In this document: positions 1-64,000 of the stretch, piece after piece | Layout: each line of letters opens with the position of its first letter | How positions within the stretch are numbered: the first letter of the stretch is position 1 | NCBI GenBank assembly: GCA_012270555.1 | Contig: JAAXIC010000049.1 | Span: 3,136-67,135 of the forward strand | Direction of reading: 5' to 3' | Source of the DNA: Chloroflexota bacterium | GTDB taxonomy: Bacteria > Chloroflexota > UBA11872 > VXOZ01 | DNA: 64,000 bases | Translations under genes and position numbers: made by a program | The notes under the pieces: generated by a model | What the model was told of the DNA's origin: nothing | The model's database searches: none | The model's input: only the letters and a program-made list of their open reading frames with translations

Positions 1-395
1 CCGCAGACGTCTTCTCCCCCGTAGCCTGCAAGTTTGCCACCTGTGGGCGCAGCGCACGATCAAGGTCAGTGCCAGCAACCCCCTCAATCCGCTGCGGCGA
101 TGCAGTTTTGCAAGCCGCATGATGCCAAGAGGCGGGGGACAAGCCCCCGCGCTACTTTAATGTGACAGAAATAGGGCTTGCCCCCACTCGTGCACACCGT
201 CCCCCGCTTCTGCAAGAAGCGCGGCTTCTTGGGGCGAAAGGTAAACACGATCTCAGGCAAGACCTCATGGCACTCGCCCAGCTTCTTCACTATTTGCCAC
301 AAGTATGGTAGTCTAACTGCGAACAAGACCACGGTTCGCCGTTACAGAAATCATAAGCACCGGTACACAATTGCAGATTACAGGGAGCACCAATC
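1..395. other. Intergenic leader region before the SOD gene
   Basis: I see no gene here. Short open frames on both strands have no recognisable product. The stretch holds two short repeats that recur in the window. One lies near 20-57 and resembles the sequences at 18411-18441 and 37388-37425. The other is a palindromic copy at 128-155. The SOD promoter is presumably in the more AT-rich part after 290, but I could not assign convincing -35/-10 boxes. Confidence 0.5.
128..155. repeat. Short palindromic repeat, GGCGGGGG-ACAAG-CCCCCGC type
   Basis: The core GCGGGGG and CCCCCGC pair around a 5-nt ACAAG loop, and the copy continues into GCTAC. Near-identical copies lie at 18474-18501 and 37305-37332, all between genes. 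This is an intergenic REP-like palindrome and is not part of any gene I recognise. Confidence 0.7.
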
Positions 396-1001
396 ATGGC
401 CTTTACCGTGAAGGACCTTAAATTCGGCAAAGACGCGCTGGACGGCATTTCGGAAAAGACTCTCACTGTTCATCACGACACGTTGTATGCCGGTTATGTA
501 AATAAACGTAACGAAATCGAGGAAGGTCTCAAGAGCGTTGACCGTTCCACGGCCAATCAAGCCTACAGCGCCTACCGCGCCCTGAAGCTGGAGGAGACCT
601 TCGCCGCGGACGGCCAGATCCTCCATGAACTCTATTTCGATACCTTGGGCGGCAATGGCGAAGCCGGCGGCGAGTTGGCGGACAAGATCGCCGAGGATTT
701 TGGCTCTTGGGACGCCTTTATCGAAGACGCGCGCGCCTGCGCCATGGCCGCGCGGGGTTGGATGGTCACCGCGCTCGATCCCACCGACGGCAAGATCCAT
801 AACTTCCTCTGCGACGTGCACAACCAGGGCGGTGTCTGGGGTACAGTCCCGCTCTGGACCATCGACACCTACGAGCACGCCTACTTCATGGACTATGGCA
901 GCGACCGTCCGTCGTACATCACGGCGCTGCTCAAAAACGTGGACTGGGACGAGGTAAACGCGCGGTACCAGGCGGCCAAGGCATCGCTGGCAGCCCGCTA
1001 G
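396..1001 (+). CDS. Superoxide dismutase, Fe/Mn family
   Basis: This enzyme converts superoxide to hydrogen peroxide and oxygen in the cytoplasm. The 201-residue length is typical. The N-terminal helical domain has the first ligand, His26, in the motif TVHHDTLYAGYV. The second ligand appears to be His77 (LHELYFD), where most members have a His-Ser-Phe-Phe-type sequence. The C-terminal domain has WTIDTYEHAYFMDY, supplying Asp157 and His161. An AGGGAG Shine-Dalgarno stands before the ATG. The gene is monocistronic, with a clear hairpin terminator at 1043-1078. I cannot tell Fe from Mn specificity. The unusual second-ligand context suggests a divergent branch. Confidence 0.93.
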   Translation: MAFTVKDLKFGKDALDGISEKTLTVHHDTLYAGYVNKRNEIEEGLKSVDRSTANQAYSAYRALKLEETFAADGQILHELYFDTLGGNGEAGGELADKIAEDFGSWDAFIEDARACAMAARGWMVTALDPTDGKIHNFLCDVHNQGGVWGTVPLWTIDTYEHAYFMDYGSDRPSYITALLKNVDWDEVNARYQAAKASLAAR

Positions 1002-1042
1002 GACAGCCAAACATCCCGCCGGGCACGTACACATGACTATGT

Positions 1043-1078
1043 AAGAGGCGCAGGGCATGGTCTGCGCCTCTTCTCTTT
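1043..1078 (+). terminator. Rho-independent terminator of the SOD gene
   Basis: A 10-bp stem (AGAGGCGCAG with CTGCGCCTCT) has an 8-nt loop and is followed by a T-rich TTCTCTTT tract. It lies about 40 nt beyond the SOD stop codon. Confidence 0.8.
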
Positions 1079-1293
1079 GGCAGAGAGAATGTCCTGGTGC
1101 TCGCTGGCCTTATTCAAAAGCCTCGCACCGACGTGCCAGGGGAGTTGTGCCGCTGCCAGAAAAAGGTCAACCATGCCAGCCAGCGATCAGGCGAGTTCCC
1201 CGACCACCTTGCCCAAGCGTAGCAGTGAGAGTAAACGGCTGCTACAATAGCACGGACTAGAGCCTTTAGCGCACGGGAAAAGAGGCAATTGCG

Positions 1294-2085
1294 GTGAGCC
1301 TAGCAGCGGAGATCAAGCATACGAGCGTACCGCAGGACACACTTGCCGTGTGGAGCCTCGGGCAAGCGGGATTTGTGTTCAAGTCCAGCCAGGGTACCAT
1401 CGTCTATGTCGATCCGTACCTCGGCGACGCGTGCAACCAACTCTACGGCCTCGAGCGCATGATTGAGCCGCCGCTCATGGCGGCTGAAGTGCAGGCTGAC
1501 TTCGTGCTCGCCACCCATAATCACGCCGACCACCTCGACCCCGATGCCTTTCCGGAGATCGCCCGCTATAACGCGACGGCACTGCTCATCGGCCCGTCAT
1601 CGTGTACTAACGCCATGCGCGAACTCGGCATACCCGCCAGCCAGACGTATACGCTCAATCACGACGACGTGCTTCACAGCGGCCACGTCCGCATTCACGC
1701 CACGTTTGCGAACCATGTTTGGGGTGATCCCGACGACGCGCCCGACGCCGTGGGCTATGTGATTGACTTTGACGGGCTGCGCGTTTACATCAGTGGGGAT
1801 ACGCTCTATCACGAACGCATGGAAGACATCGCCAGCCTGCAACCACACCTTGCCTGCATCTGCATCAATGGACGTTGGGGGAACATGCCGGCGCCGGAGG
1901 CTGCCTATCTTGCCACCGTGCTCCGCGCCCAAACCGCCATCCCGACCCACTACAACATGTTTGCGAATAACACCGCCGATCCTGCCGACTTCGCCCGCGC
2001 GCTTGAAGCGGAAGGAGGCAGCGTGCAACCGCTTGTCCTCACACCGACCCAGCGCGTGTTCTATCCAGAAAGGGATGCCTCGTGA
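1294..2085 (+). CDS. Metallo-beta-lactamase-fold hydrolase (UlaG-like)
   Basis: This 263-residue metal-dependent hydrolase belongs to the UlaG/L-ascorbate-6-phosphate lactonase-like branch of the metallo-beta-lactamase fold. The beta-strand motif YVDPYLGD is near residue 39. The zinc-binding HxHxDH signature is His75-Asn-His77-Ala-Asp79-His80 in the motif ATHNHADHLD. Later candidate metal ligands are the NHVWGD region and the SGDTLY motif. The start is GTG with an AGAGG Shine-Dalgarno. Its stop overlaps the GTG of the next gene by 4 nt (GTGA), so it is translationally coupled to an amidohydrolase. That suggests the two act on one substrate, perhaps a lactone or cyclic ester. The substrate is unknown. 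Confidence 0.85.
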   Translation: MSLAAEIKHTSVPQDTLAVWSLGQAGFVFKSSQGTIVYVDPYLGDACNQLYGLERMIEPPLMAAEVQADFVLATHNHADHLDPDAFPEIARYNATALLIGPSSCTNAMRELGIPASQTYTLNHDDVLHSGHVRIHATFANHVWGDPDDAPDAVGYVIDFDGLRVYISGDTLYHERMEDIASLQPHLACICINGRWGNMPAPEAAYLATVLRAQTAIPTHYNMFANNTADPADFARALEAEGGSVQPLVLTPTQRVFYPERDAS

Positions 2086-3365
2086 GCCAGAAAAGAGTCC
2101 TAAAAGCCGACTGGGCCTTCACCGCTACCGGCGCGGACCTTATCCCGCAGGCCGCAGTGGCGACCACTGACGACCGCATCACCTACGTAGGACCGGCGTC
2201 TGAACTCGGCCAAGACCACCTGGAAGGCGCGATTGTCGAAGAAATGCCCGGGCACACGCTCATGCCCGGTTTGCTGGATGGACATATCCATCTGAGCTTC
2301 ACCGCCGGCAGTACTCATCCGGAAGTCGTAGACTACATTAGCCGCGAGACCGACATGGAGCAGGTGGTGCGCACCGCGGCCAATGCCCAGAAGTGCCTGC
2401 GGGCCGGCCTCACCACCGTCCGCGACCTTGGTGCACGCCGTGACGTCGTACCCACGGTACGCGACGCCATCAATCGCGGCCAGATTGCCGGACCCCACAT
2501 CCTCTCCTGCAACTTTCCCATCACCGTGACCGGCGGGCACTTGCACTTCGTGGGTTGGGAAGCCGATGAAGAGTGGGAACTGCGTAAGGCCGTACGCACG
2601 CTCATTAAGCAGGGCGCGGACGTCATCAAGATCTGCGCCAGCGGCGGCAACATGACGGCCGAATCCAACCCGCTCATGGTGCAATACAGCGCCCAGCAAT
2701 TGGGTGTAGTGGTTGAAGAGGCGCACAAGCTCGACACGCCGGTGGCGGCCCACGCCATTCCCGCGGATAGCATTCGCAACTGTATCGAAGTCGGCATCGA
2801 CACCATCGAGCATTGCGTCTGGCTGGGCGCCGACGGCGGCTACGACTATGATGAAGCAGCCATGGCTACGGCGGTTGCGAAGGGTCTAACCGTCTCTATC
2901 ACCCTTGCCGGCCTACTCAGGGGCTACCTTTCAGATCAGCCGTTCAGTCAGCTCATGCGCGAGGCAATGGGCATTCAGGGCCCGCTCGAAGCAGAGCGCG
3001 TCGAACACTTCCGCAAGATCTGGCAGTCGGGGGTGAACCTCATCGTTTCCAGCGATGCCGGCGTGCGATTTACGCCGCCTGACGACTACTACATTTCGCT
3101 GCAGTGTGCCGTCGAGCTGCTCGGCATCCCGTCCAAGGAGGTGCTGCTCATGGCCACGTACAATCCGGCAAAGGGCCTAGGCGTTCTCGATGAACGAGGT
3201 ACGTTGGAGACAGGAAAAGTTGCCGATGTCATCGCAGTAGAAGGCAATCCGCTTACGGACATCAAGGCCATGGCGAATGTGAAATTGACTATCGTGGGCG
3301 GAAAGGTCATGTACCGTGACGGCATGATCGACAGTCCCCGCACACTTGAACTGGGAGTCAGCTAA
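2082..3365 (+). CDS. Amidohydrolase family metal-dependent hydrolase (imidazolonepropionase/prolidase-like)
   Basis: This 427-residue amidohydrolase has the TIM-barrel metal-binding motif GLLDGHIHLSF (His68, His70). A probable carbamylated metal-bridging lysine is Lys183 in DVIKICASGG. Later ligands are the His of AAHAIPAD, His in TIEHCVW and Asp in SSDAGV. A small beta-sandwich domain made of the N- and C-termini is evident (ending around GGKVMYRDG). It overlaps the upstream metallo-beta-lactamase-fold gene by 4 nt, so the two form an operon. The family hydrolyses C-N bonds in cyclic amides, dipeptides or related compounds. The substrate here is unknown. It is followed by an intergenic palindromic repeat. 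Confidence 0.88.
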   Translation: MSQKRVLKADWAFTATGADLIPQAAVATTDDRITYVGPASELGQDHLEGAIVEEMPGHTLMPGLLDGHIHLSFTAGSTHPEVVDYISRETDMEQVVRTAANAQKCLRAGLTTVRDLGARRDVVPTVRDAINRGQIAGPHILSCNFPITVTGGHLHFVGWEADEEWELRKAVRTLIKQGADVIKICASGGNMTAESNPLMVQYSAQQLGVVVEEAHKLDTPVAAHAIPADSIRNCIEVGIDTIEHCVWLGADGGYDYDEAAMATAVAKGLTVSITLAGLLRGYLSDQPFSQLMREAMGIQGPLEAERVEHFRKIWQSGVNLIVSSDAGVRFTPPDDYYISLQCAVELLGIPSKEVLLMATYNPAKGLGVLDERGTLETGKVADVIAVEGNPLTDIKAMANVKLTIVGGKVMYRDGMIDSPRTLELGVS

Positions 3366-3430
3366 GGAAACTTAGAGCGATTGAATCGGTATTGGAACGG
3401 TTGACTCGGTAAACGTCGCTCCGCGACTGT

Positions 3431-3464
3431 CCCCTCTCCCCGAGGGAGAGGGTTAGGGTGAGGG
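3431..3464. repeat. CCCTCTCCC-GAGGGAGAGGG intergenic palindrome
   Basis: The inverted repeat CCCTCTCCC / GGGAGAGGG is followed by TTAGGGTGAGGG. The same core recurs at 9503-9536, 31105-31143, 38767-38805, 43677-43713, 45011-45046, and inverted at 44892-44927. All copies lie between genes or at a gene edge. Some are the centre of a longer element with terminal inverted repeats. Confidence 0.8.
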
Positions 3465-3504
3465 TTGACCTTAGGGTCCAGCGAGACGAAAGGATAACTA
3501 AAGC

Positions 3505-4896
3505 ATGGCGGCGCAGTTGCTGTCCGATATTCGCATCCGAGAAGTAGAGACGTATTTCACCGACGAGATCGCGCGCACGCCGCTCAAGTTCGGCGGCGTC
3601 ACCATGGAGGGCGCCACCCACGTGCGCGTGCGCATTGCGGTAGAGAATCGCGCCGGACAGACAGCGGAAGGCTGGGGCAGCATGTTCCTGGCCATCGGCT
3701 GGGCCTGGCCCACCGATAATGTGGATGCCCTGGCTCGCGATGCCGCCATGCGCCAAGTGGTGGAGCGCTATGCCAAAGCTCTGGAAGGCCACTCCAGCTA
3801 CGCCCATCCGATCGATATCGCGCTTAAGACCGAGCCTACCCTCCTCAGCAACGCCGCTGATACGAGCCGTGCCCTGCAGCTTGCGGAGCCAATGCCGGTG
3901 CTTGCTTCACTGGTATGCGGCTCGCCCTTTGACGGCGCGCTGCATGATGCGTTCGGCAACGTGAACGGCATCTCCAGCTACGACGGGTACTCAGACGAAT
4001 TCATGGCGGAAGACCTCAGCGCATATCTCGGGCCGGAATTCAAGGGACAGTACCTCGATGAATACGTACGGCCTACGTACGTTGCTGAGATGCCCGTCTT
4101 CCACCTCGTCGGCGGCCTCGACAAGCTGTGGGAGCACGAGATCACCGCTGACGACCCGGACGACGGCGAACCGGTCTCGCTCGACCAATGGATCGAACGG
4201 GACGGCGTCTACTGCCTTAAGATAAAACTCCTCGGCAATGACATGGACTGGGACGTACAGCGCACATTAGACATCTATGCCATTGGCAAAGAAGCGCTCT
4301 CAAAGCAGGGCAGGGAGGAGATCTACCTCACTGCCGACACCAACGAGATCTGCGAGACTCCCGACTATATGGTGGAGTACCTTGAGCGCGTGCGGGAACA
4401 GTCACCCGCGGCCTACGACGCTTTGCTCTACGTGGAACAGCCCACGCACCGTGACTTAGATCAAGCGCCCTTCCGCATGGATGGCATCGACAAGCTCAAG
4501 CCGGTCATCATGGACGAGAGTCTCTACAACCACCGCCAGTACGAGCGGGCCAAGGAGCTTGGCTGGTCCGGCATCGCGCTGAAAGTGTGCAAAGGCCACT
4601 CCCACAGCCTGCTCTTCACCGCGCTCGCAACTCACGACGGCCTGCCGTACACGGTGCAGGACCTCACTAATCCCGATCTCTCGCTCATCCACTCGGTAAG
4701 CTTCGCCGCGCGCATCAATCCCATGATGGGCGTAGAGTGCAACTCGCGCCAGTTCTTCCCCGCCTCAAATGGCGCGGTGGCCGCCGTCCATCCCCGCATC
4801 GCCAATGTCCGCAACGGCGTAGCGCATACGGGAACACTCACCGGTACTGGGCTCGGCTATCAGGTGGAACGCATCCTCGCTCAGGCCACCACATAG
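3505..4896 (+). CDS. Enolase-superfamily enzyme (mandelate racemase/muconate lactonizing type)
   Basis: This 463-residue enolase-superfamily protein has an N-terminal capping domain and a C-terminal modified TIM barrel. The barrel shows the ordered motifs expected for a divalent-metal-dependent proton-abstracting enzyme: a LKIKLLGND lysine strand near residue 240, an acidic LTADTNE ligand near 278, VEQPT near 311, MDES near 337, and GIALKVCKGHSH near 355. These enzymes racemise or dehydrate alpha-hydroxy or sugar acids. Substrate specificity cannot be read from sequence. It starts at an ATG after a repeat-bearing spacer, and lies on the same strand as the amidohydrolase pair upstream. I infer a catabolic cluster for an organic or sugar acid. 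Confidence 0.85.
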   Translation: MAAQLLSDIRIREVETYFTDEIARTPLKFGGVTMEGATHVRVRIAVENRAGQTAEGWGSMFLAIGWAWPTDNVDALARDAAMRQVVERYAKALEGHSSYAHPIDIALKTEPTLLSNAADTSRALQLAEPMPVLASLVCGSPFDGALHDAFGNVNGISSYDGYSDEFMAEDLSAYLGPEFKGQYLDEYVRPTYVAEMPVFHLVGGLDKLWEHEITADDPDDGEPVSLDQWIERDGVYCLKIKLLGNDMDWDVQRTLDIYAIGKEALSKQGREEIYLTADTNEICETPDYMVEYLERVREQSPAAYDALLYVEQPTHRDLDQAPFRMDGIDKLKPVIMDESLYNHRQYERAKELGWSGIALKVCKGHSHSLLFTALATHDGLPYTVQDLTNPDLSLIHSVSFAARINPMMGVECNSRQFFPASNGAVAAVHPRIANVRNGVAHTGTLTGTGLGYQVERILAQATT

Positions 4897-4944
4897 CGCC
4901 AGCGCGAACACGCTGGAAGTGATCAACAATGTATAGGCGAGCTA

Positions 4945-5694
4945 TTAGAGCGAATCGCCGCCGTCCACGTCTAGGATCTGCCCCGTGACCCACGCGGCTT
5001 CATCGGCAGCGAGATAGACTGCCGAAAGCGCCACGTCAGCCGGATGGCCGCTGCGCCCCAGCGCTGCCGGTGGCAAGCCTGCATCTTCTGCGCCGCGCGT
5101 ATCGCCAATCGCGCCGGGACAGATGCAGTTCACGCGGATGCCGTGCTCACGGTACTCGCGCGCCAGTGTGCGCGTGAGGCCCACCAGTGCCTCTTTGCCT
5201 GCCGCATAGCCGACGTTCGCTTCACGGCGCGTGCGCAGGGCTGCCGCCACAAAGAGGATGGACCCACTGCCTTGGTTCACCATCGACGGCAGGACCGCAT
5301 GGGCACAATAGTAGGCCGTATCGACATTTATGTTGATGAGGTAACGCCACTCATCCGGCGCGGTTTCGTGCAGCTTCTGCCCGCCGTAGGCGTAGTCACC
5401 AAGATTGTCGAAGAGTACGTCTATGCGCCCCCAGCGTTCGAGGGCGGCTTGCGCCATAGCAGCCGCCCCATTTGGCGTCGCCAAGTCTGCCGTGGCGATG
5501 GCAGCTTCACCGCCGCGCTCTTCAATCTCCCGGGCCAGCGCCGCCAGCGGCTCCGCCCGCCGCGCGACCAGCAGCACTTTAGCGCCCTCATGGGCAAATC
5601 GCAGCGGAGTCGCCCGTCCCATACCGCCACCCGCCCCGGCAATAATGGCAACTTTGCCCACCAAACGGCCTTCAACTTCACTACCGTTACTCAT
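4945..5694 (-). CDS. SDR-family oxidoreductase
   Basis: This is a 249-residue classical short-chain dehydrogenase/reductase. The Rossmann motif AGAGGGMGRA is close to the N-terminus, and FDNLGDYAYGG replaces the usual NNAG. The catalytic Tyr and Lys are in VGYAAGKEALVG. The expected Ser is apparently replaced by Ala in the ILFVAAALRTR segment. The C-terminus AAWVTGQILDVDGG is typical of the family. It starts 3 nt after the stop of the phosphodiesterase gene upstream on the same strand, so the two are cotranscribed. The missing catalytic Ser makes its activity less certain. It could be a C-3-type oxidoreductase or a divergent member. Confidence 0.87.
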   Translation of the reverse strand: MSNGSEVEGRLVGKVAIIAGAGGGMGRATPLRFAHEGAKVLLVARRAEPLAALAREIEERGGEAAIATADLATPNGAAAMAQAALERWGRIDVLFDNLGDYAYGGQKLHETAPDEWRYLININVDTAYYCAHAVLPSMVNQGSGSILFVAAALRTRREANVGYAAGKEALVGLTRTLAREYREHGIRVNCICPGAIGDTRGAEDAGLPPAALGRSGHPADVALSAVYLAADEAAWVTGQILDVDGGDSL

Positions 5695-5697
5695 GTC

Positions 5698-7686
5698 TTA
5701 TCCCTCCGCCTTGTGGTACGTATGCGTCATTGACGCTTCCGATTCGGCCACACCTGAGAGGACATCCACGTGACGCTGGAGACGCATCCGTTCCTTGAGC
5801 GGAGCATCCGGGTCGTCCAGCGCCTGATAGACTACCGCGCCCTCGCAATCGGCGGGCAACGGCAAGCCCATGAGATGGCAGACCGTGGGAACCAAGTCTT
5901 TGAGGCTGACGTTGCGCTCCAGCACGTGGCCTTTCTTCACGCCGGGGCCGGAGAGCGCAAAGAGCCCGTGCAGGTCGCCCATGCCGTCGGTGGCGGACGG
6001 GAACTGCGGCCCGTGCTGGGAACCAAATTCATCGGCATAGCAGAACACCACGTCGCCGGTTGTATCGCCATAGAGATCAAGCATGCGGGCGTTCTGTTTC
6101 TTGAAGGCAAAGCCAACGGGCTTCAGCCCTGTTTCCGGGTCGGTATAGTCGTACAGCGCCTTGATGATTTCGTTTTGCACTGTGACGTAGTCCTCCGGCT
6201 CCACGATCCCTTCCGGGTCCCGGCCTTTCAGGTTGACCCAGATATATGAACTCCCGCTCGCGGCGGCGCGGGTCTTGGACCAATCCACCTGTTTGCGTCC
6301 CGTATACATGGCGAAGTGGGCCACGGCCTCCGGATCGTCATCCTCCTTCAGCACGGTAAGGCCCGCATCGATGAGGATCTGGCCCGGATTGCATTTGTAG
6401 CCGTTGGCTTTCGCGCCGTGATCGGAGACGTAGGCGTAAAGCGTGCGCCGGGGCGCGGCCGAGGCCATGTCGCCAAACGCCCGATCAAGACTCTCGTACA
6501 TCCGCGCCTCCACCTCCTGCCAGTGCTTAAGACTCTCTTCGTCTTGGTTGAGTGCCGGGTCCACCTCACTGGCGAAGAGATGGTAGAAGTAGTCCGGTGT
6601 ATGAATGTGGATGAAGAAGAGGTCCCAAGCCTTTTGTTCCATCAGGTAGCGTGCCGCATCGGCAAACCACTGGTGATGCATGTCGTAGAGCTCGATGAAC
6701 GTGTCGGAATCGAACCAGCCCATACGAAACGTGCGCAGCCCCAGATAAGGAGCAGGCAGTCCCCGGCAGCGGCCACTCTCGAATATCTCGCGGTCCAAGC
6801 CCTCCGGGTGCGACCAGCCGTCGAGCTGGCAAAGGGGCGTCACGAAGAGCGTCAGCGTCTCGCCATTGGGAGAAAGCTCCAGCAACTTCATGCGGAAGAC
6901 CGCTTCCGTCTCGCCAAGTTCCTCGCAGACAACCCCACGCACGAGGTAATCGGACCATGCACCGGCCTTGAGCGAGCACATAGCTGTGTCTAGGTCGCGG
7001 CTCTCACAGACGTGAGCAGTGGTGAAGTCTCCGTTTTCGTCGGCCTCCAGCAGCACATGCCACGAAAGCGACGCCATTGTGTACTTGGGGTAGCGGAAGC
7101 GCCACGGCAACTCAGCTTCCAGATACTCCACATCCGCTTCCAGCCCGTGCCAGTCTTCCGCATCTTCCACTTCCACCAACGTGCCTTCCACGTAGTCGTC
7201 GGTAGAGAAGAGTGCATCACCGGAAAACGTGTATGCGTGGTGGAAAGTGGGGTGGTCGTGCCACTCATTGACGGACAGGCCGTAACCGGCGATCTGCCAG
7301 CCGTCTTGCATCCGCGCCGGCCAGGAAGAGGGCCAGTTGATGACGATAGAGCGTTTCCCAACCTTTTCTGCCGCTTCCCACAGGTACTCCGCCGTGTGCC
7401 ACCGCGAGTCGAAGGCTGCGTGGGTTGTGCCGATTGGCTCCCCTTTCCAATGTACGTTGAAGTCGGTGAAGCCCGTGCGCCCTGCCGAGGCGCCGGTGGC
7501 GATTGTCGTCCAATTCGGCGGCGTAATCGTGGGATACGGCACCAGGCAGTTTTCCGCCCAGGTCCCACCGGCAACGAGTTTCTGCATGAGCGGCATGCGG
7601 CCCTCCCGCATGAGCCGCTGCAGCGTAGGCAAGATTGGCCCGTCGATGCCGAATACAACCAGTTTCTCAGGAGGACGATAGGCCAT
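5698..7686 (-). CDS. Alkaline-phosphatase-superfamily protein (type I phosphodiesterase/nucleotide pyrophosphatase-like)
   Basis: This 662-residue enzyme has the alkaline phosphatase superfamily fold. The N-terminal metal-binding segment FGIDGP has its Asp near residue 14. The catalytic Thr lies in PTITPPNWTTIATG near residue 55. A further metal site is the AYVSDHGA motif, and the C-terminal SQHGPQ adds another histidine. There is no signal peptide, so it is probably cytoplasmic. The family includes nucleotide pyrophosphatases, phosphonate hydrolases and phosphoglycerate mutases. The exact substrate is unknown. The gene heads a two-gene operon with the SDR gene. Confidence 0.85.
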   Translation of the reverse strand: MAYRPPEKLVVFGIDGPILPTLQRLMREGRMPLMQKLVAGGTWAENCLVPYPTITPPNWTTIATGASAGRTGFTDFNVHWKGEPIGTTHAAFDSRWHTAEYLWEAAEKVGKRSIVINWPSSWPARMQDGWQIAGYGLSVNEWHDHPTFHHAYTFSGDALFSTDDYVEGTLVEVEDAEDWHGLEADVEYLEAELPWRFRYPKYTMASLSWHVLLEADENGDFTTAHVCESRDLDTAMCSLKAGAWSDYLVRGVVCEELGETEAVFRMKLLELSPNGETLTLFVTPLCQLDGWSHPEGLDREIFESGRCRGLPAPYLGLRTFRMGWFDSDTFIELYDMHHQWFADAARYLMEQKAWDLFFIHIHTPDYFYHLFASEVDPALNQDEESLKHWQEVEARMYESLDRAFGDMASAAPRRTLYAYVSDHGAKANGYKCNPGQILIDAGLTVLKEDDDPEAVAHFAMYTGRKQVDWSKTRAAASGSSYIWVNLKGRDPEGIVEPEDYVTVQNEIIKALYDYTDPETGLKPVGFAFKKQNARMLDLYGDTTGDVVFCYADEFGSQHGPQFPSATDGMGDLHGLFALSGPGVKKGHVLERNVSLKDLVPTVCHLMGLPLPADCEGAVVYQALDDPDAPLKERMRLQRHVDVLSGVAESEASMTHTYHKAEG

Positions 7687-8131
7687 AAGACACTCTCCTT
7701 ATGCTTGCCAGGTTGTGGTTGGTTCTTCAAGAACCATTTCGTTAGTGCCCTAATACAGGCAGCAGCCCGGCCTGTCATTACCATGAGAATAGGCTATCAT
7801 ACCGTTCGCCCTGAGCAGCGTCGAAGGGTGAACGGCGGAAGCCATTAACAGGATTCGACACTCTTCTCTCCGTTTATGCTTCGACAAGCCTGTACTGAGC
7901 CTGCCGAAGTGCTCAGCACGAACGGAGAGATTCGGCGTTCACTATTCACTCCCTTGTGCGGCCTAGGCAAGGCAATGGTGATTCCCGCGCAAACTCGCCC
8001 CCATGCGGGGGCGCGGGAATCCATCCCCTTTTTCCACAACACCGCTATCCCAAGCGGAAAACAGGCCCCCGCGCTGCGCTTGAAACGACTTGCGATAATC
8101 TGTACTGGACTTGATCCAGTAGCAACCCTGC
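7687..8131. repeat. Gene-free region with CTTCGACAAGCTCAG-type and GTCATTCCCGCG-type palindromes
   Basis: I see no gene. From about 7799 to 7840, and again at 7872-7927, there are arms reading TTCGCCCTGAGC and GTCGAAGGGTGAACGG, as at 15774-15921 and 39588-39619. At 7977-8033 there is a degenerate copy of a repeat with a CCCCCATGCGGGGGCGCGGGAATCC palindrome, as at 39361-39453. The promoter of the divergently placed phosphodiesterase gene is probably at 7690-7790, but no boxes were assigned. Confidence 0.6.
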
Positions 8132-8989
8132 TTAGTCGCCAGCAGTTGCTACGGTGCCCGCAGCCGCGGCGTAGTAGGGCAATGCGCTTTCACCGGCGGC
8201 CGCGGCCAGCGCGTTCCAGGCGCGGAAGAGCTGCGCGTACATGAGGAAGTAGTCCTCATGGGTCGGCTCCGTCTTGCCGATTTCTGAGGACAGGTAGCCG
8301 TCATACCCGTCACGCTGGAGCAGTCCAAAGAGCTCGGCGTACGGGAAGCCATTCACGAAATCGTGCATGTGCACGTGGCCGATCAAATGCGCCACGCGGT
8401 TGTACGTCGACGCCACAGAACCGCCCACCAAGTCGCGGTTGTCGCAGTTATAGAGAATCCCAACTTGCGGGTGGTCGGCATGCTCAACCGCGGTCATGGC
8501 AAAGTGCCAGTAGTTGAACTGCCCGTGCATTTCCAGCATGACGTTTACGCCGTGCGGTTCCGCAAACTCGCCAAGTTCCCGAAGCGAGTCACCCACATAG
8601 CGCATCACATCCTCGCGCGGCGGAGGCGGCCCACCATCCATGCCCTCTTTCGGCATGTCATTGCCAAAGACCCGAATCTGGCGCGCGTTCACGTCCGCCG
8701 CAAGCTCGATGAAGCGTTTGCTGCGCTCCACAACCTCTCGGCGCTGGGTAGCGTCGGGAGTATCGAAACGAGAACTCGTGCTAATGCCGGCAACTTCCAG
8801 GCACGCATCTTGCACCTGGTAACGAATCGACCGACGTTCCTCGGCGTTCGTTTCCAGTTCCACGCCATGCTTGTGTCCAGCCTCCGCCCGAAACTCCAAA
8901 CCGCTAAAGCCGCCAAGCCGCGCCAGCTTGAGAAGTTCCGCAAGCTCCCAGTGCCGCGCCATATTGTAGGTCAAGAGACAAAGTTTCAT
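8132..8989 (-). CDS. Sugar phosphate isomerase/epimerase (xylose-isomerase-like TIM barrel)
   Basis: This 285-residue TIM barrel begins MKLCLLTYNMARHW and is typical of the AP endonuclease 2/sugar isomerase family. Probable metal ligands are the Glu of VMLEMHGQ, the Asp/His region of YNCDNRD, the HVHMHD motif and the Glu of SSEIGK. The ATG at 8989 has a GGAG Shine-Dalgarno about 8 nt upstream, so I prefer it to an upstream in-frame start. It is monocistronic. Four proteins of this fold lie within 11 kb. The reaction is not deducible: it could be a keto-sugar epimerase, hydroxypyruvate isomerase-like or inositol catabolic enzyme. Confidence 0.82.
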   Translation of the reverse strand: MKLCLLTYNMARHWELAELLKLARLGGFSGLEFRAEAGHKHGVELETNAEERRSIRYQVQDACLEVAGISTSSRFDTPDATQRREVVERSKRFIELAADVNARQIRVFGNDMPKEGMDGGPPPPREDVMRYVGDSLRELGEFAEPHGVNVMLEMHGQFNYWHFAMTAVEHADHPQVGILYNCDNRDLVGGSVASTYNRVAHLIGHVHMHDFVNGFPYAELFGLLQRDGYDGYLSSEIGKTEPTHEDYFLMYAQLFRAWNALAAAAGESALPYYAAAAGTVATAGD

Positions 8990-9010
8990 CGACTTGCTCC
9001 GTGAGTGCAT

Positions 9011-9502
9011 ACAGGTATACCTCTGGCACGATAGCGCGCCCTGCGCGCGCCGTCAACATCGCCTATCCGCAGAGGCGGGAAGCAATTGGACAGAAAACTA
9101 CAGCCAACTACACGTTCCTATGCCAATAGGAGGAACTGCGCGTTAACCCATAGAAGGCCCTCGCGTAGCCCTGCCAAAAAAGCTGGAATCGGGCTGAATT
9201 GGCACGGGTTTCTCCTCACTCTGGCTCTCTCTTTGAGTGAGGGATTTTCTCACCGAGAGGTCTGGGTTTTGCGAAAGTCCTTTTCTAGCAAGTGACGTCA
9301 TCCAAGAGAGTGGCGGGAACAGCGAAGAAGCCTATCAAGACGGTTCTCAATCCCGCTACGGTGAAGTATGATGAATCTAGATAGAGAGCAGACTGGAGCA
9401 TGCTCCCATGCGGGAACCCGGCAGGCCGGTACGAGTTAAGATCATTCCCCGTCCTTCACCAAGGAAGACCGTCGCGCAACCTGCGCCGGCAGGCGGGAAG
9501 AC
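9011..9502. other. Gene-free interval before the C39 peptidase gene
   Basis: I see no convincing gene. Two short open frames have no recognisable product and no good ribosome site. The right part (9408 onward) is formally open in the frame of the membrane anchor of the next gene. It runs through a palindromic repeat, so it is unlikely to be coding until about 9570. Confidence 0.45.
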
Positions 9503-9536
9503 TCCCTCTCCCGGGGGAGAGGGCCGGGGTGAAGGG
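9503..9536. repeat. CTCCCTCTCCC-GGGGGAGAGGG palindrome
   Basis: This is a diverged copy of the 3431-3464 repeat. It lies in the open frame upstream of the membrane anchor of the C39 peptidase, where it would encode a Gly/Glu-rich run. Confidence 0.65.
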
Positions 9537-9632
9537 AGCAGCAGCACCGCTCCAAGCCGGTTTCAACCGTCTGACAGAGCTAGGCCAGGGTCCCTAAGGC
9601 GCAGGAGTCCCTCCAGGTTGCCGCTTTGGGCA

Positions 9633-10818
9633 ATGCTCGCTGTGGTCGGCGTGCTTATTGGCTCCTTTGCCGCTTCCGCAAGCGGCGCGTGGTTTTCCGA
9701 CGTGTTTGAGGAGAATGCCGCGCTTTGAGATAGCGAGCTCGCAAAGCGACCAGCAGCGCCAACCTGTCTCACAACCGGTTGAGCCGTCCCTGGTTGCTTC
9801 AGGCACCGACCAAGCCGGCGCCCCGCCCACGAGACCGATCATCCACGCACCGGACCCTGAAACCGTTTCGCCCTCGGCGTCAACCTCGCTGCCACAGTTC
9901 ACGCTCCTGCAAGGTGTGCGGCACGAATACCAGGGATGGAACAATTGCGCTCCCAGCTCTCTGGGCATGGTGCTGAGCTACTACGGACGCACAGAAGCGC
10001 AAGCGGAAGTCGCTCCGTTTCTCAAGTCCGATCCTAATGATAAGAACGTCAGCCCGCATGAATTCACGGCCTATGTTGAAAGCATTGGCTTTCAGACTCA
10101 CGTCGGCGTCGGAGGCGATCTAGACCTTTTGAAACACCTCTTGGTCGCTGGCTTCCCCGTGATTGTCGAGTTTTGGTTTGAACCGGAACCGAACGACGGC
10201 ATGGGGCACTACCGGGTGCTATTCGGCTACGATGAGCGGTCGGAGACGTTCCAAGCACACGACTCTTACCTGGGGCCAAACATCACCGTCTCCTACACGG
10301 ATCTCGACTCGGAGTGGCAGGTCTTCAATCGCTCTTACCTGGTCATCTACCCCGCAGAGAGCCGGACGGCGGTGGAGTCGATCCTCACTGAGAGCAACCG
10401 CGGCCGGCAGATGTGGGAACAGGCGCTGCGCATCGCCCAGCAGGAGTTATCCCAAGATGAGAACAACGCTTTCGCCTGGTTCAATCTGGGTACGAGCGCA
10501 CTCGGACTCGGCGACACGCGCCTGGCCGCCCAAGCCTTCGATTGGGCGCGGCACCTCGGTCTGCCGTGGCGCATGTTGTGGTATCAATTCGGTCCGTTTG
10601 AAGCCTATTGGGCGCAGGAGCGGTACGCGGACGTGATTGCGCTGGCCGAGGCCCACTTAGAGGAATCTGCCGCGGAGGAATGGTATTACTGGCGCGGCCG
10701 CGCGCGGGAAATGACCGGAGACCGCGCAGGGGCGCGCAGCGACTATGCTGCCGCTATAGCGTTGAATGCAAACTATGCCGCCGCCAGGGAGGCACTGGAA
10801 GAGAGCACAGCGGCCTAA
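9633..10818 (+). CDS. Membrane-anchored C39-like peptidase with TPR repeats (apparent +1 frameshift)
   Basis: The main frame (from 9727) encodes a papain-like C39 peptidase domain. Its nucleophile is in WNNCAPSSLGMVLSYYG, the His in MGHYRVLFGYD and the Asp in AHDSYLG. About four TPR-like helical pairs follow (FAWFNLGTSALGLGD onward to the C-terminus). That frame has no export signal. The overlapping frame 9633-9725 encodes a hydrophobic helix, MLAVVGVLIGSFAASASG, preceded by an arginine-rich stretch, and ends at CTT TGA (9723-9728). A +1 shift at that codon joins it exactly to the peptidase frame. Either this is a mutation or assembly error, or recoding occurs. Otherwise translation starts at an internal ATG and the protein is cytoplasmic. 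The anchor's true start is unclear. Confidence 0.7.
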
Positions 10819-11180
10819 GCGCCTAGACTCGGTCGGACTTTAGTCCGCGTGCTCTTACCACAAGTACGCTTGATCCTTGCCAACATGCCGCAGCGCGAGG
10901 GCTTCTCTCCCACTTCCCAGTGTCTGGGCACGGGGCAGGCTTAGCAAGAAACGTACACACCACCTTAGGCAAGGCGCTTAATAGAGCATAGCTCCTGAGC
11001 AGTGGGAGTTGAATGCAGCCAATGCTACAACGAGACAGATCTCTACACAGACCTTTGGATAGTCACCATCCGCAAGAAAGCTGCTCATTCTGACGATACC
11101 AAGAACCCAGGGGTGATCCTGCTACTATCCGCTATACTGAGAATGCGCCTTACACAGTGTGAATGCAAGGAGGACGAGGA
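10819..11180. other. Intergenic region before the toxin-antitoxin pair
   Basis: I see no gene. A small hairpin, CGGACTTTAGTCCG, lies shortly after the peptidase stop. A TATACT hexamer near 11135 could be the -10 box of the toxin-antitoxin operon, but no good -35 box accompanies it. A perfect AAGGAGG Shine-Dalgarno lies at 11167-11173. Confidence 0.4.
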
Positions 11181-11390
11181 GTGTCGTTGTCAGAAATAGA
11201 GGAACTCAAACACACCATTTTGAACCTGTCTGAGTCCGACTACACTCACTTGAGGCAGTGGTTCTTCGATGAAATGGACTGGCAGAGGTGGGACAGTCAA
11301 CTAGAAGCAGACTCGGAAGAGGGGAACTTGGATTTCCTGATTACTGAGGCGTTGCAGGACAAGAGAGAAGACACTCTGATAGATCTTTAG
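11181..11390 (+). CDS. Putative type II antitoxin
   Basis: This 69-residue acidic protein begins SLSEIEELKHTILNLSESDY and has the helical, Glu/Asp-rich composition of addiction-module antitoxins. I chose the GTG at 11181 over the ATG at 11163. The latter lies just before the AAGGAGG ribosome site, whereas the GTG follows it by 7 nt. The stop codon abuts the ATG of a RelE/ParE-like toxin. The antitoxin-first order and tight spacing are typical of type II modules. I see no clear DNA-binding motif, so the family is not assigned. Confidence 0.7.
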   Translation: MSLSEIEELKHTILNLSESDYTHLRQWFFDEMDWQRWDSQLEADSEEGNLDFLITEALQDKREDTLIDL

Positions 11391-11648
11391 ATGAACCATC
11401 GAGCGTCCCGCCGCTTCTGGCATCACTTCGACCGGATGCCCAAGCATATGCAGTCTGACGCAAGAAGAAGCTTCGCTTTGCTGAAGTCTTGTCCGAGTCA
11501 CCCTTCGCTGCGGTTCAAGAAGATCGGAAAGCTATGGTCCGCTCGCGTCGGCCGTGCGTACAGAGCCCTCGCCGTCGAAGACGGCGCCGACCTAATCTGG
11601 GTATGGATAGGCCACCATGACGAATACGAGCGGTTGATTGGCAAGTAG
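11391..11648 (+). CDS. RelE/ParE-superfamily toxin
   Basis: This 85-residue basic protein has the RelE/ParE layout: an N-terminal helical hairpin (RRFWHHFDRMPKHMQSDARR), then strands with LRFKKIGKLWSARVGRAYRALAV and WVWIGHHDEYERLI. The ending HHDEYERLI is characteristic of this superfamily. It follows its antitoxin with no spacer. Toxins of this group either cleave mRNA on the ribosome or inhibit gyrase. Sequence alone does not say which applies here. Confidence 0.82.
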   Translation: MNHRASRRFWHHFDRMPKHMQSDARRSFALLKSCPSHPSLRFKKIGKLWSARVGRAYRALAVEDGADLIWVWIGHHDEYERLIGK

Positions 11649-11721
11649 GCAACTAACGGCAGTGCGAGGAAGCAGCGCTTTAATTTAGAAACGGACCTGA
11701 CAATTACTTTAGCAATCAGCC

Positions 11722-12513
11722 CTAGTAGTGAATGTCCTTACCCAGCCCCTTCACGCCCGCGGAGAACAGGTCGATAGCATCGCTGAGCATCCTGCGGGCT
11801 TCGCGGTCTGAAGCAGCGCGCGCGACAAAATCAACCGGCATATGCGTATCGCTCCGCAAGGCAACGTATCCCTTGGCATAAAGACCGGGAAAGCGCTCCA
11901 TCGCCTCTTCGATAAGCGGTGAGCACTCCGACTCACTCATATTGACGAAAACGCGGCGGGCGGCGCTCTTGATCTCAAGCGATTCGGAGATGGCCGTAGC
12001 CACGTAGCGGTCGAAGAGCGCTTCCATTTCGCGCGGCGGGCCCGGGAGCACAAAGAAGGTCGTTTCCAACCGCTTGATCTGGATGCACGGCGCCCAACCC
12101 GCCGGGCTCGCCCACACCACCGCACTTTCCGGCACCGTCGCCATCTTGCGCAGCCCCGGGCTGAGTTCGTCTTCATCTATCTGCCGTCTGCGCATGTAGT
12201 CCTCCAGGAGACTACGATCCTCATAGGTTCCTTCGCCAAGCAGCCTGGCAAGTGCCTCTACCGTGAGATCATCCGGCGTCGGCCCCAAGCCGCCTGTCAC
12301 CACCACAAAGTCAACGCCGTCATCAGCGGCTCCTTGCAGCGCGGGGATAACTTCCTCCAATATATCGGGAAGTACCGTAATCCGCCGCACCTCGGCGCCC
12401 AAGTCTGTGAGCTGTTGTGAAAGCCAGAACGAATTCGTGTCCTGGATGCGGCCTAGGACGAGTTCTGTGCCTATAGCAACTATCTGTACAGTTGGGACTC
12501 TCGGATCGGCCAC
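11722..12513 (-). CDS. CinA-like molybdopterin-binding domain protein (competence/damage-inducible)
   Basis: This 263-residue protein consists of a single MoCF_biosynth (molybdopterin-binding, MogA-like) domain. It begins VQIVAIGTELVLGRIQDTNS and has the signature VVVTGGLGPTPDDLTVEALA. It corresponds to the N-terminal half of CinA and lacks the C-terminal nicotinamide-nucleotide amidase domain. The role is therefore uncertain: possibly ADP-ribose pyrophosphatase-like activity, as in CinA's COG1058 domain. It starts 16 nt after the stop of a solute-binding protein gene on the same strand, third in a probable secG operon. Confidence 0.83.
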   Translation of the reverse strand: MADPRVPTVQIVAIGTELVLGRIQDTNSFWLSQQLTDLGAEVRRITVLPDILEEVIPALQGAADDGVDFVVVTGGLGPTPDDLTVEALARLLGEGTYEDRSLLEDYMRRRQIDEDELSPGLRKMATVPESAVVWASPAGWAPCIQIKRLETTFFVLPGPPREMEALFDRYVATAISESLEIKSAARRVFVNMSESECSPLIEEAMERFPGLYAKGYVALRSDTHMPVDFVARAASDREARRMLSDAIDLFSAGVKGLGKDIHY

Positions 12514-12528
12514 GAAGTATGTGCTCCT

Positions 12529-14265
12529 TTAGGAAAAGAACGGCAGACGCCAACCTTCTAAAGGCCCGCGTACGTTGAGGACATTCTTCTTAGTCTTGAT
12601 ATACCAACTGCCGACTTCGGACAATCGGGACCCCACAGTCGGCAGCACGGTGGGCACAGTAACATTGCGCACCGTCGTTCTCACAGCAAAGCTGTAGCGC
12701 GGGCTAAGCAGCATCAGACTCGGAACTTCCTCCGCAAATGCGCGTTGAAAGTCTGCATACATCTGTTTTCGTTCGTTCTGGTCCAGGGTGTTGCGCGCAT
12801 TCTGCAGCGCCTCATCGACACGGGGAACGATGAAGCCGCTGAAGTTCCAGCCGCTTTCTATCTGACTGGAGTGCCAGGTCACGTATGGGTCGGGGTCCAA
12901 GCCGTTGAGCAACCACGTGTACAATGCCATGTCGAAGTTATGGGTGCGCATGAAGTCATTGAGCAGCACAGAGGGCCCGTTGACCTGCACCTCTATCTCG
13001 AAGCCGACTTCCCGCAACTGGACCGCAATCATCTCCGCGAGTTCGCTTTGGCCAGGCAAATCTGTGGTGAGCAGCGTGAGGGAAAGTCGCGCATCTCCCT
13101 TCACACGTACGCCATCCAAACCCATTGTCCAGCCCGTCTGCTCTAGGAGCGCACGGCTGCGAGCGGGATCATAGGCATAGCGACGCACGTCTGCAGTGTA
13201 TGCCCAGGAGGTCGGCATTATCGGACTTTCCAGCGGGTCGGCCATGTCCCTTTGCGCCTCGTCGGCCAAGTCCTCGCGGTTGACGGCATGGGCGATTGCG
13301 CGTCGAATCGCACGGTCGAAGAAAGTCGAGCGGTGCAAATTGAAGTAGAGCACCGTATGGCCCGCCAATGGCGTGCTGTATACCTCTACGTCCGTAATCT
13401 CTCGTACGCGGTCGATTTCCGATGACGGCAAGTAACTTACGCCTTCCACCTCACCGCGCTCCAGTGCCGTAATAATCGCTTTAGCGTTGGGATAGAACTT
13501 GAATTTCAAATAGCGGATATGGGGAGACCCGCCAAAGTAATCCTCGTTTGCCCGCAGCAAGACGAAGTCTTCAGCAACCTCTTCAACGCGGTACGGGCCT
13601 GTACCTACCGGTTCCAGATTGAAGGGGGAAAAGATGATTTGATCGGCGCCTACCTCTCCTAAGCGATGCCGCGGCAGGATGCCAATTGTTACATATTCGA
13701 GCAGTGGAATGTACACATTATTCTGCAAGAATATGCGTACGCTCCAATCGCCTTCACGTTCCGCCCGCACGTTGCGCCAAATGGGATCATTGCGCTCTGG
13801 ACTCGTTAGCAAGTCATAGGTGAATAGGACATCGTCCACGGTAAGCGGTGTGCCGTCATGCCAATGTACATCTTGGCGGAGATGGAAAATATAGGAACGA
13901 CTTTGCGGGTCAATCTCCCAGCGCGTTGCCAAATCCGGCACGATGGTCCCATCGGCTGAGAACCGGGTAAGGCCGTTGAATATCAGCGCCGAGATGGTGC
14001 GGGCCGTATCATCCTGGGCAAGCATTGGCACAAGCGTCACAGGAGGGCCTATCGTGCCCTCGATGTACGTGCCGCCGTAATCGGGGACATCCACAACAGT
14101 GGCAGCGTAAGCAAAATACGCGAGCAGGGCTGCCGCCAGCAGCGAGCCAATCCCACCAACGATGACTGCCCCGGCAATGCGGGAGGAAGACGGCGACTGC
14201 GTCGGAGACGGCGACTGCGTCGGAGACGGCGACTGCGTCGAAGGCGGCGGCAACCGATCAGCCAT
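12529..14265 (-). CDS. ABC transporter substrate-binding protein, family 5 (peptide/nickel type)
   Basis: This 578-residue extracytoplasmic solute-binding protein of the oligopeptide/dipeptide family is anchored by an N-terminal membrane helix (AGAVIVGGIGSLLAAALLAY) instead of a lipobox. Family motifs include IFNGLTRFSADGTIVPDLA, the WHDGTPLTVDDVLFTYDLL block and the AIAHAVNREDL motif. The tract before the helix is a tandem TQSPSP repeat, encoded by 18-bp units at 14192-14245. No ABC permease or ATPase genes are adjacent, so it is an orphan binding protein. It lies in one transcription unit downstream of secG and upstream of a CinA-like gene. Ligand unknown. Confidence 0.87.
   Translation of the reverse strand: MADRLPPPSTQSPSPTQSPSPTQSPSSSRIAGAVIVGGIGSLLAAALLAYFAYAATVVDVPDYGGTYIEGTIGPPVTLVPMLAQDDTARTISALIFNGLTRFSADGTIVPDLATRWEIDPQSRSYIFHLRQDVHWHDGTPLTVDDVLFTYDLLTSPERNDPIWRNVRAEREGDWSVRIFLQNNVYIPLLEYVTIGILPRHRLGEVGADQIIFSPFNLEPVGTGPYRVEEVAEDFVLLRANEDYFGGSPHIRYLKFKFYPNAKAIITALERGEVEGVSYLPSSEIDRVREITDVEVYSTPLAGHTVLYFNLHRSTFFDRAIRRAIAHAVNREDLADEAQRDMADPLESPIMPTSWAYTADVRRYAYDPARSRALLEQTGWTMGLDGVRVKGDARLSLTLLTTDLPGQSELAEMIAVQLREVGFEIEVQVNGPSVLLNDFMRTHNFDMALYTWLLNGLDPDPYVTWHSSQIESGWNFSGFIVPRVDEALQNARNTLDQNERKQMYADFQRAFAEEVPSLMLLSPRYSFAVRTTVRNVTVPTVLPTVGSRLSEVGSWYIKTKKNVLNVRGPLEGWRLPFFS
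14192..14245. repeat. 18-bp tandem repeat within the solute-binding protein gene
   Basis: There are three units of 18 bp (first unit 14192-14209). The first two are identical and the third is partly diverged. They encode the linker TQSPSP TQSPSP near the N-terminus of the protein. Copy number could vary without breaking the frame. Confidence 0.85.
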
Positions 14266-14284
14266 GCTTCACACCTGGGGCGCT

Positions 14285-14500
14285 TTAGATGCGTACGAGG
14301 ATAACGGATACGATGATGAAGAGGGCCGCTAACCCAATCGTGACATTGAAGAGTAACCGATCAACGCCGCGGCGAGTATTGTGGATGGTATCCGATCCGC
14401 CAAATGCCGATCCCAGCGCAGCGCCACGGGCTTGCAAGAGCACTGCGGCAATCAGGGCGACGGACAGAATGATCTGGATTATCTGAAGATACTGTTGCAC
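14285..14500 (-). CDS. secG: Preprotein translocase subunit SecG
   Basis: This 71-residue membrane protein has two transmembrane helices flanking the conserved LLQARGAALGSAFGGSDTI loop, which resembles the SecG sequence LLQ-(x)-GKGA-(x)-GSAFG. SecG is the small, non-essential subunit of the SecYEG protein-conducting channel. The gene lies upstream of the solute-binding protein gene on the same strand (19-nt gap). Confidence 0.9.
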   Translation of the reverse strand: MQQYLQIIQIILSVALIAAVLLQARGAALGSAFGGSDTIHNTRRGVDRLLFNVTIGLAALFIIVSVILVRI

Positions 14501-14857
14501 CGAGCAGCGCTCTCCTTCGTGAATTCTCGTTGCTCTCTGTGATGATCAAGTTTTCGGGCTACCGCAAACAAAACGCGACACGTTGCCGCGCTCTCTTGTG
14601 TTCGGCTCGAGAACGCGACTCTCCGTAACGATACGCGATGAACGGCAAGCTGGCTTCATTATACCAACTTCCGCTTGGCGGCAATGAAATAGCTCGCACA
14701 TTCTTTAGCAAATTGTATGGCGCGTGGCGGGACGCTATGCTAGAACACAACGCAGCGCAGGGCGCCTATTCCTTGATTTTCCAGTGGAAAACTTCACTGG
14801 GAACGCGGCGCCGGGTGTGACATAGCCCCGCTCAATTCTAGATTAGGAGTTCGCATC
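14501..14857. other. Intergenic region between divergent secG and isomerase genes
   Basis: I see no gene and no tRNA. The interval carries the divergent promoters. The isomerase gene has an AGGAG Shine-Dalgarno at about 14845. Small open frames are present but lack recognisable features. Confidence 0.5.
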
Positions 14858-15727
14858 ATGTACGAGAAGATTAGCGGTTTTAGCGACGAAATCATCGATG
14901 ACTTCACCGCGCAACTTGACGCCATGCAAGCACTCGGCATCAAATACGTCGAAGTACGCAACCTCGCCGTAAACGGCCAACCAAAAGCCGTAATTGTCGA
15001 TCTCACCGCAGACGATCTGCGTGTGGCAAAACAAGAACTCGACAGCCGCGGCATGCGCGTTTCCGCCATTGGCTCACCGATAGGCAAGATCATGATCACC
15101 GATGACTTCGATTCACACCTGGAACGCTTCAAGGGAGCGCTGTGCGCCGCCGATATTCTCGAGACGTCCTACATCCGCATGTTTTCGTTCTTCATGCCGG
15201 AGGGCGAGGATCCGGCACGGCACCGGGACGAGGTGATGCGGCGGCTGAAAGCACTGTGCGATGCGGCGCGACACCATCGTTCCGACATTCTTCTCCTGCA
15301 CGAAAACGAGAGCGACATCTATGGCGATACACCCGCGCGCTGCCAGGACATCTTTGAGTCCGTCGGGGCGGAGAACCTCCGCCTCACCTTAGATCCGGCA
15401 AATTTCGTCGCCTGCGGTGTGAAGCCGTTTACTGAGGCCTATCCCGCGCTAAAGCCGTGGCTTCACTATGTCCACGTGAAGGACAAGGAATCTTCCGACG
15501 GCAAAGTCGTGGTCGCCGGTGAGGGACGCGCGGAGTGGCGGGAACTCCTCGGCGCGCTCAAAGCGGATGAATATGCCGGCTTCTTTTCGCTAGAACCGCA
15601 CTTGCAAGTTGCCGGGCGCTCGTTTGGCTACACTGGGCACGACCTTTTCGCCAAAGCGCACGCAGCGCTTATGAATCTGCTCACTGAGACGGGATGGCAA
15701 GCCGCGTCTTCTGCCGACGCCTCTTAG
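14858..15727 (+). CDS. Sugar phosphate isomerase/epimerase (xylose-isomerase-like TIM barrel)
   Basis: This 289-residue TIM barrel begins YEKISGFSDEIIDDF. Probable metal-ligand motifs are LLLHENE (Glu), LTLDPANF (Asp), YVHVKDKE (His, Asp) and FFSLEPHL (Glu). These are the family's usual set. An AGGAG Shine-Dalgarno precedes the ATG. The TAG stop overlaps the left terminal inverted repeat of a 212-bp MITE-like element. Substrate unknown. It resembles inosose or 3-keto-sugar metabolism enzymes, but I cannot be specific. Confidence 0.84.
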   Translation: MYEKISGFSDEIIDDFTAQLDAMQALGIKYVEVRNLAVNGQPKAVIVDLTADDLRVAKQELDSRGMRVSAIGSPIGKIMITDDFDSHLERFKGALCAADILETSYIRMFSFFMPEGEDPARHRDEVMRRLKALCDAARHHRSDILLLHENESDIYGDTPARCQDIFESVGAENLRLTLDPANFVACGVKPFTEAYPALKPWLHYVHVKDKESSDGKVVVAGEGRAEWRELLGALKADEYAGFFSLEPHLQVAGRSFGYTGHDLFAKAHAALMNLLTETGWQAASSADAS

Positions 15728-15937
15728 AGCCTGTTTACGTTCTTTCGAGATAAGGTTTGCACAGCCGATTGAAAGCCGTTCGTGCTGAGGGCTGCGCGAA
15801 GCCCTTGTCGAAGTACGAACGGCGATTCGCCAACTTTTCACGGTCCCGTTCACCCTTCGACAAGCTCAGAGCCTGCCCCGTACTCGATACGGGGGCGAAC
15901 GTTACGCGCCTAGACAAGAAGATTGCAAACAGGCTCT
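15726..15937. mobile_element. MITE-like element with 11-bp terminal inverted repeats
   Basis: The ends are exact inverted repeats, AGAGCCTGTTT (15726-15736) and AAACAGGCTCT (15927-15937). TTAG stands at both boundaries and may be target duplication. The interior is a large imperfect palindrome built of CTTCGACAAGCTCAG-type arms (GTCGAAG...GAACGG) shared with 7799-7927 and 39588-39619. It has no transposase gene. It starts within the stop codon of the preceding isomerase gene. Confidence 0.65.
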
Positions 15938-16050
15938 TAGCTTTCCCGTAACCCGCGTACACGTGCAACCGAAGTCAGGACGTTCACGCCGCCGCTAATC
16001 GCTTTACCCGCAAACATTCTTGCAAAGGAGCGGCGTTGCTGGCGTTTGCA

Positions 16051-16425
16051 TCAGACGTCATCAGTGGATGGCAATTGAGCGCTCGCTTCGGCTTTCTCCC
16101 GGAAACGCGGGCGTTTGCCATGGCGCTCTGCGAGTTCTTGGTAAATGTCTGCCGGCGTGCAGCCAAGCTGCGCCAAGAGCACCAAACAGTGGAACCAGAG
16201 ATCGGCCACTTCCGCCGTCAGTTCGTCCGCTACCTCGTTCTTGGCAGCCAGCACCACCTCGATGGCTTCTTCACCTACCTTGCGGGCCGTGCGGTCAACA
16301 CCGCCCTGCAGCAAGTGCGTGACGTACGAACCCTCCGGCAACAACCGTTGCCGCTCACGAATGGTCTCGAAGACCTCATCCAAGACCGTCGCCGCTGCCG
16401 CCGCGGGTGACCTCTCTTCTGACAT
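16051..16425 (-). CDS. hisE: Phosphoribosyl-ATP pyrophosphatase
   Basis: This 124-residue enzyme catalyses the second step of histidine biosynthesis, removing pyrophosphate from phosphoribosyl-ATP. The MazG-like helical fold is shown by GSYVTHLLQGGVDRTARKVGEEAIEVVLA, and the acidic motif ADELTAEVADLWFHCLVLL carries the metal-binding Glu/Asp. It follows hisI with a 2-nt gap. The two are separate genes here, not the HisIE fusion seen in many proteobacteria. Confidence 0.92.
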   Translation of the reverse strand: MSEERSPAAAAATVLDEVFETIRERQRLLPEGSYVTHLLQGGVDRTARKVGEEAIEVVLAAKNEVADELTAEVADLWFHCLVLLAQLGCTPADIYQELAERHGKRPRFREKAEASAQLPSTDDV

Positions 16426-16427
16426 GG

Positions 16428-16772
16428 TTATTCCTCGTCAAGCGTCCGATAGTAGCACGAAACGGCGCCGGTGTGGCACGTAGGTCCCTCCGGCCGGGCA
16501 AGAATCAGCAGGGAGTTCTCTTCACAGTTGCGGTACACCCGCACCACGTTCAGGTAGTTGCCGCTCGTGGCGCCTTTGAGCCACGGCTCTTGGCGGCTCC
16601 GACTCCAGAACCACACCTGTCCCGTTTCCAGTGTCTTGGCCAGCATTTGCTTCGTCATGAAACCCAGCATAAGCACCTGCTGGGTATTCACGTCCTGAAC
16701 TATCGCAGGGACAAGCCCTTGCGCATCGAATTCCAGGCGCTCCAGAGCGGAATCCGTCGCGTTTGCATCCAT
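16428..16772 (-). CDS. hisI: Phosphoribosyl-AMP cyclohydrolase
   Basis: This enzyme catalyses the third step of histidine biosynthesis, opening the purine ring of phosphoribosyl-AMP. The signature VLMLGFMTKQMLAKTLETG is followed by VWFWSRSR, with the metal-binding cluster in a Cys-containing YRNCEENS and PEGPTCHTGAVSCYY. I chose the ATG at 16772 (MDANATDSALERLEFD). An in-frame TTG at 16844 would add 24 poorly conserved residues and lacks a good ribosome site. It lies immediately upstream of hisE. Confidence 0.92.
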   Translation of the reverse strand: MDANATDSALERLEFDAQGLVPAIVQDVNTQQVLMLGFMTKQMLAKTLETGQVWFWSRSRQEPWLKGATSGNYLNVVRVYRNCEENSLLILARPEGPTCHTGAVSCYYRTLDEE

Positions 16773-17038
16773 TGAAACTGCTGCCTCGCTGGCGGTGTTC
16801 ACTTGGCGCGCCCCCTTGGGGTCACGCCCTACCCGGCAATACAACCTTACTCATACAAAGACTGAGAAAAACGCCTCACCAGAATTATACCGTAGCAAAA
16901 CCAAGGGAGCGTGGGGAGGCTGACAGGGCTGAACCGGCGGATTAGTCAAGCCAGCTTTCTCAATCTGCACCATTGCCCAATTTCGCATTTGCTGCTACCA
17001 GCGTGGCTGCAACGGACCGCATCCCGCACACTAAGCCA

Positions 17039-17869
17039 CTAGCGTTGTACCTGCGCATGCAGCGCGCGGCGCTCGCGAGCCAGCGCAGCCGGCGTTCCGC
17101 CAACCGTATCGAGCAAATGGACCAAGGCGGGGTTGCGCCCTAGTCCCCGCATAATCAAACCGAAATCGGGCGCGCGATCAAGCTCAAGTTGCAGCGGGCG
17201 GTCCGGGTCTGTCACCGGATTGGCATTCGTCCAACGAATCGCGGCGAGGCGGTCGATGAAGCGTGAGGCCTTGCGCACGTAGCGTCCGAGCTGATCGTTG
17301 TCCCACATCACCGACTGGAAGGCACGGCCGGTGTGCATCACGAAGCGCAGGGAAGGGAATGCATCCAAGAAGGTGAGGTAGTCATCCGGGAAGTGCAGCA
17401 CGGATTCGCGGCCGCCGTTCTCAATGGCAAGCGGCACACCCGGATAGAGCACGAGCAGCGCTTGAAATGCCTCATGGAGCGCCCGCAGATGGTCGTCGAT
17501 ATGCCCCTTGCGCCTCCCCGCATGGACTACGTAGAGCGACATCGGCGCATACGCTTCGAAGAACTCGACCGTCTGCACGAGGCGCCGCAAGTAGACGGAA
17601 CGAGGAAAGGGGGTTATGTCGCTCGGCGCCTCCTCAAAGCCTTCATCGGGAAAGAGATTCACCTGGAATTGCAGCGGCGCATGCGTGACGATTGCCAGCA
17701 CGTCCTGGGTAAACGTGTCCCACAACCCCTTACGATACAAAACCTCATCCACACTCAGTTCCACCACCGCAAACTCCAGCCGTTGGCCCGTGTGCAAGGT
17801 CTCCTGCAACTGCTCGGCCACGCTCATGCGCCGAAACGGCTGCAAACGAGGATTGAAACCGACTAGCAT
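17039..17869 (-). CDS. Xylose-isomerase-like TIM-barrel protein
   Basis: This 276-residue protein begins MLVGFNPRLQPFRRMSVAEQL. It contains the TIM-barrel-like segments RLEFAVVELSVDEVLY, SLYVVHAGRRKG, LAIENGGRES, LRFVMHTG and IRWTNANP, as in sugar isomerases or endonuclease IV-type proteins. The Glu in AIEN and the His in FVMHTG fit metal ligands. The C-terminal part is divergent. Function unassigned; the fold assignment is an inference from spacing of strands. It is monocistronic and on the opposite strand to the nearby tRNA. Confidence 0.6.
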   Translation of the reverse strand: MLVGFNPRLQPFRRMSVAEQLQETLHTGQRLEFAVVELSVDEVLYRKGLWDTFTQDVLAIVTHAPLQFQVNLFPDEGFEEAPSDITPFPRSVYLRRLVQTVEFFEAYAPMSLYVVHAGRRKGHIDDHLRALHEAFQALLVLYPGVPLAIENGGRESVLHFPDDYLTFLDAFPSLRFVMHTGRAFQSVMWDNDQLGRYVRKASRFIDRLAAIRWTNANPVTDPDRPLQLELDRAPDFGLIMRGLGRNPALVHLLDTVGGTPAALARERRALHAQVQR

Positions 17870-18267
17870 TAGCTACACCACACGCTCAATGAAATATGAA
17901 GAAAGATCTACTGTGGACGCTTGGCATCGTGCATGCCGTGCCTGTGACCTCCGCAATTAGCTAGCGCGCTCAGCGTTCGCAGGCGTACTGCGTTTTGCTA
18001 TCGCGGAAACGCCAGCCTATCCGTATTCTTAGATACCGAACCGAGAAAGTCCCTGTCAAGTAAGCAGCTTGAAGCGTAAGCACTGCGTAGCATTTTGAAC
18101 CAATGCTGGCTTCTATCGGGAGCTCAACGAGTGCGGCGCATGCGCCCAGGACGCATGCAGTATTACATTGACTCGCGCAATTCGCCTCTTTGCGGCGGTG
18201 CTGCAAACGGGGATGAGAAAATTGCTTGGCTTTTCGCGGCGCGCGCGGGACTGCTAGACTGGAGCGT
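17870..18267. other. Gene-free region upstream of tRNA-Sec
   Basis: I see no gene. A TAGACT hexamer at 18255-18260 could be a -10 box for the tRNA, which begins 8 nt later, with no strong -35. Several short open frames have no recognisable product. Confidence 0.45.
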
Positions 18268-18364
18268 GGAGGCGCTCGGGTCCCGGTGGGCCTCGCGGTC
18301 TTCAAAACCGTCTGCGGGGCGGGCTACTCCCGTCCTGGGTGGGTTCGACTCCCATGCGCCTCCG
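18268..18364 (+). tRNA. selC: tRNA-Sec (anticodon TCA)
   Basis: The sequence folds as selenocysteine tRNA. An 8-bp acceptor stem (GGAGGCGC with GCGCCTCC) is followed by discriminator G. The anticodon loop CTTCAAA (anticodon TCA, 18302-18304) closes a CGGT/ACCG stem. The variable arm is very long, and the T-loop GGGTTCGACTCCC is standard. The total of 97 nt before CCA and the long extra arm match bacterial tRNA-Sec. CCA is not encoded. The TCA anticodon reads UGA. selA lies at 62820-64000 in this window. selB and selD are not seen here. Confidence 0.95.
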
Positions 18365-18410
18365 CTGCAATTGACCTAGTGGTGCACACGTTTGCATCGA
18401 TGGGTAGGAG

Positions 18411-18501
18411 CGTCCGGTAGCGTAGGTTTGCAACCTGCGCCCGCTGCCGACATGCCAGCGCAAGCGGAAATCCAGAGGCGGGGGACAAGCCCCCGCGCTA
18501 C
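18411..18501. repeat. Two short palindromic repeats after tRNA-Sec
   Basis: 18411-18441 is a GGTAGCGTAGGTTTGCAACCTG palindrome. 18474-18501 is the GGCGGGGG-ACAAG-CCCCCGC palindrome. Both recur, in the opposite order, at 37305-37332 and 37388-37425. The association of the two suggests they move or amplify as a pair. Confidence 0.6.
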
Positions 18502-18559
18502 GGCTCGTTAGCGAAACGTGACCTTGAGTTGCAAACGCATATTAGCCGAGTCCAAGCGC

Positions 18560-19366
18560 TTAGCTCAGTGAATGGCGGAGGAATTCCTGATTCAACCGTG
18601 CAATCTCGGCGGTCGGGCGGTCTGTCGTCGGGTCGCAGGCCGACCATTCGTAGAGCACCCAATGCGGATAGTCCCTGGCGCGGAGCACAGAGAATATCTC
18701 GTCTAATTCCACGTCTCCCTCGCCCAGCACCTCCACGCACACCACATCGTTCACGGTGTCACGCACGTGCACCATACGCAGCCGTGAATAGTGCTCCTTC
18801 AGCACCGCCACACCGTCGGCGCCGGCCCACATGGCCCAATTGATGTCCAAGCAGAGGCCAAGCGAGTCAGCGTCAATCCCGGACATGATCCCGCGAAAAA
18901 CCCGCGCTCCATCCGCAAATTCGTGCTGATGATTGTGCAAGAGCGGCATCACACCCTTGTCGGCGGTATATGCGCACAGCTCCGTAAGGTGGGCTACTTG
19001 CACGCTGATCTCTGCTTGCGTCAGTTGCCCATCCTGCTTCCGCCCCGTGCTGACGACGAGGTATTCGGCGCCGACCGCTCCGGCGAAGTCAGCGGCGGCG
19101 CGCGCCTGGGGCAGAGCCTTCTCGCGGGCAACAGCGGCGTCGTGCCAGGCTCCACCCACGTGAATACCCGCCGTCTTGAGTCCGTTGCCGTCCACCGCTC
19201 GCCGATAGGCAGCTATGTCCTTGGGATCGTTGACGTAGGCATAGCCAATCTCCAAACCCTCATATCCCGCTGCCCCCAAGTCTCTGCCAATGGTCGGCAG
19301 AATGCTGCCGAGGTCTTGCGTCTCCCGCAACCAGAGTCGCGCTTGACATCCAATCTTTGCTGCCAT
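18560..19366 (-). CDS. Sugar phosphate isomerase/epimerase (xylose-isomerase-like TIM barrel)
   Basis: This 268-residue TIM barrel begins MAAKIGCQARLWLRE. Strand motifs are GYEGLEIGYAYV, TAGIHVGGAW, EYLVVSTGR, LLHNHQHEF, LGLCLDINWAMWAG (Asp), RMVHVRDT (His, Asp) and VLYEWS. This layout matches 2-keto-myo-inositol dehydratase-like or hydroxypyruvate isomerase-like proteins. The gene is monocistronic. Substrate not assigned. Confidence 0.83.
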   Translation of the reverse strand: MAAKIGCQARLWLRETQDLGSILPTIGRDLGAAGYEGLEIGYAYVNDPKDIAAYRRAVDGNGLKTAGIHVGGAWHDAAVAREKALPQARAAADFAGAVGAEYLVVSTGRKQDGQLTQAEISVQVAHLTELCAYTADKGVMPLLHNHQHEFADGARVFRGIMSGIDADSLGLCLDINWAMWAGADGVAVLKEHYSRLRMVHVRDTVNDVVCVEVLGEGDVELDEIFSVLRARDYPHWVLYEWSACDPTTDRPTAEIARLNQEFLRHSLS

Positions 19367-19571
19367 GATGCGAATGCTCCAAGCAGATGAAACTACCGTC
19401 TTCTCGATGACAACAGGCTAAAGGCGCTTCGCTCAACTCACGAGGGTTTGCGCTTGGGCCAAAGGCTTCGTAACGTGAAGGGCCCGAGGTGCGATCTCCG
19501 CGCAATTGGTGTACTATGTGACTACTGTTGCCCTGACCAGAGAGAATTGCGGTTTTCGGAGGATCGTGCAG

Positions 19572-19724
19572 ATGCTGGATATCGTGCTGCGCTTGATTGG
19601 GTTCGTGGTGTGGGGATTCTTTTCAGGCCTTCCCTTCGTGATCGCGCCCATGATCGCCATATTGACCTGTCTCGCTATCATGCTTGCAGTCAAAGGGATC
19701 ATGCGCCACACTTCCGGCAAATAG
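19572..19724 (+). CDS. Small hydrophobic membrane protein, unknown function
   Basis: This 50-residue protein is nearly all hydrophobic (LDIVLRLIGFVVWGFF, VIAPMIAILTCLAIML), with probably two membrane helices and a basic tail, MRHTSGK. The ATG follows a GGAGGA Shine-Dalgarno by 8 nt. A longer frame starting further upstream is unlikely. It lies next to the end of the SUF operon, on the opposite strand. No homolog was recognised. Confidence 0.6.
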   Translation: MLDIVLRLIGFVVWGFFSGLPFVIAPMIAILTCLAIMLAVKGIMRHTSGK

Positions 19725-19729
19725 ACCCT

Positions 19730-20185
19730 TCAGTCCACTTCGATAGAAACCCTGCCGCCAACATTCTCATTGGCGAGTCCATGTTCCAGCGTCGTCCACG
19801 CCAGCAAGGCGCACTTGACCCGCAGCGGGAAATTGGCGACTCCCTTTAGGGCTTCAAGGTCTTCCATCTCTTCCGGCAGGTCTACGTCCTCGCCATGCAT
19901 CATGGCTTTGAAGAGATCCCCGATTTCGCGCACTTCCGCTTTGGATTTGCCTTCCAAGACCTCGCTCATCATCGAAGCCGCCGCGAGACTGATCGCACAG
20001 CCGGAGCCATCGAACCGCACCTCTTTCACGCGGTCGCCGTCGAGCAGCACGAAAACCTCTACATCGTCGCCGCACAGCGGATTGCTGCCCTCGGCTTCAA
20101 TATCGGCATGCGGCGGCCTGCCCCGATTGTGGGGACTCTGGTAGTGATCGAGGATGATTTCCTTATACAGATCGTTCAATTGCAT
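19730..20185 (-). CDS. sufU: Fe-S cluster assembly scaffold SufU (IscU/NifU-like)
   Basis: This is a 151-residue scaffold or sulfur-acceptor protein of the SUF pathway. The three conserved cysteines are Cys38 (NPLCGDD, with Asp40), Cys63 (DGSGCAIS) and Cys125 (LRVKCALLAW). The HYQSPHNRG motif at the N-terminus is typical of SufU. It overlaps the 3' end of sufS by 23 nt and is the last gene of the SUF operon. In Gram-positives SufU activates SufS by receiving sulfur; the same role is inferred here. Confidence 0.93.
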   Translation of the reverse strand: MQLNDLYKEIILDHYQSPHNRGRPPHADIEAEGSNPLCGDDVEVFVLLDGDRVKEVRFDGSGCAISLAAASMMSEVLEGKSKAEVREIGDLFKAMMHGEDVDLPEEMEDLEALKGVANFPLRVKCALLAWTTLEHGLANENVGGRVSIEVD

Positions 20186-21434
20186 GCCCGAACACCCTCT
20201 GTGCCTTATGTATGCCCTCTAGAAGCGCGTCGATCTCTTCCTCCGTAGTATAGGCGTAGAAGCTCGCGCGCGCGGTGGCGGGCACATTGAACCGTCGCAT
20301 GAGCGGCTGGCAGCAGTGGTGTCCCGCCCGCACTGCCACCGCTTCGCTATCGAGTATCTGCGCAATGTCATGCGGATGTACGCCGTCGATCACAAAAGAA
20401 ACAACCCCCGCGCGAGTCTGCATTTCCCACGGGCCAAAGAGCTTGATACCGGATACCTCGCGCATTTGATCCAGCGCGTATTGCGTAGTCTGTATTTCAT
20501 GCTCACGCACGTTGGCCATGCCAAGATCACTCAGGTAGTCAACGGCCGCGCCAAGCGCAATCACGTCTGCGATATTGGGGGTGCCCGCTTCGAATTTCTG
20601 CGGCACGTCTGCCCAGGTCGATTCGGCAAGCATTACCTTGCGAATCATACTCCCGCCGCCCATGAACGGACGCATCGCCTCCAGCAAATGCGGTTTTGCG
20701 TAGAGCACGCCGACGCCGGTGGGTCCCATCATCTTGTGACCGGAAAAAGCCAGGAAGTCGCAGTCCAACTCCTGGACATCCACCGGCATATGGGGGACGC
20801 TCTGGGCCGCATCCAGCAGCACCAACGCCCCATACTTGTGCGCTTTCTTGATGATGCCCTTTACCGGATTGATGGTGCCAAGCACGTTAGAGACGTGGGT
20901 AACGGCGATCAGTCGCGTCTTTTCCGTTATCAGCACGTCGAGCCCGTCCAGCATGAGACGGCCTTCATTATTGACGCGCAAGAAGCGCAGCTCCGCTCCT
21001 TGCTCCTGCGCCAGCAACTGCCATGGCACGAGATTGGAGTGATGCTCCATCTCCGAGATGAGAATCTCGTCCTCGGCACGCACGTTGTCAGCGCCCCACG
21101 CATAGCGCACGAGATTAATGGCCTCAGTGGTATTGCGGGTGAAGATGATGCACTCCGGGGACGGGGCATTGATGAAGCGGGCGACTTTTGCGCGCGCATT
21201 TTCGTAAGCGGCAGTTGCTTGTTCACTCAATGTGTAGATGCCGCGGTGCACGTTCGCGTTATACCGCGTGTAGTAATGCACCAAGCTGTCAATGACGACC
21301 TGCGGCTTCTGCGAGGTCGCCGCGTTATCCAAGTACACCAGCGGCTTGCCGTGTACCTGGATCCCCAAGATAGGGAAGTCTTGCCGCACAGCGTGCACAT
21401 CGTAGCCGACTTCGTCGGAGACGCCATTTTCCAT
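20163..21434 (-). CDS. sufS: Cysteine desulfurase SufS
   Basis: This is a 423-residue pyridoxal-phosphate enzyme that releases sulfur from cysteine as a persulfide for Fe-S assembly. The PLP lysine is Lys234 in FSGHKMMGPTG. The persulfide cysteine lies in RAGHHCCQPLMRRF (Cys374), as in group II desulfurases. LLDAAQSVPHM and ISEMEHHSNLVPWQ are further family motifs. It sits between the Rieske ferredoxin and sufU in the SUF operon, and its end overlaps the sufU start. Confidence 0.95.
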   Translation of the reverse strand: MENGVSDEVGYDVHAVRQDFPILGIQVHGKPLVYLDNAATSQKPQVVIDSLVHYYTRYNANVHRGIYTLSEQATAAYENARAKVARFINAPSPECIIFTRNTTEAINLVRYAWGADNVRAEDEILISEMEHHSNLVPWQLLAQEQGAELRFLRVNNEGRLMLDGLDVLITEKTRLIAVTHVSNVLGTINPVKGIIKKAHKYGALVLLDAAQSVPHMPVDVQELDCDFLAFSGHKMMGPTGVGVLYAKPHLLEAMRPFMGGGSMIRKVMLAESTWADVPQKFEAGTPNIADVIALGAAVDYLSDLGMANVREHEIQTTQYALDQMREVSGIKLFGPWEMQTRAGVVSFVIDGVHPHDIAQILDSEAVAVRAGHHCCQPLMRRFNVPATARASFYAYTTEEEIDALLEGIHKAQRVFGHAIERSV

Positions 21435-21477
21435 CGTGCACAGTCCTATCTAACGGAAACGTATATGGTCAAGGCGG

Positions 21478-21789
21478 TCATCCCAAGTCCACCAAGACGT
21501 CCTGACCTTCAATCTTCACGTCATACACATTTACCGGCACAACTGCCGGGAAGCTCAGCGCGCGTCCCGTGCAGACATCAAAACGCGCGCCGTGTCGCGG
21601 ACACTCCAGCGCGGTGCCGTCCAGTTCTCCCTCGCCCAGAGGCCCACCGTCATGCGTGCAGATGTTATCGATGCAGTAGATGTCGCCATCTACGCGGGCA
21701 AGCGCCAGGCTATCTCCATCCACGTCAACGACGATTGCATGCCCTTCCGGAATCTCGTCAACCGACGCCGCTTTCACATAGTTCGCCAC
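21478..21789 (-). CDS. Rieske-type [2Fe-2S] ferredoxin
   Basis: This 103-residue non-heme Rieske protein binds a [2Fe-2S] cluster through Cys44-x-His46 (ICTHDGGPL) and Cys63-x2-His66 (LECPRHGARF). It is short and soluble, like biphenyl dioxygenase-type ferredoxins. It is placed between sufD (3-nt gap) and sufS in the SUF operon, so it is probably an electron donor or carrier for assembly. That role is inferred from location. Confidence 0.9.
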   Translation of the reverse strand: MANYVKAASVDEIPEGHAIVVDVDGDSLALARVDGDIYCIDNICTHDGGPLGEGELDGTALECPRHGARFDVCTGRALSFPAVVPVNVYDVKIEGQDVLVDLG

Positions 21790-21792
21790 GTC

Positions 21793-23157
21793 TTAATCCT
21801 CTACTTGCCAGCCGGCCATCTTCTCTTGTACCTTGCCCGCAAGTTGCGCCTGCACGCCGTCAAGCGGCGTGTGCTGGATCACCTCACTGAAGAATCCCTC
21901 CACTAACATGCGCGCCGCGTCGTTCTTGTTCAGGCCATGCGCCATGACGTAGAAGAGTTCCTCCTGGTCTACTTGACCGGTCGCCGAGCCGTGGGTGCAC
22001 CGCACGTCATCGTTATCGATTTCCAGAATGGGAATAGAATCTGAACGTGCGCGCTTGCTGAGGAGCAAATTGCGGTTCTCTTGGTACGCGTCGGTCCGTT
22101 TTGACCCCTTACGCACGTTGATGACGCCGGTAAAGACGGCGCGCGAGCGGTCGCGGAGCGCACCCTTGATCAGCAAGTCGCTGGTGCTATATGGCGCCAG
22201 GTGATCTTGCATAGTCTTGTAGTCCATGTGCTGGGTGCCATCGGTGAAGAAGAACCCCCGATGAAACGCCTCGACTCCTGATCCCGCAAAACTGTTGTCT
22301 ACGTAGTTCTTGACCAATTTACCGCCGGTGGCGGCGAGGATTGTAAGAAGGTGACCGTCATTATCAACACGCAGCCGCTGGAAGCCTAACTCGATGACGT
22401 GCCGTCCCCAGTCCTGAATCGTGACGTGGCGCACCTGTGCGCCATCCTTTGCCACCACCTCCGTCGCCGGGCACGAGAACGACTGCGCCTCGAGGGTCGG
22501 GCTGGCGTAACGCTCGACAAACGTGACCTGGCTGCCTCGATCAGCTACCAAGAGCACGTGGGGGAACACCGCGATGTTTTCGGCGTTCATCCAGACAAGC
22601 GCTTGAATCGGGAGCTCTACTGTCGTATCCGGTGGCACATAGCAGAAGATGCCTCCTGAAAAGAATGCCCCGTGCAGCGCGGGAAACTTGCCGTCGTCCG
22701 GCGTCACGATCCGGCCAAGGTGTGGTTGGACTAACTCCGGGTGGGTGTGTACCGCCTGAGCCAAAGGCGCGAGGATGACGCCCTGTGCCTGCAACGTTTC
22801 GTCCAGCCGCGTAAGCGCTATTTCCGAATTGACCTGCACGACCATGCCGCCCCAGTCATCGCCGGTTTCGCTGTGTGACCGAAGCGATTCCGGCAGGTCC
22901 GCTTCACAAGCAGCCTCGATGCCGGCAGGCATGTAAAGCAACAGGTCCTCTAGTTGCAGCTCTCGATAGTCTGTGCGCCGCCAATCCTCATCTCTCAGCG
23001 TGGGCAGCGGCGTCTCCACATATGCCTCCCACGCCTTCTGGCGCAAGTCCCGCACCCAGTCCGGCTCTTCACATGCCCGAGAAATCTCCTGCCATGCATC
23101 TGCCGTTATTCCTTGCAGGGCAGTCAATGGAACTTGTTCAACTGACGATTGACTCAC
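21793..23157 (-). CDS. sufD: Fe-S cluster assembly protein SufD
   Basis: This 454-residue SufD partners SufB and SufC in the SufBCD scaffold. The beta-helix core and C-terminal helical domain are typical. The region RSRAVFTGVINVRKGSKRTDAYQENRNLLLSK is the signature of the SufB/SufD core. The C-terminus ends with SEVIQHTPLDGVQ. It follows sufB with a 232-nt gap and abuts the Rieske gene. Confidence 0.93.
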   Translation of the reverse strand: MSQSSVEQVPLTALQGITADAWQEISRACEEPDWVRDLRQKAWEAYVETPLPTLRDEDWRRTDYRELQLEDLLLYMPAGIEAACEADLPESLRSHSETGDDWGGMVVQVNSEIALTRLDETLQAQGVILAPLAQAVHTHPELVQPHLGRIVTPDDGKFPALHGAFFSGGIFCYVPPDTTVELPIQALVWMNAENIAVFPHVLLVADRGSQVTFVERYASPTLEAQSFSCPATEVVAKDGAQVRHVTIQDWGRHVIELGFQRLRVDNDGHLLTILAATGGKLVKNYVDNSFAGSGVEAFHRGFFFTDGTQHMDYKTMQDHLAPYSTSDLLIKGALRDRSRAVFTGVINVRKGSKRTDAYQENRNLLLSKRARSDSIPILEIDNDDVRCTHGSATGQVDQEELFYVMAHGLNKNDAARMLVEGFFSEVIQHTPLDGVQAQLAGKVQEKMAGWQVED

Positions 23158-23389
23158 GCTACCTTTTCCTGACTTCTGTACTGCATAGCTGCTTTACTCA
23201 CGAGGCGGAATCCATCCGCTCCTCACACGAAATAGCCTGCCCAGGACTTCATCCAGCATCAACACCTACGGCTCACATCAAGCGCTTTACAGCAATTGCG
23301 CCAGACAAGAGGCACGGCTCGCCATGCTTCCTCGTCTGGCGCCACGCGCCGCATTTCATGTATTTGGGCTCGCCTTGCTCGTGCCCCGC

Positions 23390-24805
23390 CTATCCGACTG
23401 CCTTATCCATCTGCAACTGGATGAGGCGATTCATTTCCACCGCATACTCCATCGGCAATTCCTTGACGATAGGCTCGATGAAGCCGCTCACGATCATGCC
23501 CGCCGCTTCGGACTCGCTCAGCCCGCGGCTCATGAGGTAGAACAGTTGGTCTTCTCCAATTCTGCTCACGACAGCCTCGTGACCGAGATTGACCTGCTCT
23601 TCCTCGATTTCGATGGTCGGATAGGTGTCCGACCTCGATTCTTGGTCCAAAATGAGAGCGTCACAGCGCATCGCTGACTTGGACCGCTCCGCGCCCTTGT
23701 AGATCTTGAGCAGACCCCGGAACGAGGTGCGTCCGCCATGCTGGCTGATGGACTTGGAGATTATCTTGGAAGACGTATTGGGCGCCACGTGGACCGCTTT
23801 GCCGCCCGCATCCAAGACCTGGCCGTCGCCCGCGTAGGCAATCGAGAGAATGTCGCCCTTGGCGCCCGGCTCCATCAGATAGACGCTGGGATACTTCATC
23901 GTGATATTGGAGCCCAGGTTGGCATCCACCCATTCCATCACGCCGCCTTCGTAGACCGCCGAGCGCTGGGTCACCAGGTTGTAGACATTCGTCGACCAAT
24001 TCTGAATGGTCGTATAGCGGCAGCGGGCATTCTTCTGGACGATGATTTCGATGACGCCGCTGTGGAAGGAGTCCGTCGAATAGACCGGCGCGGTGCAACC
24101 TTCGACGTAGTGCACGTAAGCGCCTTCATCCACGATGATAAGCGTCCGTTCGAACTGTCCCATCTGTTCGGCATTGATGCGGAAATACGCCTGGAGCGGA
24201 ATAGTCACCTGCACACCCGGCGGCACGTAGACGAACGACCCGCCACTCCAGAAAGCGCCGTTCATGGCCGCGAATTTATTGTCCGCCGAGGGGATGACCG
24301 TGCCAAAGTACTGCCGGAATAGCTCGGGATGCTGCTCCAGTCCTTCCTCAGTGCTGAGAAAGATTACGCCTTTCGCTTCCAGGTCCTTCTGGATGGAGTG
24401 GTAGACCACTTCCGATTCGTACTGGGCTGAGACCCCCGCCAAGAACTTTCGTTCCGCCTCCGGGATGCCGAGCTTATCGAAGGTATCCTTGATGTACTCC
24501 GGCACGTCTTCCCACGTCGTGCCCTGCTTTTCTGTGGTGCGCACAAAGTAGGACAGGTCTTCAAACGGAATCTTGGAGAGATCAGCGCCCCAGGTCGGCA
24601 CCGGCTTCTTATTGAAGATTTCCAGCGACTTCAGCCGGAAGTTGAGCATCCACTCCGGCTCATGCTTCATCTGGGAAATCTCAATCACGCGCTCCGGATC
24701 CAGCCCTTTCGGCGCTTTGTAAATCGCCTGGTCCGGATCCGCAAAGCCGTACTTCTCTTTGTAGACCTTCTTACTCTCTTGGATGTCCTTCTCGGTAACC
24801 GCCAT
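23390..24805 (-). CDS. sufB: Fe-S cluster assembly protein SufB
   Basis: This 471-residue SufB is the catalytic scaffold of SufBCD. It begins [20 protein letters not shown]. The middle has [34 protein letters not shown] and [14 protein letters not shown], and the C-terminus carries [20 protein letters not shown], all highly conserved. It lies downstream of sufC, with a 67-nt gap made largely of an 18-bp tandem repeat. Confidence 0.96.
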
Positions 24806-24830
24806 GTCTGCTCCTGCCTCTCTAAGCTTC

Positions 24831-24884
24831 CTGCGTCTGTGACGAAGTCTGCGTCTACGACGAGGTCTGCGTCTATGACGAGGT
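24831..24884. repeat. Three 18-bp tandem repeats at the sufC 3' end
   Basis: Units of 18 bp (24831-24848, 24849-24866, 24867-24884) begin CTGCGTCT on the plus strand. Read on the minus strand in the sufC frame they encode the sufC C-terminus QTSS followed by TAG, then two more QTSS copies. The second copy also has TAG and the third has CAG. So the repeat duplicates the end of the gene with its stop codon. Confidence 0.85.
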
Positions 24885-25640
24885 CTGCATGACCTCTTTC
24901 AGAAGCACGTCATACCCTTTGGCCTCCAACTCTTCTGCTAGCTCGAAGCCGCCCGACTGCCGTATCTTCCCATCCACCATGATGTGCACGTAGTCGGGCC
25001 GTACATAGTGGAGGATACGCGGATAGTGGGTGATGATCACAATAGACATCTCCGGGTGCATGAGCGAAGAGATGCCTTCGCCCACCGCGCGAATAGCGTC
25101 AATATCGAGCCCGGAGTCAATCTCATCCAGGACAGCGAGCTCCGGTTCGAGCACCGCCATCTGCAGGATTTCCATCCGCTTCTTCTCGCCGCCGGAAAAG
25201 CCGTCATTGAGGTAGCGCCCCGCGAACTCGCGGCTGATCTTGAGCAAGTCCATCTTCTCAAGCAGGTGCTTGCGAAACTGCCGCGCGCTGATCTCTTCCT
25301 GCTTCACCGCCTTGAGTGAGGTGCGCAGAAAATTCAACGTGCTCACGCCGGGGATCGCCAGCGGATATTGGAACGCGAGGAAGATGCCGAGCTTCGCACG
25401 ATCGTTCGGATCCCTCTCCAAGATGTCCTCGCCGTTGAAGAGCACCTGTCCCGCCGTTGCCTCATAACTGGGGTGTCCCATTAGGGTATGGGCAAGGGTG
25501 CTCTTGCCGGAGCCGTTTGGGCCCATAATTGCGTGTATCTCGCCGCGCTTGACGGAGAGATCCACCCCGCGCAGGATTTCATTCTCTTCGATCTCAACGT
25601 GGAGATCATCGATTAGAAAAAATGGTTGCTCAGTAGCCAT
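24873..25640 (-). CDS. sufC: Fe-S cluster assembly ATPase SufC
   Basis: This is a 255-residue ABC-type ATPase of the SufBCD complex. It has Walker [11 protein letters not shown], signature [13 protein letters not shown], Walker [13 protein letters not shown] and an H-loop in [11 protein letters not shown] chose the ATG at 25640. A TTG at 25688 would add 16 charged residues. It lies first among the suf structural genes, and its end falls within an 18-bp tandem repeat. Confidence 0.95.
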
Positions 25641-25703
25641 ATTGCTCAGTTCTCTGCCTCTTTTCTCTCTTTCACTTAGGTGCTGCAATCCTTGGCCGCG
25701 CCA

Positions 25704-26048
25704 TCACCGCAGCAGTTCCAGCCCAATCATTACCGTGATCACTAGGCCAGCCGCTGCAAACACGTATGCGCCCAGAACAAGCCGCATGCGCAGTTCCATT
25801 TCGCGCAGTTCAGCCTTGGTAGCGCACTCGCTTACTGCTTTTTCCAGGGCTTCGAATCTAGCATTCATCCTGGCTTCCAGCGCTTCGAATCTAGCATTCA
25901 TCCTGGCTTCCAGCGCTTCCAGCCCATCCTTGGTCGCCAGCGCTTCACGCTCTTCACCCACCACGCCAACCAGAGCTTCCGCCTGGTGGTCTGGGAAGCC
26001 TGCGCTTGTGAGCGCCTTCACTGCCTTGTGGGTGTCGAACACTGCCAC
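25704..26048 (-). CDS. Small coiled-coil membrane protein (DUF1640-like)
   Basis: This 114-residue protein has an N-terminal segment (VFDTHKAVKALTSAGFPDHQAEALVGVV), a heptad-rich coiled coil with the tandem unit EALEARMNARF, and a C-terminal hydrophobic helix AYVFAAAGLVITVMIGL. The layout resembles the DUF1640/CCDC90 group, whose members are small membrane-anchored coiled-coil proteins. The unit is encoded by a 33-bp tandem repeat at 25849-25914. It lies between the Rrf2 regulator and sufC on the same strand. Whether it belongs to Fe-S assembly is unknown. Confidence 0.68.
   Translation of the reverse strand: MAVFDTHKAVKALTSAGFPDHQAEALVGVVGEEREALATKDGLEALEARMNARFEALEARMNARFEALEKAVSECATKAELREMELRMRLVLGAYVFAAAGLVITVMIGLELLR
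25849..25914. repeat. 33-bp tandem repeat in the coiled-coil gene
   Basis: Two units of 33 bp (25849-25881 and 25882-25914) encode the 11-residue heptad-like unit EALEARMNARF. Copy number changes would lengthen or shorten the coiled coil in frame. Confidence 0.85.
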
Positions 26049-26102
26049 TACTTGCTGTTCCTTCTGTCTCGGGCCTGCTGCTTGTCCAGCGCCGTGGCGC
26101 CG

Positions 26103-26570
26103 TTATCTTAGCGCGCCGACGAGGGCGTGACCACGCACTGCCGGTTTGCTATTCTGACTATGCCGCGCTAAATCCGCGAGCGTGGTATCTCCCAGCGCGA
26201 GGCTGAGTTGCTGTTCCAGTCGTCCCCAGAGGAACACCGTGGGGCAGTAATCTACCCTCTCACAGCAGACGCCTTCCGCCGGCTGCAACGAGCACGAAAT
26301 CGGAGCAATCTCGCGCTCAGTCGCCAGGATTACCTGCAGGGCTGTGATCTCGGAGGGATCTCCGCCTAACACGTATCCGCCCTTGGCGCCGCGGATACTC
26401 TCGACGAGGCCGTTCTCCTTAAGTGTAGAGACAATCTGTTCGAGATAGCCGAGCGATATGCCCGTTTCCTCGGCAATCCGTGCCAGGGAAAGCGGTCTTC
26501 CTTCCACAGCCATGGCCAAGGCCGTCATTATGACGAGGCCGTAGTGTCCTTTTGTCGAAATCCCTAGCAT
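26103..26570 (-). CDS. Rrf2-family transcriptional regulator (IscR/SufR-like)
   Basis: This 155-residue Rrf2 protein begins MLGISTKGHYGLVIMTALA and has the winged-helix segment TGISLGYLEQIVSTLKENGLVESIRGAKGGYVL. The cysteine-rich SCSLQPAEGVCCERVDYCP region could bind a [2Fe-2S] cluster, as in IscR. The ATG at 26570 gives the family's usual start; an upstream GTG at 26582 is possible. It heads the SUF operon, so autoregulation of the operon in response to Fe-S status is inferred. Confidence 0.88.
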   Translation of the reverse strand: MLGISTKGHYGLVIMTALAMAVEGRPLSLARIAEETGISLGYLEQIVSTLKENGLVESIRGAKGGYVLGGDPSEITALQVILATEREIAPISCSLQPAEGVCCERVDYCPTVFLWGRLEQQLSLALGDTTLADLARHSQNSKPAVRGHALVGALR

Positions 26571-26770
26571 TCTACACCCCACGGTGGGACGAAGACCTAT
26601 ACCCTAGCCGACTTCTAGGAATTAGCGTAACATGCGCGCGGCGCAGCGTCAAACGACGGAGCGCTTTCTAGCGCTACAGCCGCCGACCATTCTGTAGAGG
26701 CCCTTTGCACCGTCGGCACTCGCTGGCTTTCGCTACGAGCATGTACCCAGGAGATTGAGGAAACGCGGCT

Positions 26771-27796
26771 TCACGCAGCAAGCGGGAGCCGGCGCGCAGC
26801 ACTCCGCTCCAACGTGGCCTGCGACCAGTCGGATTCAAACGTCTGTTGCAAGCGCTGGAGCGCTACAGGATCGGCAATGAGGATGCCCACCTCGCGGTTC
26901 TGGTCCAGGGAGGTAGCGGTAAAGTTCTGGCTGCCCACGAACGCGCGCTGGCCGTCTACGATCACGACTTTCGCGTGAACATTGGGGGAATCTAAGAAGC
27001 CCACGAATCCACCGCGTGCGCGCACCAAAGCCCGCTCATCGGCATAGCTATCGCTGCCGGTTGGCGGATTCGTGATTATCCTGACGCGCACGCCGCGCTC
27101 AGCCGCGGCTGCCAGCGCGGCGGCAATCGAGTCGTCTTCCAATGAGAGCACGTAGATTTCTAAGCTCTGGCGCGCGGAGACGATCAAGTCGTGCAAGACG
27201 CGGCGGGCATTCGCCGGACTTATGACAAGCGGGAGATCAAGAGCCGGGTGCGACACATGCTCCCAATCACTCTCGAAGAGTTCCCCGAGGGCGCGTAGAA
27301 CTGAGGGGTCTTCTACGATTGCGGCAAACTCGCGGTTCGAGCGAAACGAACTCGCCGTAAGGTTCAGGGTCATAATGGCTGCTTGCGTGCCATCGACGAG
27401 GATCACTTTAGCGTGCGTGAAGCGAAAGGTTGGGGCTGCCCAGCGTACTGCCGCACCGGCGGCTGTAAGTTCCTGTGCGGCAACGCGGTTGCCTTGCCCG
27501 CCTCCGACCGGCTCTTCCTCCAGCAACACGCGTACGCGGACTCCCCGCCGCTGTGCCGCCGCCAGTTCCCTCACAACCTCCTGGCTTGTGAGGAGATAGA
27601 CCATGACATCTATCGAGTGTTCGGCGTCACGCAACAACGCTGAGAGTGCAATCGAGCCATCGTCCGGCATTACAATCAGGCGCGCCGGGCCCTGGCTAGC
27701 AGGCGGTTGATGGGGTCCACACGCCAGCAGCAATCCGAGGAGTGCCCCGGCGAGGGTAAGCAACCGAGCCGAGTAGGTTACGCCAAAGTGTGCCAC
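26771..27796 (-). CDS. Phospholipase D-like lipoprotein with two HKD motifs
   Basis: This PLD-superfamily protein of about 341 residues has two HKD motifs: HAKVILVDG followed by TLNLT and NREF, and HAKVVIVDG followed by SQNFT and NREVG. The start is uncertain. The GTG at 27796 gives a lipoprotein signal (LLTLAGALLGLLLACG, with a lipobox LLAC) and avoids overlap with the HU gene. Upstream readings are longer and poor in similarity. The family includes cardiolipin synthases and nucleases. Substrate unknown. Confidence 0.8.
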   Translation of the reverse strand: MAHFGVTYSARLLTLAGALLGLLLACGPHQPPASQGPARLIVMPDDGSIALSALLRDAEHSIDVMVYLLTSQEVVRELAAAQRRGVRVRVLLEEEPVGGGQGNRVAAQELTAAGAAVRWAAPTFRFTHAKVILVDGTQAAIMTLNLTASSFRSNREFAAIVEDPSVLRALGELFESDWEHVSHPALDLPLVISPANARRVLHDLIVSARQSLEIYVLSLEDDSIAAALAAAAERGVRVRIITNPPTGSDSYADERALVRARGGFVGFLDSPNVHAKVVIVDGQRAFVGSQNFTATSLDQNREVGILIADPVALQRLQQTFESDWSQATLERSAARRLPLAA

Positions 27797-27815
27797 GAAG
27801 GGTGGCGGGCAGCCT

Positions 27816-28091
27816 TTAGCCGCCCACAGACTTGCGGAGGGTCGTGCCCGCAGAGAAGACGGGCGCTTTGCGCGCAGCAACCTGAAGGGGTTCGCCGGTT
27901 CTTGGATTGCGCCCAGCCCGGGCCGCACGCTGGGCGACGCGGAAGGTGCCAAATCCTGGGAGTGCGACGTTTTCACCACGCATCAGCGAGTCCTGCACGG
28001 ACTCCACAAACGCGTCCAGGAATTCCTTTGCCACTTTCTGCGTTGTTCCTGTCCGAGACGCAATATCCTTGATGAGATCGCTCTGAGTCAT
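27816..28091 (-). CDS. DNA-binding protein HU
   Basis: This 91-residue HU/IHF-family protein begins MTQSDLIKDIASRTG and has the arm motif ALPGFGTFRVAQRAARAGRNPRTGEPLQ, ending KAPVFSAGTTLRKSVG. It binds DNA nonspecifically and organises the chromosome. The ATG at 28091 lies behind a GGAGG Shine-Dalgarno. The gene is monocistronic and read toward the phospholipase D-like gene. Confidence 0.94.
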   Translation of the reverse strand: MTQSDLIKDIASRTGTTQKVAKEFLDAFVESVQDSLMRGENVALPGFGTFRVAQRAARAGRNPRTGEPLQVAARKAPVFSAGTTLRKSVGG

Positions 28092-28573
28092 CTCCAAATA
28101 CCTCCACCTAAAGAGTGAGCCCTCTATCCAACCAATGATAGTGCTTTTTTACAAATCGATACAATTTCATCCACTGCACCGACGAGGACACCCGAAGAGA
28201 ATATCACCATCGTTTGCGCGGTTCAAGTGTCAGACAATTCGTTATACTTGAGAAACCTCAAGGCGCCATGCGGCGAAGTCTATCGATAACCCTTTGGCGT
28301 TGCGTTTCCTTTAGCGGTCTCATGCGTCTCACAAGAGTAGCAACCTAGCCTTGCCGCCACACGTGCGATTAGGGCCGGTACTCCCCCCAAATGTCTAAGA
28401 ATCCTATAAGATTTCCCTTGACAACTAGTCCGGTAATGGACAAGAGACGTGCGTTGTGAGTAGACTGCTACTATATGAATCCCTGCCGCAAGTGACAGCG
28501 TGGGGTATCGCAGGGTGTCGCAGTCTCCTTGGGTTATCCCGCTATGTTTCAATCTAGATGAGGTAAGAGCAGC
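28092..28573. other. Divergent intergenic region between HU and the ABC efflux operon
   Basis: I see no gene. The HU promoter may be TTGTAT (near 28168) with TATCAT (near 28142) on the minus strand, spacer about 18. A TTGACA at 28419-28424 on the plus strand could serve the membrane-fusion gene, but no good -10 box lies 17 nt downstream. Confidence 0.4.
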
Positions 28574-30973
28574 GTGAAAACCAGATCGACTATCGCAATC
28601 TTGGTGAGCGGCATGCTGCTGTTCACCGCATGTGTCCCCTCGCTTCCCTTCATCTCTGGCGATGGCGAAGAAGAAGAGGTTGTGGTGCGCCCTGTGCAAA
28701 GCATCGAGCGTCCTACGGTGACGGTAGAACGGGGCTCGATCATTGACGCCGTTCGCGTCCTTGGGCGTGTGGTAGCAGAGAACGAAGAAGGTCTCTTCTT
28801 CAAGCAAAACGGTCGCCTCAAGGGCTTTTACGTCCAGTACAATCAGGCCGTAGTGCAGGGAACTCTCCTCGCGGACTTGGAAACTGGCGCTTTGGAGACT
28901 CAGATTCAGAACTCTGAACTCTCGTTGCAAGACCAAGAGCGTAACTTGAGCAAGGCCCGCACCCAAGCCGCTACAGGCCAGGCGGACGTTACACTTGCGG
29001 AACTTGCCGTAGATGAGGCGGAACGCGCACTAGAAAAAGCCCAAGAACTCCTCGTCGAAGCACAGGGAGGACCCACTGCCTTGGAGCGTGCTCAAGCACA
29101 GACCGCGTATACCACTGCGAAGAGTGACTATGACGCCGCTGTAAAGGCCCTTGAGAAAGCGGACCAGGATAGGATTGCTTTCCAACAAGGCGCGTCGGTA
29201 GGCTTGAAAGCCCAGCGCGAACTCGCCCTGAGTAATGCGGAAGAAGCCTTTCGCACCGCAGAGACGCGCCTCGAGCAGCTTCAGTCTGGGAATCCCGACA
29301 CCCAAGTCTTGTCCCAACAAGCAAATCTCAGGGCAAGAGAGCAGGCGCTGGAGACAGCCAACCAAAACGTCACTAAAGAGCGGGACAATTTGAAGGACCA
29401 GATCGACAAAGCGATCGAGTCGTATCGATCTGACCTCAGCAAGAAGTCCGTTGAAATCGAGGAGGAGCTTGATGAGTTGTTTGATGCGATTAGGCAATTA
29501 GGAAGTAGGGCCCCAGGCGCTCGAGACGCGTTTGAGGCCTTGCTGGAAGCGCTTGATGAAGCGCAGAATAACCTCCGGGACGCAGAGGAAGTAGATGAGT
29601 TGCAACGACAGCGCGAGCTTGAGGCTCTCCTGGACCAGCTCGATCTTAAGGCAATAGTAGATGCGCTTGAATTTGAATCCGATACTGCGCAGACCGATTC
29701 CGGCGAGACAGAGACCGAAGCAGAACCCGCTGAACCCCCAGATCCCATGGAAGAAGGGATTTCAGGCGCTGAGGTCGCGCGAAGAGCCCTTGTAATCGTG
29801 CAGCTTGGTCTCCTACATGCAAAGGATGCCGGCCGCAGTCTGTCAGCGACCAAGTCCAGGCTCCAAGCTGCGCAGGAAAAACTAGATGAATATGTAGAGC
29901 TAAAGACCGACTTGGCTGAGTATATTGAGGAGCGCAACCTACAGCTCGTCGCGCCTCCTTCACCGGGCACCCCCATGGCAATTCTGTGGGCAAGCCGGGA
30001 AAAGGCGAGGCTTGATCTGCAAGCTGCACAACTCGCCCTTGACCAGGGCAAGGCGCAGGCGAGCGAAGCCACTCCTGCGGCCCAAGCCGAACTCGACAGG
30101 GCCCGCTTTGATCTGGAGCAAGCGCGCGAGGCGCTCGCAAACGTCGGGGCTGAGTTGCAATTAGCCTATGACACTGCAGAAGTGGAATTCCTAGAGGCAG
30201 AGGCCGCTTTGCTAGAAGCTGAAGAGATGTGGAATACCATACAGTCCGGCGTCGTTCCCGACAAACTGCAGGACGCGGAAGCAGAAGTAGCCAGAAAAGA
30301 AGCCGCCCTGCAAAAGGCCCAGGCGAACCTGGAACAGGCGCTCATCAATGCGGCAGACGCCGGCAACGTCCTGAAGCTGGAGAATGACCTCAAGCGCGCC
30401 ACAGCGAATCACGAGTTGCTCTTGGAACAGCTTGCGGATGCGCGCCTCGTGGCGCCGTTCGATGGCGTAATTCAGTTCATCAAGGGTAAAGCCGGCGAGC
30501 CGGTCAGCGCCTACGGGGAAATTATCGGGCTCGCCGACCCCACCAAACTCATAATCACCGCAGACCTTTCCGACGATGATTCGGCGAAAGTTGCGCTGGA
30601 GCAGGTGGCGGACATTACCCTCGATGCGTTCTCTTCGGAGATTCTCAAGGGTACTATAACGAAGCTCCCCACTTCGCTCGTCACCGCCCAGGGCGTGATC
30701 CAAGACCGCTCAATCCGGATAGAGATAGATTGGCCCAAGGAAGGCGCGGAAATCGGCATGCTCGCCCGGGTTACCATCACCGTGCAGCACAAGGACGATG
30801 TGCTTAAGGTGCCTATCGAGTCCGTAAAGCGCTCCGGCAGACGCACGTATGTCGAATATATGGATGGCGACATCAAGCGCGCCAAGAACGTGGAAACCGG
30901 GATCCAGACCGAGACGGAAGTGGAGATTCTGAGCGGTTTGGAAGAGGGTTTCGTAATCCTGCAAGGACAATAA
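28574..30973 (+). CDS. HlyD/RND-type membrane-fusion lipoprotein of ABC efflux system
   Basis: This 799-residue periplasmic adaptor has a lipoprotein signal with LLFTACVPS. A very long coiled coil (roughly residues 95-610, rich in Ala, Glu, Gln and Leu) is split by an acidic linker near residues 375-400. The C-terminal part has the lipoyl-barrel region ARLVAPFDGVIQFIKGKAGEPVSAYG and a beta-barrel domain ending KVPIESVKRSGRRTYVEYMDGD. This is like MacA, but far longer. It starts with GTG. It precedes a permease and two ATPases on the same strand, so it is likely the adaptor of a tripartite-like exporter. Confidence 0.87.
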   Translation: MKTRSTIAILVSGMLLFTACVPSLPFISGDGEEEEVVVRPVQSIERPTVTVERGSIIDAVRVLGRVVAENEEGLFFKQNGRLKGFYVQYNQAVVQGTLLADLETGALETQIQNSELSLQDQERNLSKARTQAATGQADVTLAELAVDEAERALEKAQELLVEAQGGPTALERAQAQTAYTTAKSDYDAAVKALEKADQDRIAFQQGASVGLKAQRELALSNAEEAFRTAETRLEQLQSGNPDTQVLSQQANLRAREQALETANQNVTKERDNLKDQIDKAIESYRSDLSKKSVEIEEELDELFDAIRQLGSRAPGARDAFEALLEALDEAQNNLRDAEEVDELQRQRELEALLDQLDLKAIVDALEFESDTAQTDSGETETEAEPAEPPDPMEEGISGAEVARRALVIVQLGLLHAKDAGRSLSATKSRLQAAQEKLDEYVELKTDLAEYIEERNLQLVAPPSPGTPMAILWASREKARLDLQAAQLALDQGKAQASEATPAAQAELDRARFDLEQAREALANVGAELQLAYDTAEVEFLEAEAALLEAEEMWNTIQSGVVPDKLQDAEAEVARKEAALQKAQANLEQALINAADAGNVLKLENDLKRATANHELLLEQLADARLVAPFDGVIQFIKGKAGEPVSAYGEIIGLADPTKLIITADLSDDDSAKVALEQVADITLDAFSSEILKGTITKLPTSLVTAQGVIQDRSIRIEIDWPKEGAEIGMLARVTITVQHKDDVLKVPIESVKRSGRRTYVEYMDGDIKRAKNVETGIQTETEVEILSGLEEGFVILQGQ

Positions 30974-30983
30974 TGAAAGTTGG

Positions 30984-31178
30984 CCTAGTACCGTTTCCAG
31001 ACAGACCTAGTACCGCTTCCAGATAGATTTGGAGATATCGCGGTTCCGAGTTTGTCCCCTCTCCCTGAGGAGACCTATGCGTAACTCTAGCGGAAGCGGG
31101 AAGGTTCCCTCTCCCTGAGGGAGAGGGCTAGGGTGAGGGTGAAACATCAGAGCAGAATTAAGTTGAAAGGGTACTAGG
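30984..31178. mobile_element. MITE-like element with CCTAGTACC ends (copy 1, duplicated left end)
   Basis: The left end CCTAGTACC occurs twice (30984-30992 and 31006-31014). The right end is GGTACTAGG (31170-31178). In between lie the flank TTTGGAGATATCGCGGTTCCG and the CCCTCTCCCTGAGGGAGAGGG palindrome, the latter partly duplicated. The sequence closely matches 38716-38844. It lies 10 nt after the membrane-fusion gene. It has no transposase gene. Confidence 0.7.
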
Positions 31179-31299
31179 GTGCAATGACGATTGAGCGCAC
31201 GTGCACTCAATTGTTGATGCATGCACGATGCATGAGGTCAACCTGGGTAACTAGCCGTGTCCGTAGTTGCAATAGCGATCCAACTCAAAGGGGCATCAT

Positions 31300-34089
31300 T
31301 TGACCTACTCCATTCTGGTCCTCGTCACCAAGCGGCTGCTCAATAACATCAACATCGTCTTCTCCACGATTCTCGGCTTGGTGGTGACGGTCACTCTTGT
31401 CTCTAGTGTCCCGCTCTATTCCGAAGGCATGAGCGAGATGCTCTTGCACCGCGCGCTGCGGGATACGGAATCGCGTCAGGCGCAGCCGCGCGCCAGCCTG
31501 CTCATCCGCAAATTCGAGCAGAAGAACGAGACGAACATCTCGCTCCTGCAATATCAACAAGCCGACGAATACATGCGGGTGACGGCGCCCACCGAGATGG
31601 GCATCCCCTTGCTCCTTTCAACCCGCTACGGCCAAACCGAGCACATGGCCATCCTGACAAGCGGTGATGAGATCAGCTTTTCCTCACGCCAGTTCGCCGA
31701 TTGGGGCTTCATTGCCTTTGCCACAGATTTTGAAAAGCACGTCCGCATCTTAGAAGGACGCTACGCCGAACCGGCAAAGTCGGGCGATCCCTATATCGAA
31801 GCCATAATAATGACCGAGAAGCTGGACGCGATCGGCGCTGAAGTCGGCGACCACTTGTTCGTCCGCTTCATGGCGCCCGGCAATGAGCCGCAACCCATCG
31901 AGGTGAAGATCGTGGGCCGTTGGTTCCCCAACGACCCCAATGAGATCTACTGGTTCTACCATCCTCAGTACTTCAAAGAGGGTCTCATGGTGCCGGATGA
32001 GACCTTCGTCGACGTGATCCTCTCCGACTACGAAGAGATCGGCTATGAATACACCTGGTTCTCAGTCTTCGACGTAGACGCCATCAATGCCAGCAATGCC
32101 AGGGCGATCATCACGGGCATCAGCGAGATTCGTTCCAATCTCGGCACGATTCTCGGCAAAGTAAAGATCGACATCTCACCCGAAGACATCCTGTTGCGGT
32201 ATCTGCGCGACCTGTTCTTCCTCAAGATTCTGCTCTTCATCCTCTCCGCGCCCGTCATCGGCATTGTGCTCTACTACATTGGCATCGCCTCTTCGATGGT
32301 GGTCGACCGGCAACGCAACGAAATCGCCGTGCTGAAGAGCCGGGGGGCGAGCACCTGGCAAATCATAGGGATTTACTTGCTCGAAGGCGGCATGATTGGA
32401 GTCTTGGCGCTCGTTGTCGGGCCTGTGTTGGGAGTCTATCTTGCCCAACTCATTGCGCGCACGTACACGTTTCTGACGTTCATCGGGCGTGACCCGCTGC
32501 CGATTACTATTACGACAAGTACCTTCAATTACGCGCTGGCCGCGATCGCGCTCTCCATTGGCGCGGCGTTGATGCCGGCGGCCGCCACGGCCAGGCACAG
32601 CATCGTCACCTTCAAGCAGGAAGCCTCGCGCAAGCTACGGAGACCTTGGTGGCAGCGCTTCTTCGTAGACATTCTCCTGCTCGCTCTCTCGGTCTACGGT
32701 TACCGCTTATTGCAGGACCAACAACAGGTAATCGTTCTGGGCGAGGAGGGGGACGTCTTCTCAAATCCGCTCTTACTTATCGTGCCCTCGGTATTCATGT
32801 TTGGCATGGCGCTGTTGTTCGTGCGGCTCTTTCCGTACATCGTCGAGTTGGTTACACGTATCGGGAACCGGCTGTGGGGCGTCTCGATCCTCTTGGGTTT
32901 GCGCCACATCTCTCGCTCGGCGGGTCAATACAACAGCCTGCTCCTGCTCCTCGTCCTCACGCTTGCTATCGGGACCTTTAGCGCTTCCGTGGCCGCCACC
33001 CTCACGCGCAATCACTCCGATTCCGTCTACTATCGCATTGGCGCCGATATGGCGTTCTATGAGTCCGGAGACTACGATGAGGAACTGGAGCAGTGGTATA
33101 TTGCACCCTTCTCCGATCACCTACTGGTCGAGGAGATCGAGGCTGTCGCGCGTGTGTGGGATAGCAAAGGCAACGCCATTCTGCCGGACCGCGCGACACC
33201 GGAAATCCAAATAGTGGCTTTGGATCCATGGGATGCCGTCAACGTCATGTTCTGGCGTCCGGACTTTGCCCACCGCTCTCTCGTGACTCTGATGAATGAG
33301 CTTGCCGCCCAGCCGGACGCGCTCTTGGCCAGCGCCAATTTTATGATCGACCACAAGTTGAAGGTCGGTGACCGCGTGCGCATCAACCTGCGCCAGAGAC
33401 AGATCGACTTCGTGATCGTTGACTGGGTAGACTACTTCCCCACGCAATTTCCCGACACAGATTACTTCGCCATTGCGAACCTGGACTATATCTTTGACAA
33501 TATCGGGCTTGGACCGTATGACGCATGGGTAAAGGCAGATGCGGACGCCGACATCGAAGTGATAGAAGAGAAACTCCGTGATCTGGAATTCATCGTCGTG
33601 CGCACGCAGGACTCACGCGAGAAAGTCATCGCCCAGCGCGACGACCCACAGAGGACCGGCGTCTTTGGCATGCTCACGGTCGGCTTCCTGATTGCCATCC
33701 TCCTCACCATCCTTGGCTTTCTTACGTATTCTTTGCTTTCGTTCCAACGCCGCATGCAGGACTTTGGCATCTTGCGCGCTATGGGGCTGTCTATCCGGCA
33801 ATTGATCGGCCTCTATATCTTCGAGCAGGGCTTCCTCATTGTGATGGGCGTTGCGGTTGGCACGATCTTTGGCGTGATGGCGAGCCGTATCTTCATCCCC
33901 TTCCTCCAGATCAAGACCGGTGAACACGCCAACATCCCATCATTCGTCGTGGTTACTGCCTGGGGTGACATCGCCAAGATCTACCTAATCCTGGCTGTCA
34001 TTCTTGCCATCGCGGTGCCCGTGATCATCTCCATGCTTACGCGCATGCGCATACATGAGGCAATCAAGTTTGGGGAGGAGCAAGGATGA
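31300..34089 (+). CDS. ABC transporter permease, FtsX/MacB-like, double domain
   Basis: This 929-residue permease has a first membrane helix at the N-terminus and a large extracytoplasmic domain (about residues 50-300). An FtsX-type membrane block with SSMVVDRQRNEIAVLKSRGAST follows near residue 340. The second half has another extracytoplasmic domain and a second FtsX block with GILRAMGLSIRQLIGLYIFEQ. The layout is MacB/LolC-like, with two FtsX domains in one chain. The start is TTG with an AAAGGGG ribosome site. Its stop overlaps the next ATG (ATGA), so it is coupled to the ATPase gene. Confidence 0.87.
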   Translation: MTYSILVLVTKRLLNNINIVFSTILGLVVTVTLVSSVPLYSEGMSEMLLHRALRDTESRQAQPRASLLIRKFEQKNETNISLLQYQQADEYMRVTAPTEMGIPLLLSTRYGQTEHMAILTSGDEISFSSRQFADWGFIAFATDFEKHVRILEGRYAEPAKSGDPYIEAIIMTEKLDAIGAEVGDHLFVRFMAPGNEPQPIEVKIVGRWFPNDPNEIYWFYHPQYFKEGLMVPDETFVDVILSDYEEIGYEYTWFSVFDVDAINASNARAIITGISEIRSNLGTILGKVKIDISPEDILLRYLRDLFFLKILLFILSAPVIGIVLYYIGIASSMVVDRQRNEIAVLKSRGASTWQIIGIYLLEGGMIGVLALVVGPVLGVYLAQLIARTYTFLTFIGRDPLPITITTSTFNYALAAIALSIGAALMPAAATARHSIVTFKQEASRKLRRPWWQRFFVDILLLALSVYGYRLLQDQQQVIVLGEEGDVFSNPLLLIVPSVFMFGMALLFVRLFPYIVELVTRIGNRLWGVSILLGLRHISRSAGQYNSLLLLLVLTLAIGTFSASVAATLTRNHSDSVYYRIGADMAFYESGDYDEELEQWYIAPFSDHLLVEEIEAVARVWDSKGNAILPDRATPEIQIVALDPWDAVNVMFWRPDFAHRSLVTLMNELAAQPDALLASANFMIDHKLKVGDRVRINLRQRQIDFVIVDWVDYFPTQFPDTDYFAIANLDYIFDNIGLGPYDAWVKADADADIEVIEEKLRDLEFIVVRTQDSREKVIAQRDDPQRTGVFGMLTVGFLIAILLTILGFLTYSLLSFQRRMQDFGILRAMGLSIRQLIGLYIFEQGFLIVMGVAVGTIFGVMASRIFIPFLQIKTGEHANIPSFVVVTAWGDIAKIYLILAVILAIAVPVIISMLTRMRIHEAIKFGEEQG

Positions 34090-35030
34090 GAAAGATTCCG
34101 CCGCTCCCAGAACGGGGTGAGCCGTTCATCGTCTGCGACAATCTGGTCAAGATTTACAAAGTCGCGGACCTTGAGGTTGTTGCCTTGCAGGGACTTGACC
34201 TGGAAGTGGCCCGCGGCGAAATCATGGCCATCATCGGCAACTCCGGCAGCGGCAAGTCTACGCTCCTCAACACGCTGGGGGGACTAGACCGGCCAAGCGC
34301 CGGCACCTTGACCATTGGCAGCCTGAATCTGATCAAGATGTCGGACGCTGATCTTGTCTGGTATAAACGCCACATGGTGGGCTTCGTGTGGCAGCAGAGT
34401 TCGCGCAACCTGATTGGATACCTTACGGCGCTGGAAAACGTGCAAATGCCGTTGATCATCTCCGGCATGCCGGCCAAGAAGCGCGAGGCGCGCGCTACGG
34501 AGTTACTCGAAGCCGTGGGGCTGGGCCACAGACTGCGGCATCGTGTGGGGCAACTCTCCGGCGGTGAGCAGCAGCGGGTCGCCATTTCCATCTCGCTGGC
34601 GCTTTCCCCGCCGCTGCTGCTAGCCGATGAGCCTACCGGTGAGGTCGATACCCAGACCGCCAACACGATCTACGACACGTTCCGCCGCATCAACGAGGAA
34701 TTCGGCACCACGATCATCATCGTAAGTCACGACCCCAACGTGGCGTACCGCGTAGACCGGGTCGTTGCCATCCGCGATGGTCGCACGAGCACGGAAACCG
34801 TGCGCCGCATCAGCGAGGAAGCAGGCGAGGAAGCTATCAGCCACGATGAATACGTAGTGCTCGATTCCGCGGGTCGCCTCCAGATACCGCAAGAGTACCT
34901 GGAGCAATTCGGCATCCGCGACCGTGCAGTTGTTGAGATGTCGGATGATGGCATCGTCGTGAAACCGGCGTATTCTTCCTCCGAAGAGGAAGACGAGAGG
35001 CGCGGATTGCGGGGCCTGCTGCGCCGTTAG
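34086..35030 (+). CDS. ABC transporter ATP-binding protein with AbrB-like C-terminal domain
   Basis: This 314-residue ATPase has Walker A GNSGSGKSTLLN, signature LSGGEQQRVAISISL, Walker B PLLLADEPTGEVD and an H-loop in IIVSHDPNV. After the ATPase domain, residues ~258-295 (VVLDSAGRLQIPQEYLEQFG, then AVVEMSDDGIVVKP) match the AbrB/SpoVT swapped-hairpin fold, a DNA-binding domain rarely attached to ABC ATPases. The tail is acidic, then basic (RRGLRGLLRR). It starts by a 4-nt overlap with the permease gene. Confidence 0.87.
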   Translation: MRKIPPLPERGEPFIVCDNLVKIYKVADLEVVALQGLDLEVARGEIMAIIGNSGSGKSTLLNTLGGLDRPSAGTLTIGSLNLIKMSDADLVWYKRHMVGFVWQQSSRNLIGYLTALENVQMPLIISGMPAKKREARATELLEAVGLGHRLRHRVGQLSGGEQQRVAISISLALSPPLLLADEPTGEVDTQTANTIYDTFRRINEEFGTTIIIVSHDPNVAYRVDRVVAIRDGRTSTETVRRISEEAGEEAISHDEYVVLDSAGRLQIPQEYLEQFGIRDRAVVEMSDDGIVVKPAYSSSEEEDERRGLRGLLRR

Positions 35031-35102
35031 ACGCATGACCGCGCGTCCCCCCGCTTCAGTACGATAAAATCCCACAACCAACAAGTGAGGCTAAGCGCAG
35101 AC

Positions 35103-35897
35103 ATGGCACAATCCATTGCCGTTGTGGAAAGTGTATCCCGGGTCTACCACGTCGGCCGGGAGGACGTATACGCCGTACGAGAAGCCAACTGGCAAATCGA
35201 CCCCGGCCGCTTTATCGCGCTGCAAGGGCGCTCCGGCAGCGGCAAGACCACGCTCCTCAACCTTGTTGGCGGCCTAGACCGTCCCACTGCCGGCACGGTC
35301 AGGATCATGGATAGCGATACCCGCCGGATGAGCGACCGCGAACTCACGATGTTGCGACGGCACAAGATTGGCTTTATCTTCCAGGCATTTGCCCTCTTGC
35401 CGGTGCTCTCTGCGTACGAAAACGTCGAATTGCCGATGCGCATTGCGGGCATGGGTGGACGGAAGCGCCATGAACGCGCGCTGGAACTGCTCGACCTCGT
35501 AGGCTTGAGCAAGCGCGCCAGTCACCGTCCGTTCGAGCTTTCCGGTGGCGAGCAAGGACGTGTGGCCATTGCCCGCGCTCTTGCCAACGAACCGGCGCTG
35601 CTCCTCGCTGACGAGCCAACCGGCGACCTGGACAGCGTGACCGGCCTCCAGATGATGCTCCTCTTCTCGCGCATCGTGCGGCAGGAGGGCGTCACCGTCG
35701 TCATGGCAACCCACGACCTTTCGGTACGCGACATCGCTGACGAAACCTTCACTATGAGCGACGGCGTGCTCTCGCGCTGGCATCCTTCGCAGGAAGAACC
35801 CAGCGATCCGATCAACACCCTGGTCCGTGAGGCCGAGGCCGGTCAATGGCGCCCGCCAAACCGCGAAGCGCCCAAGCAAGCGCCTTCAGGCCGCTAG
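35103..35897 (+). CDS. ABC transporter ATP-binding protein, MacB/LolD-like
   Basis: This 264-residue ATPase has Walker A GRSGSGKTTLLN, signature LSGGEQGRVAIAR, Walker B LLLADEPTGDLD and ATHD. It is of the LolD/MacB type. The ATG at 35103 is preferred. A GTG at 35085 would add six residues. It lies 72 nt after the first ATPase gene, as the fourth gene of the efflux operon. A single permease gene with two ATPase genes suggests an asymmetric ATPase pair. Confidence 0.9.
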   Translation: MAQSIAVVESVSRVYHVGREDVYAVREANWQIDPGRFIALQGRSGSGKTTLLNLVGGLDRPTAGTVRIMDSDTRRMSDRELTMLRRHKIGFIFQAFALLPVLSAYENVELPMRIAGMGGRKRHERALELLDLVGLSKRASHRPFELSGGEQGRVAIARALANEPALLLADEPTGDLDSVTGLQMMLLFSRIVRQEGVTVVMATHDLSVRDIADETFTMSDGVLSRWHPSQEEPSDPINTLVREAEAGQWRPPNREAPKQAPSGR

Positions 35898-36086
35898 ACG
35901 ATTTCCCCGCTTGATCCCAGGACTCAAACCCGTACGCCCCCGCGCGTGCAGATTTGAGACCCAATGCGCACGTGCGTTGCCCTGTGCAGCCTGCCTTCCC
36001 ACAGCCTTGGGGCGAAAAGGAGCGACACTCTGTAGGGCGGGTTGTACCGCAGGAGTGGTTTCGCTATCGTATTAATTAGCCACCCT

Positions 36087-36178
36087 GGAGAGGTGTCCGA
36101 GTGGTTGAAGGAGATCGTCTCGAAAACGATTACGCCCCCAAAAGGGCGTCGTGGGTTCGAATCCCACCCTCTCCGCCA
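36087..36178 (+). tRNA. tRNA-Ser (anticodon CGA)
   Basis: The acceptor stem GGAGAGG pairs with CCTCTCC, followed by G and an encoded CCA. The anticodon loop CTCGAAA (anticodon CGA at 36121-36123) reads UCG codons. The long variable arm (CGCCCCCAAAAGGGCG) and the T-loop GGGTTCGAATCCC are typical of class II tRNA-Ser. Confidence 0.96.
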
Positions 36179-36324
36179 GTTCTCTCAATGCTGCTTGGCT
36201 CAACAGTGGTCCGCCTGAAACCCCAAAGGAGACCTTTGCGAAACCCCTACCTCTTGATGAGGGAAGGTCGGAATGGGGGTGAAAACGATTGACGACAAGC
36301 TATTTAGAAGTGTAAACACGCCTC

Positions 36325-36352
36325 TGGATTCCGGCTTTCGCCGGAATGACGG
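36325..36352. repeat. TGGATTCCGGC-TTTC-GCCGGAATGACGG palindromic repeat
   Basis: TTCCGGC and GCCGGAA pair around TTTC. This is a half-copy of the GTCATTCC element also seen at 7977-8033 and at 39361-39453. Confidence 0.6.
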
Positions 36353-36384
36353 AGTTATGCAAAGGTCTCCAAAGGTAGTGAGTC

Positions 36385-36768
36385 TTGAGTGAGCTATTGC
36401 CCAAATTCAATCGACTGATCCCGATAATCTACGTGCGGGACCTCGACGCGGAAGTCGAATTCTACAAGAACTTTGGGTTTGAGATTTCTTACGAAGGCGA
36501 CGAGTTTCCCGGCTTCATCGCCTTGCGCTGCGAGAGCTTCGAATTCGGAGTGGAGGCAAAGAGCGACTTTGAACCAGAGAGCGCTCAAGCGAGTTTCGTG
36601 TGGCAGATGGAGACAGATAGCTTTAGCAAAGTCAGGGCAGTTTGCAAGGCCAAGGGATACAAGTTCTCCGAACCGAAATGCTATTGGGAAGAGTGGGATT
36701 CCTGGGAGATGCAAGTCCAAACACCGAACGGGTACACGCTGCACTTCGACAAGCACGGCAAGGACTAG
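36385..36768 (+). CDS. VOC/glyoxalase-fold protein (bleomycin-resistance-like)
   Basis: This 127-residue VOC-superfamily protein has paired beta-alpha-beta-beta-beta units. It begins LLPKFNRLIPIIYVRDLDAEVEFYKNFGF and ends VQTPNGYTLHFDKHG. The motif resembles fosfomycin/bleomycin-resistance and glyoxalase I proteins. It starts at TTG (36385). It is followed 23 nt later by another VOC gene on the same strand. Function unknown. Confidence 0.75.
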   Translation: MSELLPKFNRLIPIIYVRDLDAEVEFYKNFGFEISYEGDEFPGFIALRCESFEFGVEAKSDFEPESAQASFVWQMETDSFSKVRAVCKAKGYKFSEPKCYWEEWDSWEMQVQTPNGYTLHFDKHGKD

Positions 36769-36791
36769 GGAAAGGACCTGAGCAGAGTACA

Positions 36792-37208
36792 ATGAGTAAG
36801 GAACCCGATGCGTCTCCGCCTACGCTCTTCCCCTACTTGAGCTATCGCGACGCCGCCGCAGCCCTAACCTGGCTCGCCGAGGCCTTTGGTTTCACCAAGA
36901 CGGTCGTATTCTCCGATCCCGCCGGCACTGTGATGCATGCGGAGATGAGCTTTGGCAACGGCGCTATTATGGTCGGCACCGCTACCGTTGACCAACCCGC
37001 GGAAAGCCACCGGAACGTCCCGGCGGAGCACGGTATCTACGTGCACGTTGCAGACGTGGACGCCCATTATCAGCGTGCCCTGGCCGCCGGAGCGCACATC
37101 GTCTTCCCGCCTGAAGACACGGAGTGGGGAACCCGCCGCTACCGCGCCCTCGATCCGGAAGGCTATGAGTGGAGCTTCGGCAACTATCGACCCAGCCCTA
37201 ACGCTTAG
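36792..37208 (+). CDS. VOC-family protein (glyoxalase/bleomycin-resistance type)
   Basis: This 138-residue VOC protein has SYRDAAAALTWLAEAFGFTKTV near the N-terminus, GIYVHVADVDAHYQRALAAG in the middle, and ALDPEGYEWSFGNYRP at the C-terminus. The pattern matches the PhnB-like/DUF1428-like VOC group. The ATG at 36792 is preferred over upstream in-frame codons. The substrate is unknown. Confidence 0.82.
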   Translation: MSKEPDASPPTLFPYLSYRDAAAALTWLAEAFGFTKTVVFSDPAGTVMHAEMSFGNGAIMVGTATVDQPAESHRNVPAEHGIYVHVADVDAHYQRALAAGAHIVFPPEDTEWGTRRYRALDPEGYEWSFGNYRPSPNA

Positions 37209-37525
37209 CGAGGGCGTCTCTGGACCGCCACGTAGTTTCCTCGTTACACCATGTATAGCAGACCAACACGTTTGTTTGCCGCGGGCATGGGCAGCACGGG
37301 GCAGAGAGGCGGGGGATAAGCCCCCGCGCTACCTCTTTGCCGGCGGAGTGCCGGCACGTGACGAAGACACAGGCGTCGCTGCCATGCATCCGGTAGCACA
37401 GGTTTGTAACCTGTGCCGTAGCGCAGTGATGTCAGCGTATCGTGTCAGTCCGGTTACTATTCAATACAAGAGTGCTGAGCGACTAGGAACTATCCATCAA
37501 GAAGACACGCGAGATAGAGGGACAC
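37209..37525. repeat. Gene-free region holding two palindromic repeats
   Basis: I see no gene. 37305-37332 is the GGCGGGGG-ATAAG-CCCCCGC palindrome. 37388-37425 is the GGTAGCACAGGTTTGTAACCTGTGCC palindrome. Both recur at 18411-18501. Confidence 0.6.
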
Positions 37526-38095
37526 ATGACAGCAGCCGCAGGCCCTAGTGAGAAGAGAGTCTCTTACGCCGCCTTTCTCCGCGGCATCAACGTGGGCGGA
37601 CACCGGTCCATAAAGATGGCAGACCTGCGCGCCGCCTTCACGGCTCAGGGATTCGCAGACGTAAAAACTGTCCTTGCGAGCGGCAACGTCCGCTTTATGG
37701 CTGCAGAATCGGATGCGTCCGCACTGCGCGGCACTATCGAGCGGTGTCTTCGGCAGGAATTCGGGTACGACATCCCCGTTCTTCTCCGCACAGTCGCGGA
37801 TCTCGAGCGCTTGGAGTTGGCAAACCCGTTCGAAGAGGTGGTCATAACCCCGCAGACAAGACTCTACGTTACGTTTCTCCCGGAAGGAGAGGCCACGCAC
37901 ACAATGACCCTCGACGACCTTGCCGCTGACGGCTTTACTCTCGTGCGCGCGACCGCGAGTGAGGTGTGCAGTGTTTTCACGCTAGCGCCACAGCGCAGTA
38001 CCATCGATCTCATGACATTGCTCGAAAGGGAGTTTGGCCCCAACATCACGACCCGCACGTGGAACACGATCACGCGGCTTTTGGCCGCGCGCTAG
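37526..38095 (+). CDS. DUF1697 family protein
   Basis: This 189-residue protein begins TAAAGPSEKRVSYAAFLRGINVGGHRSIKMADLR, followed by AAFTAQGFADVKTVLASGNVRF. These are hallmark motifs of DUF1697, a family of unknown function. The C-terminus has EFGPNITTRTWNTITRLLAA, as in the family. Start at ATG 37526. Function not known. Confidence 0.9.
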   Translation: MTAAAGPSEKRVSYAAFLRGINVGGHRSIKMADLRAAFTAQGFADVKTVLASGNVRFMAAESDASALRGTIERCLRQEFGYDIPVLLRTVADLERLELANPFEEVVITPQTRLYVTFLPEGEATHTMTLDDLAADGFTLVRATASEVCSVFTLAPQRSTIDLMTLLEREFGPNITTRTWNTITRLLAAR

Positions 38096-38327
38096 CGACT
38101 GTCTGTACATTTGGCAGTTGGGATCAGGACGCAATAGTCGGACAGCGCCCAGCGCGGGAACCAAGGGCACCAGGTATGACTTTGCATGCCCGCAGCGGAC
38201 ACGCAGCCATTCCAATCCAGCACTGCATCAGAGGTGGCGCGCCGATTGAGCTACTCTGAGAAGGGCACGTGCAGCTTGCTGAGTACAGATTGTCTTATCG
38301 ACTCTTAGGTGAATGAAAGGGAATATT

Positions 38328-38720
38328 ATGTCACGTATCGTCCACTTCGAAATACAGGCCTCCGACCCACAGCGCGCAATTGCGTTCTATTCCGGCGTCT
38401 TTGGCTGGGAGTTCCACCAGTGGGAAGGCGGCGATGAGGACTATTGGCTCATCATAACCGGCCCCGAAGATGAGCCCGGCATCAACGGCGGCCTCGCCAG
38501 GCGTCGAGGCGATCCACCCGAGGAAAACGCATCTGTCAATTGCTACACGTGCGTCGTTCAAGTTACCGACCTTGACGCAACCTTGGAGAAGATCACGGCA
38601 GAAGGGGGCGTTATTGCGCTACCCAAGATGCCGGTGCCCGGCGTCGGCTGGGCCGGGTACGCCAAGGATACTGAGGGTAACATCTTCGGCATGATGCAGC
38701 CGGACCCGGCCGCAGCCTAG
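38328..38720 (+). CDS. VOC-family protein (glyoxalase-like)
   Basis: This 130-residue VOC protein begins SRIVHFEIQASDPQRAIAFYSGVFGWEFHQW and ends GYAKDTEGNIFGMMQPD, as in the PhnB/glyoxalase-like group of small enzymes. I chose the ATG at 38328 with an AAAGGGA Shine-Dalgarno; an ATG at 38313 is also possible. The stop TAG lies inside the left terminal repeat of a MITE-like element. Confidence 0.85.
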   Translation: MSRIVHFEIQASDPQRAIAFYSGVFGWEFHQWEGGDEDYWLIITGPEDEPGINGGLARRRGDPPEENASVNCYTCVVQVTDLDATLEKITAEGGVIALPKMPVPGVGWAGYAKDTEGNIFGMMQPDPAAA

Positions 38721-38844
38721 TACCGTTTCCAGATAGATTTGGAGACATCTCGGTTCCGAGTTTGCCCCCTCTCCCTGAGGGAGAGGGCTAGGGTGAGGGT
38801 AAGGGTGAAACATCAGAGCAGAATCAGGTTGAAAAGGTACTAGG
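38716..38844. mobile_element. MITE-like element with CCTAGTACC/GGTACTAGG terminal inverted repeats (copy 2)
   Basis: The 129-bp element starts CCTAGTACCGTTTCC (38716) and ends GGTACTAGG (38844). A CCCTCTCCCTGAGGGAGAGGG palindrome lies in its centre. The left end supplies the TAG stop of the VOC gene. Related copies are at 30984-31178 and 43627-43749. It is non-autonomous and short, with no transposase gene. Confidence 0.75.
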
Positions 38845-38854
38845 TGCTTGGCTC

Positions 38855-39235
38855 GTGACAACGTCAAGCTCAGCAAGTGTTGAGACTACGCCTGAGCACA
38901 TTCTTCTTGGACACAGTCCCCGTATACAGGCACTGGCTGCGCGCCTGCGAGAGCTTGTCCGGACTACCGTCCCTGACGCCACGGAGAGAGCTTATCCCGG
39001 CTGGCACGGCATAGGCTATCGGCATCCGCAGTGCGGTTACTTCTGCGGCATTTTCCCACAAGAGAGTAGCGTATGGTTGCTCTTCGAGTATGGCGCGCTA
39101 CTGGCTGATCCCGACAGCCATCTGGAAGGATACGGCAAGCAGACCCGCTACGTGGACATCCGGCGGCAGCAGGACATACGGGTGCGCCCAATCAAGCGGC
39201 TCATCAAGGCCGCGCTCGCATACAGAAAGCGCTAA
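38855..39235 (+). CDS. DUF1801-like protein
   Basis: This 126-residue protein contains VRTTVPDATERAYPGWHGIGYRHP, resembling the YdhG/DUF1801 fold, which includes iron-binding Frataxin-like and unknown proteins. It starts at GTG (38855) and ends in a basic RPIKRLIKAALAYRKR tail. The neighbours give no function. The assignment to a family is moderate. Confidence 0.65.
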   Translation: MTTSSSASVETTPEHILLGHSPRIQALAARLRELVRTTVPDATERAYPGWHGIGYRHPQCGYFCGIFPQESSVWLLFEYGALLADPDSHLEGYGKQTRYVDIRRQQDIRVRPIKRLIKAALAYRKR

Positions 39236-39724
39236 GCGGGTGTGAGCAGTTCTCAGCCAGGCGCACAGTTCATGGTTCGACTCTTTTTCATGCTCAGGAG
39301 AAGCAAGCGTACCACGAACTAGAGAAGAAAGTTTCCCATAAAAAATAGAACGCCAAACTCCGTCATTCCGGCGAAAGCTCGCCCCCGTGCGGGGGCGCGG
39401 AATCTAGGGTGTGCGCGGCAAAGATGGATTCCCGCGTGCGCGGGAATGACGGTCAAAAAGGCAACCGCAGTTTTAATCTTTCTTGTGTGGCCTGAGCAAA
39501 GCCATGGTGATTCCCGAGGAAAGAGAGATTCCTAGGGGAAAGAGAAGCCCCTGGGAACAAATGTCCCCGCGAAAAAGCCAGTATCCGTTCGTCCTGAGCC
39601 TGTCGAAGGATGAACGGATACTTTTTTCACACACCCTCTAAGCGTCGCCTATAGTTTGCCACACTCTCCAGGTATGCAACACTACGAACCGCACGGCAGG
39701 CGAATAGTGCCAAGATAAAGAGAA
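39236..39724. repeat. Gene-free region with two palindromic repeats
   Basis: I see no gene. 39361-39453 has GTCATTCC arms (GTCATTCCGGCGAAAGC and GGGAATGAC) around CCCCCGTGCGGGGGCG, matching 7977-8033. 39581-39620 has TATCCGTTCGTCCTGAG and GAAGGATGAACGGATA arms, a repeat also seen at 7799-7927 and 15774-15921. Confidence 0.6.
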
Positions 39725-40171
39725 CTACGTCGCTGCGACCGGCACCTGCTCGCCCTGCACCTTGGTATAGACCCGCTGCGCCAAGCTACCCTCAATCGGC
39801 GCCGGCTGGCCGATACGAATGCTCTCTTCCAGGTAACTGAAGAGTGCGTCGATGTCTGCCTTGGAATTCATGCGCTGAAACCATAGACCTCTACCAAAGA
39901 GGTACATGAACACGTTATTTCCAAGACCGCAGGGGCCCAGGCAGCCGCCGCCGTCATCTGCCGTGAAGACGATGTTCACGTGTTCCGAGATGCCTCTGCG
40001 ACGTGACTCGCGCAAGTAGTGCGCCTTATCGATTCTGGGATAAGTGTAACCATTGCCACAGCAACAGGCTTCGCAGACAAAGAGCACGCCTGCCATCATC
40101 TGCAAGATTTCCTGATCGCCCTCCAAAGTAGGCACGATCATGAGATCGGGACGACCGGGAAAGTCCCTCAT
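39725..40171 (-). CDS. Ferredoxin-like [2Fe-2S] protein
   Basis: This 148-residue protein has a CEACCCGNGYTYPRID cluster near residue 33 and GGGCLGPCGLGN near residue 75, the spaced cysteines of the thioredoxin-like (2Fe-2S) ferredoxin family. The rest is a small alpha/beta domain with FMYLFGRGLWFQRMNSK. It likely carries electrons for an unknown partner, as no partner enzyme is adjacent. It starts at ATG 40171. Confidence 0.75.
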   Translation of the reverse strand: MRDFPGRPDLMIVPTLEGDQEILQMMAGVLFVCEACCCGNGYTYPRIDKAHYLRESRRRGISEHVNIVFTADDGGGCLGPCGLGNNVFMYLFGRGLWFQRMNSKADIDALFSYLEESIRIGQPAPIEGSLAQRVYTKVQGEQVPVAAT

Positions 40172-40358
40172 TCTGCAATCCTTCTCCGCTATCTAGACGC
40201 TCGGGATCGGTGAGCGTCGCTCCAAATGCTACGTAATTCAGACTGCCATTCTCAGGCAGTTTGTTGGTGACACGGGGCAGCGACAGGAAATTCTACGCGA
40301 CCTTTCTCCAAAATTACCAGGAACTGCGAATGGTTGTCAACTAATCGGGCTGGCGCTC

Positions 40359-40388
40359 TTGACGACCTTGCCGACATCGTGATATAAG
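40359..40388 (+). promoter_or_regulatory. Candidate sigma-70 type promoter for an unidentified RNA
   Basis: TTGACG (40359-40364) and TATAAG (40383-40388) are spaced 18 nt apart, a good match to -35/-10 boxes. The next strong feature downstream is an intrinsic terminator at 40726-40757, with no large gene between. Confidence 0.45.
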
Positions 40389-40394
40389 GTACAA

Positions 40395-40757
40395 AGCTAG
40401 TACTGTGTTCGGTGCCCTTTAGAGGCAATTCGTAACAGCCATGAACCGCGCTGCAGAAGCCAACAGCCTTGCGCTTCGCGGCGGCCACACGATTGAGTTG
40501 TGGTCGCCAGTGTTCGTATTTCCTGTAGCCGCCTAGGCGGCGCTAGAGAGAAAACACACACCATTACCAGTGGGACGGCAGCATTCCCAGCACCGAGCAA
40601 AGAAGAGTGATGCACCAGCGAGAAATCGGTCGCCGGACAGTCGATGTAGGAAGTCAGGCGCTAAGAGTGCACACTGAGCAACAAGACAAGACCGGCTGTA
40701 CCAGTTGCAGCAGATAGCGCGAATGCCCGTCCCCAACGCAGGGACGGGTTTCTTGTT
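40395..40757 (+). ncRNA. Candidate structured RNA or small-peptide transcript
   Basis: Between a promoter-like pair and a strong terminator lies about 360 nt with no large gene. It contains a perfect palindrome GCCGCCTAGGCGGC (near 40529-40542) and a 31-codon open frame (from ATG at 40440) without a good ribosome site. I checked for tmRNA, RNase P, 6S and SRP RNA features and found none. The RNA is inferred from its boundaries only. Confidence 0.3.
40726..40757 (+). terminator. Strong intrinsic terminator of a preceding transcript
   Basis: CCCGTCCC pairs with GGGACGGG around a 7-nt loop, followed by TTTCTTGTT. It points to a plus-strand transcript ending here. Confidence 0.75.
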
Positions 40758-40792
40758 AGTTGTAGCACGAGTGCGATTGGATAACCGAGGCG

Positions 40793-41137
40793 ATGCTAGG
40801 TGAGTTTCCAGAATCTACCGTAGACATGCAAATCGAGCCGGACCGGCTCTCTACGGTATACCGGTGGAGCAGGCGGACGCTGCTGACGGCAGCGCTTGCG
40901 TTCTCTGTTACCATTCTGGCTCTAGGAGTGCTCGCGCTACTGCTCCTCGGCGTTCCGATTGCGCTGATCACCGGCCTGCTGGCAGGAAACTGGTCGGCAA
41001 CCGAACAGGCTCTGGCGGAGCTATGGCGGCTGAGCCCGGCGCTCCTCGCCGCCGAATTCGTGCTGGCATGGCTGCTTATTGGCGTATACATCATCGTGCG
41101 CAAAGTATTGGCGAAGTTTGGCGTCGCGGAAGCATAA
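40793..41137 (+). CDS. Small two-helix membrane protein, unknown function
   Basis: This 114-residue protein has a short hydrophilic start and two hydrophobic helices, around VTILALGVLALLLLGVPIAL and LLAAEFVLAWLLIGVYIIV, separated by a short loop. It ends in RKVLAKFGVAEA. The nearest gene downstream is ilvB, 256 nt away. I do not recognise it. Confidence 0.6.
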   Translation: MLGEFPESTVDMQIEPDRLSTVYRWSRRTLLTAALAFSVTILALGVLALLLLGVPIALITGLLAGNWSATEQALAELWRLSPALLAAEFVLAWLLIGVYIIVRKVLAKFGVAEA

Positions 41138-41242
41138 TTGGGTATCCTAGAGCAGAAGCAAACGCTTAACACACATTAGTTTGGCGAGTATCATGAAGCG
41201 GATCAATTCACTTGCAATAACGGAGGCAAACACTTGTAGGAC

Positions 41243-41320
41243 GTGGCGCACCTATTGTTTGGTGGCGCCCGCGTCTTGCAGTTCGGTACCCGTCTCTCCG
41301 GGACAGGAGAGGTGTGCCAC
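41243..41320 (+). promoter_or_regulatory. Structured leader of ilvB
   Basis: GTGGCGCACCT (41243-41253) pairs with AGGTGTGCCAC (41310-41320), with one G-T pair. The inner part has GGTGGCGCCCGCG, close to a T-box antiterminator sequence but with an extra base, plus a CCCG/CGGG hairpin. A leader structure for branched-chain synthesis control is inferred. Not a proven T-box. Confidence 0.4.
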
Positions 41321-41392
41321 GACACGTCGTTTAGTACCTTGAAAATGACAACGCAGAAGAGTATCTGAAGTGCAGCAGAAGGTTGGGAGAAA

Positions 41393-43096
41393 ATGAAACG
41401 GACAGGTGCAGAAATCATCTTGGATAGCTTGGTGGCGCACGGTGTGCACACCGTATTCGGGTATCCCGGCGGCGCGTGCCTGCCCTTGTATGACGCCCTC
41501 TACCATTACCAAGACCGGATCAATCACATCCTGGTGCGCCACGAGCAGGGCGCTGCTTTTGCCGCCGATGGCTATGCGCGCGCCAGCGGCGACGTGGGCG
41601 TGTGCATCGCCACCAGCGGACCCGGCGTCACCAATCTCGTCACCGGCATTGCGGGCGCACACATGGATTCCGTGCCCGTGGTTGCCCTCACCGGCCAGGT
41701 GCCGCGCAACCTGCTCGGCACAGACGGCTTCCAAGAAACCGACGCCACCGGCGTAATGCTGCCCATTACCAAGCACAACTGGCTCGTAATGAACGCCGAA
41801 GAGCTGCCCCGCGTGATGGAAGAGGCTTTCTATATCGCCAACACGGGACGCAAAGGGCCGGTGCAAGTTGATGTGCCGAAAGATGTCTACTTAGAAGAGG
41901 TCGAGTTCGACGACTTTCCGCCGCCCAATATCCCCGGCTACAACCCGGATGAGGGCATGCAGCCGGATCCTACGCTCGTGCGCGCCGCGGCGGAGGTGAT
42001 CCACGGCTCGGAGAAGCCGATCATCCTGGCCGGCCATGGCATTCACTACTCCAACGCCTATGACGAATTGCTGGCGTTCGCCGAGAAAGCGAACATACCC
42101 GTCATCACCACGCTGCACGGTGTCTCGTCCTTCCCGGAGAGCCACGAACTCTCATTCGGCATGGTCGGCATGCACGGCAACCTCTATGCCAACTGGGCCG
42201 TAGACCGCGCCGACCTGCTCATCTCTTTGGGGATGCGCTTCGACGACCGCGTGACGGGCCGCCTGGAAGATTTCGCTACAGAAGCCCGCATCATCCACGT
42301 GGACATCGACCCGGCGGAGATCGGCAAGAACGTCACGACCGACGTTGGCATCGTGGCGGACCTCAAGCCCACCATCCGCGCGCTCATCGACGAAATCGAC
42401 CAGCTCGACCACACGCCGTGGGTGAAGCAGATTTGCCAGTGGCGCGAGGAGCATCCCAGCCTCGCTATCCGCGAGACTGAAATTGTCCTACCGCAGTGGG
42501 TCATTCGCCAGATATACCACATCACCAATGGCGAAGCAGTTGTCGTCACGGACGTAGGGCAGGCGCAAATGTGGGCGGCACAGCACTTCTGGTACGACCG
42601 GCGCAACACGTTCTTCTCGTCGGGCGGCCTCGGCGCCATGGGGTACGCCTTTCCCGCGGCCATTGGCGTCAAGTACGCGCGCCCCAACGAACAGGTGTGG
42701 AGCATCATTGGGGATGGCGGCTTCCAGATGACGTTGCAGGATCTTGCCGTCGTCAAAGAACACAACGTAGACATCAAGATTGCCATCATCAACAACAATC
42801 ATCTGGGCATGATTCGACAGTGGCAGACGCTCTTCTACGATAGCCGCTTCATCAGCGCAAGACTGGAAAACCCGGACTTTGTCAAGCTTGCCGAAGCGTA
42901 CGGCCTCACGGGCCTGCGCGCGACATCCAAGAAAGAGGTGCTCAAGGTCTTGAAAGAGGCGGCGAGTATTCCCGGCCCGGTGGTGCTCGACCTGGTGGTC
43001 GACGAAGTCGAAAAGGTCTACCCCATGGTGCCTGCCGGTTCGAGCCTTGCCGAGACCATCGAAGGTGACGAAGTGGAAGAAGCGAGGTACGCATGA
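41393..43096 (+). CDS. ilvB: Acetolactate synthase, large catalytic subunit
   Basis: This 567-residue thiamine-pyrophosphate enzyme makes acetolactate or acetohydroxybutyrate for valine, leucine and isoleucine synthesis. The catalytic Glu51 lies in RHEQGAAFAADGYARASG. The TPP motif GDGGFQMTLQDLAVVKEHN, followed by NNNHLGMIRQW, is typical, and the central FAD-binding domain is present. The stop overlaps the start of ilvN by 4 nt (ATGA). It is preceded by a leader with inverted repeats (41243-41320). Confidence 0.96.
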   Translation: MKRTGAEIILDSLVAHGVHTVFGYPGGACLPLYDALYHYQDRINHILVRHEQGAAFAADGYARASGDVGVCIATSGPGVTNLVTGIAGAHMDSVPVVALTGQVPRNLLGTDGFQETDATGVMLPITKHNWLVMNAEELPRVMEEAFYIANTGRKGPVQVDVPKDVYLEEVEFDDFPPPNIPGYNPDEGMQPDPTLVRAAAEVIHGSEKPIILAGHGIHYSNAYDELLAFAEKANIPVITTLHGVSSFPESHELSFGMVGMHGNLYANWAVDRADLLISLGMRFDDRVTGRLEDFATEARIIHVDIDPAEIGKNVTTDVGIVADLKPTIRALIDEIDQLDHTPWVKQICQWREEHPSLAIRETEIVLPQWVIRQIYHITNGEAVVVTDVGQAQMWAAQHFWYDRRNTFFSSGGLGAMGYAFPAAIGVKYARPNEQVWSIIGDGGFQMTLQDLAVVKEHNVDIKIAIINNNHLGMIRQWQTLFYDSRFISARLENPDFVKLAEAYGLTGLRATSKKEVLKVLKEAASIPGPVVLDLVVDEVEKVYPMVPAGSSLAETIEGDEVEEARYA

Positions 43097-43614
43097 GACA
43101 CGTCCTGATTGCAGATGTAGAAGACCGTCCCGGTGTGCTCAACCGCATCGCCAGTCTCTTTCGCAAGCGCGCGTACAACATCGAGAGCCTGGCCGTCGGC
43201 CACTCGCACCGTCCGGGTATCTCCCGCATGACGATTGTCGTGGCGGAAGACCATGAAGAAGCGATTCAGGTAACGAAACAGTTGGATAAGCTGATTGAAG
43301 TGGTTTCGGTCACGGATGTCACGGAGCAACGCCACGTTTCGCGTGAGATGGCGCTCGCCAAGATAGCCGCGCCAGAGATGAAGCGCACTGAGATTCTGCA
43401 ACTCGCCAATGTCTACCGGGCGCAAGTGGTAGACGTCTCGCCCGGCAGCATCATACTCGAGATCACCGGGGACGAAGACAAGATCGACTCGTTCGTTGAG
43501 ATCATTCGTCCCTATGGCATCCTGGAACTGAGCCGCACCGGCGAGGTCGCCATGGTGCGCGGACGCGCCATGCCAACGCCGGCGATGGTAGCGGAAGAAG
43601 GACCGGCAGCGTAG
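43093..43614 (+). CDS. ilvN: Acetolactate synthase, small regulatory subunit
   Basis: This 173-residue subunit has an N-terminal ACT domain (RHVLIADVEDRPGVLNRIASLFRKRAYNIESL) and the C-terminal SIILEITGDEDKIDSFVEIIRPYGILELSRTG, typical of IlvN/IlvH. It activates the large subunit and confers valine feedback inhibition. The ATG overlaps the ilvB stop. A repeat element lies after it. Confidence 0.95.
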   Translation: MRHVLIADVEDRPGVLNRIASLFRKRAYNIESLAVGHSHRPGISRMTIVVAEDHEEAIQVTKQLDKLIEVVSVTDVTEQRHVSREMALAKIAAPEMKRTEILQLANVYRAQVVDVSPGSIILEITGDEDKIDSFVEIIRPYGILELSRTGEVAMVRGRAMPTPAMVAEEGPAA

Positions 43615-43626
43615 GGTTTGCGTAAT

Positions 43627-43749
43627 CCAGTACTGCTTCCAGATGGATTAGACAGACGGCTAGGCTCCGTGTTTGTTCCCTCTCCCTGAGGGAGAGGGCT
43701 AGGGTGAGGGTGAAGTTTCGAAGAAGAATTACGTTGAGTTAGTGCCAGG
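43627..43749. mobile_element. MITE-like element with degenerate CCTAGTACC-type ends (copy 3)
   Basis: The left end CCAGTACTGCTTCCAGATGG resembles copies at 31006 and 38716. The right end is AGTGCCAGG. The central CCCTCTCCCTGAGGGAGAGGG palindrome is intact. The element stands 12 nt after the stop of ilvN. The degenerate ends suggest an older copy. Confidence 0.6.
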
Positions 43750-43752
43750 AGT

Positions 43753-43780
43753 GGGCCACCTCGTAACTCAGAGGTGGTCC
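43753..43780 (+). terminator. Hairpin upstream of ilvC
   Basis: GGGCCACCTC pairs with GAGGTGGTCC (one G-T pair) around an 8-nt loop. No T-rich tail follows. It lies 48 nt before ilvC, so it may be an attenuator or an RNA-stability hairpin between ilvN and ilvC. Confidence 0.35.
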
Positions 43781-43827
43781 ATTACGTGAAGAGAAACGAC
43801 ACACTTGGAGAGCGAAGAGAGGGAACC

Positions 43828-44823
43828 GTGGTTCAGGTCTACTACGACGAAGACGCAAACATCGATCTGCTCAACGATAAGACGATCGGCATCATCGGGT
43901 ACGGCAGCCAGGGACACGCCCACGCGCTCAATCTGCGCGACAGCGGCTGCAATGTCATGGTGGGTCTCTACGAGGGCAGCCGGTCGTGGTCGAAAGTGGA
44001 AAGCGACGGTCTGGGTGTTGGCACTACCGAAGCAGTTGCCCAGCAAGCTGACCTCATCATGATGCTCGCACCGGATACGGTGCAGCCAAGCCTCTTCCAG
44101 GATGCAATTGCACCTCATCTGCGCGCGGGTCAAGTGCTCCTCTTCGCTCATGGCTTCAACATTCACTTCCAGCAAATCGTACCCCCCGCCATCGTTGATG
44201 TGAGCATGGTTGCGCCGAAGGCTCCCGGCCACCGCATGCGCGCTACGTTTGAGGAAGGCAACGGCGTGCCCGGACTTATCGCCATCCAGCAGGACGCCAG
44301 CGGCAACGCTCGCGAGCTGACCCTCGCCTATGCACGCGGCATCGGCTGCACGCGGGCCGGAGTCCTGAATACGACGTTCAAGGAAGAGACGGAGACCGAT
44401 CTCTTTGGCGAGCAGACCGTGCTGTGCGGTGGCGTGAGCGCGCTGGTGAAAGCGGCATTTGAGATCCTGGTGGACGCCGGCTACCAACCTGAGATTGCGT
44501 ATTTTGAATGCATGCACGAACTCAAGCTCATCGTGGACCTCTTCTACCAAGGCGGCTTGAACTACATGCGCTATTCTGTGAGCGAGACGGCCGAGTACGG
44601 CGACTACAGCCGCGGCCCGCGTGTCGTGGACGACCACGTGCGCGAGTCTATGCAGGAAATCTTGCGCGAAATCCAAACCGGCGAATTTGCGCGGGAGTGG
44701 ATCCTGGAAAATATGGCGGACCGACCGGCGTTCAACGCCTACCGCGAAATGGACAAATCTCACCAGATAGAGACCGTCGGCAAGAACCTGCGAGCAATGA
44801 TGCCGTGGCTCGATCCCAAGTAA
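43828..44823 (+). CDS. ilvC: Ketol-acid reductoisomerase
   Basis: This 331-residue class I enzyme catalyses the second step in valine and isoleucine synthesis with NAD(P)H. It begins [17 protein letters not shown], then [21 protein letters not shown], a Rossmann cofactor motif. Catalytic acidic residues are in [10 protein letters not shown] and [12 protein letters not shown] chose the GTG at 43828 with an AGAGAGGG ribosome site because it gives the standard N-terminus. An upstream start would add a poorly conserved 18 residues. Confidence 0.96.
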
Positions 44824-45339
44824 GCGCTTTAGAGGAGACTCCCGTATCACGAACAGGGCATGCTTTACACAACCCAGGCCAGCGCGAAAAGACCCCTCAC
44901 CCTAGCCCTCTCCCTCAGGAGAGGGAATTCGGCACATGCGGATGTTGCCTCTTATCCTGGGGAAAGGCATGTTGAAGGGGAGAGGGATGTTGAAGCATTC
45001 GGAATCTTGCTCCCTCTCCCTGGGGAGAGGGTTGGGGTGAGGGGAAGGCTTCACCGTTCCAGCCCGATTCCATGTCTGCGACGAAGTCGGCGTGTTCGTC
45101 AGGGTTACGCAAGTATTGCTTAGAAAGAATACACGCGATGGGGATACAACAGTATCCGTCATTTTCACCTCCGCCATCATTAGTCAATGAGGAGAGTGGT
45201 CTCAGGCCCATCCGGCGCCAAGGCATAGCCGTCTTGGTTTGCTGGCGGGCCTGCACGCTTGCCGCGCCTGCTTTCTCCTAGTGTGTGGCGTGCAATCGGC
45301 ACGCAAAGTGTTTACTTGATGCAGAGGACATATTTCAGC
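44824..45339. repeat. Gene-free region between ilvC and leuA with two palindromic repeats
   Basis: I see no gene. 44892-44927 is an inverted copy of the CCCTCTCCC-GAGGG palindrome. 45011-45046 is a direct copy (CTCCCTCTCCCTGGGGAGAGGG). The remainder contains no clear promoter. The leuA Shine-Dalgarno is AGAGGA at 45323-45328. Confidence 0.6.
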
Positions 45340-46905
45340 ATGCGAACGTTACAAATCTTCGATACAACGCTGCGCGACGGCGAGCAAGCGGCCGGCGGGT
45401 CTCTGACCGTTGAAGAAAAACTCTACCTCGGCCAGCAACTGGAACGGCTCGGCGTCGATATTCTCGAAGCCGGCTTTCCTCGCACGTCTCCGGGCGATTT
45501 CCAGGCAGTCCAACTCCTGGCGGAGAAGCTGCGCGACGTCCAGATTTGCGCCCTCTCCGGCTTCAAACCCGATCAGGTAGAAGCTGCCTGGGAAGCCATC
45601 AAAGAGGGGGAAGCGCCGCGCATCCACGTCTTCATCTCGTCCAGCGACATTCACCTGGAACGCCAACTGCGGATGACGCGCCAAGAGGTTAGAGAAGCGG
45701 CGGTGGCATGCGTGCGGCAAGCCGTGGGCTATACCTCCAACGTCGAATTCTCGGCGATGGACGCCACCCGCAGCGATTGGGATTATTTATGTCAACTATT
45801 TGGTGATGCGATTGCGGCAGGAGCAAAGGTCATCAACGTGCCCGATACCATGGGCTACACGCAGCCGGATGAGTTTGCCGAACTCCTGCAATACCTGCGC
45901 GCCAATACGCCCGGCATCGACAATATCACGCTCTCCGTCCATTGCCATAACGATCTCGGCCAAGCCAACGCCAACTCGCTGATCGCCATCATGAACGGCG
46001 TGGACCAGATTGAGTGTACGATCAATGGCGTGGGTGAGCGCGCCGGCAATGCCTCGCTGGAAGAGGTGGTGATGAATACCACGGTGCGGAAGGATTTCTT
46101 CAAGGTGTCGCACGGCATCAATACCGAGGAAATCTACCGCACGAGCCGGATGGTGAGCGATCTCATGAACATGCCGGTGCAGCCGAACAAAGCTGTGGTG
46201 GGCGCTAATGCGTTTGCCCACTCTTCCGGCCTGCATCAGGACGGCATGTTGAAAGACCGCCAGACCTACGAGATCATGACGCCGCAGAGCGTGGGCATGG
46301 GCGGCAGCCGCATTGTCCTCGGCAAGACGAGCGGCCGCCACGCCTTTCGGGACCAGCTCGCCAAGATGGGCTATCACCTCAGCGAGCAGGAGTTTCAGGA
46401 GGCCTTCGACCGCTTCAAGGACTTAGCCGACAAACGGCGCAACGTCACGGCGCGCGACATCGAGGCGCTGCTCTCCAGCGACGTGCTCCATGCCAAAGAG
46501 TACTTTCACCTCGATCTCGTCCAGGTGAGTTGCGGCGATAGGAGTATCCCGACGGCGACAGTGCGCATCATAGATGATGAAGATCACGTCTTTGAGGAAT
46601 CAGCTCTCGGCGGCGGGCCGGTTGACGCCGTCTGCAAAGCCATCAATAGTATCGTCAAAGTTCCGGCGGAGCTTACCGAGTTCCGCGTTCAAGCCGTCAC
46701 GGAAGGTATCGACGCGCAGGGTGAAGTGAGCATTCGCCTGGAAAGCGAGAGGGTATCCGTGACCGGCTACGGCGCTGATACGGACATCATCGTCGCCAGC
46801 GCCAAAGCCTACATGAATGCCCTGAATAAGCATATCTACGCTCAGAGCGTCGCTGAAGCGCAAGGAGACGAGACGCCAATGGCGGTGGCAAGCACCCAAT
46901 CCTAG
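45340..46905 (+). CDS. leuA: 2-isopropylmalate synthase
   Basis: This 521-residue enzyme condenses acetyl-CoA with 2-oxoisovalerate in leucine synthesis. It begins MRTLQIFDTTLRDGEQAAGGSLTVEEK with the HMGL-type signature. VSVHCHNDLGQANANSL is a metal-ligand motif (seen here as LSVHCHNDLGQ). The C-terminal LeuA dimer or allosteric domain is present (QVSCGDRSIPTATVRI). An alternative ATG lies at 45319. The hairpin at 46951-46980 probably terminates the transcript. Confidence 0.95.
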   Translation: MRTLQIFDTTLRDGEQAAGGSLTVEEKLYLGQQLERLGVDILEAGFPRTSPGDFQAVQLLAEKLRDVQICALSGFKPDQVEAAWEAIKEGEAPRIHVFISSSDIHLERQLRMTRQEVREAAVACVRQAVGYTSNVEFSAMDATRSDWDYLCQLFGDAIAAGAKVINVPDTMGYTQPDEFAELLQYLRANTPGIDNITLSVHCHNDLGQANANSLIAIMNGVDQIECTINGVGERAGNASLEEVVMNTTVRKDFFKVSHGINTEEIYRTSRMVSDLMNMPVQPNKAVVGANAFAHSSGLHQDGMLKDRQTYEIMTPQSVGMGGSRIVLGKTSGRHAFRDQLAKMGYHLSEQEFQEAFDRFKDLADKRRNVTARDIEALLSSDVLHAKEYFHLDLVQVSCGDRSIPTATVRIIDDEDHVFEESALGGGPVDAVCKAINSIVKVPAELTEFRVQAVTEGIDAQGEVSIRLESERVSVTGYGADTDIIVASAKAYMNALNKHIYAQSVAEAQGDETPMAVASTQS

Positions 46906-46950
46906 CAGGCGCCAAGCGTAAGACAGCTAACTGAGATCGCACAAAGAAAG

Positions 46951-46991
46951 TGGAGGCGGGATTGCTCGATCCCGCCTCCAGTTCGTTTAAG
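46951..46991 (+). terminator. Rho-independent terminator of leuA
   Basis: A perfect 12-bp stem (TGGAGGCGGGAT with ATCCCGCCTCCA) has a 6-nt loop, followed by GTTCGTTTAAGTTTT. It lies 46 nt after the leuA stop. Confidence 0.8.
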
Positions 46992-47071
46992 TTTTCCCAA
47001 GTGTACCGGGGACTAATCGCATATCCTCAACTGTTGCAACGAATTACAGGCAGTTCTTCTTAAAGAGGGCG

Positions 47072-47743
47072 CTAGGTCTCGCCCTTGGCGGGCACACGGC
47101 GCAGTTCTATGCGCACGTCTTGCGGCTCGCTAACCCCCTTGAGTGCGGACAACATGCCCCATATCCCGCCTGAGATCACCGCACTCGCAAATGCATTAGT
47201 CGGAATATCTTCTCCGTCAATCGTAAGCCGGATTGACTCACGGCCCGCCTTTGGGCGTGGAAAGCGCTCGTCCAAGAATGCCGCCAAACTCTGTGGATCA
47301 CTAGTGGAGAACGCAGGCACCGAGAACGTACTGACGTTGTCGGTCACAATGGCAATGAGATCGTCTTCAGAAACCAGCAAGTCTGATCCCAACGCGGCGC
47401 GGTGTACTTCAATCTTGGGAAAATCTGACCGCCTGTGGCCTTCTACCAGCACAAGGTCAATGTCCAGCATAGGCAGCAGCGCCAAGATCTGTGGCAAGGC
47501 GGCATCGTCCGGCAGTTTGCAGGAAAGAACTGCGCCTCCGGGGCCGCTGACAAGCACTGCGACCGCGTCAGTTTGCGCGAGACGCCACGAATCGCTCCCC
47601 TCGCGGTCCATTGTGAAGCCATGCGCCGCGTGCTTTATGATTGCGACGCGCCGACCACTCTCATGCAGGTGCGGCATCAGTCGCTCGATAAGGGTCGTCT
47701 TACCCGCATTATGCTTGCCGACAACGCACACCACGGGGATCAC
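47072..47743 (-). CDS. mobB: Molybdopterin-guanine dinucleotide biosynthesis protein MobB
   Basis: This 223-residue P-loop GTPase-like protein begins IPVVCVVGKHNAGKTTLIERL (Walker A GKHNAGKT). HAAHGFTMDREGSDSWRLAQTDA and LVLVEGHRRSDFPKIEVHR are MobB motifs. It assists attachment of nucleotide to molybdopterin. The C-terminal ~50 residues (SIRLTIDGEDIPTNAFASA) are an extra domain of unknown role. The start is GTG, overlapping a small upstream ORF by 4 nt. Confidence 0.9.
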   Translation of the reverse strand: MIPVVCVVGKHNAGKTTLIERLMPHLHESGRRVAIIKHAAHGFTMDREGSDSWRLAQTDAVAVLVSGPGGAVLSCKLPDDAALPQILALLPMLDIDLVLVEGHRRSDFPKIEVHRAALGSDLLVSEDDLIAIVTDNVSTFSVPAFSTSDPQSLAAFLDERFPRPKAGRESIRLTIDGEDIPTNAFASAVISGGIWGMLSALKGVSEPQDVRIELRRVPAKGET

Positions 47744-47871
47744 GAAGCGCTCTCCCCACGGTGCCGCATGCGCTGGTCTGCCTCAGCAGTGGGAAGCACC
47801 TCAACGAAAGCAGTACGTGCACGCGCGTTCTCGTTGGAATCAAGCTTGCCGTAGATCATCGAAAACCGCAT
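47740..47871 (-). CDS. Putative small protein, 43 codons, between prfB and mobB
   Basis: A 43-codon open frame starts at ATG 47871 (MRFSMIYGKLDSNENARART) one nucleotide after the prfB stop. It ends by a GTGA overlap with the mobB start. The tight spacing on both sides suggests translational coupling. No recognisable family, and no ribosome site was checked beyond the coupling. It is too short to be certain. Confidence 0.45.
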   Translation of the reverse strand: MRFSMIYGKLDSNENARARTAFVEVLPTAEADQRMRHRGESAS

Positions 47872-47872
47872 T

Positions 47873-48980
47873 CTACGCTATCCCTCCCGCTTCGTGCCTG
47901 AGGCCCTCCGCCTGTTGCCTCAGATAGCCCTCGGTGAAAGCGTCGATGTCGCCATCCAGTACGGCGCGTGTATTGCCGGTCTCAACTCCGGTGCGGAGGT
48001 CTTTGACCATGGTGTACGGATGCAACACGTACGAGCGAATCTGGTTGCCCCATTCTGCGCTCGTATGCTCTCCCTTGAGCGCCGCCTGTTCGGCCTGCTG
48101 CTCTTGCAACTTTCGCTCCAAGAGGCGTGCGCGCAGAATGCGCATGGCGGCCTCGCGGTTTTGGAGCTGCGAGCGTTCATTCTGGCACGAGACGACAATG
48201 CCGCTGGGCGTATGCGTAATGCGCACTGCTGAGTTGGTCTTGTTTACATGCTGCCCCCCGGCGCCACTGGCGCGGAATGTATCGAGTCGCAGGTCATCCG
48301 GCTTGATCTCAACCGTGACGTCATCATCGATCACGGGGAGAGTCTCCACCAAAGCGAAAGACGTGTGGCGGCGCTTGTTCGCATCGAAAGGGGACAAGCG
48401 CACCAGGCGATGCACGCCATGCTCTGACTTCAGCCGGCCGTACGCAAAAGGACCGCTGACTTGCAGCGTGACGCTCTTGATGCCGGCCTCTTCACCGGGG
48501 GTGCTATCGAGAATTTCCGGTTTGTGGTCGTGCGTCTCCGCCCAGCGGATGTACATGCGGAGGAGCATCTCGACCCAGTCCTGGGAGTCGGTACCGCCCG
48601 CGCCGGCGTGGAGGGATAGCAGCGCGTCACGCTCGTCGTACGAGCCTTGGAAAAGCGTCTGAATTTCGCGTTTCTCGCCATCGGCTTCAAGCCGACTCAC
48701 CTCGGAGTCGAGCTCGGCCTCTAAGGATGGATCGTCTAGCCCCGCAAGCTCCTGCAGCGCCTCGATCTCCTGGAAGAACCCATTCCAATCATCCGCCAGA
48801 CGACGCACTGCAGCGAGCCGCTGCATCACGCGCTGCGCATCCTCCGGCGCATCCCACAGACCGGGGTCAAGCGACTTTGCCTCCAGGTCGGCAATCTCTG
48901 ATTCCCATGTTGTGAGGTCAAAGGCGCCTCCGAAGTTCTTCTGCGCGTGCGCTCAATGCGGCTATTCTCTCTTTTATCAT
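47873..48980 (-). CDS. prfB: Peptide chain release factor 2, programmed +1 frameshift
   Basis: RF2 terminates translation at UAA and UGA. The first frame starts at ATG 48980 and encodes MIKERIAALSARAEELRRRL, then meets TGA within CTTTGAC. A +1 shift (skipping T 48920) continues as DLTTWESEIADLEAKSLDPG. The result is 368 residues, the usual RF2 length. The specificity motif SPFDANKRRHT and the catalytic GGQ in GAGGQHVNK are intact. GGAGG lies 3 nt before CTT, as in known RF2 sites. The frame from 48829 alone lacks the N-terminal domain and is not the complete gene. Confidence 0.93.
48917..48931 (-). promoter_or_regulatory. RF2-type programmed +1 frameshift site
   Basis: On the minus strand GGAGG (48931-48927) is followed by CGC, then CTT TGA C (48923-48917). 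The internal Shine-Dalgarno 3 nt before CTT and the slow UGA codon are the elements known to stimulate RF2 autoregulatory frameshifting. Confidence 0.9.
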
Positions 48981-49343
48981 ATTATTTACTCTTTTTGTCA
49001 GTACATTTTGGGCGAAACTTATAGGTCCTGTACCTCTTAACCTACGATAGCCGGTAAGAATTGGCAACGTGAAACAGGATTCCTGACCTATAAATGTCAG
49101 CTAGAATTCGTACAGATCGCTTGTTTCACTAGACCAGATTTGAATGATATAGTTAATAGAAGATGGGACAATTCCCCTACTCGAATTCACTTAATATTGG
49201 ACAGTTTTAGTTTGCTAACGGCCCAATTATTTGGGATAATCATGCAAGTGTCCAAGACATCGTTCATCCGGGCACATTGAAATTTGGAGTGGTCTTCTTT
49301 CTGAGCGTAGTAAGTCGCCGTCTTCCGAGCTAAGAGGTCCCAA
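48981..49343. other. AT-rich intergenic region before the three-gene cassette
   Basis: I see no gene. The interval is markedly AT-richer than the flanks (TTATTTACTCTTTTT near 48982 and TTAATAGAAG near 49155). It separates prfB, on the minus strand, from a plus-strand cassette of unknown origin. Promoters for both probably lie here, but I cannot place them reliably. Confidence 0.5.
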
Positions 49344-49994
49344 GTGTCAAGTGAATCCCCCTTCTGGCTTCACTCGGTGAGCGTCGTAGTCACTGCTGAA
49401 TTCCATAATCCTTCTATTCTCAATCACAGCTTCCTAGTGTCCGAAGGGATTGTCCCCAGGGAGTGGGAGTTTGAAGATGCAATTGCTACGCCTCCGTTTT
49501 CTGTGCTTCGCTACAGCAACGGCATCCAATGGATAGTGGAACAGTCCAAGCTCATTGTCACCGAGATGCCAGAGTCGTCTTTCCAAGACAAGTACTTGGT
49601 CCACGAGCTAGCGAGCACGTATTTAGAGAAGCTGCCTCACGTACCCTACCGTAGCCTTGGTCTGAATTGCGAACTGTCCATAGGTTGTGAAAACCCACAA
49701 CACTGGCTAAAGCAGCAATTCTTGAATCCAGATATACCGTTTGATGTCAACCTCAATACTCTTAGCATAGTTCCCAAAGAGTCGTTGGGTACGAGCGAGG
49801 CTCAATTGCATCTGACATTTAATGTCAGAGATGTAGAGCGGGGTACAGCAGACCCTAAGAGTTCTGTCGTAATTGACTGTAATGTCCACCATGAAGGACC
49901 ACTTGACTCGTCTGGACTTCGCACAGAAATTCAGCAGTGGCCAAATGCTCAAGGGCATATCGTGTCGGTTCTCAGTAAGCTATTAGGGGACTAG
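49344..49994 (+). CDS. Conserved hypothetical protein of three-gene cassette, gene 1
   Basis: This 216-residue protein begins SSESPFWLHSVSVVVTAEFHNPSILNHSFLV and has the segments SNGIQWIVEQSKLIVTE and YLEKLPHVPYRSLGLN. The beta-rich pattern reminds me of the TIGR04255 group of sporadically distributed proteins, but I am not sure. It starts at GTG (49344) with an AGAGG site and is separated from gene 2 by 5 nt. Function unknown. Base and codon use look more AT-rich than the neighbours, hinting at acquisition. Confidence 0.6.
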   Translation: MSSESPFWLHSVSVVVTAEFHNPSILNHSFLVSEGIVPREWEFEDAIATPPFSVLRYSNGIQWIVEQSKLIVTEMPESSFQDKYLVHELASTYLEKLPHVPYRSLGLNCELSIGCENPQHWLKQQFLNPDIPFDVNLNTLSIVPKESLGTSEAQLHLTFNVRDVERGTADPKSSVVIDCNVHHEGPLDSSGLRTEIQQWPNAQGHIVSVLSKLLGD

Positions 49995-49999
49995 TAAGC

Positions 50000-50755
50000 A
50001 TGGCTGTTCAGACCAACACTTCGCACATGTCACTCAAAAACATGGCAGCGGCATCCAGCCTGCTAGAGTATATGCGCAACGCGCCCACAGGGGAAAACCA
50101 GAATCCTAGCGATACGTTGAAAGAGGTTAATATCGACACGGCTGAAGACAAGATCAACTTTAGCCAAGGGCTCTCTTACGTGTTTGAGTACGCCCAAGTG
50201 ATTAAGTGGCTAGAGCAGTATCTTGAGTTGCGCGATTACAATGAAGCCCAGCCTCTTACAACGCGATTTGCAGTTTGGTCTAACGACCACCGGACAATTG
50301 GAGATTACCGACAAAGGCAACGTATCTCCTGGAGAAAACACATAACCACTGCAAAGAAGCAAGAGGAAGTCATTGCCATCCTCAGGCTATTTGGTTTAGA
50401 CGTAGTAGCGGATCGTCTTGGCTATCTCCATAAGATTACTCTGGACGATCCAGACGAAGAACCCATGACACTTGAGTCACTAAAAGAATTAGCTCTCTTC
50501 CTAATGAGCGAACGACAATTGCCTGATCCTAGAATCGCCATCAGTCCAGATGGACTTGCACAAATTGAGTGGCAAGTTGGAGATAATGGGGTTCTTGCCA
50601 TGGAGTTTCTTCCCGTCGATAGCCTCATTCGCTTCGCAGCTGTTTCTGCTCCCGCAAAGCGTGGTGTCCAAAGAATGAGAGTCTACGGCACATTGCCAAA
50701 GGATGACGCACTGAATGCTGTCAAGGCATTTACTGCCGGGATGTCAACCCAATGA
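50000..50755 (+). CDS. Conserved hypothetical protein of three-gene cassette, gene 2
   Basis: This 251-residue protein has an acidic N-terminal part, a helical centre (INFSQGLSYVFEYAQVIKWLEQYLELRD, then RQRISWRKHITTAKKQEEVIAILRLFGLD) and a C-terminal strand-rich part (ISPDGLAQIEWQVGDNGVLAMEFL, AKRGVQRMRVYGTLP). I recognise no family. The ATG follows an AGGGG site and gene 3 starts within its stop (ATGA). The tight packing suggests the three products act together. Confidence 0.6.
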   Translation: MAVQTNTSHMSLKNMAAASSLLEYMRNAPTGENQNPSDTLKEVNIDTAEDKINFSQGLSYVFEYAQVIKWLEQYLELRDYNEAQPLTTRFAVWSNDHRTIGDYRQRQRISWRKHITTAKKQEEVIAILRLFGLDVVADRLGYLHKITLDDPDEEPMTLESLKELALFLMSERQLPDPRIAISPDGLAQIEWQVGDNGVLAMEFLPVDSLIRFAAVSAPAKRGVQRMRVYGTLPKDDALNAVKAFTAGMSTQ

Positions 50756-51180
50756 ATGGAAAACCGCTTCCCGATGACGACCACGTAATAAGGTACTGCA
50801 AACCAACGGCTGTCGAGGACGATCTGCCTTCAGTAAGCGCCTTCAAGATCAGAGCGAATGAGGATCACCTCTCCGTTAATTGGCTCGAGTATTTTGGAGT
50901 TCTCGATAGGCCTACGGCCGTTCAAAGGATTCGAGAAGCATTTCATGCAAAGGGCTTCCAACTTCGAAAGAATGGCAGATTTGCCGTTCTCAATGTTGAT
51001 GATATTAGATCCATAGCCCAGGATATCGCCTATAATTCATTGCGTGTGGAGCACCTCCCGCTTGAAGATGATCCCTCCCATGCTGGCATCCTTGGGTACT
51101 CACCGGAGGATATTGCGATAGCAACAGAGATAAAAGCACTTGTTGGTATAGAGGACGTCTATCGGGCATTATCGAAATAG
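50752..51180 (+). CDS. Conserved hypothetical protein of three-gene cassette, gene 3
   Basis: This 142-residue protein begins NGKPLPDDDHVIRYCKPTAVEDDLPSVSAFKIRANEDHLSVNWLEYFG. This head resembles a widespread hypothetical family (LPDDDHVVRY...LSVNWLE) whose function I cannot name. The middle is helical, and the end KALVGIEDVYRALSK is mixed. It overlaps gene 2 by 4 nt. It may carry the effector or a partner of gene 2. Unassigned. Confidence 0.6.
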   Translation: MNGKPLPDDDHVIRYCKPTAVEDDLPSVSAFKIRANEDHLSVNWLEYFGVLDRPTAVQRIREAFHAKGFQLRKNGRFAVLNVDDIRSIAQDIAYNSLRVEHLPLEDDPSHAGILGYSPEDIAIATEIKALVGIEDVYRALSK

Positions 51181-51348
51181 AGCCCCCCTCACCATCTTGC
51201 CCTTGGCTAGTTCGCTTACCCAACAAATGCTGCGGTGACGCATGCGTTCTCCCTGCTGCATGATGGTTACATGCTTCACGGAACGAAGCACGAACGGGAA
51301 ATTTGGAAGACAGTCTGACAACACACCTGTCGCTGAGAACAGAGCACA

Positions 51349-51656
51349 TGAAGCAAGTACTTCACATCATCGATGACAAGGACAATACGGCCATCGCGCT
51401 TGCCGATCTGATCCCCGGCACTAAGGTTTCTTTCTCCGGGCCGGACGGCACGCAAGAAATCACCATCCTTGACGACATTCCCTTTGGTCACAAGGTTGCC
51501 GTGAAGGCCATTGGCAACGGCGAGCATGTCATCAAGTACGGCGAGTCCATCGGGGCCGCCACGCAGGACATTGCGCCCGGGAACCACGTACACACGCAAA
51601 ACCTGGAAAGCCTGCGCGGGCGTGGCGACCTCGTAGGTGCCGACCAAACCTCCTAA
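51349..51656 (+). CDS. SAF-domain protein (UxaA-like, altronate dehydratase N-terminal type)
   Basis: This 102-residue protein begins MKQVLHIIDDKDNTAIALADLIPGTKV and ends IAPGNHVHTQNLESLRGRG. It matches the N-terminal SAF domain of UxaA altronate hydrolase. The catalytic UxaA domain is absent. ATG 51349 is chosen, upstream in-frame codons have no ribosome site. Its partner may be encoded elsewhere. Confidence 0.78.
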
Positions 51657-51676
51657 GCCTTGGGTCTGCCACTGCC

Positions 51677-52378
51677 ATGTCTTCACAGAAATCTGCGAGC
51701 TCGCCAAAGCGCAAGCGAGGGAGAGAGTCCAAGCGGGCTTTGCGCGAGCGCGTAACAGAGATCATTGCCCTGCTTAGAACTACCTACCCGGAAGCAGAGT
51801 GCGCCTTAGTGCACCGCAACGCGTGGGAACTACTGGTAGCGACCATCCTCTCCGCACAGTGCACGGATAAGCGCGTGAACATCGTCACACCGGCACTGTT
51901 CGCGCAGTTTCCAACAGTTGAAGCCTTCGCAGCGGCGCCACGGGAAGACCTTGAAGCAGCCATCAAGACAACCGGCTTCTTCCGCAACAAGGCGAAGAAT
52001 ATCCAGGGCGCGGCGCACGTCATGCTGGAGAAATTCGGCGGCGCGGTGCCCAATACCATGGCAGAACTCCTCGAATTGCCCGGCGTGGCACGCAAGACGG
52101 CTAACGTCGTGCTCGGTGTAGCGTTTCAGGTTGCCGACGGGATCGTGGTCGATACCCACGTCTCGCGCCTCTCGCAGCGCCTGAAGCTAACCCGCCAGAA
52201 GGACCCCACCAAGATCGAGCGCGACCTCATGGAAGTCGTACCCCAATCCGATTGGATAGATATTGGACACCTGCTCATCCACCACGGCCGCGCCCTGTGC
52301 ACCGCACGCAAGCCGGCGTGCGGCGAATGCCCGTTGCAAGACCTCTGCCCAAGCGCAGCCCTCTACCTCGATGCCTAG
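51677..52378 (+). CDS. nth: Endonuclease III
   Basis: This 233-residue base-excision-repair glycosylase/AP lyase removes oxidised pyrimidines. The HhH motif LPGVARKTANVVLG contains the catalytic Lys, and VVDTHVSRLSQRLKL has the catalytic Asp. The C-terminal [4Fe-4S] ligands are in CTARKPACGECPLQDLC. N-terminal 25 residues are basic. It starts 21 nt after the SAF-domain gene. Confidence 0.94.
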   Translation: MSSQKSASSPKRKRGRESKRALRERVTEIIALLRTTYPEAECALVHRNAWELLVATILSAQCTDKRVNIVTPALFAQFPTVEAFAAAPREDLEAAIKTTGFFRNKAKNIQGAAHVMLEKFGGAVPNTMAELLELPGVARKTANVVLGVAFQVADGIVVDTHVSRLSQRLKLTRQKDPTKIERDLMEVVPQSDWIDIGHLLIHHGRALCTARKPACGECPLQDLCPSAALYLDA

Positions 52379-52485
52379 AGCAATCGGCTGTAAGAACTTG
52401 GCGTAGCTTACCGCCTCTCGGCTACACCAAGTCGCGCCATCGCCACAGTCTCCCCACTCCGCCAGAACCTCAAACCCGCACCGCA

Positions 52486-52818
52486 CTACTCTGATTCGGC
52501 GCAGCACGGACAACCCTCGCGCAGCCCGTCGAAGGTGTAGATGCCGGTATTGTGGCCGTCTTCCCATTGCAAGCGAATCGCGTAGCTTCCCACCTGCTCA
52601 ATGGATTCCAGGAACGTCTGCGCCGCCGTGAGGATCACACCGGCATGCATCGAGCCGGGTGTATCTAACTCACCCGCGCAGAGCGCACAGGGACAGGAAC
52701 GACGCAGATCGTCCCAGTCGTAGCGGCTAACGTGTCCATCGCGCCACGTAATCACAAGCGCACGGTCTTCCTCAACGCGTGTAATCACTGCTGGCGTTCG
52801 CGCCCGCATGTCCCTCAT
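52486..52818 (-). CDS. DUF971 (gamma-butyrobetaine hydroxylase-like N-terminal domain) protein
   Basis: This 110-residue protein has RDGHVSRYDWDDLRRSCPCALCAGELDTPG, then GSYAIRLQWEDGHNTGIYTFDGLREGCPC. This matches DUF971, the small domain found alone in many bacteria and near Fe-S related genes. The role is unknown. The gene follows a structured region on the same strand (52843-53208). Confidence 0.88.
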   Translation of the reverse strand: MRDMRARTPAVITRVEEDRALVITWRDGHVSRYDWDDLRRSCPCALCAGELDTPGSMHAGVILTAAQTFLESIEQVGSYAIRLQWEDGHNTGIYTFDGLREGCPCCAESE

Positions 52819-52842
52819 GTCGAACTCTCAATACGCAATCAA

Positions 52843-52873
52843 GAACGCACCCCGGCATGGCCGAGGTGCGTTC
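52843..52873 (-). terminator. Strong hairpin ending the leader upstream of DUF971
   Basis: On the minus strand GAACGCACCTCGGC pairs with GCCGGGGTGCGTTC (14 bp, one T-G pair) around a 3-nt CAT loop, followed by a weak TTGATT tract. It lies 25 nt before the DUF971 start. It may be a terminator or attenuator. Confidence 0.5.
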
Positions 52874-53056
52874 GCTTCCATTTCTGGGTCGGGCCGTAGT
52901 TCCGCCTTTTCATCGCCCTAACCCTGGGCACTGGTTTCAGTTCGGCTACCCGACATACACGCGCAGCCAATACTACCCGTCGAGAGGCGAAACCCGACGC
53001 CCTGTCTCGTGCCCTCCACCCGCATCTATCCTACGTGCTGTCCCGCGGATGGAGGG

Positions 53057-53125
53057 TTAACTGTCCACTTGCCAAACACAATACAGCACTCTCGGATTAT
53101 CGAGCGGCAAGCGCAAACCTCTCAT
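53057..53125 (-). CDS. Putative 22-residue leader peptide
   Basis: An ATG at 53125 lies 5 nt downstream of a strong double Shine-Dalgarno (AAAGGAGGGAGGT). The frame encodes MRGLRLPLDNPRVLYCVWQVDS before TAA. Its placement at the 5' end of a structured region suggests a leader peptide. No homolog recognised. Confidence 0.4.
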   Translation of the reverse strand: MRGLRLPLDNPRVLYCVWQVDS

Positions 53126-53179
53126 GGCTCACCTCCCTCCTTTCGTGCCGTTTCGAGGGCTCACGCCCTCTCTAATACT

Positions 53180-53208
53180 AATTAACCAGATAGCGTTGCG
53201 TTTGTCAA
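53180..53208 (-). promoter_or_regulatory. Candidate promoter for the DUF971 leader
   Basis: On the minus strand TTGACA (53208-53203) and TTAATT (53185-53180) are separated by 17 nt. The -35 box is a perfect match and the -10 box is weaker. Confidence 0.5.
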
Positions 53209-53365
53209 GCACAGGATGCCATTTTTCCCTCTGCACGTGTCGCTCCAACCTGATTGAAGAGGTGCGGAGCAACTCCTATTGGAAGACATCGTCGCGCTTC
53301 AACATGGAGGTTTTCCGTACCAACACGAGTGACGCGCAGAGCACAAGCGCCGCGACAGATCGGCC

Positions 53366-54016
53366 CTACAACTCCATTTCACTGAGGTAGCGGTCTTCAC
53401 CCACCAGCATCAAGACATCGCCGTCTTGCAGCCTCTCGCCGGGGTTTGGATCAAAAATGACACTCTTATTGCGCCCAATCATCAGCACACGCAGTCCGCT
53501 CTCCTCGTCAAGGCCAAGTACCTGCAAAGATCGGCCCACAAAGCGGTCGGGCACGCGGATCTTGCTCACGCCGTAACCTGGAACGACCTCCACATAGTCA
53601 AGTATGGCATGAGAAATGAAGGTATGGGAGATGCGCAGCCCGGCTTCATGCTCCGGATAGACCACCTTATCCGCACCGATCCTATCCAGAATCTCGCCAT
53701 GCAGTTCGTCACGCGCCTTTGCTATGACATATGGCACATCAAGGTGTTTGAGAATGAGCGTCGTGACAATGCTGCTCTGGACGTCCGAGCTGATGCCGAC
53801 CACGACCACGTCGAAGTTGCGGATACCAAGCTCTTCCAACGCGCCTTCATTGGCCGTATCGGCCCGCACGACATGCGTCAATTCATCCGACATGTTCTCC
53901 ACGAGGTCTTCATTCTTGTCTACGCCTAAAACGTCGTATCCCAAGCTGGCAAGCTGAATAGCGGCGCTTGAGCCAAAGCGGCCCAGACCAATGACGGCAA
54001 TCTGCTGTTTCGGCAT
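53366..54016 (-). CDS. trkA: TrkA/KtrA-type potassium uptake regulatory subunit
   Basis: This 216-residue RCK protein has an N-terminal Rossmann domain beginning QIAVIGLGRFGSSAAIQLASLG (GxGxxG) and a C-terminal RCK_C domain with KIRVPDRFVGRSLQVLGL. It gates the TrkH/KtrB channel by binding nucleotides. It lies 10 nt downstream of the channel gene on the same strand. Confidence 0.92.
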   Translation of the reverse strand: MPKQQIAVIGLGRFGSSAAIQLASLGYDVLGVDKNEDLVENMSDELTHVVRADTANEGALEELGIRNFDVVVVGISSDVQSSIVTTLILKHLDVPYVIAKARDELHGEILDRIGADKVVYPEHEAGLRISHTFISHAILDYVEVVPGYGVSKIRVPDRFVGRSLQVLGLDEESGLRVLMIGRNKSVIFDPNPGERLQDGDVLMLVGEDRYLSEMEL

Positions 54017-54026
54017 GGCCTAACTC

Positions 54027-55391
54027 CTATCCCACGCGCACCGTTTCACTAGGATACTCTAAGTGGTCACGCTGATGTTTCTGTGCAAGCAGGAGCACGA
54101 ATGTAAGCGATCCCAGCCGACCGACGAACATGGCGGCGACCAGCACAAGGCGGCTTGCGTCGTGCAACTGCGGCGTTATGCCGTAAGACATTCCCACTGT
54201 GCCCAGCGCCGACGCCGCTTCAAAGAGTATGGGAAGAAATCCAAATGGCTCGAAGTCAGCGAGCAACCAACTTACGGCTATGAGCAGCAACGTAGCCAAC
54301 GAGATAATGGCGAGTGAGCGGAATACCACTTCCTGAGGAATCTTCCGACGCAGAATCGTCGTTCGCATCCGCCCGCGCATCACCGCTAGAATCGTCACGA
54401 CGAGAATGGCAAACGTGGTTACCTTAATGCCTCCAGCCGTCGAAGCCGGCGCCCCGCCGATGAGCATGAGCACCATAGTTAGAAACGTCGTGTCCTCGGT
54501 CATGTTGCCGATCGGGAGTGTCACGAAACCGGCCGTGCGGGCAGCAATGCTATGGAAGAAGGTGTCAACCAGTTGCACGTGCCACACTTCTCCAGCAAGC
54601 GTGAGCGGATTGGCACGTTCCCGCCAGAAGAATGCCAGGCCGCCGATAAGCCACAAAGTCCCGGTTACAATCAAAATGAGCTTGGTTTCCAGGCTTAGCC
54701 GCAGCCAGCGCCGCGACTTCCCGATGTCCGCGAAGACCATGTAGCCAGTACTGCCAAACACTACCATGGCCCCAATTACAATGAGGAGGAACTCTTCCCT
54801 GCGGTAGTGCGTTAAGCTGCTAAAGCCGCCCATGAGGTCAAAGCCGGCATTGTTGAATGCCGAAATGCCGTGAAATAGCCCCAGCCAAAACGCCCGCGAG
54901 GGGTCGCTGTTTTGCGCAAAATACAGCGAGAGGGCCAAAACGCCCAAGGCCTCGACGATGATCGTCCAGATAGCAATGTTGCGCGTAATGTTGGCAATCC
55001 CGCCCATTCCTGAAACGTTGAGCGCCTCACGCATGAGGACGCGCTGGCGCAGGCGAAGCCGCTGTCCGAGCAGCATAAACAACAGAATCGAACTGGTCAT
55101 GAAGCCAAAGCCGCCAAGCTGAATGAGCACCAGAATGACGACGTGGCCGAAGGTCGTCCAATGCTCCGCGGTATCCACCACAACCAAGCCGGTGACGCAT
55201 ACAGCCGACGTGGCGGTGAAGAGCGCATCGACCAAAGAGGTAGTGTTGCCGGGCGCGGTCGCCATGGGCAGCATGAGAAAGAGCGTTCCCAATGCGATGA
55301 GGGCTGCAAAACCGCCCGCAAGGACAAATGAAGATCCCGACTTGCGCCGTCGCTCGTACCCTTTGGGATCAGGCGGTGGTGTCACCAGCAC
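54027..55391 (-). CDS. trkH: TrkH/KtrB-type potassium channel subunit
   Basis: This 454-residue membrane protein has four MPM repeats with selectivity loops, such as TSAVCVTGLV, STGYMVF and AAR-TAGFVTL type segments. The N-terminal basic tail (RRRKSGSSF) precedes the first helix. It takes up K+ with TrkA/KtrA encoded downstream. Total helices about ten. Confidence 0.92.
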   Translation of the reverse strand: MLVTPPPDPKGYERRRKSGSSFVLAGGFAALIALGTLFLMLPMATAPGNTTSLVDALFTATSAVCVTGLVVVDTAEHWTTFGHVVILVLIQLGGFGFMTSSILLFMLLGQRLRLRQRVLMREALNVSGMGGIANITRNIAIWTIIVEALGVLALSLYFAQNSDPSRAFWLGLFHGISAFNNAGFDLMGGFSSLTHYRREEFLLIVIGAMVVFGSTGYMVFADIGKSRRWLRLSLETKLILIVTGTLWLIGGLAFFWRERANPLTLAGEVWHVQLVDTFFHSIAARTAGFVTLPIGNMTEDTTFLTMVLMLIGGAPASTAGGIKVTTFAILVVTILAVMRGRMRTTILRRKIPQEVVFRSLAIISLATLLLIAVSWLLADFEPFGFLPILFEAASALGTVGMSYGITPQLHDASRLVLVAAMFVGRLGSLTFVLLLAQKHQRDHLEYPSETVRVG

Positions 55392-55492
55392 AACGTGAGG
55401 CGCGCGCTGGCCCTCTTCTTGCCGAGTGCCGTCCCCTCCGTCTGAGGAGTCGATGTCTGAGGAGCCGATGGCCGCGTCCCTCCCCTACCTGA

Positions 55493-55516
55493 GCGACCCG
55501 CGGATCCGCGGGTCGC
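55493..55516. other. 24-bp perfect palindrome between glycosidase-like and trkH genes
   Basis: GCGACCCGCGGATCCGCGGGTCGC is a perfect palindrome centred on GGATCC, with no T tract. It could be a regulatory site or a hairpin between two transcription units. No gene matches it. Confidence 0.5.
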
Positions 55517-55560
55517 TTCACGCAAGCATGACTATCAGCCGCTTATCAGTTCTAAGCCTG

Positions 55561-57612
55561 CTAACCGCTTTCCGCCACGAAACGGACAGTCACAAGCTCG
55601 TGGGTGCCAAGTTGCGGGATAGTCACCCGCAGCACGTTGTCGCTCACGCTGTATTCGGCGCTGGCGCCGCTTACCAGGAGCTGCGCCTCTTGCACCGCAT
55701 TGCCGGGCTGCAACACGACCCGCAGTTCTTGGGCGCCCACCGTCACCACTTCTTCGACTGTACCCCGCCACGCGTCCGCGCTGGTTAAGTTAACCAAGTG
55801 GACCTGGAGCATATTGCCCAAGATGTGCACGCCAATGTCCACGAGACCCGGTCCTTCAACGGTTACAGGCAGTTCACTGCCATGGGCCCAACGCACCGCG
55901 CTTGCAAGCAGACCGGCGAGATCCATCTCGTTCTGCTGCCAGATTGCGTGGTCTATGTCTCCAGGGAAGTAGACGATGCGGCTCTGTTCCTGCTCGCGCG
56001 CGAAAATGACCGGCCGGGATATCTGAGGAAGCTCCGCTAAAGCAAATTCGGCCGGTTCAGCGGGCGCCGGCGGTACCAGCACTAAGGGGGTCTCTGTCCG
56101 CGTCAACGGTTGCACAAGGCTCAACCGCGCGGCCGCCGGCAAGACGATGGTATCAGCGAAAGGCTGGACGATCGGATGGTCGCCGCCGATTTGATACTGG
56201 GCGTTTTCCAGGCTTCCGAGTGGCGCGTGCCCGGTGGCAGAAACGCCAAATACGTCCCCCAGCCCAAAGTCGGTGCGATATTCTCCAGACGTGTCTCGTC
56301 GCGAGGTTTCAAACGTTGCCACAAGGCTGCGGCCGCTGCTGACGGCGCTCCGGATCTGCTGGCAGTGGCTGTCCGCAAGCTCACTGATGTTCGGCAACAC
56401 GATTACTTGATAGTCCTGCAGCGCCCCTGCTTGAATGCGTTCCAACTCAACGAGGTCAAAGGGAATGCGCGCCCGCAGCAAGGCCAAACATGCGCCCATG
56501 ACGTGACTATCGAAGCCGCTGTATGCGCTCGTGTCGTCAGTGTCGGCATAGACGACTCCGACGGTAGCGCCCGGCATGCGCCCCCCCAGGAGCTGTTGCT
56601 GCTGGCTCTGCCAGGCAAGGGCCGGAGCCATCTCCTTGAGGACTCGCCGGTCGCGCGGCACCGCCGCAATGCTGGTCCACGGCCAAGCGCCATGCGCCAG
56701 AATCTCCGCTAATGTAACCGGGATCGTTGCCGGGGAAATTGCCCCCGCAGCGCCACTACCCGCATCGATCGTCACGTAGGCCGCTTTGCCTCTGCCGGCG
56801 ACACCCCTCGCTTTGCGGCTGACCAACCCCGCGGTCCAAAGCGGATTGCCCCCATGGCCGCCCTCATGCTGGCCGACAACGAATTCCGCGAGCGAGGCCA
56901 CCCGCCCTTGTGTCGTATCACCAACCCACAAGGTATTGGCCCGCGCTTCCTTGGTCACCCGGTCCAAGAAGCTCCAAAGTTCTTCATCCACTTCTCGGCG
57001 CCAGCGTTGCCAGCCCCTGTGCGCCCGTTCTTCTTCAGCCTTTGCTGAAGCACTTATCGGGGGAGGAAGCCGCATCTCCGCTTCCCGCGCATAGCGCTTC
57101 TCGCAGTACGTGCAATAGCAGATCTCCCGATGGCCTTGCCAGTTGTGTCCGAGGAATCCATCCACAGGGTACTTTTCAGCAATCTCACGGACAATCGCCG
57201 GCAAGTATTCGCGATAATACGGCGAGTTGATGCAGGTGTAGTAGAGACCGTTATCGCCACGGGGACTGCCCTTGTGGTCCACCATGAACCAGTCGGCATG
57301 GGCGTAATAGAGGTCCTCGTGGCCAAGGCTGGGGTCAATGCGCGCAAGCACAACGAGATCTTGCTTCTTTGCCGCCTCCACCATTTCTCCAAAGACATCG
57401 CGTTCGCCAAGCCAGCGGCTGCGGCGATGAAACGGCACCTCCGTGGGATAGAAGGCGAGAACGCCACCCGCGCTCAGCGCGACACCGCCAAACCCATTCT
57501 CACGCCACCGCTCTTGCCACCATTCAATATCTACGTGTGGTGGATCAGCTTCATGGAGCACCACCTGTCCAAAGCGAATAAACTGATCGTACCACGGCAT
57601 CTCACGGGCCAT
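55561..57612 (-). CDS. Glycosidase-like protein (beta-galactosidase/GH10-like and trimerization-like domains)
   Basis: This 683-residue protein has an N-terminal TIM-barrel-like segment beginning WYDQFIRFGQVVLHEADPPH, then NGFGGVALSAGG, LVVLARIDPSLG and VDGFLGHNWQG. A cysteine-containing ICYCTYCEKRY segment follows. The middle has VGVVYADTDD and VIVLPNISELADS, typical of the beta-galactosidase trimerization domain. I favour a glycosidase-related enzyme, but no catalytic pair was identified. Start ATG 57612 is chosen for its AAGGGA site. Confidence 0.65.
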   Translation of the reverse strand: MAREMPWYDQFIRFGQVVLHEADPPHVDIEWWQERWRENGFGGVALSAGGVLAFYPTEVPFHRRSRWLGERDVFGEMVEAAKKQDLVVLARIDPSLGHEDLYYAHADWFMVDHKGSPRGDNGLYYTCINSPYYREYLPAIVREIAEKYPVDGFLGHNWQGHREICYCTYCEKRYAREAEMRLPPPISASAKAEEERAHRGWQRWRREVDEELWSFLDRVTKEARANTLWVGDTTQGRVASLAEFVVGQHEGGHGGNPLWTAGLVSRKARGVAGRGKAAYVTIDAGSGAAGAISPATIPVTLAEILAHGAWPWTSIAAVPRDRRVLKEMAPALAWQSQQQQLLGGRMPGATVGVVYADTDDTSAYSGFDSHVMGACLALLRARIPFDLVELERIQAGALQDYQVIVLPNISELADSHCQQIRSAVSSGRSLVATFETSRRDTSGEYRTDFGLGDVFGVSATGHAPLGSLENAQYQIGGDHPIVQPFADTIVLPAAARLSLVQPLTRTETPLVLVPPAPAEPAEFALAELPQISRPVIFAREQEQSRIVYFPGDIDHAIWQQNEMDLAGLLASAVRWAHGSELPVTVEGPGLVDIGVHILGNMLQVHLVNLTSADAWRGTVEEVVTVGAQELRVVLQPGNAVQEAQLLVSGASAEYSVSDNVLRVTIPQLGTHELVTVRFVAESG

Positions 57613-58129
57613 ACCGGCTCCCTTCATATCTGCGCTGCAACGCGCGTAACAGCCTCACGACACGTGTATGTGCTGTTGCTCCGCCTAATTCTCAGTCTAG
57701 CCAACAGCTACCGATTCTTCAAATGCCGCCGCCCGGTACAGTCTCCTCCAAGTGTCACGGGTTATGACCGAACGCGGATCAGTGCACGGTCACGACGGCA
57801 TGTGAATATTCCTTGCTTCCACTCCCTTTACTCTGCAAGGTAAACGGTTATGCGGTCCGCTTGCAGTAGCGCAGATTACAAAACTGCGCACGCAAGCCGC
57901 GAGCCTCACGGCAAGGGTTCCGCATCACCTTCTTCAGATCGCGTTGTCGCGACTGTGGCAGGTCGCGGGGTGCGTTTGCCCGGCGGCTTTCGACCCCTCT
58001 GACACGGTTGCCCAATCCGTTGTACACTACGAGCGGCAACAGGTTGCCACCCGGAAACCGCAGCCGCCACACATGGAAGCAGAAAACTCCTCCTCCAGAC
58101 CGGTGCAGTGCAGGAATGAGAGTACAGCC
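57613..58129. other. Gene-free region between the glycosidase-like and PHP-like genes
   Basis: I see no gene. A longer frame reading into the next gene from 57944 is open but its N-terminal part looks non-coding. Divergent promoters are expected here. No repeat of the families above was seen. Confidence 0.45.
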
Positions 58130-60364
58130 ATGTCTAGTACCGCAATGCACGAGCAGTATGGAACCGCAGCGCTAGAACCGGCCGGCCAGGCGATTGCCGG
58201 CGCTTATGGCACGTGGCGGCTCCGCTACACGGTCGGCGCCAGCGGCATCGCTGTGGAAGGCGCGATTAGGGTATTTACGGAATCGGATACGGACTGGGGC
58301 CTGCCGCAGGTGACTGATCCTTCCCAGGCCGAATATATGACCGCAGACGGCCCTCCCGGCGTGTTCCTTGACGTGTTGGTGGAAGAAATCAAGTCAATTC
58401 GTCTCCGTGTACGCGGACGCGCCCTAAAGGCCGGAGAGACGGTCGTGGTGACATATGGTAATCAGGATGGCGGCGGCCCGGGATCACGCGCACAGACCTT
58501 CCTCGAGGCAAAGCGGTACTTCTGGGTAGCCGTCGATGCGGCTGGCGACGGTGCCTTCACGACACTTGACGACTCACCGTATCTGACCATAGTGGGCGGG
58601 AAAGCCGAGAAGCTCGTGGCCACTGCGCCGTCAACGGTGGCCGCGGGTGAACCGTTTCGCCTCCTCATTCGTGCTGAAGATGCGTGGGGGAATCCTGCAG
58701 ATGATTACGAGGGCTCGGTCACATGCAACGCACATGGTGTGCGCATGCCGGAGGCTGATCCAACGCTGACTTTCCAACCCGACGACCACGGCGTCAAGGT
58801 CGTGGAAGGGTGTGTTGCACTGGACACAGGTACGCACACGATTCACGTAGAGGACACCCAGCGCGGCCTCTCAGCGCGCAGCAATCCTCTACGTGCCACG
58901 GAGGGTAAGCCCACCTACAACCTCTACTGGGCCGATCCTCATGGCGGCCAAGTCGCCTTGGCAGAAAAAATACCCGCATTCTTTCGCTTTGCCCGTGACG
59001 TCGCCGCTCTGGACTTTGTCGGCTATCAGCGCAACGACCACATGGTCTCCGCGGAAGACTGGCGCTTGCAGCAAGAGGCCGAGGCCGCCTTCTCCGAACC
59101 CGGACGCTTCGTCCCCTTGCCGGGATTCGAGTGGTCGCCGGAAACCGCGCGCGGCGGACACCACAACGTCTACTTTCGCCGCCACAAGCAACCCATCCGG
59201 CGCAACAGCCACGCGCAGGTTGCCGACAAGTCAGACATCGCTACCGACCTTACCCACGTGCGTGATCTTTACGCGGCCTATCGCCACAGCGACGTGCTCA
59301 TTACGCCTCACGTCGGCGGCGCGCACGCGGACTTGTCATACCATGAACCGTCCCTTGAACCCGCTATCGAAATCACTTCGACCCACGGCACGTTCGAGTG
59401 GTTTTTGGAAGAAGCGCTGCACAACCGCTATACCGTTGGTTTCGTCGGCGGCAGCGACAGCCACACCGGCAGACCCGGCACGGATGCGCCAGGCTTCCAA
59501 CCGCGACGCTATGCCCGCGCCGGGCTCACCGGTATCTATGCGACCGACCTCACACTGGATGCCTTCTTCGAGGCGCTGAAGGCGCGCCGCTGCTATGCGA
59601 CCACCGGCGCCAGGATAATCCTGCACTTCGACGTGGACGGCCAACCCCTGGGCGCGGCGCACTCCACGGCGCAGCCGCCAACTATTTCAGTTTCCGTTAC
59701 CGGCACGGCCCCGCTCGAAAGCCTGGAGCTGTATCGCGGCCTGGAGAAAATCTACGATCACCCCCTAGAGTCTCTGCCGGACCTGCAACGAGTGCGCATC
59801 CTTTGGCAAGGAGCAAGCCGCAAGTCGAGCTACTCCGGTGTCGTGTGGGACGGCACCGCAACGCTTGCGGACGGCACGCTGAAGGCGGCGGACACGATCC
59901 GCTTCGATAGCCCGCGCTCCCATCTCTTGGCTGTCACGAACCACAGCCTGAAGTGGCACGCTGTGACGTGCGGCTACCGCAGCGGGATTGTGCTGACCCT
60001 CGACGATAGCGAGAATGCCATCCTCGACCTTGCCGTCAGTACGTCGCTCATCAGCCGCCCGCGTTTCGGCGCATACGGTGCTTCCGGGCCGCAAATGCTC
60101 GCACACGCCCCCGCCGAGTCTCTCGCCGTTCGCATCCCTGTACGTGACCTTGCTGATGGCTGTAAAGAGTTTCCTATCGGCCCACTCGACCGCAAGGTCA
60201 CAGTTTCCCTCGCACCCCAGGAAGCTGGGCCAACGAGCAGCACGTTCACGTTCACCGATTCAACACCCGAACCGGGCGTCAACGCGTACTGGGTGCGTGT
60301 CATTCAGACCGACATGGAGATGGCGTGGTCGAGCCCGGTCTTTGTAGATATAGCTAGTGCATAG
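58130..60364 (+). CDS. DUF3604/PHP-like multi-domain protein
   Basis: This 744-residue protein has N-terminal beta-sandwich-like domains (AGAYGTWRLRYTVGASGI, then TVAAGEPFRLLIRAEDAWGN). A metal-dependent region follows: LYWADPHGG near residue 260, DFVGYQRNDHM, PGFEWSPETARGGHHNVYF and FVGGSDSHTGRPG. This is the DUF3604 pattern, related to PHP phosphoesterases. I chose ATG 58130. It might act on a sugar or a phosphorylated substrate. It is divergent from the glycosidase-like gene. Confidence 0.68.
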   Translation: MSSTAMHEQYGTAALEPAGQAIAGAYGTWRLRYTVGASGIAVEGAIRVFTESDTDWGLPQVTDPSQAEYMTADGPPGVFLDVLVEEIKSIRLRVRGRALKAGETVVVTYGNQDGGGPGSRAQTFLEAKRYFWVAVDAAGDGAFTTLDDSPYLTIVGGKAEKLVATAPSTVAAGEPFRLLIRAEDAWGNPADDYEGSVTCNAHGVRMPEADPTLTFQPDDHGVKVVEGCVALDTGTHTIHVEDTQRGLSARSNPLRATEGKPTYNLYWADPHGGQVALAEKIPAFFRFARDVAALDFVGYQRNDHMVSAEDWRLQQEAEAAFSEPGRFVPLPGFEWSPETARGGHHNVYFRRHKQPIRRNSHAQVADKSDIATDLTHVRDLYAAYRHSDVLITPHVGGAHADLSYHEPSLEPAIEITSTHGTFEWFLEEALHNRYTVGFVGGSDSHTGRPGTDAPGFQPRRYARAGLTGIYATDLTLDAFFEALKARRCYATTGARIILHFDVDGQPLGAAHSTAQPPTISVSVTGTAPLESLELYRGLEKIYDHPLESLPDLQRVRILWQGASRKSSYSGVVWDGTATLADGTLKAADTIRFDSPRSHLLAVTNHSLKWHAVTCGYRSGIVLTLDDSENAILDLAVSTSLISRPRFGAYGASGPQMLAHAPAESLAVRIPVRDLADGCKEFPIGPLDRKVTVSLAPQEAGPTSSTFTFTDSTPEPGVNAYWVRVIQTDMEMAWSSPVFVDIASA

Positions 60365-60510
60365 CGCATCACCATAGGCAAGTGGATTCATCTAATAATG
60401 ACATACCAATCAGTCGCATTACACTGATGGCAGGCGCAAAACAATGTATACTTATCCAAGTACGGTTGTAGTGACGCTGCTTGTGTCGCCTTATGAAGGA
60501 GTGAGGGGAA

Positions 60511-60831
60511 GTGACCGAATTCGTTCTAGGCGTTCTTTATATAGGACTCTATTTATTGCCTTTCATAATTGGGTATGTGCGTAAGCAGCCGAACAAGTGG
60601 GCAATTCTCGTCCTCAATTTCTTCTTGGGCTGGACGATCATCGGATGGATCATCGCCCTGGTTTGGGCATTCAAGCACGATGATACACGCGAGCGCGATC
60701 CTACAATAATTGTCCAAGTAGACTCCTCGCAGAATAAGGTTGTCAATCTATCGCAGGAGGGTCAAGGGCAAGAGGAAGTCAAAGCACAGCGGAAAGACGA
60801 ACCACCTGAACCAAATACACTTGGGAGGTAG
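60511..60831 (+). CDS. Superinfection immunity-like membrane protein
   Basis: This 106-residue protein has two helices with [45 protein letters not shown], matching the phage T4 Imm-like (Imm_superinfect) family. The C-terminal half is charged and glutamine-rich. It starts at GTG with an AAGGAG-type site. It may be a remnant or a domesticated membrane protein. It overlaps no other gene and lies 4 nt before the peroxiredoxin start. Confidence 0.75.
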
Positions 60832-60835
60832 CATT

Positions 60836-61309
60836 ATGGCATCAGAAGGAACTGAAGTCGGCCAAGTTGCGCCAGACTTCACGCTCGAAAACCAAGACGG
60901 CGAGGAAGTCTCGCTTTCCGACTATCGCGGCAAGCAGAATGTCGTGCTCGTCTTCTATGTCGGCGCGTTCAGCAGCATTTGCGACGGCGAGTTCCGTAGC
61001 TTGACTGCGAACGCGGGTCGCTACGACGCCAGTGACGCGGCGGTCATTGGCGTGTCCACAGATACAAAGTGGACGCTCAAGCAGTACAAAGAGGCTAACG
61101 ACTTTCCCGCCACGTTTCTTGCCGATTTCTGGCCGCACGGCGCCGTTGCTCAGCAGTACGGTGTTTTCTTTGATCCGTTGGGCGTTGCTACGCGCGGCAC
61201 GTTCATCATCGATAAGAACGGCGTCATCCAAGGCAAAACCGTCAACGAGCCGCTCGATCCGCGCGATGAGGCAGACAATTTCGCCGCGCTGCAGCAGTGC
61301 TCCGGGTAA
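60836..61309 (+). CDS. AhpE-like peroxiredoxin
   Basis: This 157-residue thiol peroxidase reduces hydroperoxides. The peroxidatic cysteine is in [17 protein letters not shown] (the usual AFTGxC motif). [15 protein letters not shown] and [26 protein letters not shown] match the family. No resolving cysteine is evident, as in 1-Cys enzymes. I chose ATG 60836 with a GGAGGT site. A hairpin at 61328-61348 may end the transcript. Confidence 0.92.
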
Positions 61310-61645
61310 CGTAGTCTCACCTCATTCGCGCCCTCCTGGATAGGGCGCCGCTTTCTTATCGCAAGAACCGGAAGCGACTTCGCAAGAAACAACCACGCCT
61401 CCCCGCGCCTTCAATTGTCGCTGGGAGGCGTTCTGTTACCGCCGGTTCATCGCAGCAGTAGAAGCGCGCCTGGCAAACTCAGTCGGCACCCTCACTGCGT
61501 CCGCTGCCAACAGCGCGGAATGAGTCTCGCCGCAGCGTGCCTGCAGCCGCACTCTCCAGGCAAGCAAAAACCAGCGTAGACAGCGCTGTCCCTACCTGTT
61601 AGCATGACCGTTGAAGCATCGCAGAAGGGTAGGTAGGCAGAACCG
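61310..61645. other. Intergenic region before the phosphoglycerate mutase gene
   Basis: I see no gene. A hairpin at 61328-61348 (GCGCCCT with AGGGCGC, then a short T-rich run) is a weak terminator for the peroxiredoxin gene. The rest shows no recognisable signal. Confidence 0.5.
61328..61356 (+). terminator. Probable terminator of the peroxiredoxin gene
   Basis: GCGCCCT and AGGGCGC pair around a 7-nt loop. CGCTTTCTTA follows. The T tract is modest. Confidence 0.5.
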
Positions 61646-62851
61646 GTGGTACCCCTTGCTCTCATTCAAGACCTGTCAGAGCAGACGCCATCCAAGATTC
61701 TCTTTCTCATCTTGGACGGTCTTGGAGGTATGCCTCACCCGGACGTAGGCCAGTCTGAGCTTGAAGTTGCCCGCATCCCCAACCTGGACCGTTTTGCGGG
61801 ACTCTCGATTTGCGGCGTTACCGACCCTATCGCGCCGGGCATTACGCCAGGCAGCGGCCCATCGCACTTGGCGCTCTTTGGTTACGATCCGATTAGGTTC
61901 GACATAGGGAGAGGCATCCTCTCCGCGCTTGGGATCGACTTTCCCATCGGCCCCAACGACGTGTGCTTCCGCGCGAACTTTGCCACCGTTGACGGGAGCG
62001 GCAATATCACCGACCGCCGCGCCGGCCGGCTTGCGACTGAGATCAACCGTGAACTCTGCGCACTTTTGCGACACATACACGTACCTGAAGTTGAAATCTT
62101 CGTCGAGACCGAGTCCGGGCATCGCGCCTTGGTGGTATTCCGTGGCGAGGGTCTTTCGGATCGTGTGACGGATACGGATCCGCAGCACACTGGCGTACCT
62201 CCTCTCTCCGCCGAGCCGACGCAAGAGGACGCAGTTCCCATGGCGCAGATAATGAACGGCTTTCTCGCCGAAGCCTCTTTGGTGCTGCAAGGACAAGAAC
62301 CCGCGAACTCGCTCCTGCTGCGCGGCGCCGCGAGCCTCCCTGATATTCCTACGCTGCCGCAAATCTATAGGCTTTCCCCGGCCGCGATCGCGGCCTACCC
62401 CATGTATCGCGGCCTTGCCAAGCTTGTCGGCATGGAGGTGATCGAGACCGGAGACACCATTTGGGACGAGTTTGAAACCCTGCAGCAAAACTGGGAAGCG
62501 TACGACTTCTTCTACTTTCATGTCAAAGCCACCGATACCGCAGGCGAAGATGGTGACTTCAACCGTAAGGTGCAGGTGTTGGAGGAGATCGACAGCCTGA
62601 TCCCCGCCTTGCTCCGCCTGCAACCGGAGGTCTTTGTCATCACTGGGGACCACTCCTCTCCCTCTGCGCTGAGCGGACACTCTTGGCATCCGGTTCCCTT
62701 CGCTCTCTACAGCACGACGTGCATCAGCGACGAAATCTCGGAGTTTACGGAACGCGCGCTTGTCCGGGGCAGCCTGGGTCGCTTCCCCGCGCAAGATGCG
62801 ATGCTTCTGGCTATGGGCCATGCGCAAAAGCTCGCCAAGTACGGCGCGTAG
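61646..62851 (+). CDS. 2,3-bisphosphoglycerate-independent phosphoglycerate mutase, archaeal (ApgM) type
   Basis: This 401-residue alkaline-phosphatase-fold enzyme interconverts 3- and 2-phosphoglycerate. It begins VPLALIQDLSEQTPSKILFLILDGLGG (metal Asp in LILDGLGG). The catalytic Ser lies in PGITPGSGPSHLALFGYDP. ATDTAGEDGDF and VITGDHSSPSALSGHSWHPVP supply the remaining metal ligands. Start GTG 61646. The selA gene starts inside its last codons. Confidence 0.93.
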   Translation: MVPLALIQDLSEQTPSKILFLILDGLGGMPHPDVGQSELEVARIPNLDRFAGLSICGVTDPIAPGITPGSGPSHLALFGYDPIRFDIGRGILSALGIDFPIGPNDVCFRANFATVDGSGNITDRRAGRLATEINRELCALLRHIHVPEVEIFVETESGHRALVVFRGEGLSDRVTDTDPQHTGVPPLSAEPTQEDAVPMAQIMNGFLAEASLVLQGQEPANSLLLRGAASLPDIPTLPQIYRLSPAAIAAYPMYRGLAKLVGMEVIETGDTIWDEFETLQQNWEAYDFFYFHVKATDTAGEDGDFNRKVQVLEEIDSLIPALLRLQPEVFVITGDHSSPSALSGHSWHPVPFALYSTTCISDEISEFTERALVRGSLGRFPAQDAMLLAMGHAQKLAKYGA

Positions 62852-64000
62852 GGATAGCCTCCGCCGGCTACCCAGTGTAGACCGCTTGCTTCTCACGCCG
62901 GCAGTTCAGTCCCTGAATCTCGACCTTCCCCACCCCATGCAGGTCGAATTGGCGCGAGATGTGCTGGCAGCGGCCCGCGCAGAGATCACCACGGGCAAAG
63001 GCGCGCCCTCGCTCGACGAGCTTGCCCAAGACATGCAAAACGCCGCTGCGCGCCTTAGCCTTCCCTCTCTCCGCCCCGTAATCAATGCCACCGGTGTGAT
63101 CCTGCACACGAATCTGGGGCGCGCTCCCTTGAGCCAAGCCGCGATCCAGGCAATGGTGTCAGTCAGCGCCGGCTATAGCAATCTGGAATTCGATCTTGAT
63201 GCGGGTGCGCGCGGCTCCCGGTACACGCATCTCGTTAATGCGCTAACGGCCTCGAGCGGCGCCGAGGACGCGCTGGCGGTCAATAACAACGCCGCCGCAA
63301 TCTTCCTCGTGCTGAGCGCTCTTGCCGCGGGCAAAGAGGTCATTGTCTCTCGTGGCGAAGCGGTCGAAATCGGCGGCGGCTTCCGCATTCCCGATGTCCT
63401 CGCCCAAAGCGGCGCGCGCCTCGTGGAAGTCGGCACAACCAACCGCACGTACGTAGAAGACTTCACCCAAGCGATCACACCGGCAACCGCCGCCGTCTTA
63501 CGCGTGCATTCGAGCAATTTTAGGGTTGTCGGCTTTACCCACGAGCCGGATTTGGCTGAATTGGTGGGAAAAGCTCAGCAGCACGGCATTCCCGTCATCT
63601 ACGACCTCGGCAGCGGCTCACTGCTAGACACAGCGGCCTTTGGCCTTCATCAAGAGCCAACGGTGCAAGAGACACTTGCCGCCGGCTGTGCCGTGGTGAG
63701 TTTCTCCGGAGATAAGCTGCTCGGCGGCCCGCAGGCAGGGTTGATTGTAGGCCAAGGCAATCTTATTGACACCATGAAACGGCATCCGCTCGCGCGTGCC
63801 CTGCGACTCGACAAAGCGACCCTTGCGGGCCTGGAGGCGACGCTGGCGCACTATCGCAAGCAAGAAGCGCTGTCCCACGTTCCGGTCTGGCGGATGATCG
63901 CGGCGCGACCGGACCGGCTGAAGCGGCGCGCGCGCGCCTGGCAACGTGCCATCACTGCCGCGCACGGTCACCTGCTGAGAACTGACATAGTCTCCGGCGA
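62820..64000 (+). CDS. selA: L-seryl-tRNA(Sec) selenium transferase (partial, runs off right edge)
   Basis: SelA converts Ser-tRNA(Sec) to selenocysteyl-tRNA(Sec) with selenophosphate. Starting at ATG 62820, the sequence has LRRLPSVDRLL and VINATGVILHTNLGRAPL, then VGTTNRTYVEDF and the PLP lysine in SFSGDKLLGGPQAGLI. The ORF is open to the window end (393 codons; the full protein is typically about 460). It overlaps the upstream mutase gene by 32 nt, so translation is coupled. Together with tRNA-Sec (18268) this shows a selenocysteine route. Confidence 0.95.
   Translation, partial: MRKSSPSTARRDSLRRLPSVDRLLLTPAVQSLNLDLPHPMQVELARDVLAAARAEITTGKGAPSLDELAQDMQNAAARLSLPSLRPVINATGVILHTNLGRAPLSQAAIQAMVSVSAGYSNLEFDLDAGARGSRYTHLVNALTASSGAEDALAVNNNAAAIFLVLSALAAGKEVIVSRGEAVEIGGGFRIPDVLAQSGARLVEVGTTNRTYVEDFTQAITPATAAVLRVHSSNFRVVGFTHEPDLAELVGKAQQHGIPVIYDLGSGSLLDTAAFGLHQEPTVQETLAAGCAVVSFSGDKLLGGPQAGLIVGQGNLIDTMKRHPLARALRLDKATLAGLEATLAHYRKQEALSHVPVWRMIAARPDRLKRRARAWQRAITAAHGHLLRTDIVSG

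What the first reader, a model, noticed from the sequence alone, without database searches (positions are those of the whole stretch)
52843..53208. Structured leader with a 22-codon ORF, preceding DUF971
Seen: a near-perfect promoter, a double Shine-Dalgarno and ATG encoding a 22-residue peptide, followed by several long stems and a 14-bp terminal hairpin just before DUF971. It does not match common RNA families that I know. Inference: an attenuator or a new ncRNA.
Basis: partly seen in the sequence, partly recalled or inferred. Interest (0 to 1): 0.5.

Follow-up and report, generated by a model that had tools for sequence, protein, structure and literature searches.

The report
Phylum-wide micropeptide-coding structured RNA gene
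This stretch is a free-standing RNA gene, found in many Chloroflexota bacteria and unnamed in the libraries searched, that encodes a tiny peptide ending in a near-constant tail and places a hairpin at a fixed distance behind it, as if built to act on the ribosome reading it.

Summary
On the minus strand, 53208 to about 52837, lie a promoter, a strong Shine-Dalgarno, a 22-codon ORF (MRGLRLPLDNPRVLYCVWQVDS), stems and a 14-bp terminal hairpin. It is a real structured and coding unit: the ORF evolves like a protein and the 3' helices covary within the genus. It is not a DUF971 attenuator. A model built only from other families finds this RNA as its sole hit in the window. Relatives occur in at least 25 of the 90 Chloroflexota families sampled, next to unrelated genes, usually with their own terminator. 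All are short ORFs ending Q-V/I-D (mostly GVWQVDx-stop), with a hairpin whose base lies 5-7 nt after the Asp codon in 46 of 52 loci. In the seven loci where the stop codon is displaced, the hairpin stays at 7 nt in six. The constant thing is therefore the distance from the peptide tail to the hairpin. I propose a free-standing, translation-coupled RNA in which tail and hairpin pause the ribosome and so gate the 3' domain. Identity and coding are well supported; pausing and any target are inferred. There is no Rfam or Pfam match, and 'WQVD' text searches gave no described family.

The parts
53180..53208 (-). promoter: -35 TTGACA (53208-53203), 17-nt spacer, extended -10 TGG-TTAATT (to 53180); start predicted near 53173
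   Evidence: invariant TTGACA and TGnTTnnnT in six species; consensus recalled, no transcript data
53155..53170 (-). 5' hairpin GAGGGC-GTGA-GCCCTC
   Evidence: 6 of 6 species pair, one pair C-G to U-A
53132..53140 (-). double Shine-Dalgarno GGAGGGAGG
   Evidence: sequence; conserved in six species
53057..53125 (-). micro-ORF MRGLRLPLDNPRVLYCVWQVDS-stop
   Evidence: coding-type substitutions, stop kept as TAA/TAG/TGA; homologous C-termini in other families
53012..53056 (-). H1: 12-bp hairpin starting directly after the stop (53056-53045 with 53023-53012)
   Evidence: each pair kept in 5 or 6 of 6 species; position conserved in 52 loci
52891..53005 (-). 3' domain: GGGC 53002-52999 / GCCC 52894-52891; GTTTCGCC 52993-52986 / GGCGGAAC 52906-52899; hairpin GCCC 52929-52926 / GGGC 52918-52915; two weaker inner helices
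   Evidence: covariation on six species
52837..52873 (-). terminal hairpin (52873-52860 / 52856-52843) and tail TTGATT, probable intrinsic terminator
   Evidence: 4 pairs with changes on both sides; most relatives end in a hairpin with a T-run
52486..52818 (-). DUF971 / GBBH-like_N gene, neighbour only, not part of the unit
   Evidence: PF06155 E 4.5e-23; adjacency limited to the genus

Best explanation
It is a free-standing RNA gene of about 335 nt, a member of a phylum-wide Chloroflexota family: promoter, 5' hairpin, Shine-Dalgarno, micro-ORF, hairpin H1, structured 3' domain, terminator. Supported here by sequence: it is a discrete conserved unit, the ORF is under selection as a peptide, its C-terminal tail (G-V/R-W-Q-V/I-D) is shared across families, and H1 sits a fixed 5-7 nt after the Asp codon whether or not a stop codon lies there. 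Inferred: the ribosome making the WQVD tail meets H1 at its mRNA entrance, pauses or is slowed by the nascent tail, and keeps H1 open. Whether the ORF is being translated then sets the fold or availability of the 3' domain, which acts in trans or on the RNA's own stability. My odds are about 0.9 for identity and coding, about 0.4 for the ribosome-pause part.
For: Six of six genus species carry it, single copy. Peptide core 8 of 9 substitutions at third positions, three different stop codons. 3' domain covariation 7 pairs, 0 of 500 shuffles. Weak hits of model R2 in two other families turned out to have in-frame ORFs MRYRVLLGVWQVDR and MRLIKPIVLHCRWQVDT. A pattern scan of 400 Chloroflexota genomes hit 48 genomes against 11 for the reversed pattern; I accepted 35 genomes in 18 families. 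Model R3, built from 16 other-family RNAs, finds the window RNA (32.5 bits, E 1.6e-8 in 172 kb). R3 on 80 genomes added 12 of 61 Chloroflexota without an accepted hit (one degenerate) and none I accept in 18 outgroup genomes. H1 begins 0-1 nt after the stop in 39 of 39 loci; 12% of shuffles have such a stem of score 10 or more. H1 lies 5-7 nt after the Asp codon in 46 of 52; with displaced stops 7 nt in 6 of 7. Promoter score at least 10 in 14 of 36 against 0.4% of shuffles. Most relatives end in a hairpin with a T-run.
Against: No transcript, ribosome profiling or peptide data exist here. The exact pattern demanded W-Q-V-D and a stop one codon later, so the loci it brought in are selected for that; only the CM-found loci test it freely. 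Four of 52 loci read on into or past H1 (G007, G009, G046, G197), so termination itself cannot be the universal step. The long-range helix of the 3' domain is weak across families by single-sequence shuffling: 5 of 22 at p 0.05 or less. The 5' half alone shows little covariation: 1 pair, 82 of 500 shuffles as high. 22 of 36 loci lack a promoter of score 10 by my strict rule. Many Chloroflexota families gave no hit.
Confidence: 0.55

Rival explanations
1. Classical dual-function small RNA: the 3' domain base-pairs with target mRNAs and the peptide has its own separate role; no ribosome pausing is involved.
For: Free-standing unit with promoter and terminator, peptide plus structured RNA; up to three divergent copies per genome (G246).
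Against: A separate peptide role does not explain why H1 keeps its distance from the Asp codon when the stop moves. No target tested.
Confidence: 0.25
2. Plain small mRNA: the micropeptide is the only product and the 3' structures merely stabilise the message.
For: Strong SD and coding-type conservation.
Against: Covarying interior helices of the 3' domain, H1 at fixed distance, and N-terminal halves that vary freely in length and sequence.
Confidence: 0.12
3. Cis-acting attenuator or leader of DUF971.
For: Same strand, about 25 nt upstream in three species; TrkA-RNA-DUF971-nth order in six of six genus genomes.
Against: Gap of about 150-160 unconserved nt in three of six; other families carry the RNA beside unrelated genes; one relative (G099) ends in a terminator before a convergent gene.
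Confidence: 0.06
4. Chance fold and chance ORF.
For: None that survives.
Confidence: 0.01

Closest known systems
Dual-function small RNAs (SgrS/SgrT, VcdRP/VcdP; PMC4021124 and PMC8672173 seen as abstract starts in a search listing)
   Same: Free-standing small RNA that also encodes a short peptide.
   Different: Here the conserved part of the peptide is its C-terminus next to a hairpin at fixed distance, across a phylum; no pairing target is known.
Nascent-peptide arrest leaders (TnaC, SecM, RAPP-type; recalled, PMC12992588 abstract start only)
   Same: Conserved C-terminal residues near the stop, structure just downstream.
   Different: No regulated gene follows in cis; the motif G-V-W-Q-V-D differs.
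Downstream-peptide / Yfr6 RNA of cyanobacteria (RF01704; passages of PMC2864571)
   Same: About 250-nt RNA with a short conserved ORF.
   Different: There the conserved structure is 5' of the ORF; here it is 3' of it, at fixed distance.
Frameshift-stimulating hairpins (recalled)
   Same: 5-8 nt between codon and hairpin.
   Different: No slippery heptamer at TGG-CAR-GTN-GAY.

Membership tests
Any Rfam 15 family | score at or above the gathering score | tested here: not met
   no hit in the window RNA; 5 hits in 20 relative loci, all tRNAs
tmRNA | tRNA-like ends and tag ORF; matches RF00023 | tested here: not met
   genuine tmRNA lies elsewhere in the genome (G000:C48, 182.3 bits); this ORF has its own SD and ATG
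RNase P RNA | matches RF00010 | tested here: not met
   found elsewhere in the genome (G000:C13, 183 bits)
Cis leader / attenuator | constantly upstream of the same regulated gene | tested here: not met
   neighbours differ between families
Dual-function small RNA | independent transcript with promoter and terminator | tested here: inconclusive
   sequence features present; no RNA data
Dual-function small RNA | encodes a peptide under selection | tested here: met
   (selection only; translation itself not measured)
Dual-function small RNA | RNA acts by base pairing with targets | not tested
Arrest-peptide leader | nascent peptide stalls the ribosome | not testable with these tools
   needs toeprinting or profiling

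The most novel reading that the evidence does not exclude
A new class of free-standing ribosome-sensing RNA: a phylum-wide gene whose only ORF carries a C-terminal pause motif (G-V/R-W-Q-V/I-D) placed 5-7 nt before a hairpin, so that the occupancy of a single ribosome switches the fold of a trans-acting RNA domain; a translation-state sensor that is not a leader of any gene.
Probability: 0.35. Interest if true: 0.88.

Novelty: new variant of a known kind. Interest (0 to 1): 0.72.

Why it matters
A family of RNA genes spread over at least 25 of 90 sampled Chloroflexota families, up to three copies per genome, has no entry in the RNA and protein libraries searched. Its micropeptides, mostly of about 12-22 residues, are short enough to be missed by gene finders. 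The fixed tail-to-hairpin spacing gives a direct testable prediction about ribosome pausing outside a cis-regulatory leader.

Tried and rejected
DUF971 attenuator: rejected on synteny. tmRNA and RNase P: rejected. Pairing of the SD with CCTCC after the stop: possible in the genus by eye, but it competes with the more stable H1, was not tested further, and is not a family feature. ORF-internal helices CUUGCC/GGCAAG and GCAC/GUGC: nearly invariant, so uninformative. A peptide-pattern scan of the GTDB-220 genome collection found the peptide only in the genus: 4 of 37 loci are the genus, and I read the other 33 as chance since none continues VWQVD. R1 weak hits outside the genus, of the alignments shown, match mainly the terminal hairpin, except one low-scoring longer alignment that I did not accept. 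R3 weak hits rejected because no SD-led ORF with this tail is seen: L275, L277-L288, L290-L292; four further rows came without a locus and were not read. Long-range helix across families: only suggestive. The first RNAalifold alignment of all families failed, energy 0. 'WQVD' in E. coli SmpB's tail (passage of PMC8778911) is taken as coincidence, not tested. Text searches for a published family: (held library only); of PMC5521070 only passages were seen, and the word Chloroflex does not occur there.

Rows dropped: G004, G005 and G020 as near-duplicates before the 39- and 52-locus counts. 13 of 48 pattern-hit genomes were not accepted, because there was no in-frame start with SD or no H1. Of the non-accepted loci, 12 were run as H1 controls: two had a stem of score 13 or more, neither within 1 nt of the stop.

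Full report
What is there. On the minus strand from 53208 to about 52837 the window holds, in order: a TTGACA box, an extended -10 (TG before TTAATT, itself only 3 of 6 to consensus), a GNRA-capped hairpin at the expected 5' end, a double Shine-Dalgarno, a 22-codon ORF, a 12-bp hairpin (H1) that starts directly after the stop codon, a structured domain, and a 14-bp terminal hairpin with a weak T tail. The fold is 4.8 sd better than shuffles. Rfam has nothing for it. The scan tool did not list the promoter; its case rests on conservation.

It is conserved as a unit. DNA search of 101 genomes found it in 6, all of the window's genus (own genome included), single copy, at 71-98% identity in the five others. 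Four of these contigs carry Chloroflexota names by matching lengths (VXOZ01000031.1, JAPPLM010000028.1, CATQHC010000009.1, JAJEAH010000011.1). The flanks on both sides do not align between the deeper species, while the RNA does. The order TrkA-RNA-DUF971-nth holds in six of six. The gap to DUF971 is about 25 nt in three species and about 150-160 unconserved nt in the other three.

The ORF is coding. Codons 6-21 read LPLDNPRVLYxVWQVD in all six. Of nine substitutions in them eight are at third positions (p about 0.001), the length never changes, and the stop is TAA, TAG or TGA. Some codons are invariant even at silent positions, among them a rare AGA arginine (7 of 135 arginine codons in six nearby genes), so RNA-level constraint probably overlaps.

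The RNA is structured. On a hand-given structure of the 3' domain 96% of cells pair and seven pairs changed on both sides; 0 of 500 shuffles did as well, though with six related sequences this control is lenient. The 5' half is too conserved to test: one such pair, 82 of 500 shuffles as high.

Relatives outside the genus. The full peptide is found only in the genus. A covariance model of the 5' half (R2) gave weak hits in other families. Two proved to be homologues when read: L127 with TTGACA-17-TAGTAT, SD, MRYRVLLGVWQVDR-stop, hairpin; and L129 with TTGACG-17-TATAGT, SD, MRLIKPIVLHCRWQVDT-stop, hairpin, terminator, convergent gene. A pattern for SD plus WQVDx-stop was then run on 400 Chloroflexota genomes: 48 genomes hit, 11 hit the reversed control, and 35 genomes in 18 families were accepted after reading. 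Model R3, built from 16 of these RNAs and no genus member, finds the window RNA as its only window hit at 32.5 bits. R3 was run on 80 genomes: 62 Chloroflexota (one positive control, 61 without an accepted hit) and 18 from elsewhere. It added 11 genomes with clear ORFs and one degenerate case (G197), and none I accept among the 18. The total is 25 families plus one doubtful, of the 90 in the sample. Variants seen are WQID, LQVD, LQID, FQVD, so Q-V/I-D is the core. No Rfam family matched the RNA in 20 relative loci; the five matches were all tRNAs.

Shared anatomy. Most loci end in a GC-rich hairpin with a T-run, mostly 150-230 nt after the start of the WQVD codons. 14 of 36 have a promoter of score 10 or more against 0.4% of shuffles; some others miss only my strict last-T rule by eye. 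Single-locus folds average z = -3.3, with 28 of 39 below -2. Neighbouring genes are unrelated between families: aconitase, SRP54, P-type ATPase, integrase, DUF885, rubrerythrin and others. Similar neighbours occur only between close relatives. So the unit stands alone.

The mechanistic clue. H1 starts 0-1 nt after the stop in 39 of 39 loci (35 of the pattern-found loci and four genus members); 12% of shuffles have such a stem of score 10 or more. Since the ORF nearly always ends one codon after Asp, this could have meant a stop-to-hairpin rule. Seven CM-found loci separate the two. In three the stop follows Asp directly; in four the frame runs on 6 to 18 codons, into or past H1. In six of these seven H1 is still 7 nt after the Asp codon, and in the seventh 4 (extra outer pairs). 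Overall it is 5-7 nt in 46 of 52. That spacing is where a structure meets the mRNA entrance of a ribosome decoding the Asp codon (recalled from frameshift-element work). With a conserved nascent tail and freely varying N-termini this resembles arrest peptides, hence the proposed pause. No step of this has been measured.

What remains open. No target, ligand or phenotype is known. The 3' domain differs much between families; its helices are convincing within the genus, but a closing helix across families is only suggestive (5 of 22 at p 0.05 or less). A motif ACCYCRGG with a partner CCYG in roughly 15 loci is by eye. Prevalence in families without a hit is uncertain because large searches score few candidates per genome.

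Literature. 'WQVD' anywhere in 5.39 million open papers gave 14 papers; by their titles none describes such a peptide, and I opened one, which held an SmpB-tail passage. Searches on Chloroflexi with leader peptides, RNA motifs and arrest peptides listed none that describes this. Subscription papers and preprints are not covered.

Noticed in passing
window 18268-18363 (+): Selenocysteine tRNA gene (RF01852, 67.1 bits), suggesting the organism may make selenoproteins.
   Followed up: no
L006 about 840-1460: In species G003 some 620 nt of partly repeat-like DNA (recurring GGAATGAC) separates TrkA from the RNA's promoter, yet the RNA is intact.
   Followed up: no
L236-L242 (G246, G169, G183): Family f56 carries two or three divergent copies per genome, with at least two peptide types (KPH..FCRWQVDG and RDCRWQVDx); H1 stems are shorter in the first type.
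   Followed up: partly
L202: An IMG/VR contig with a full member of the family; its downstream DNA reads DNSNLWLAETLWRL, as beside the copies in G284 and G296, so it may be a cellular contig rather than a virus (by eye).
   Followed up: no
E. coli SmpB C-terminal tail: The tail contains EWQVDK (passage of PMC8778911), the same four residues as the micropeptide tail; probably coincidence, but SmpB also acts inside the ribosome.
   Followed up: no
L271, L274, L266, L268: Copies whose ORF lacks the stop after the tail and runs into or past H1; useful natural tests of whether termination matters.
   Followed up: partly
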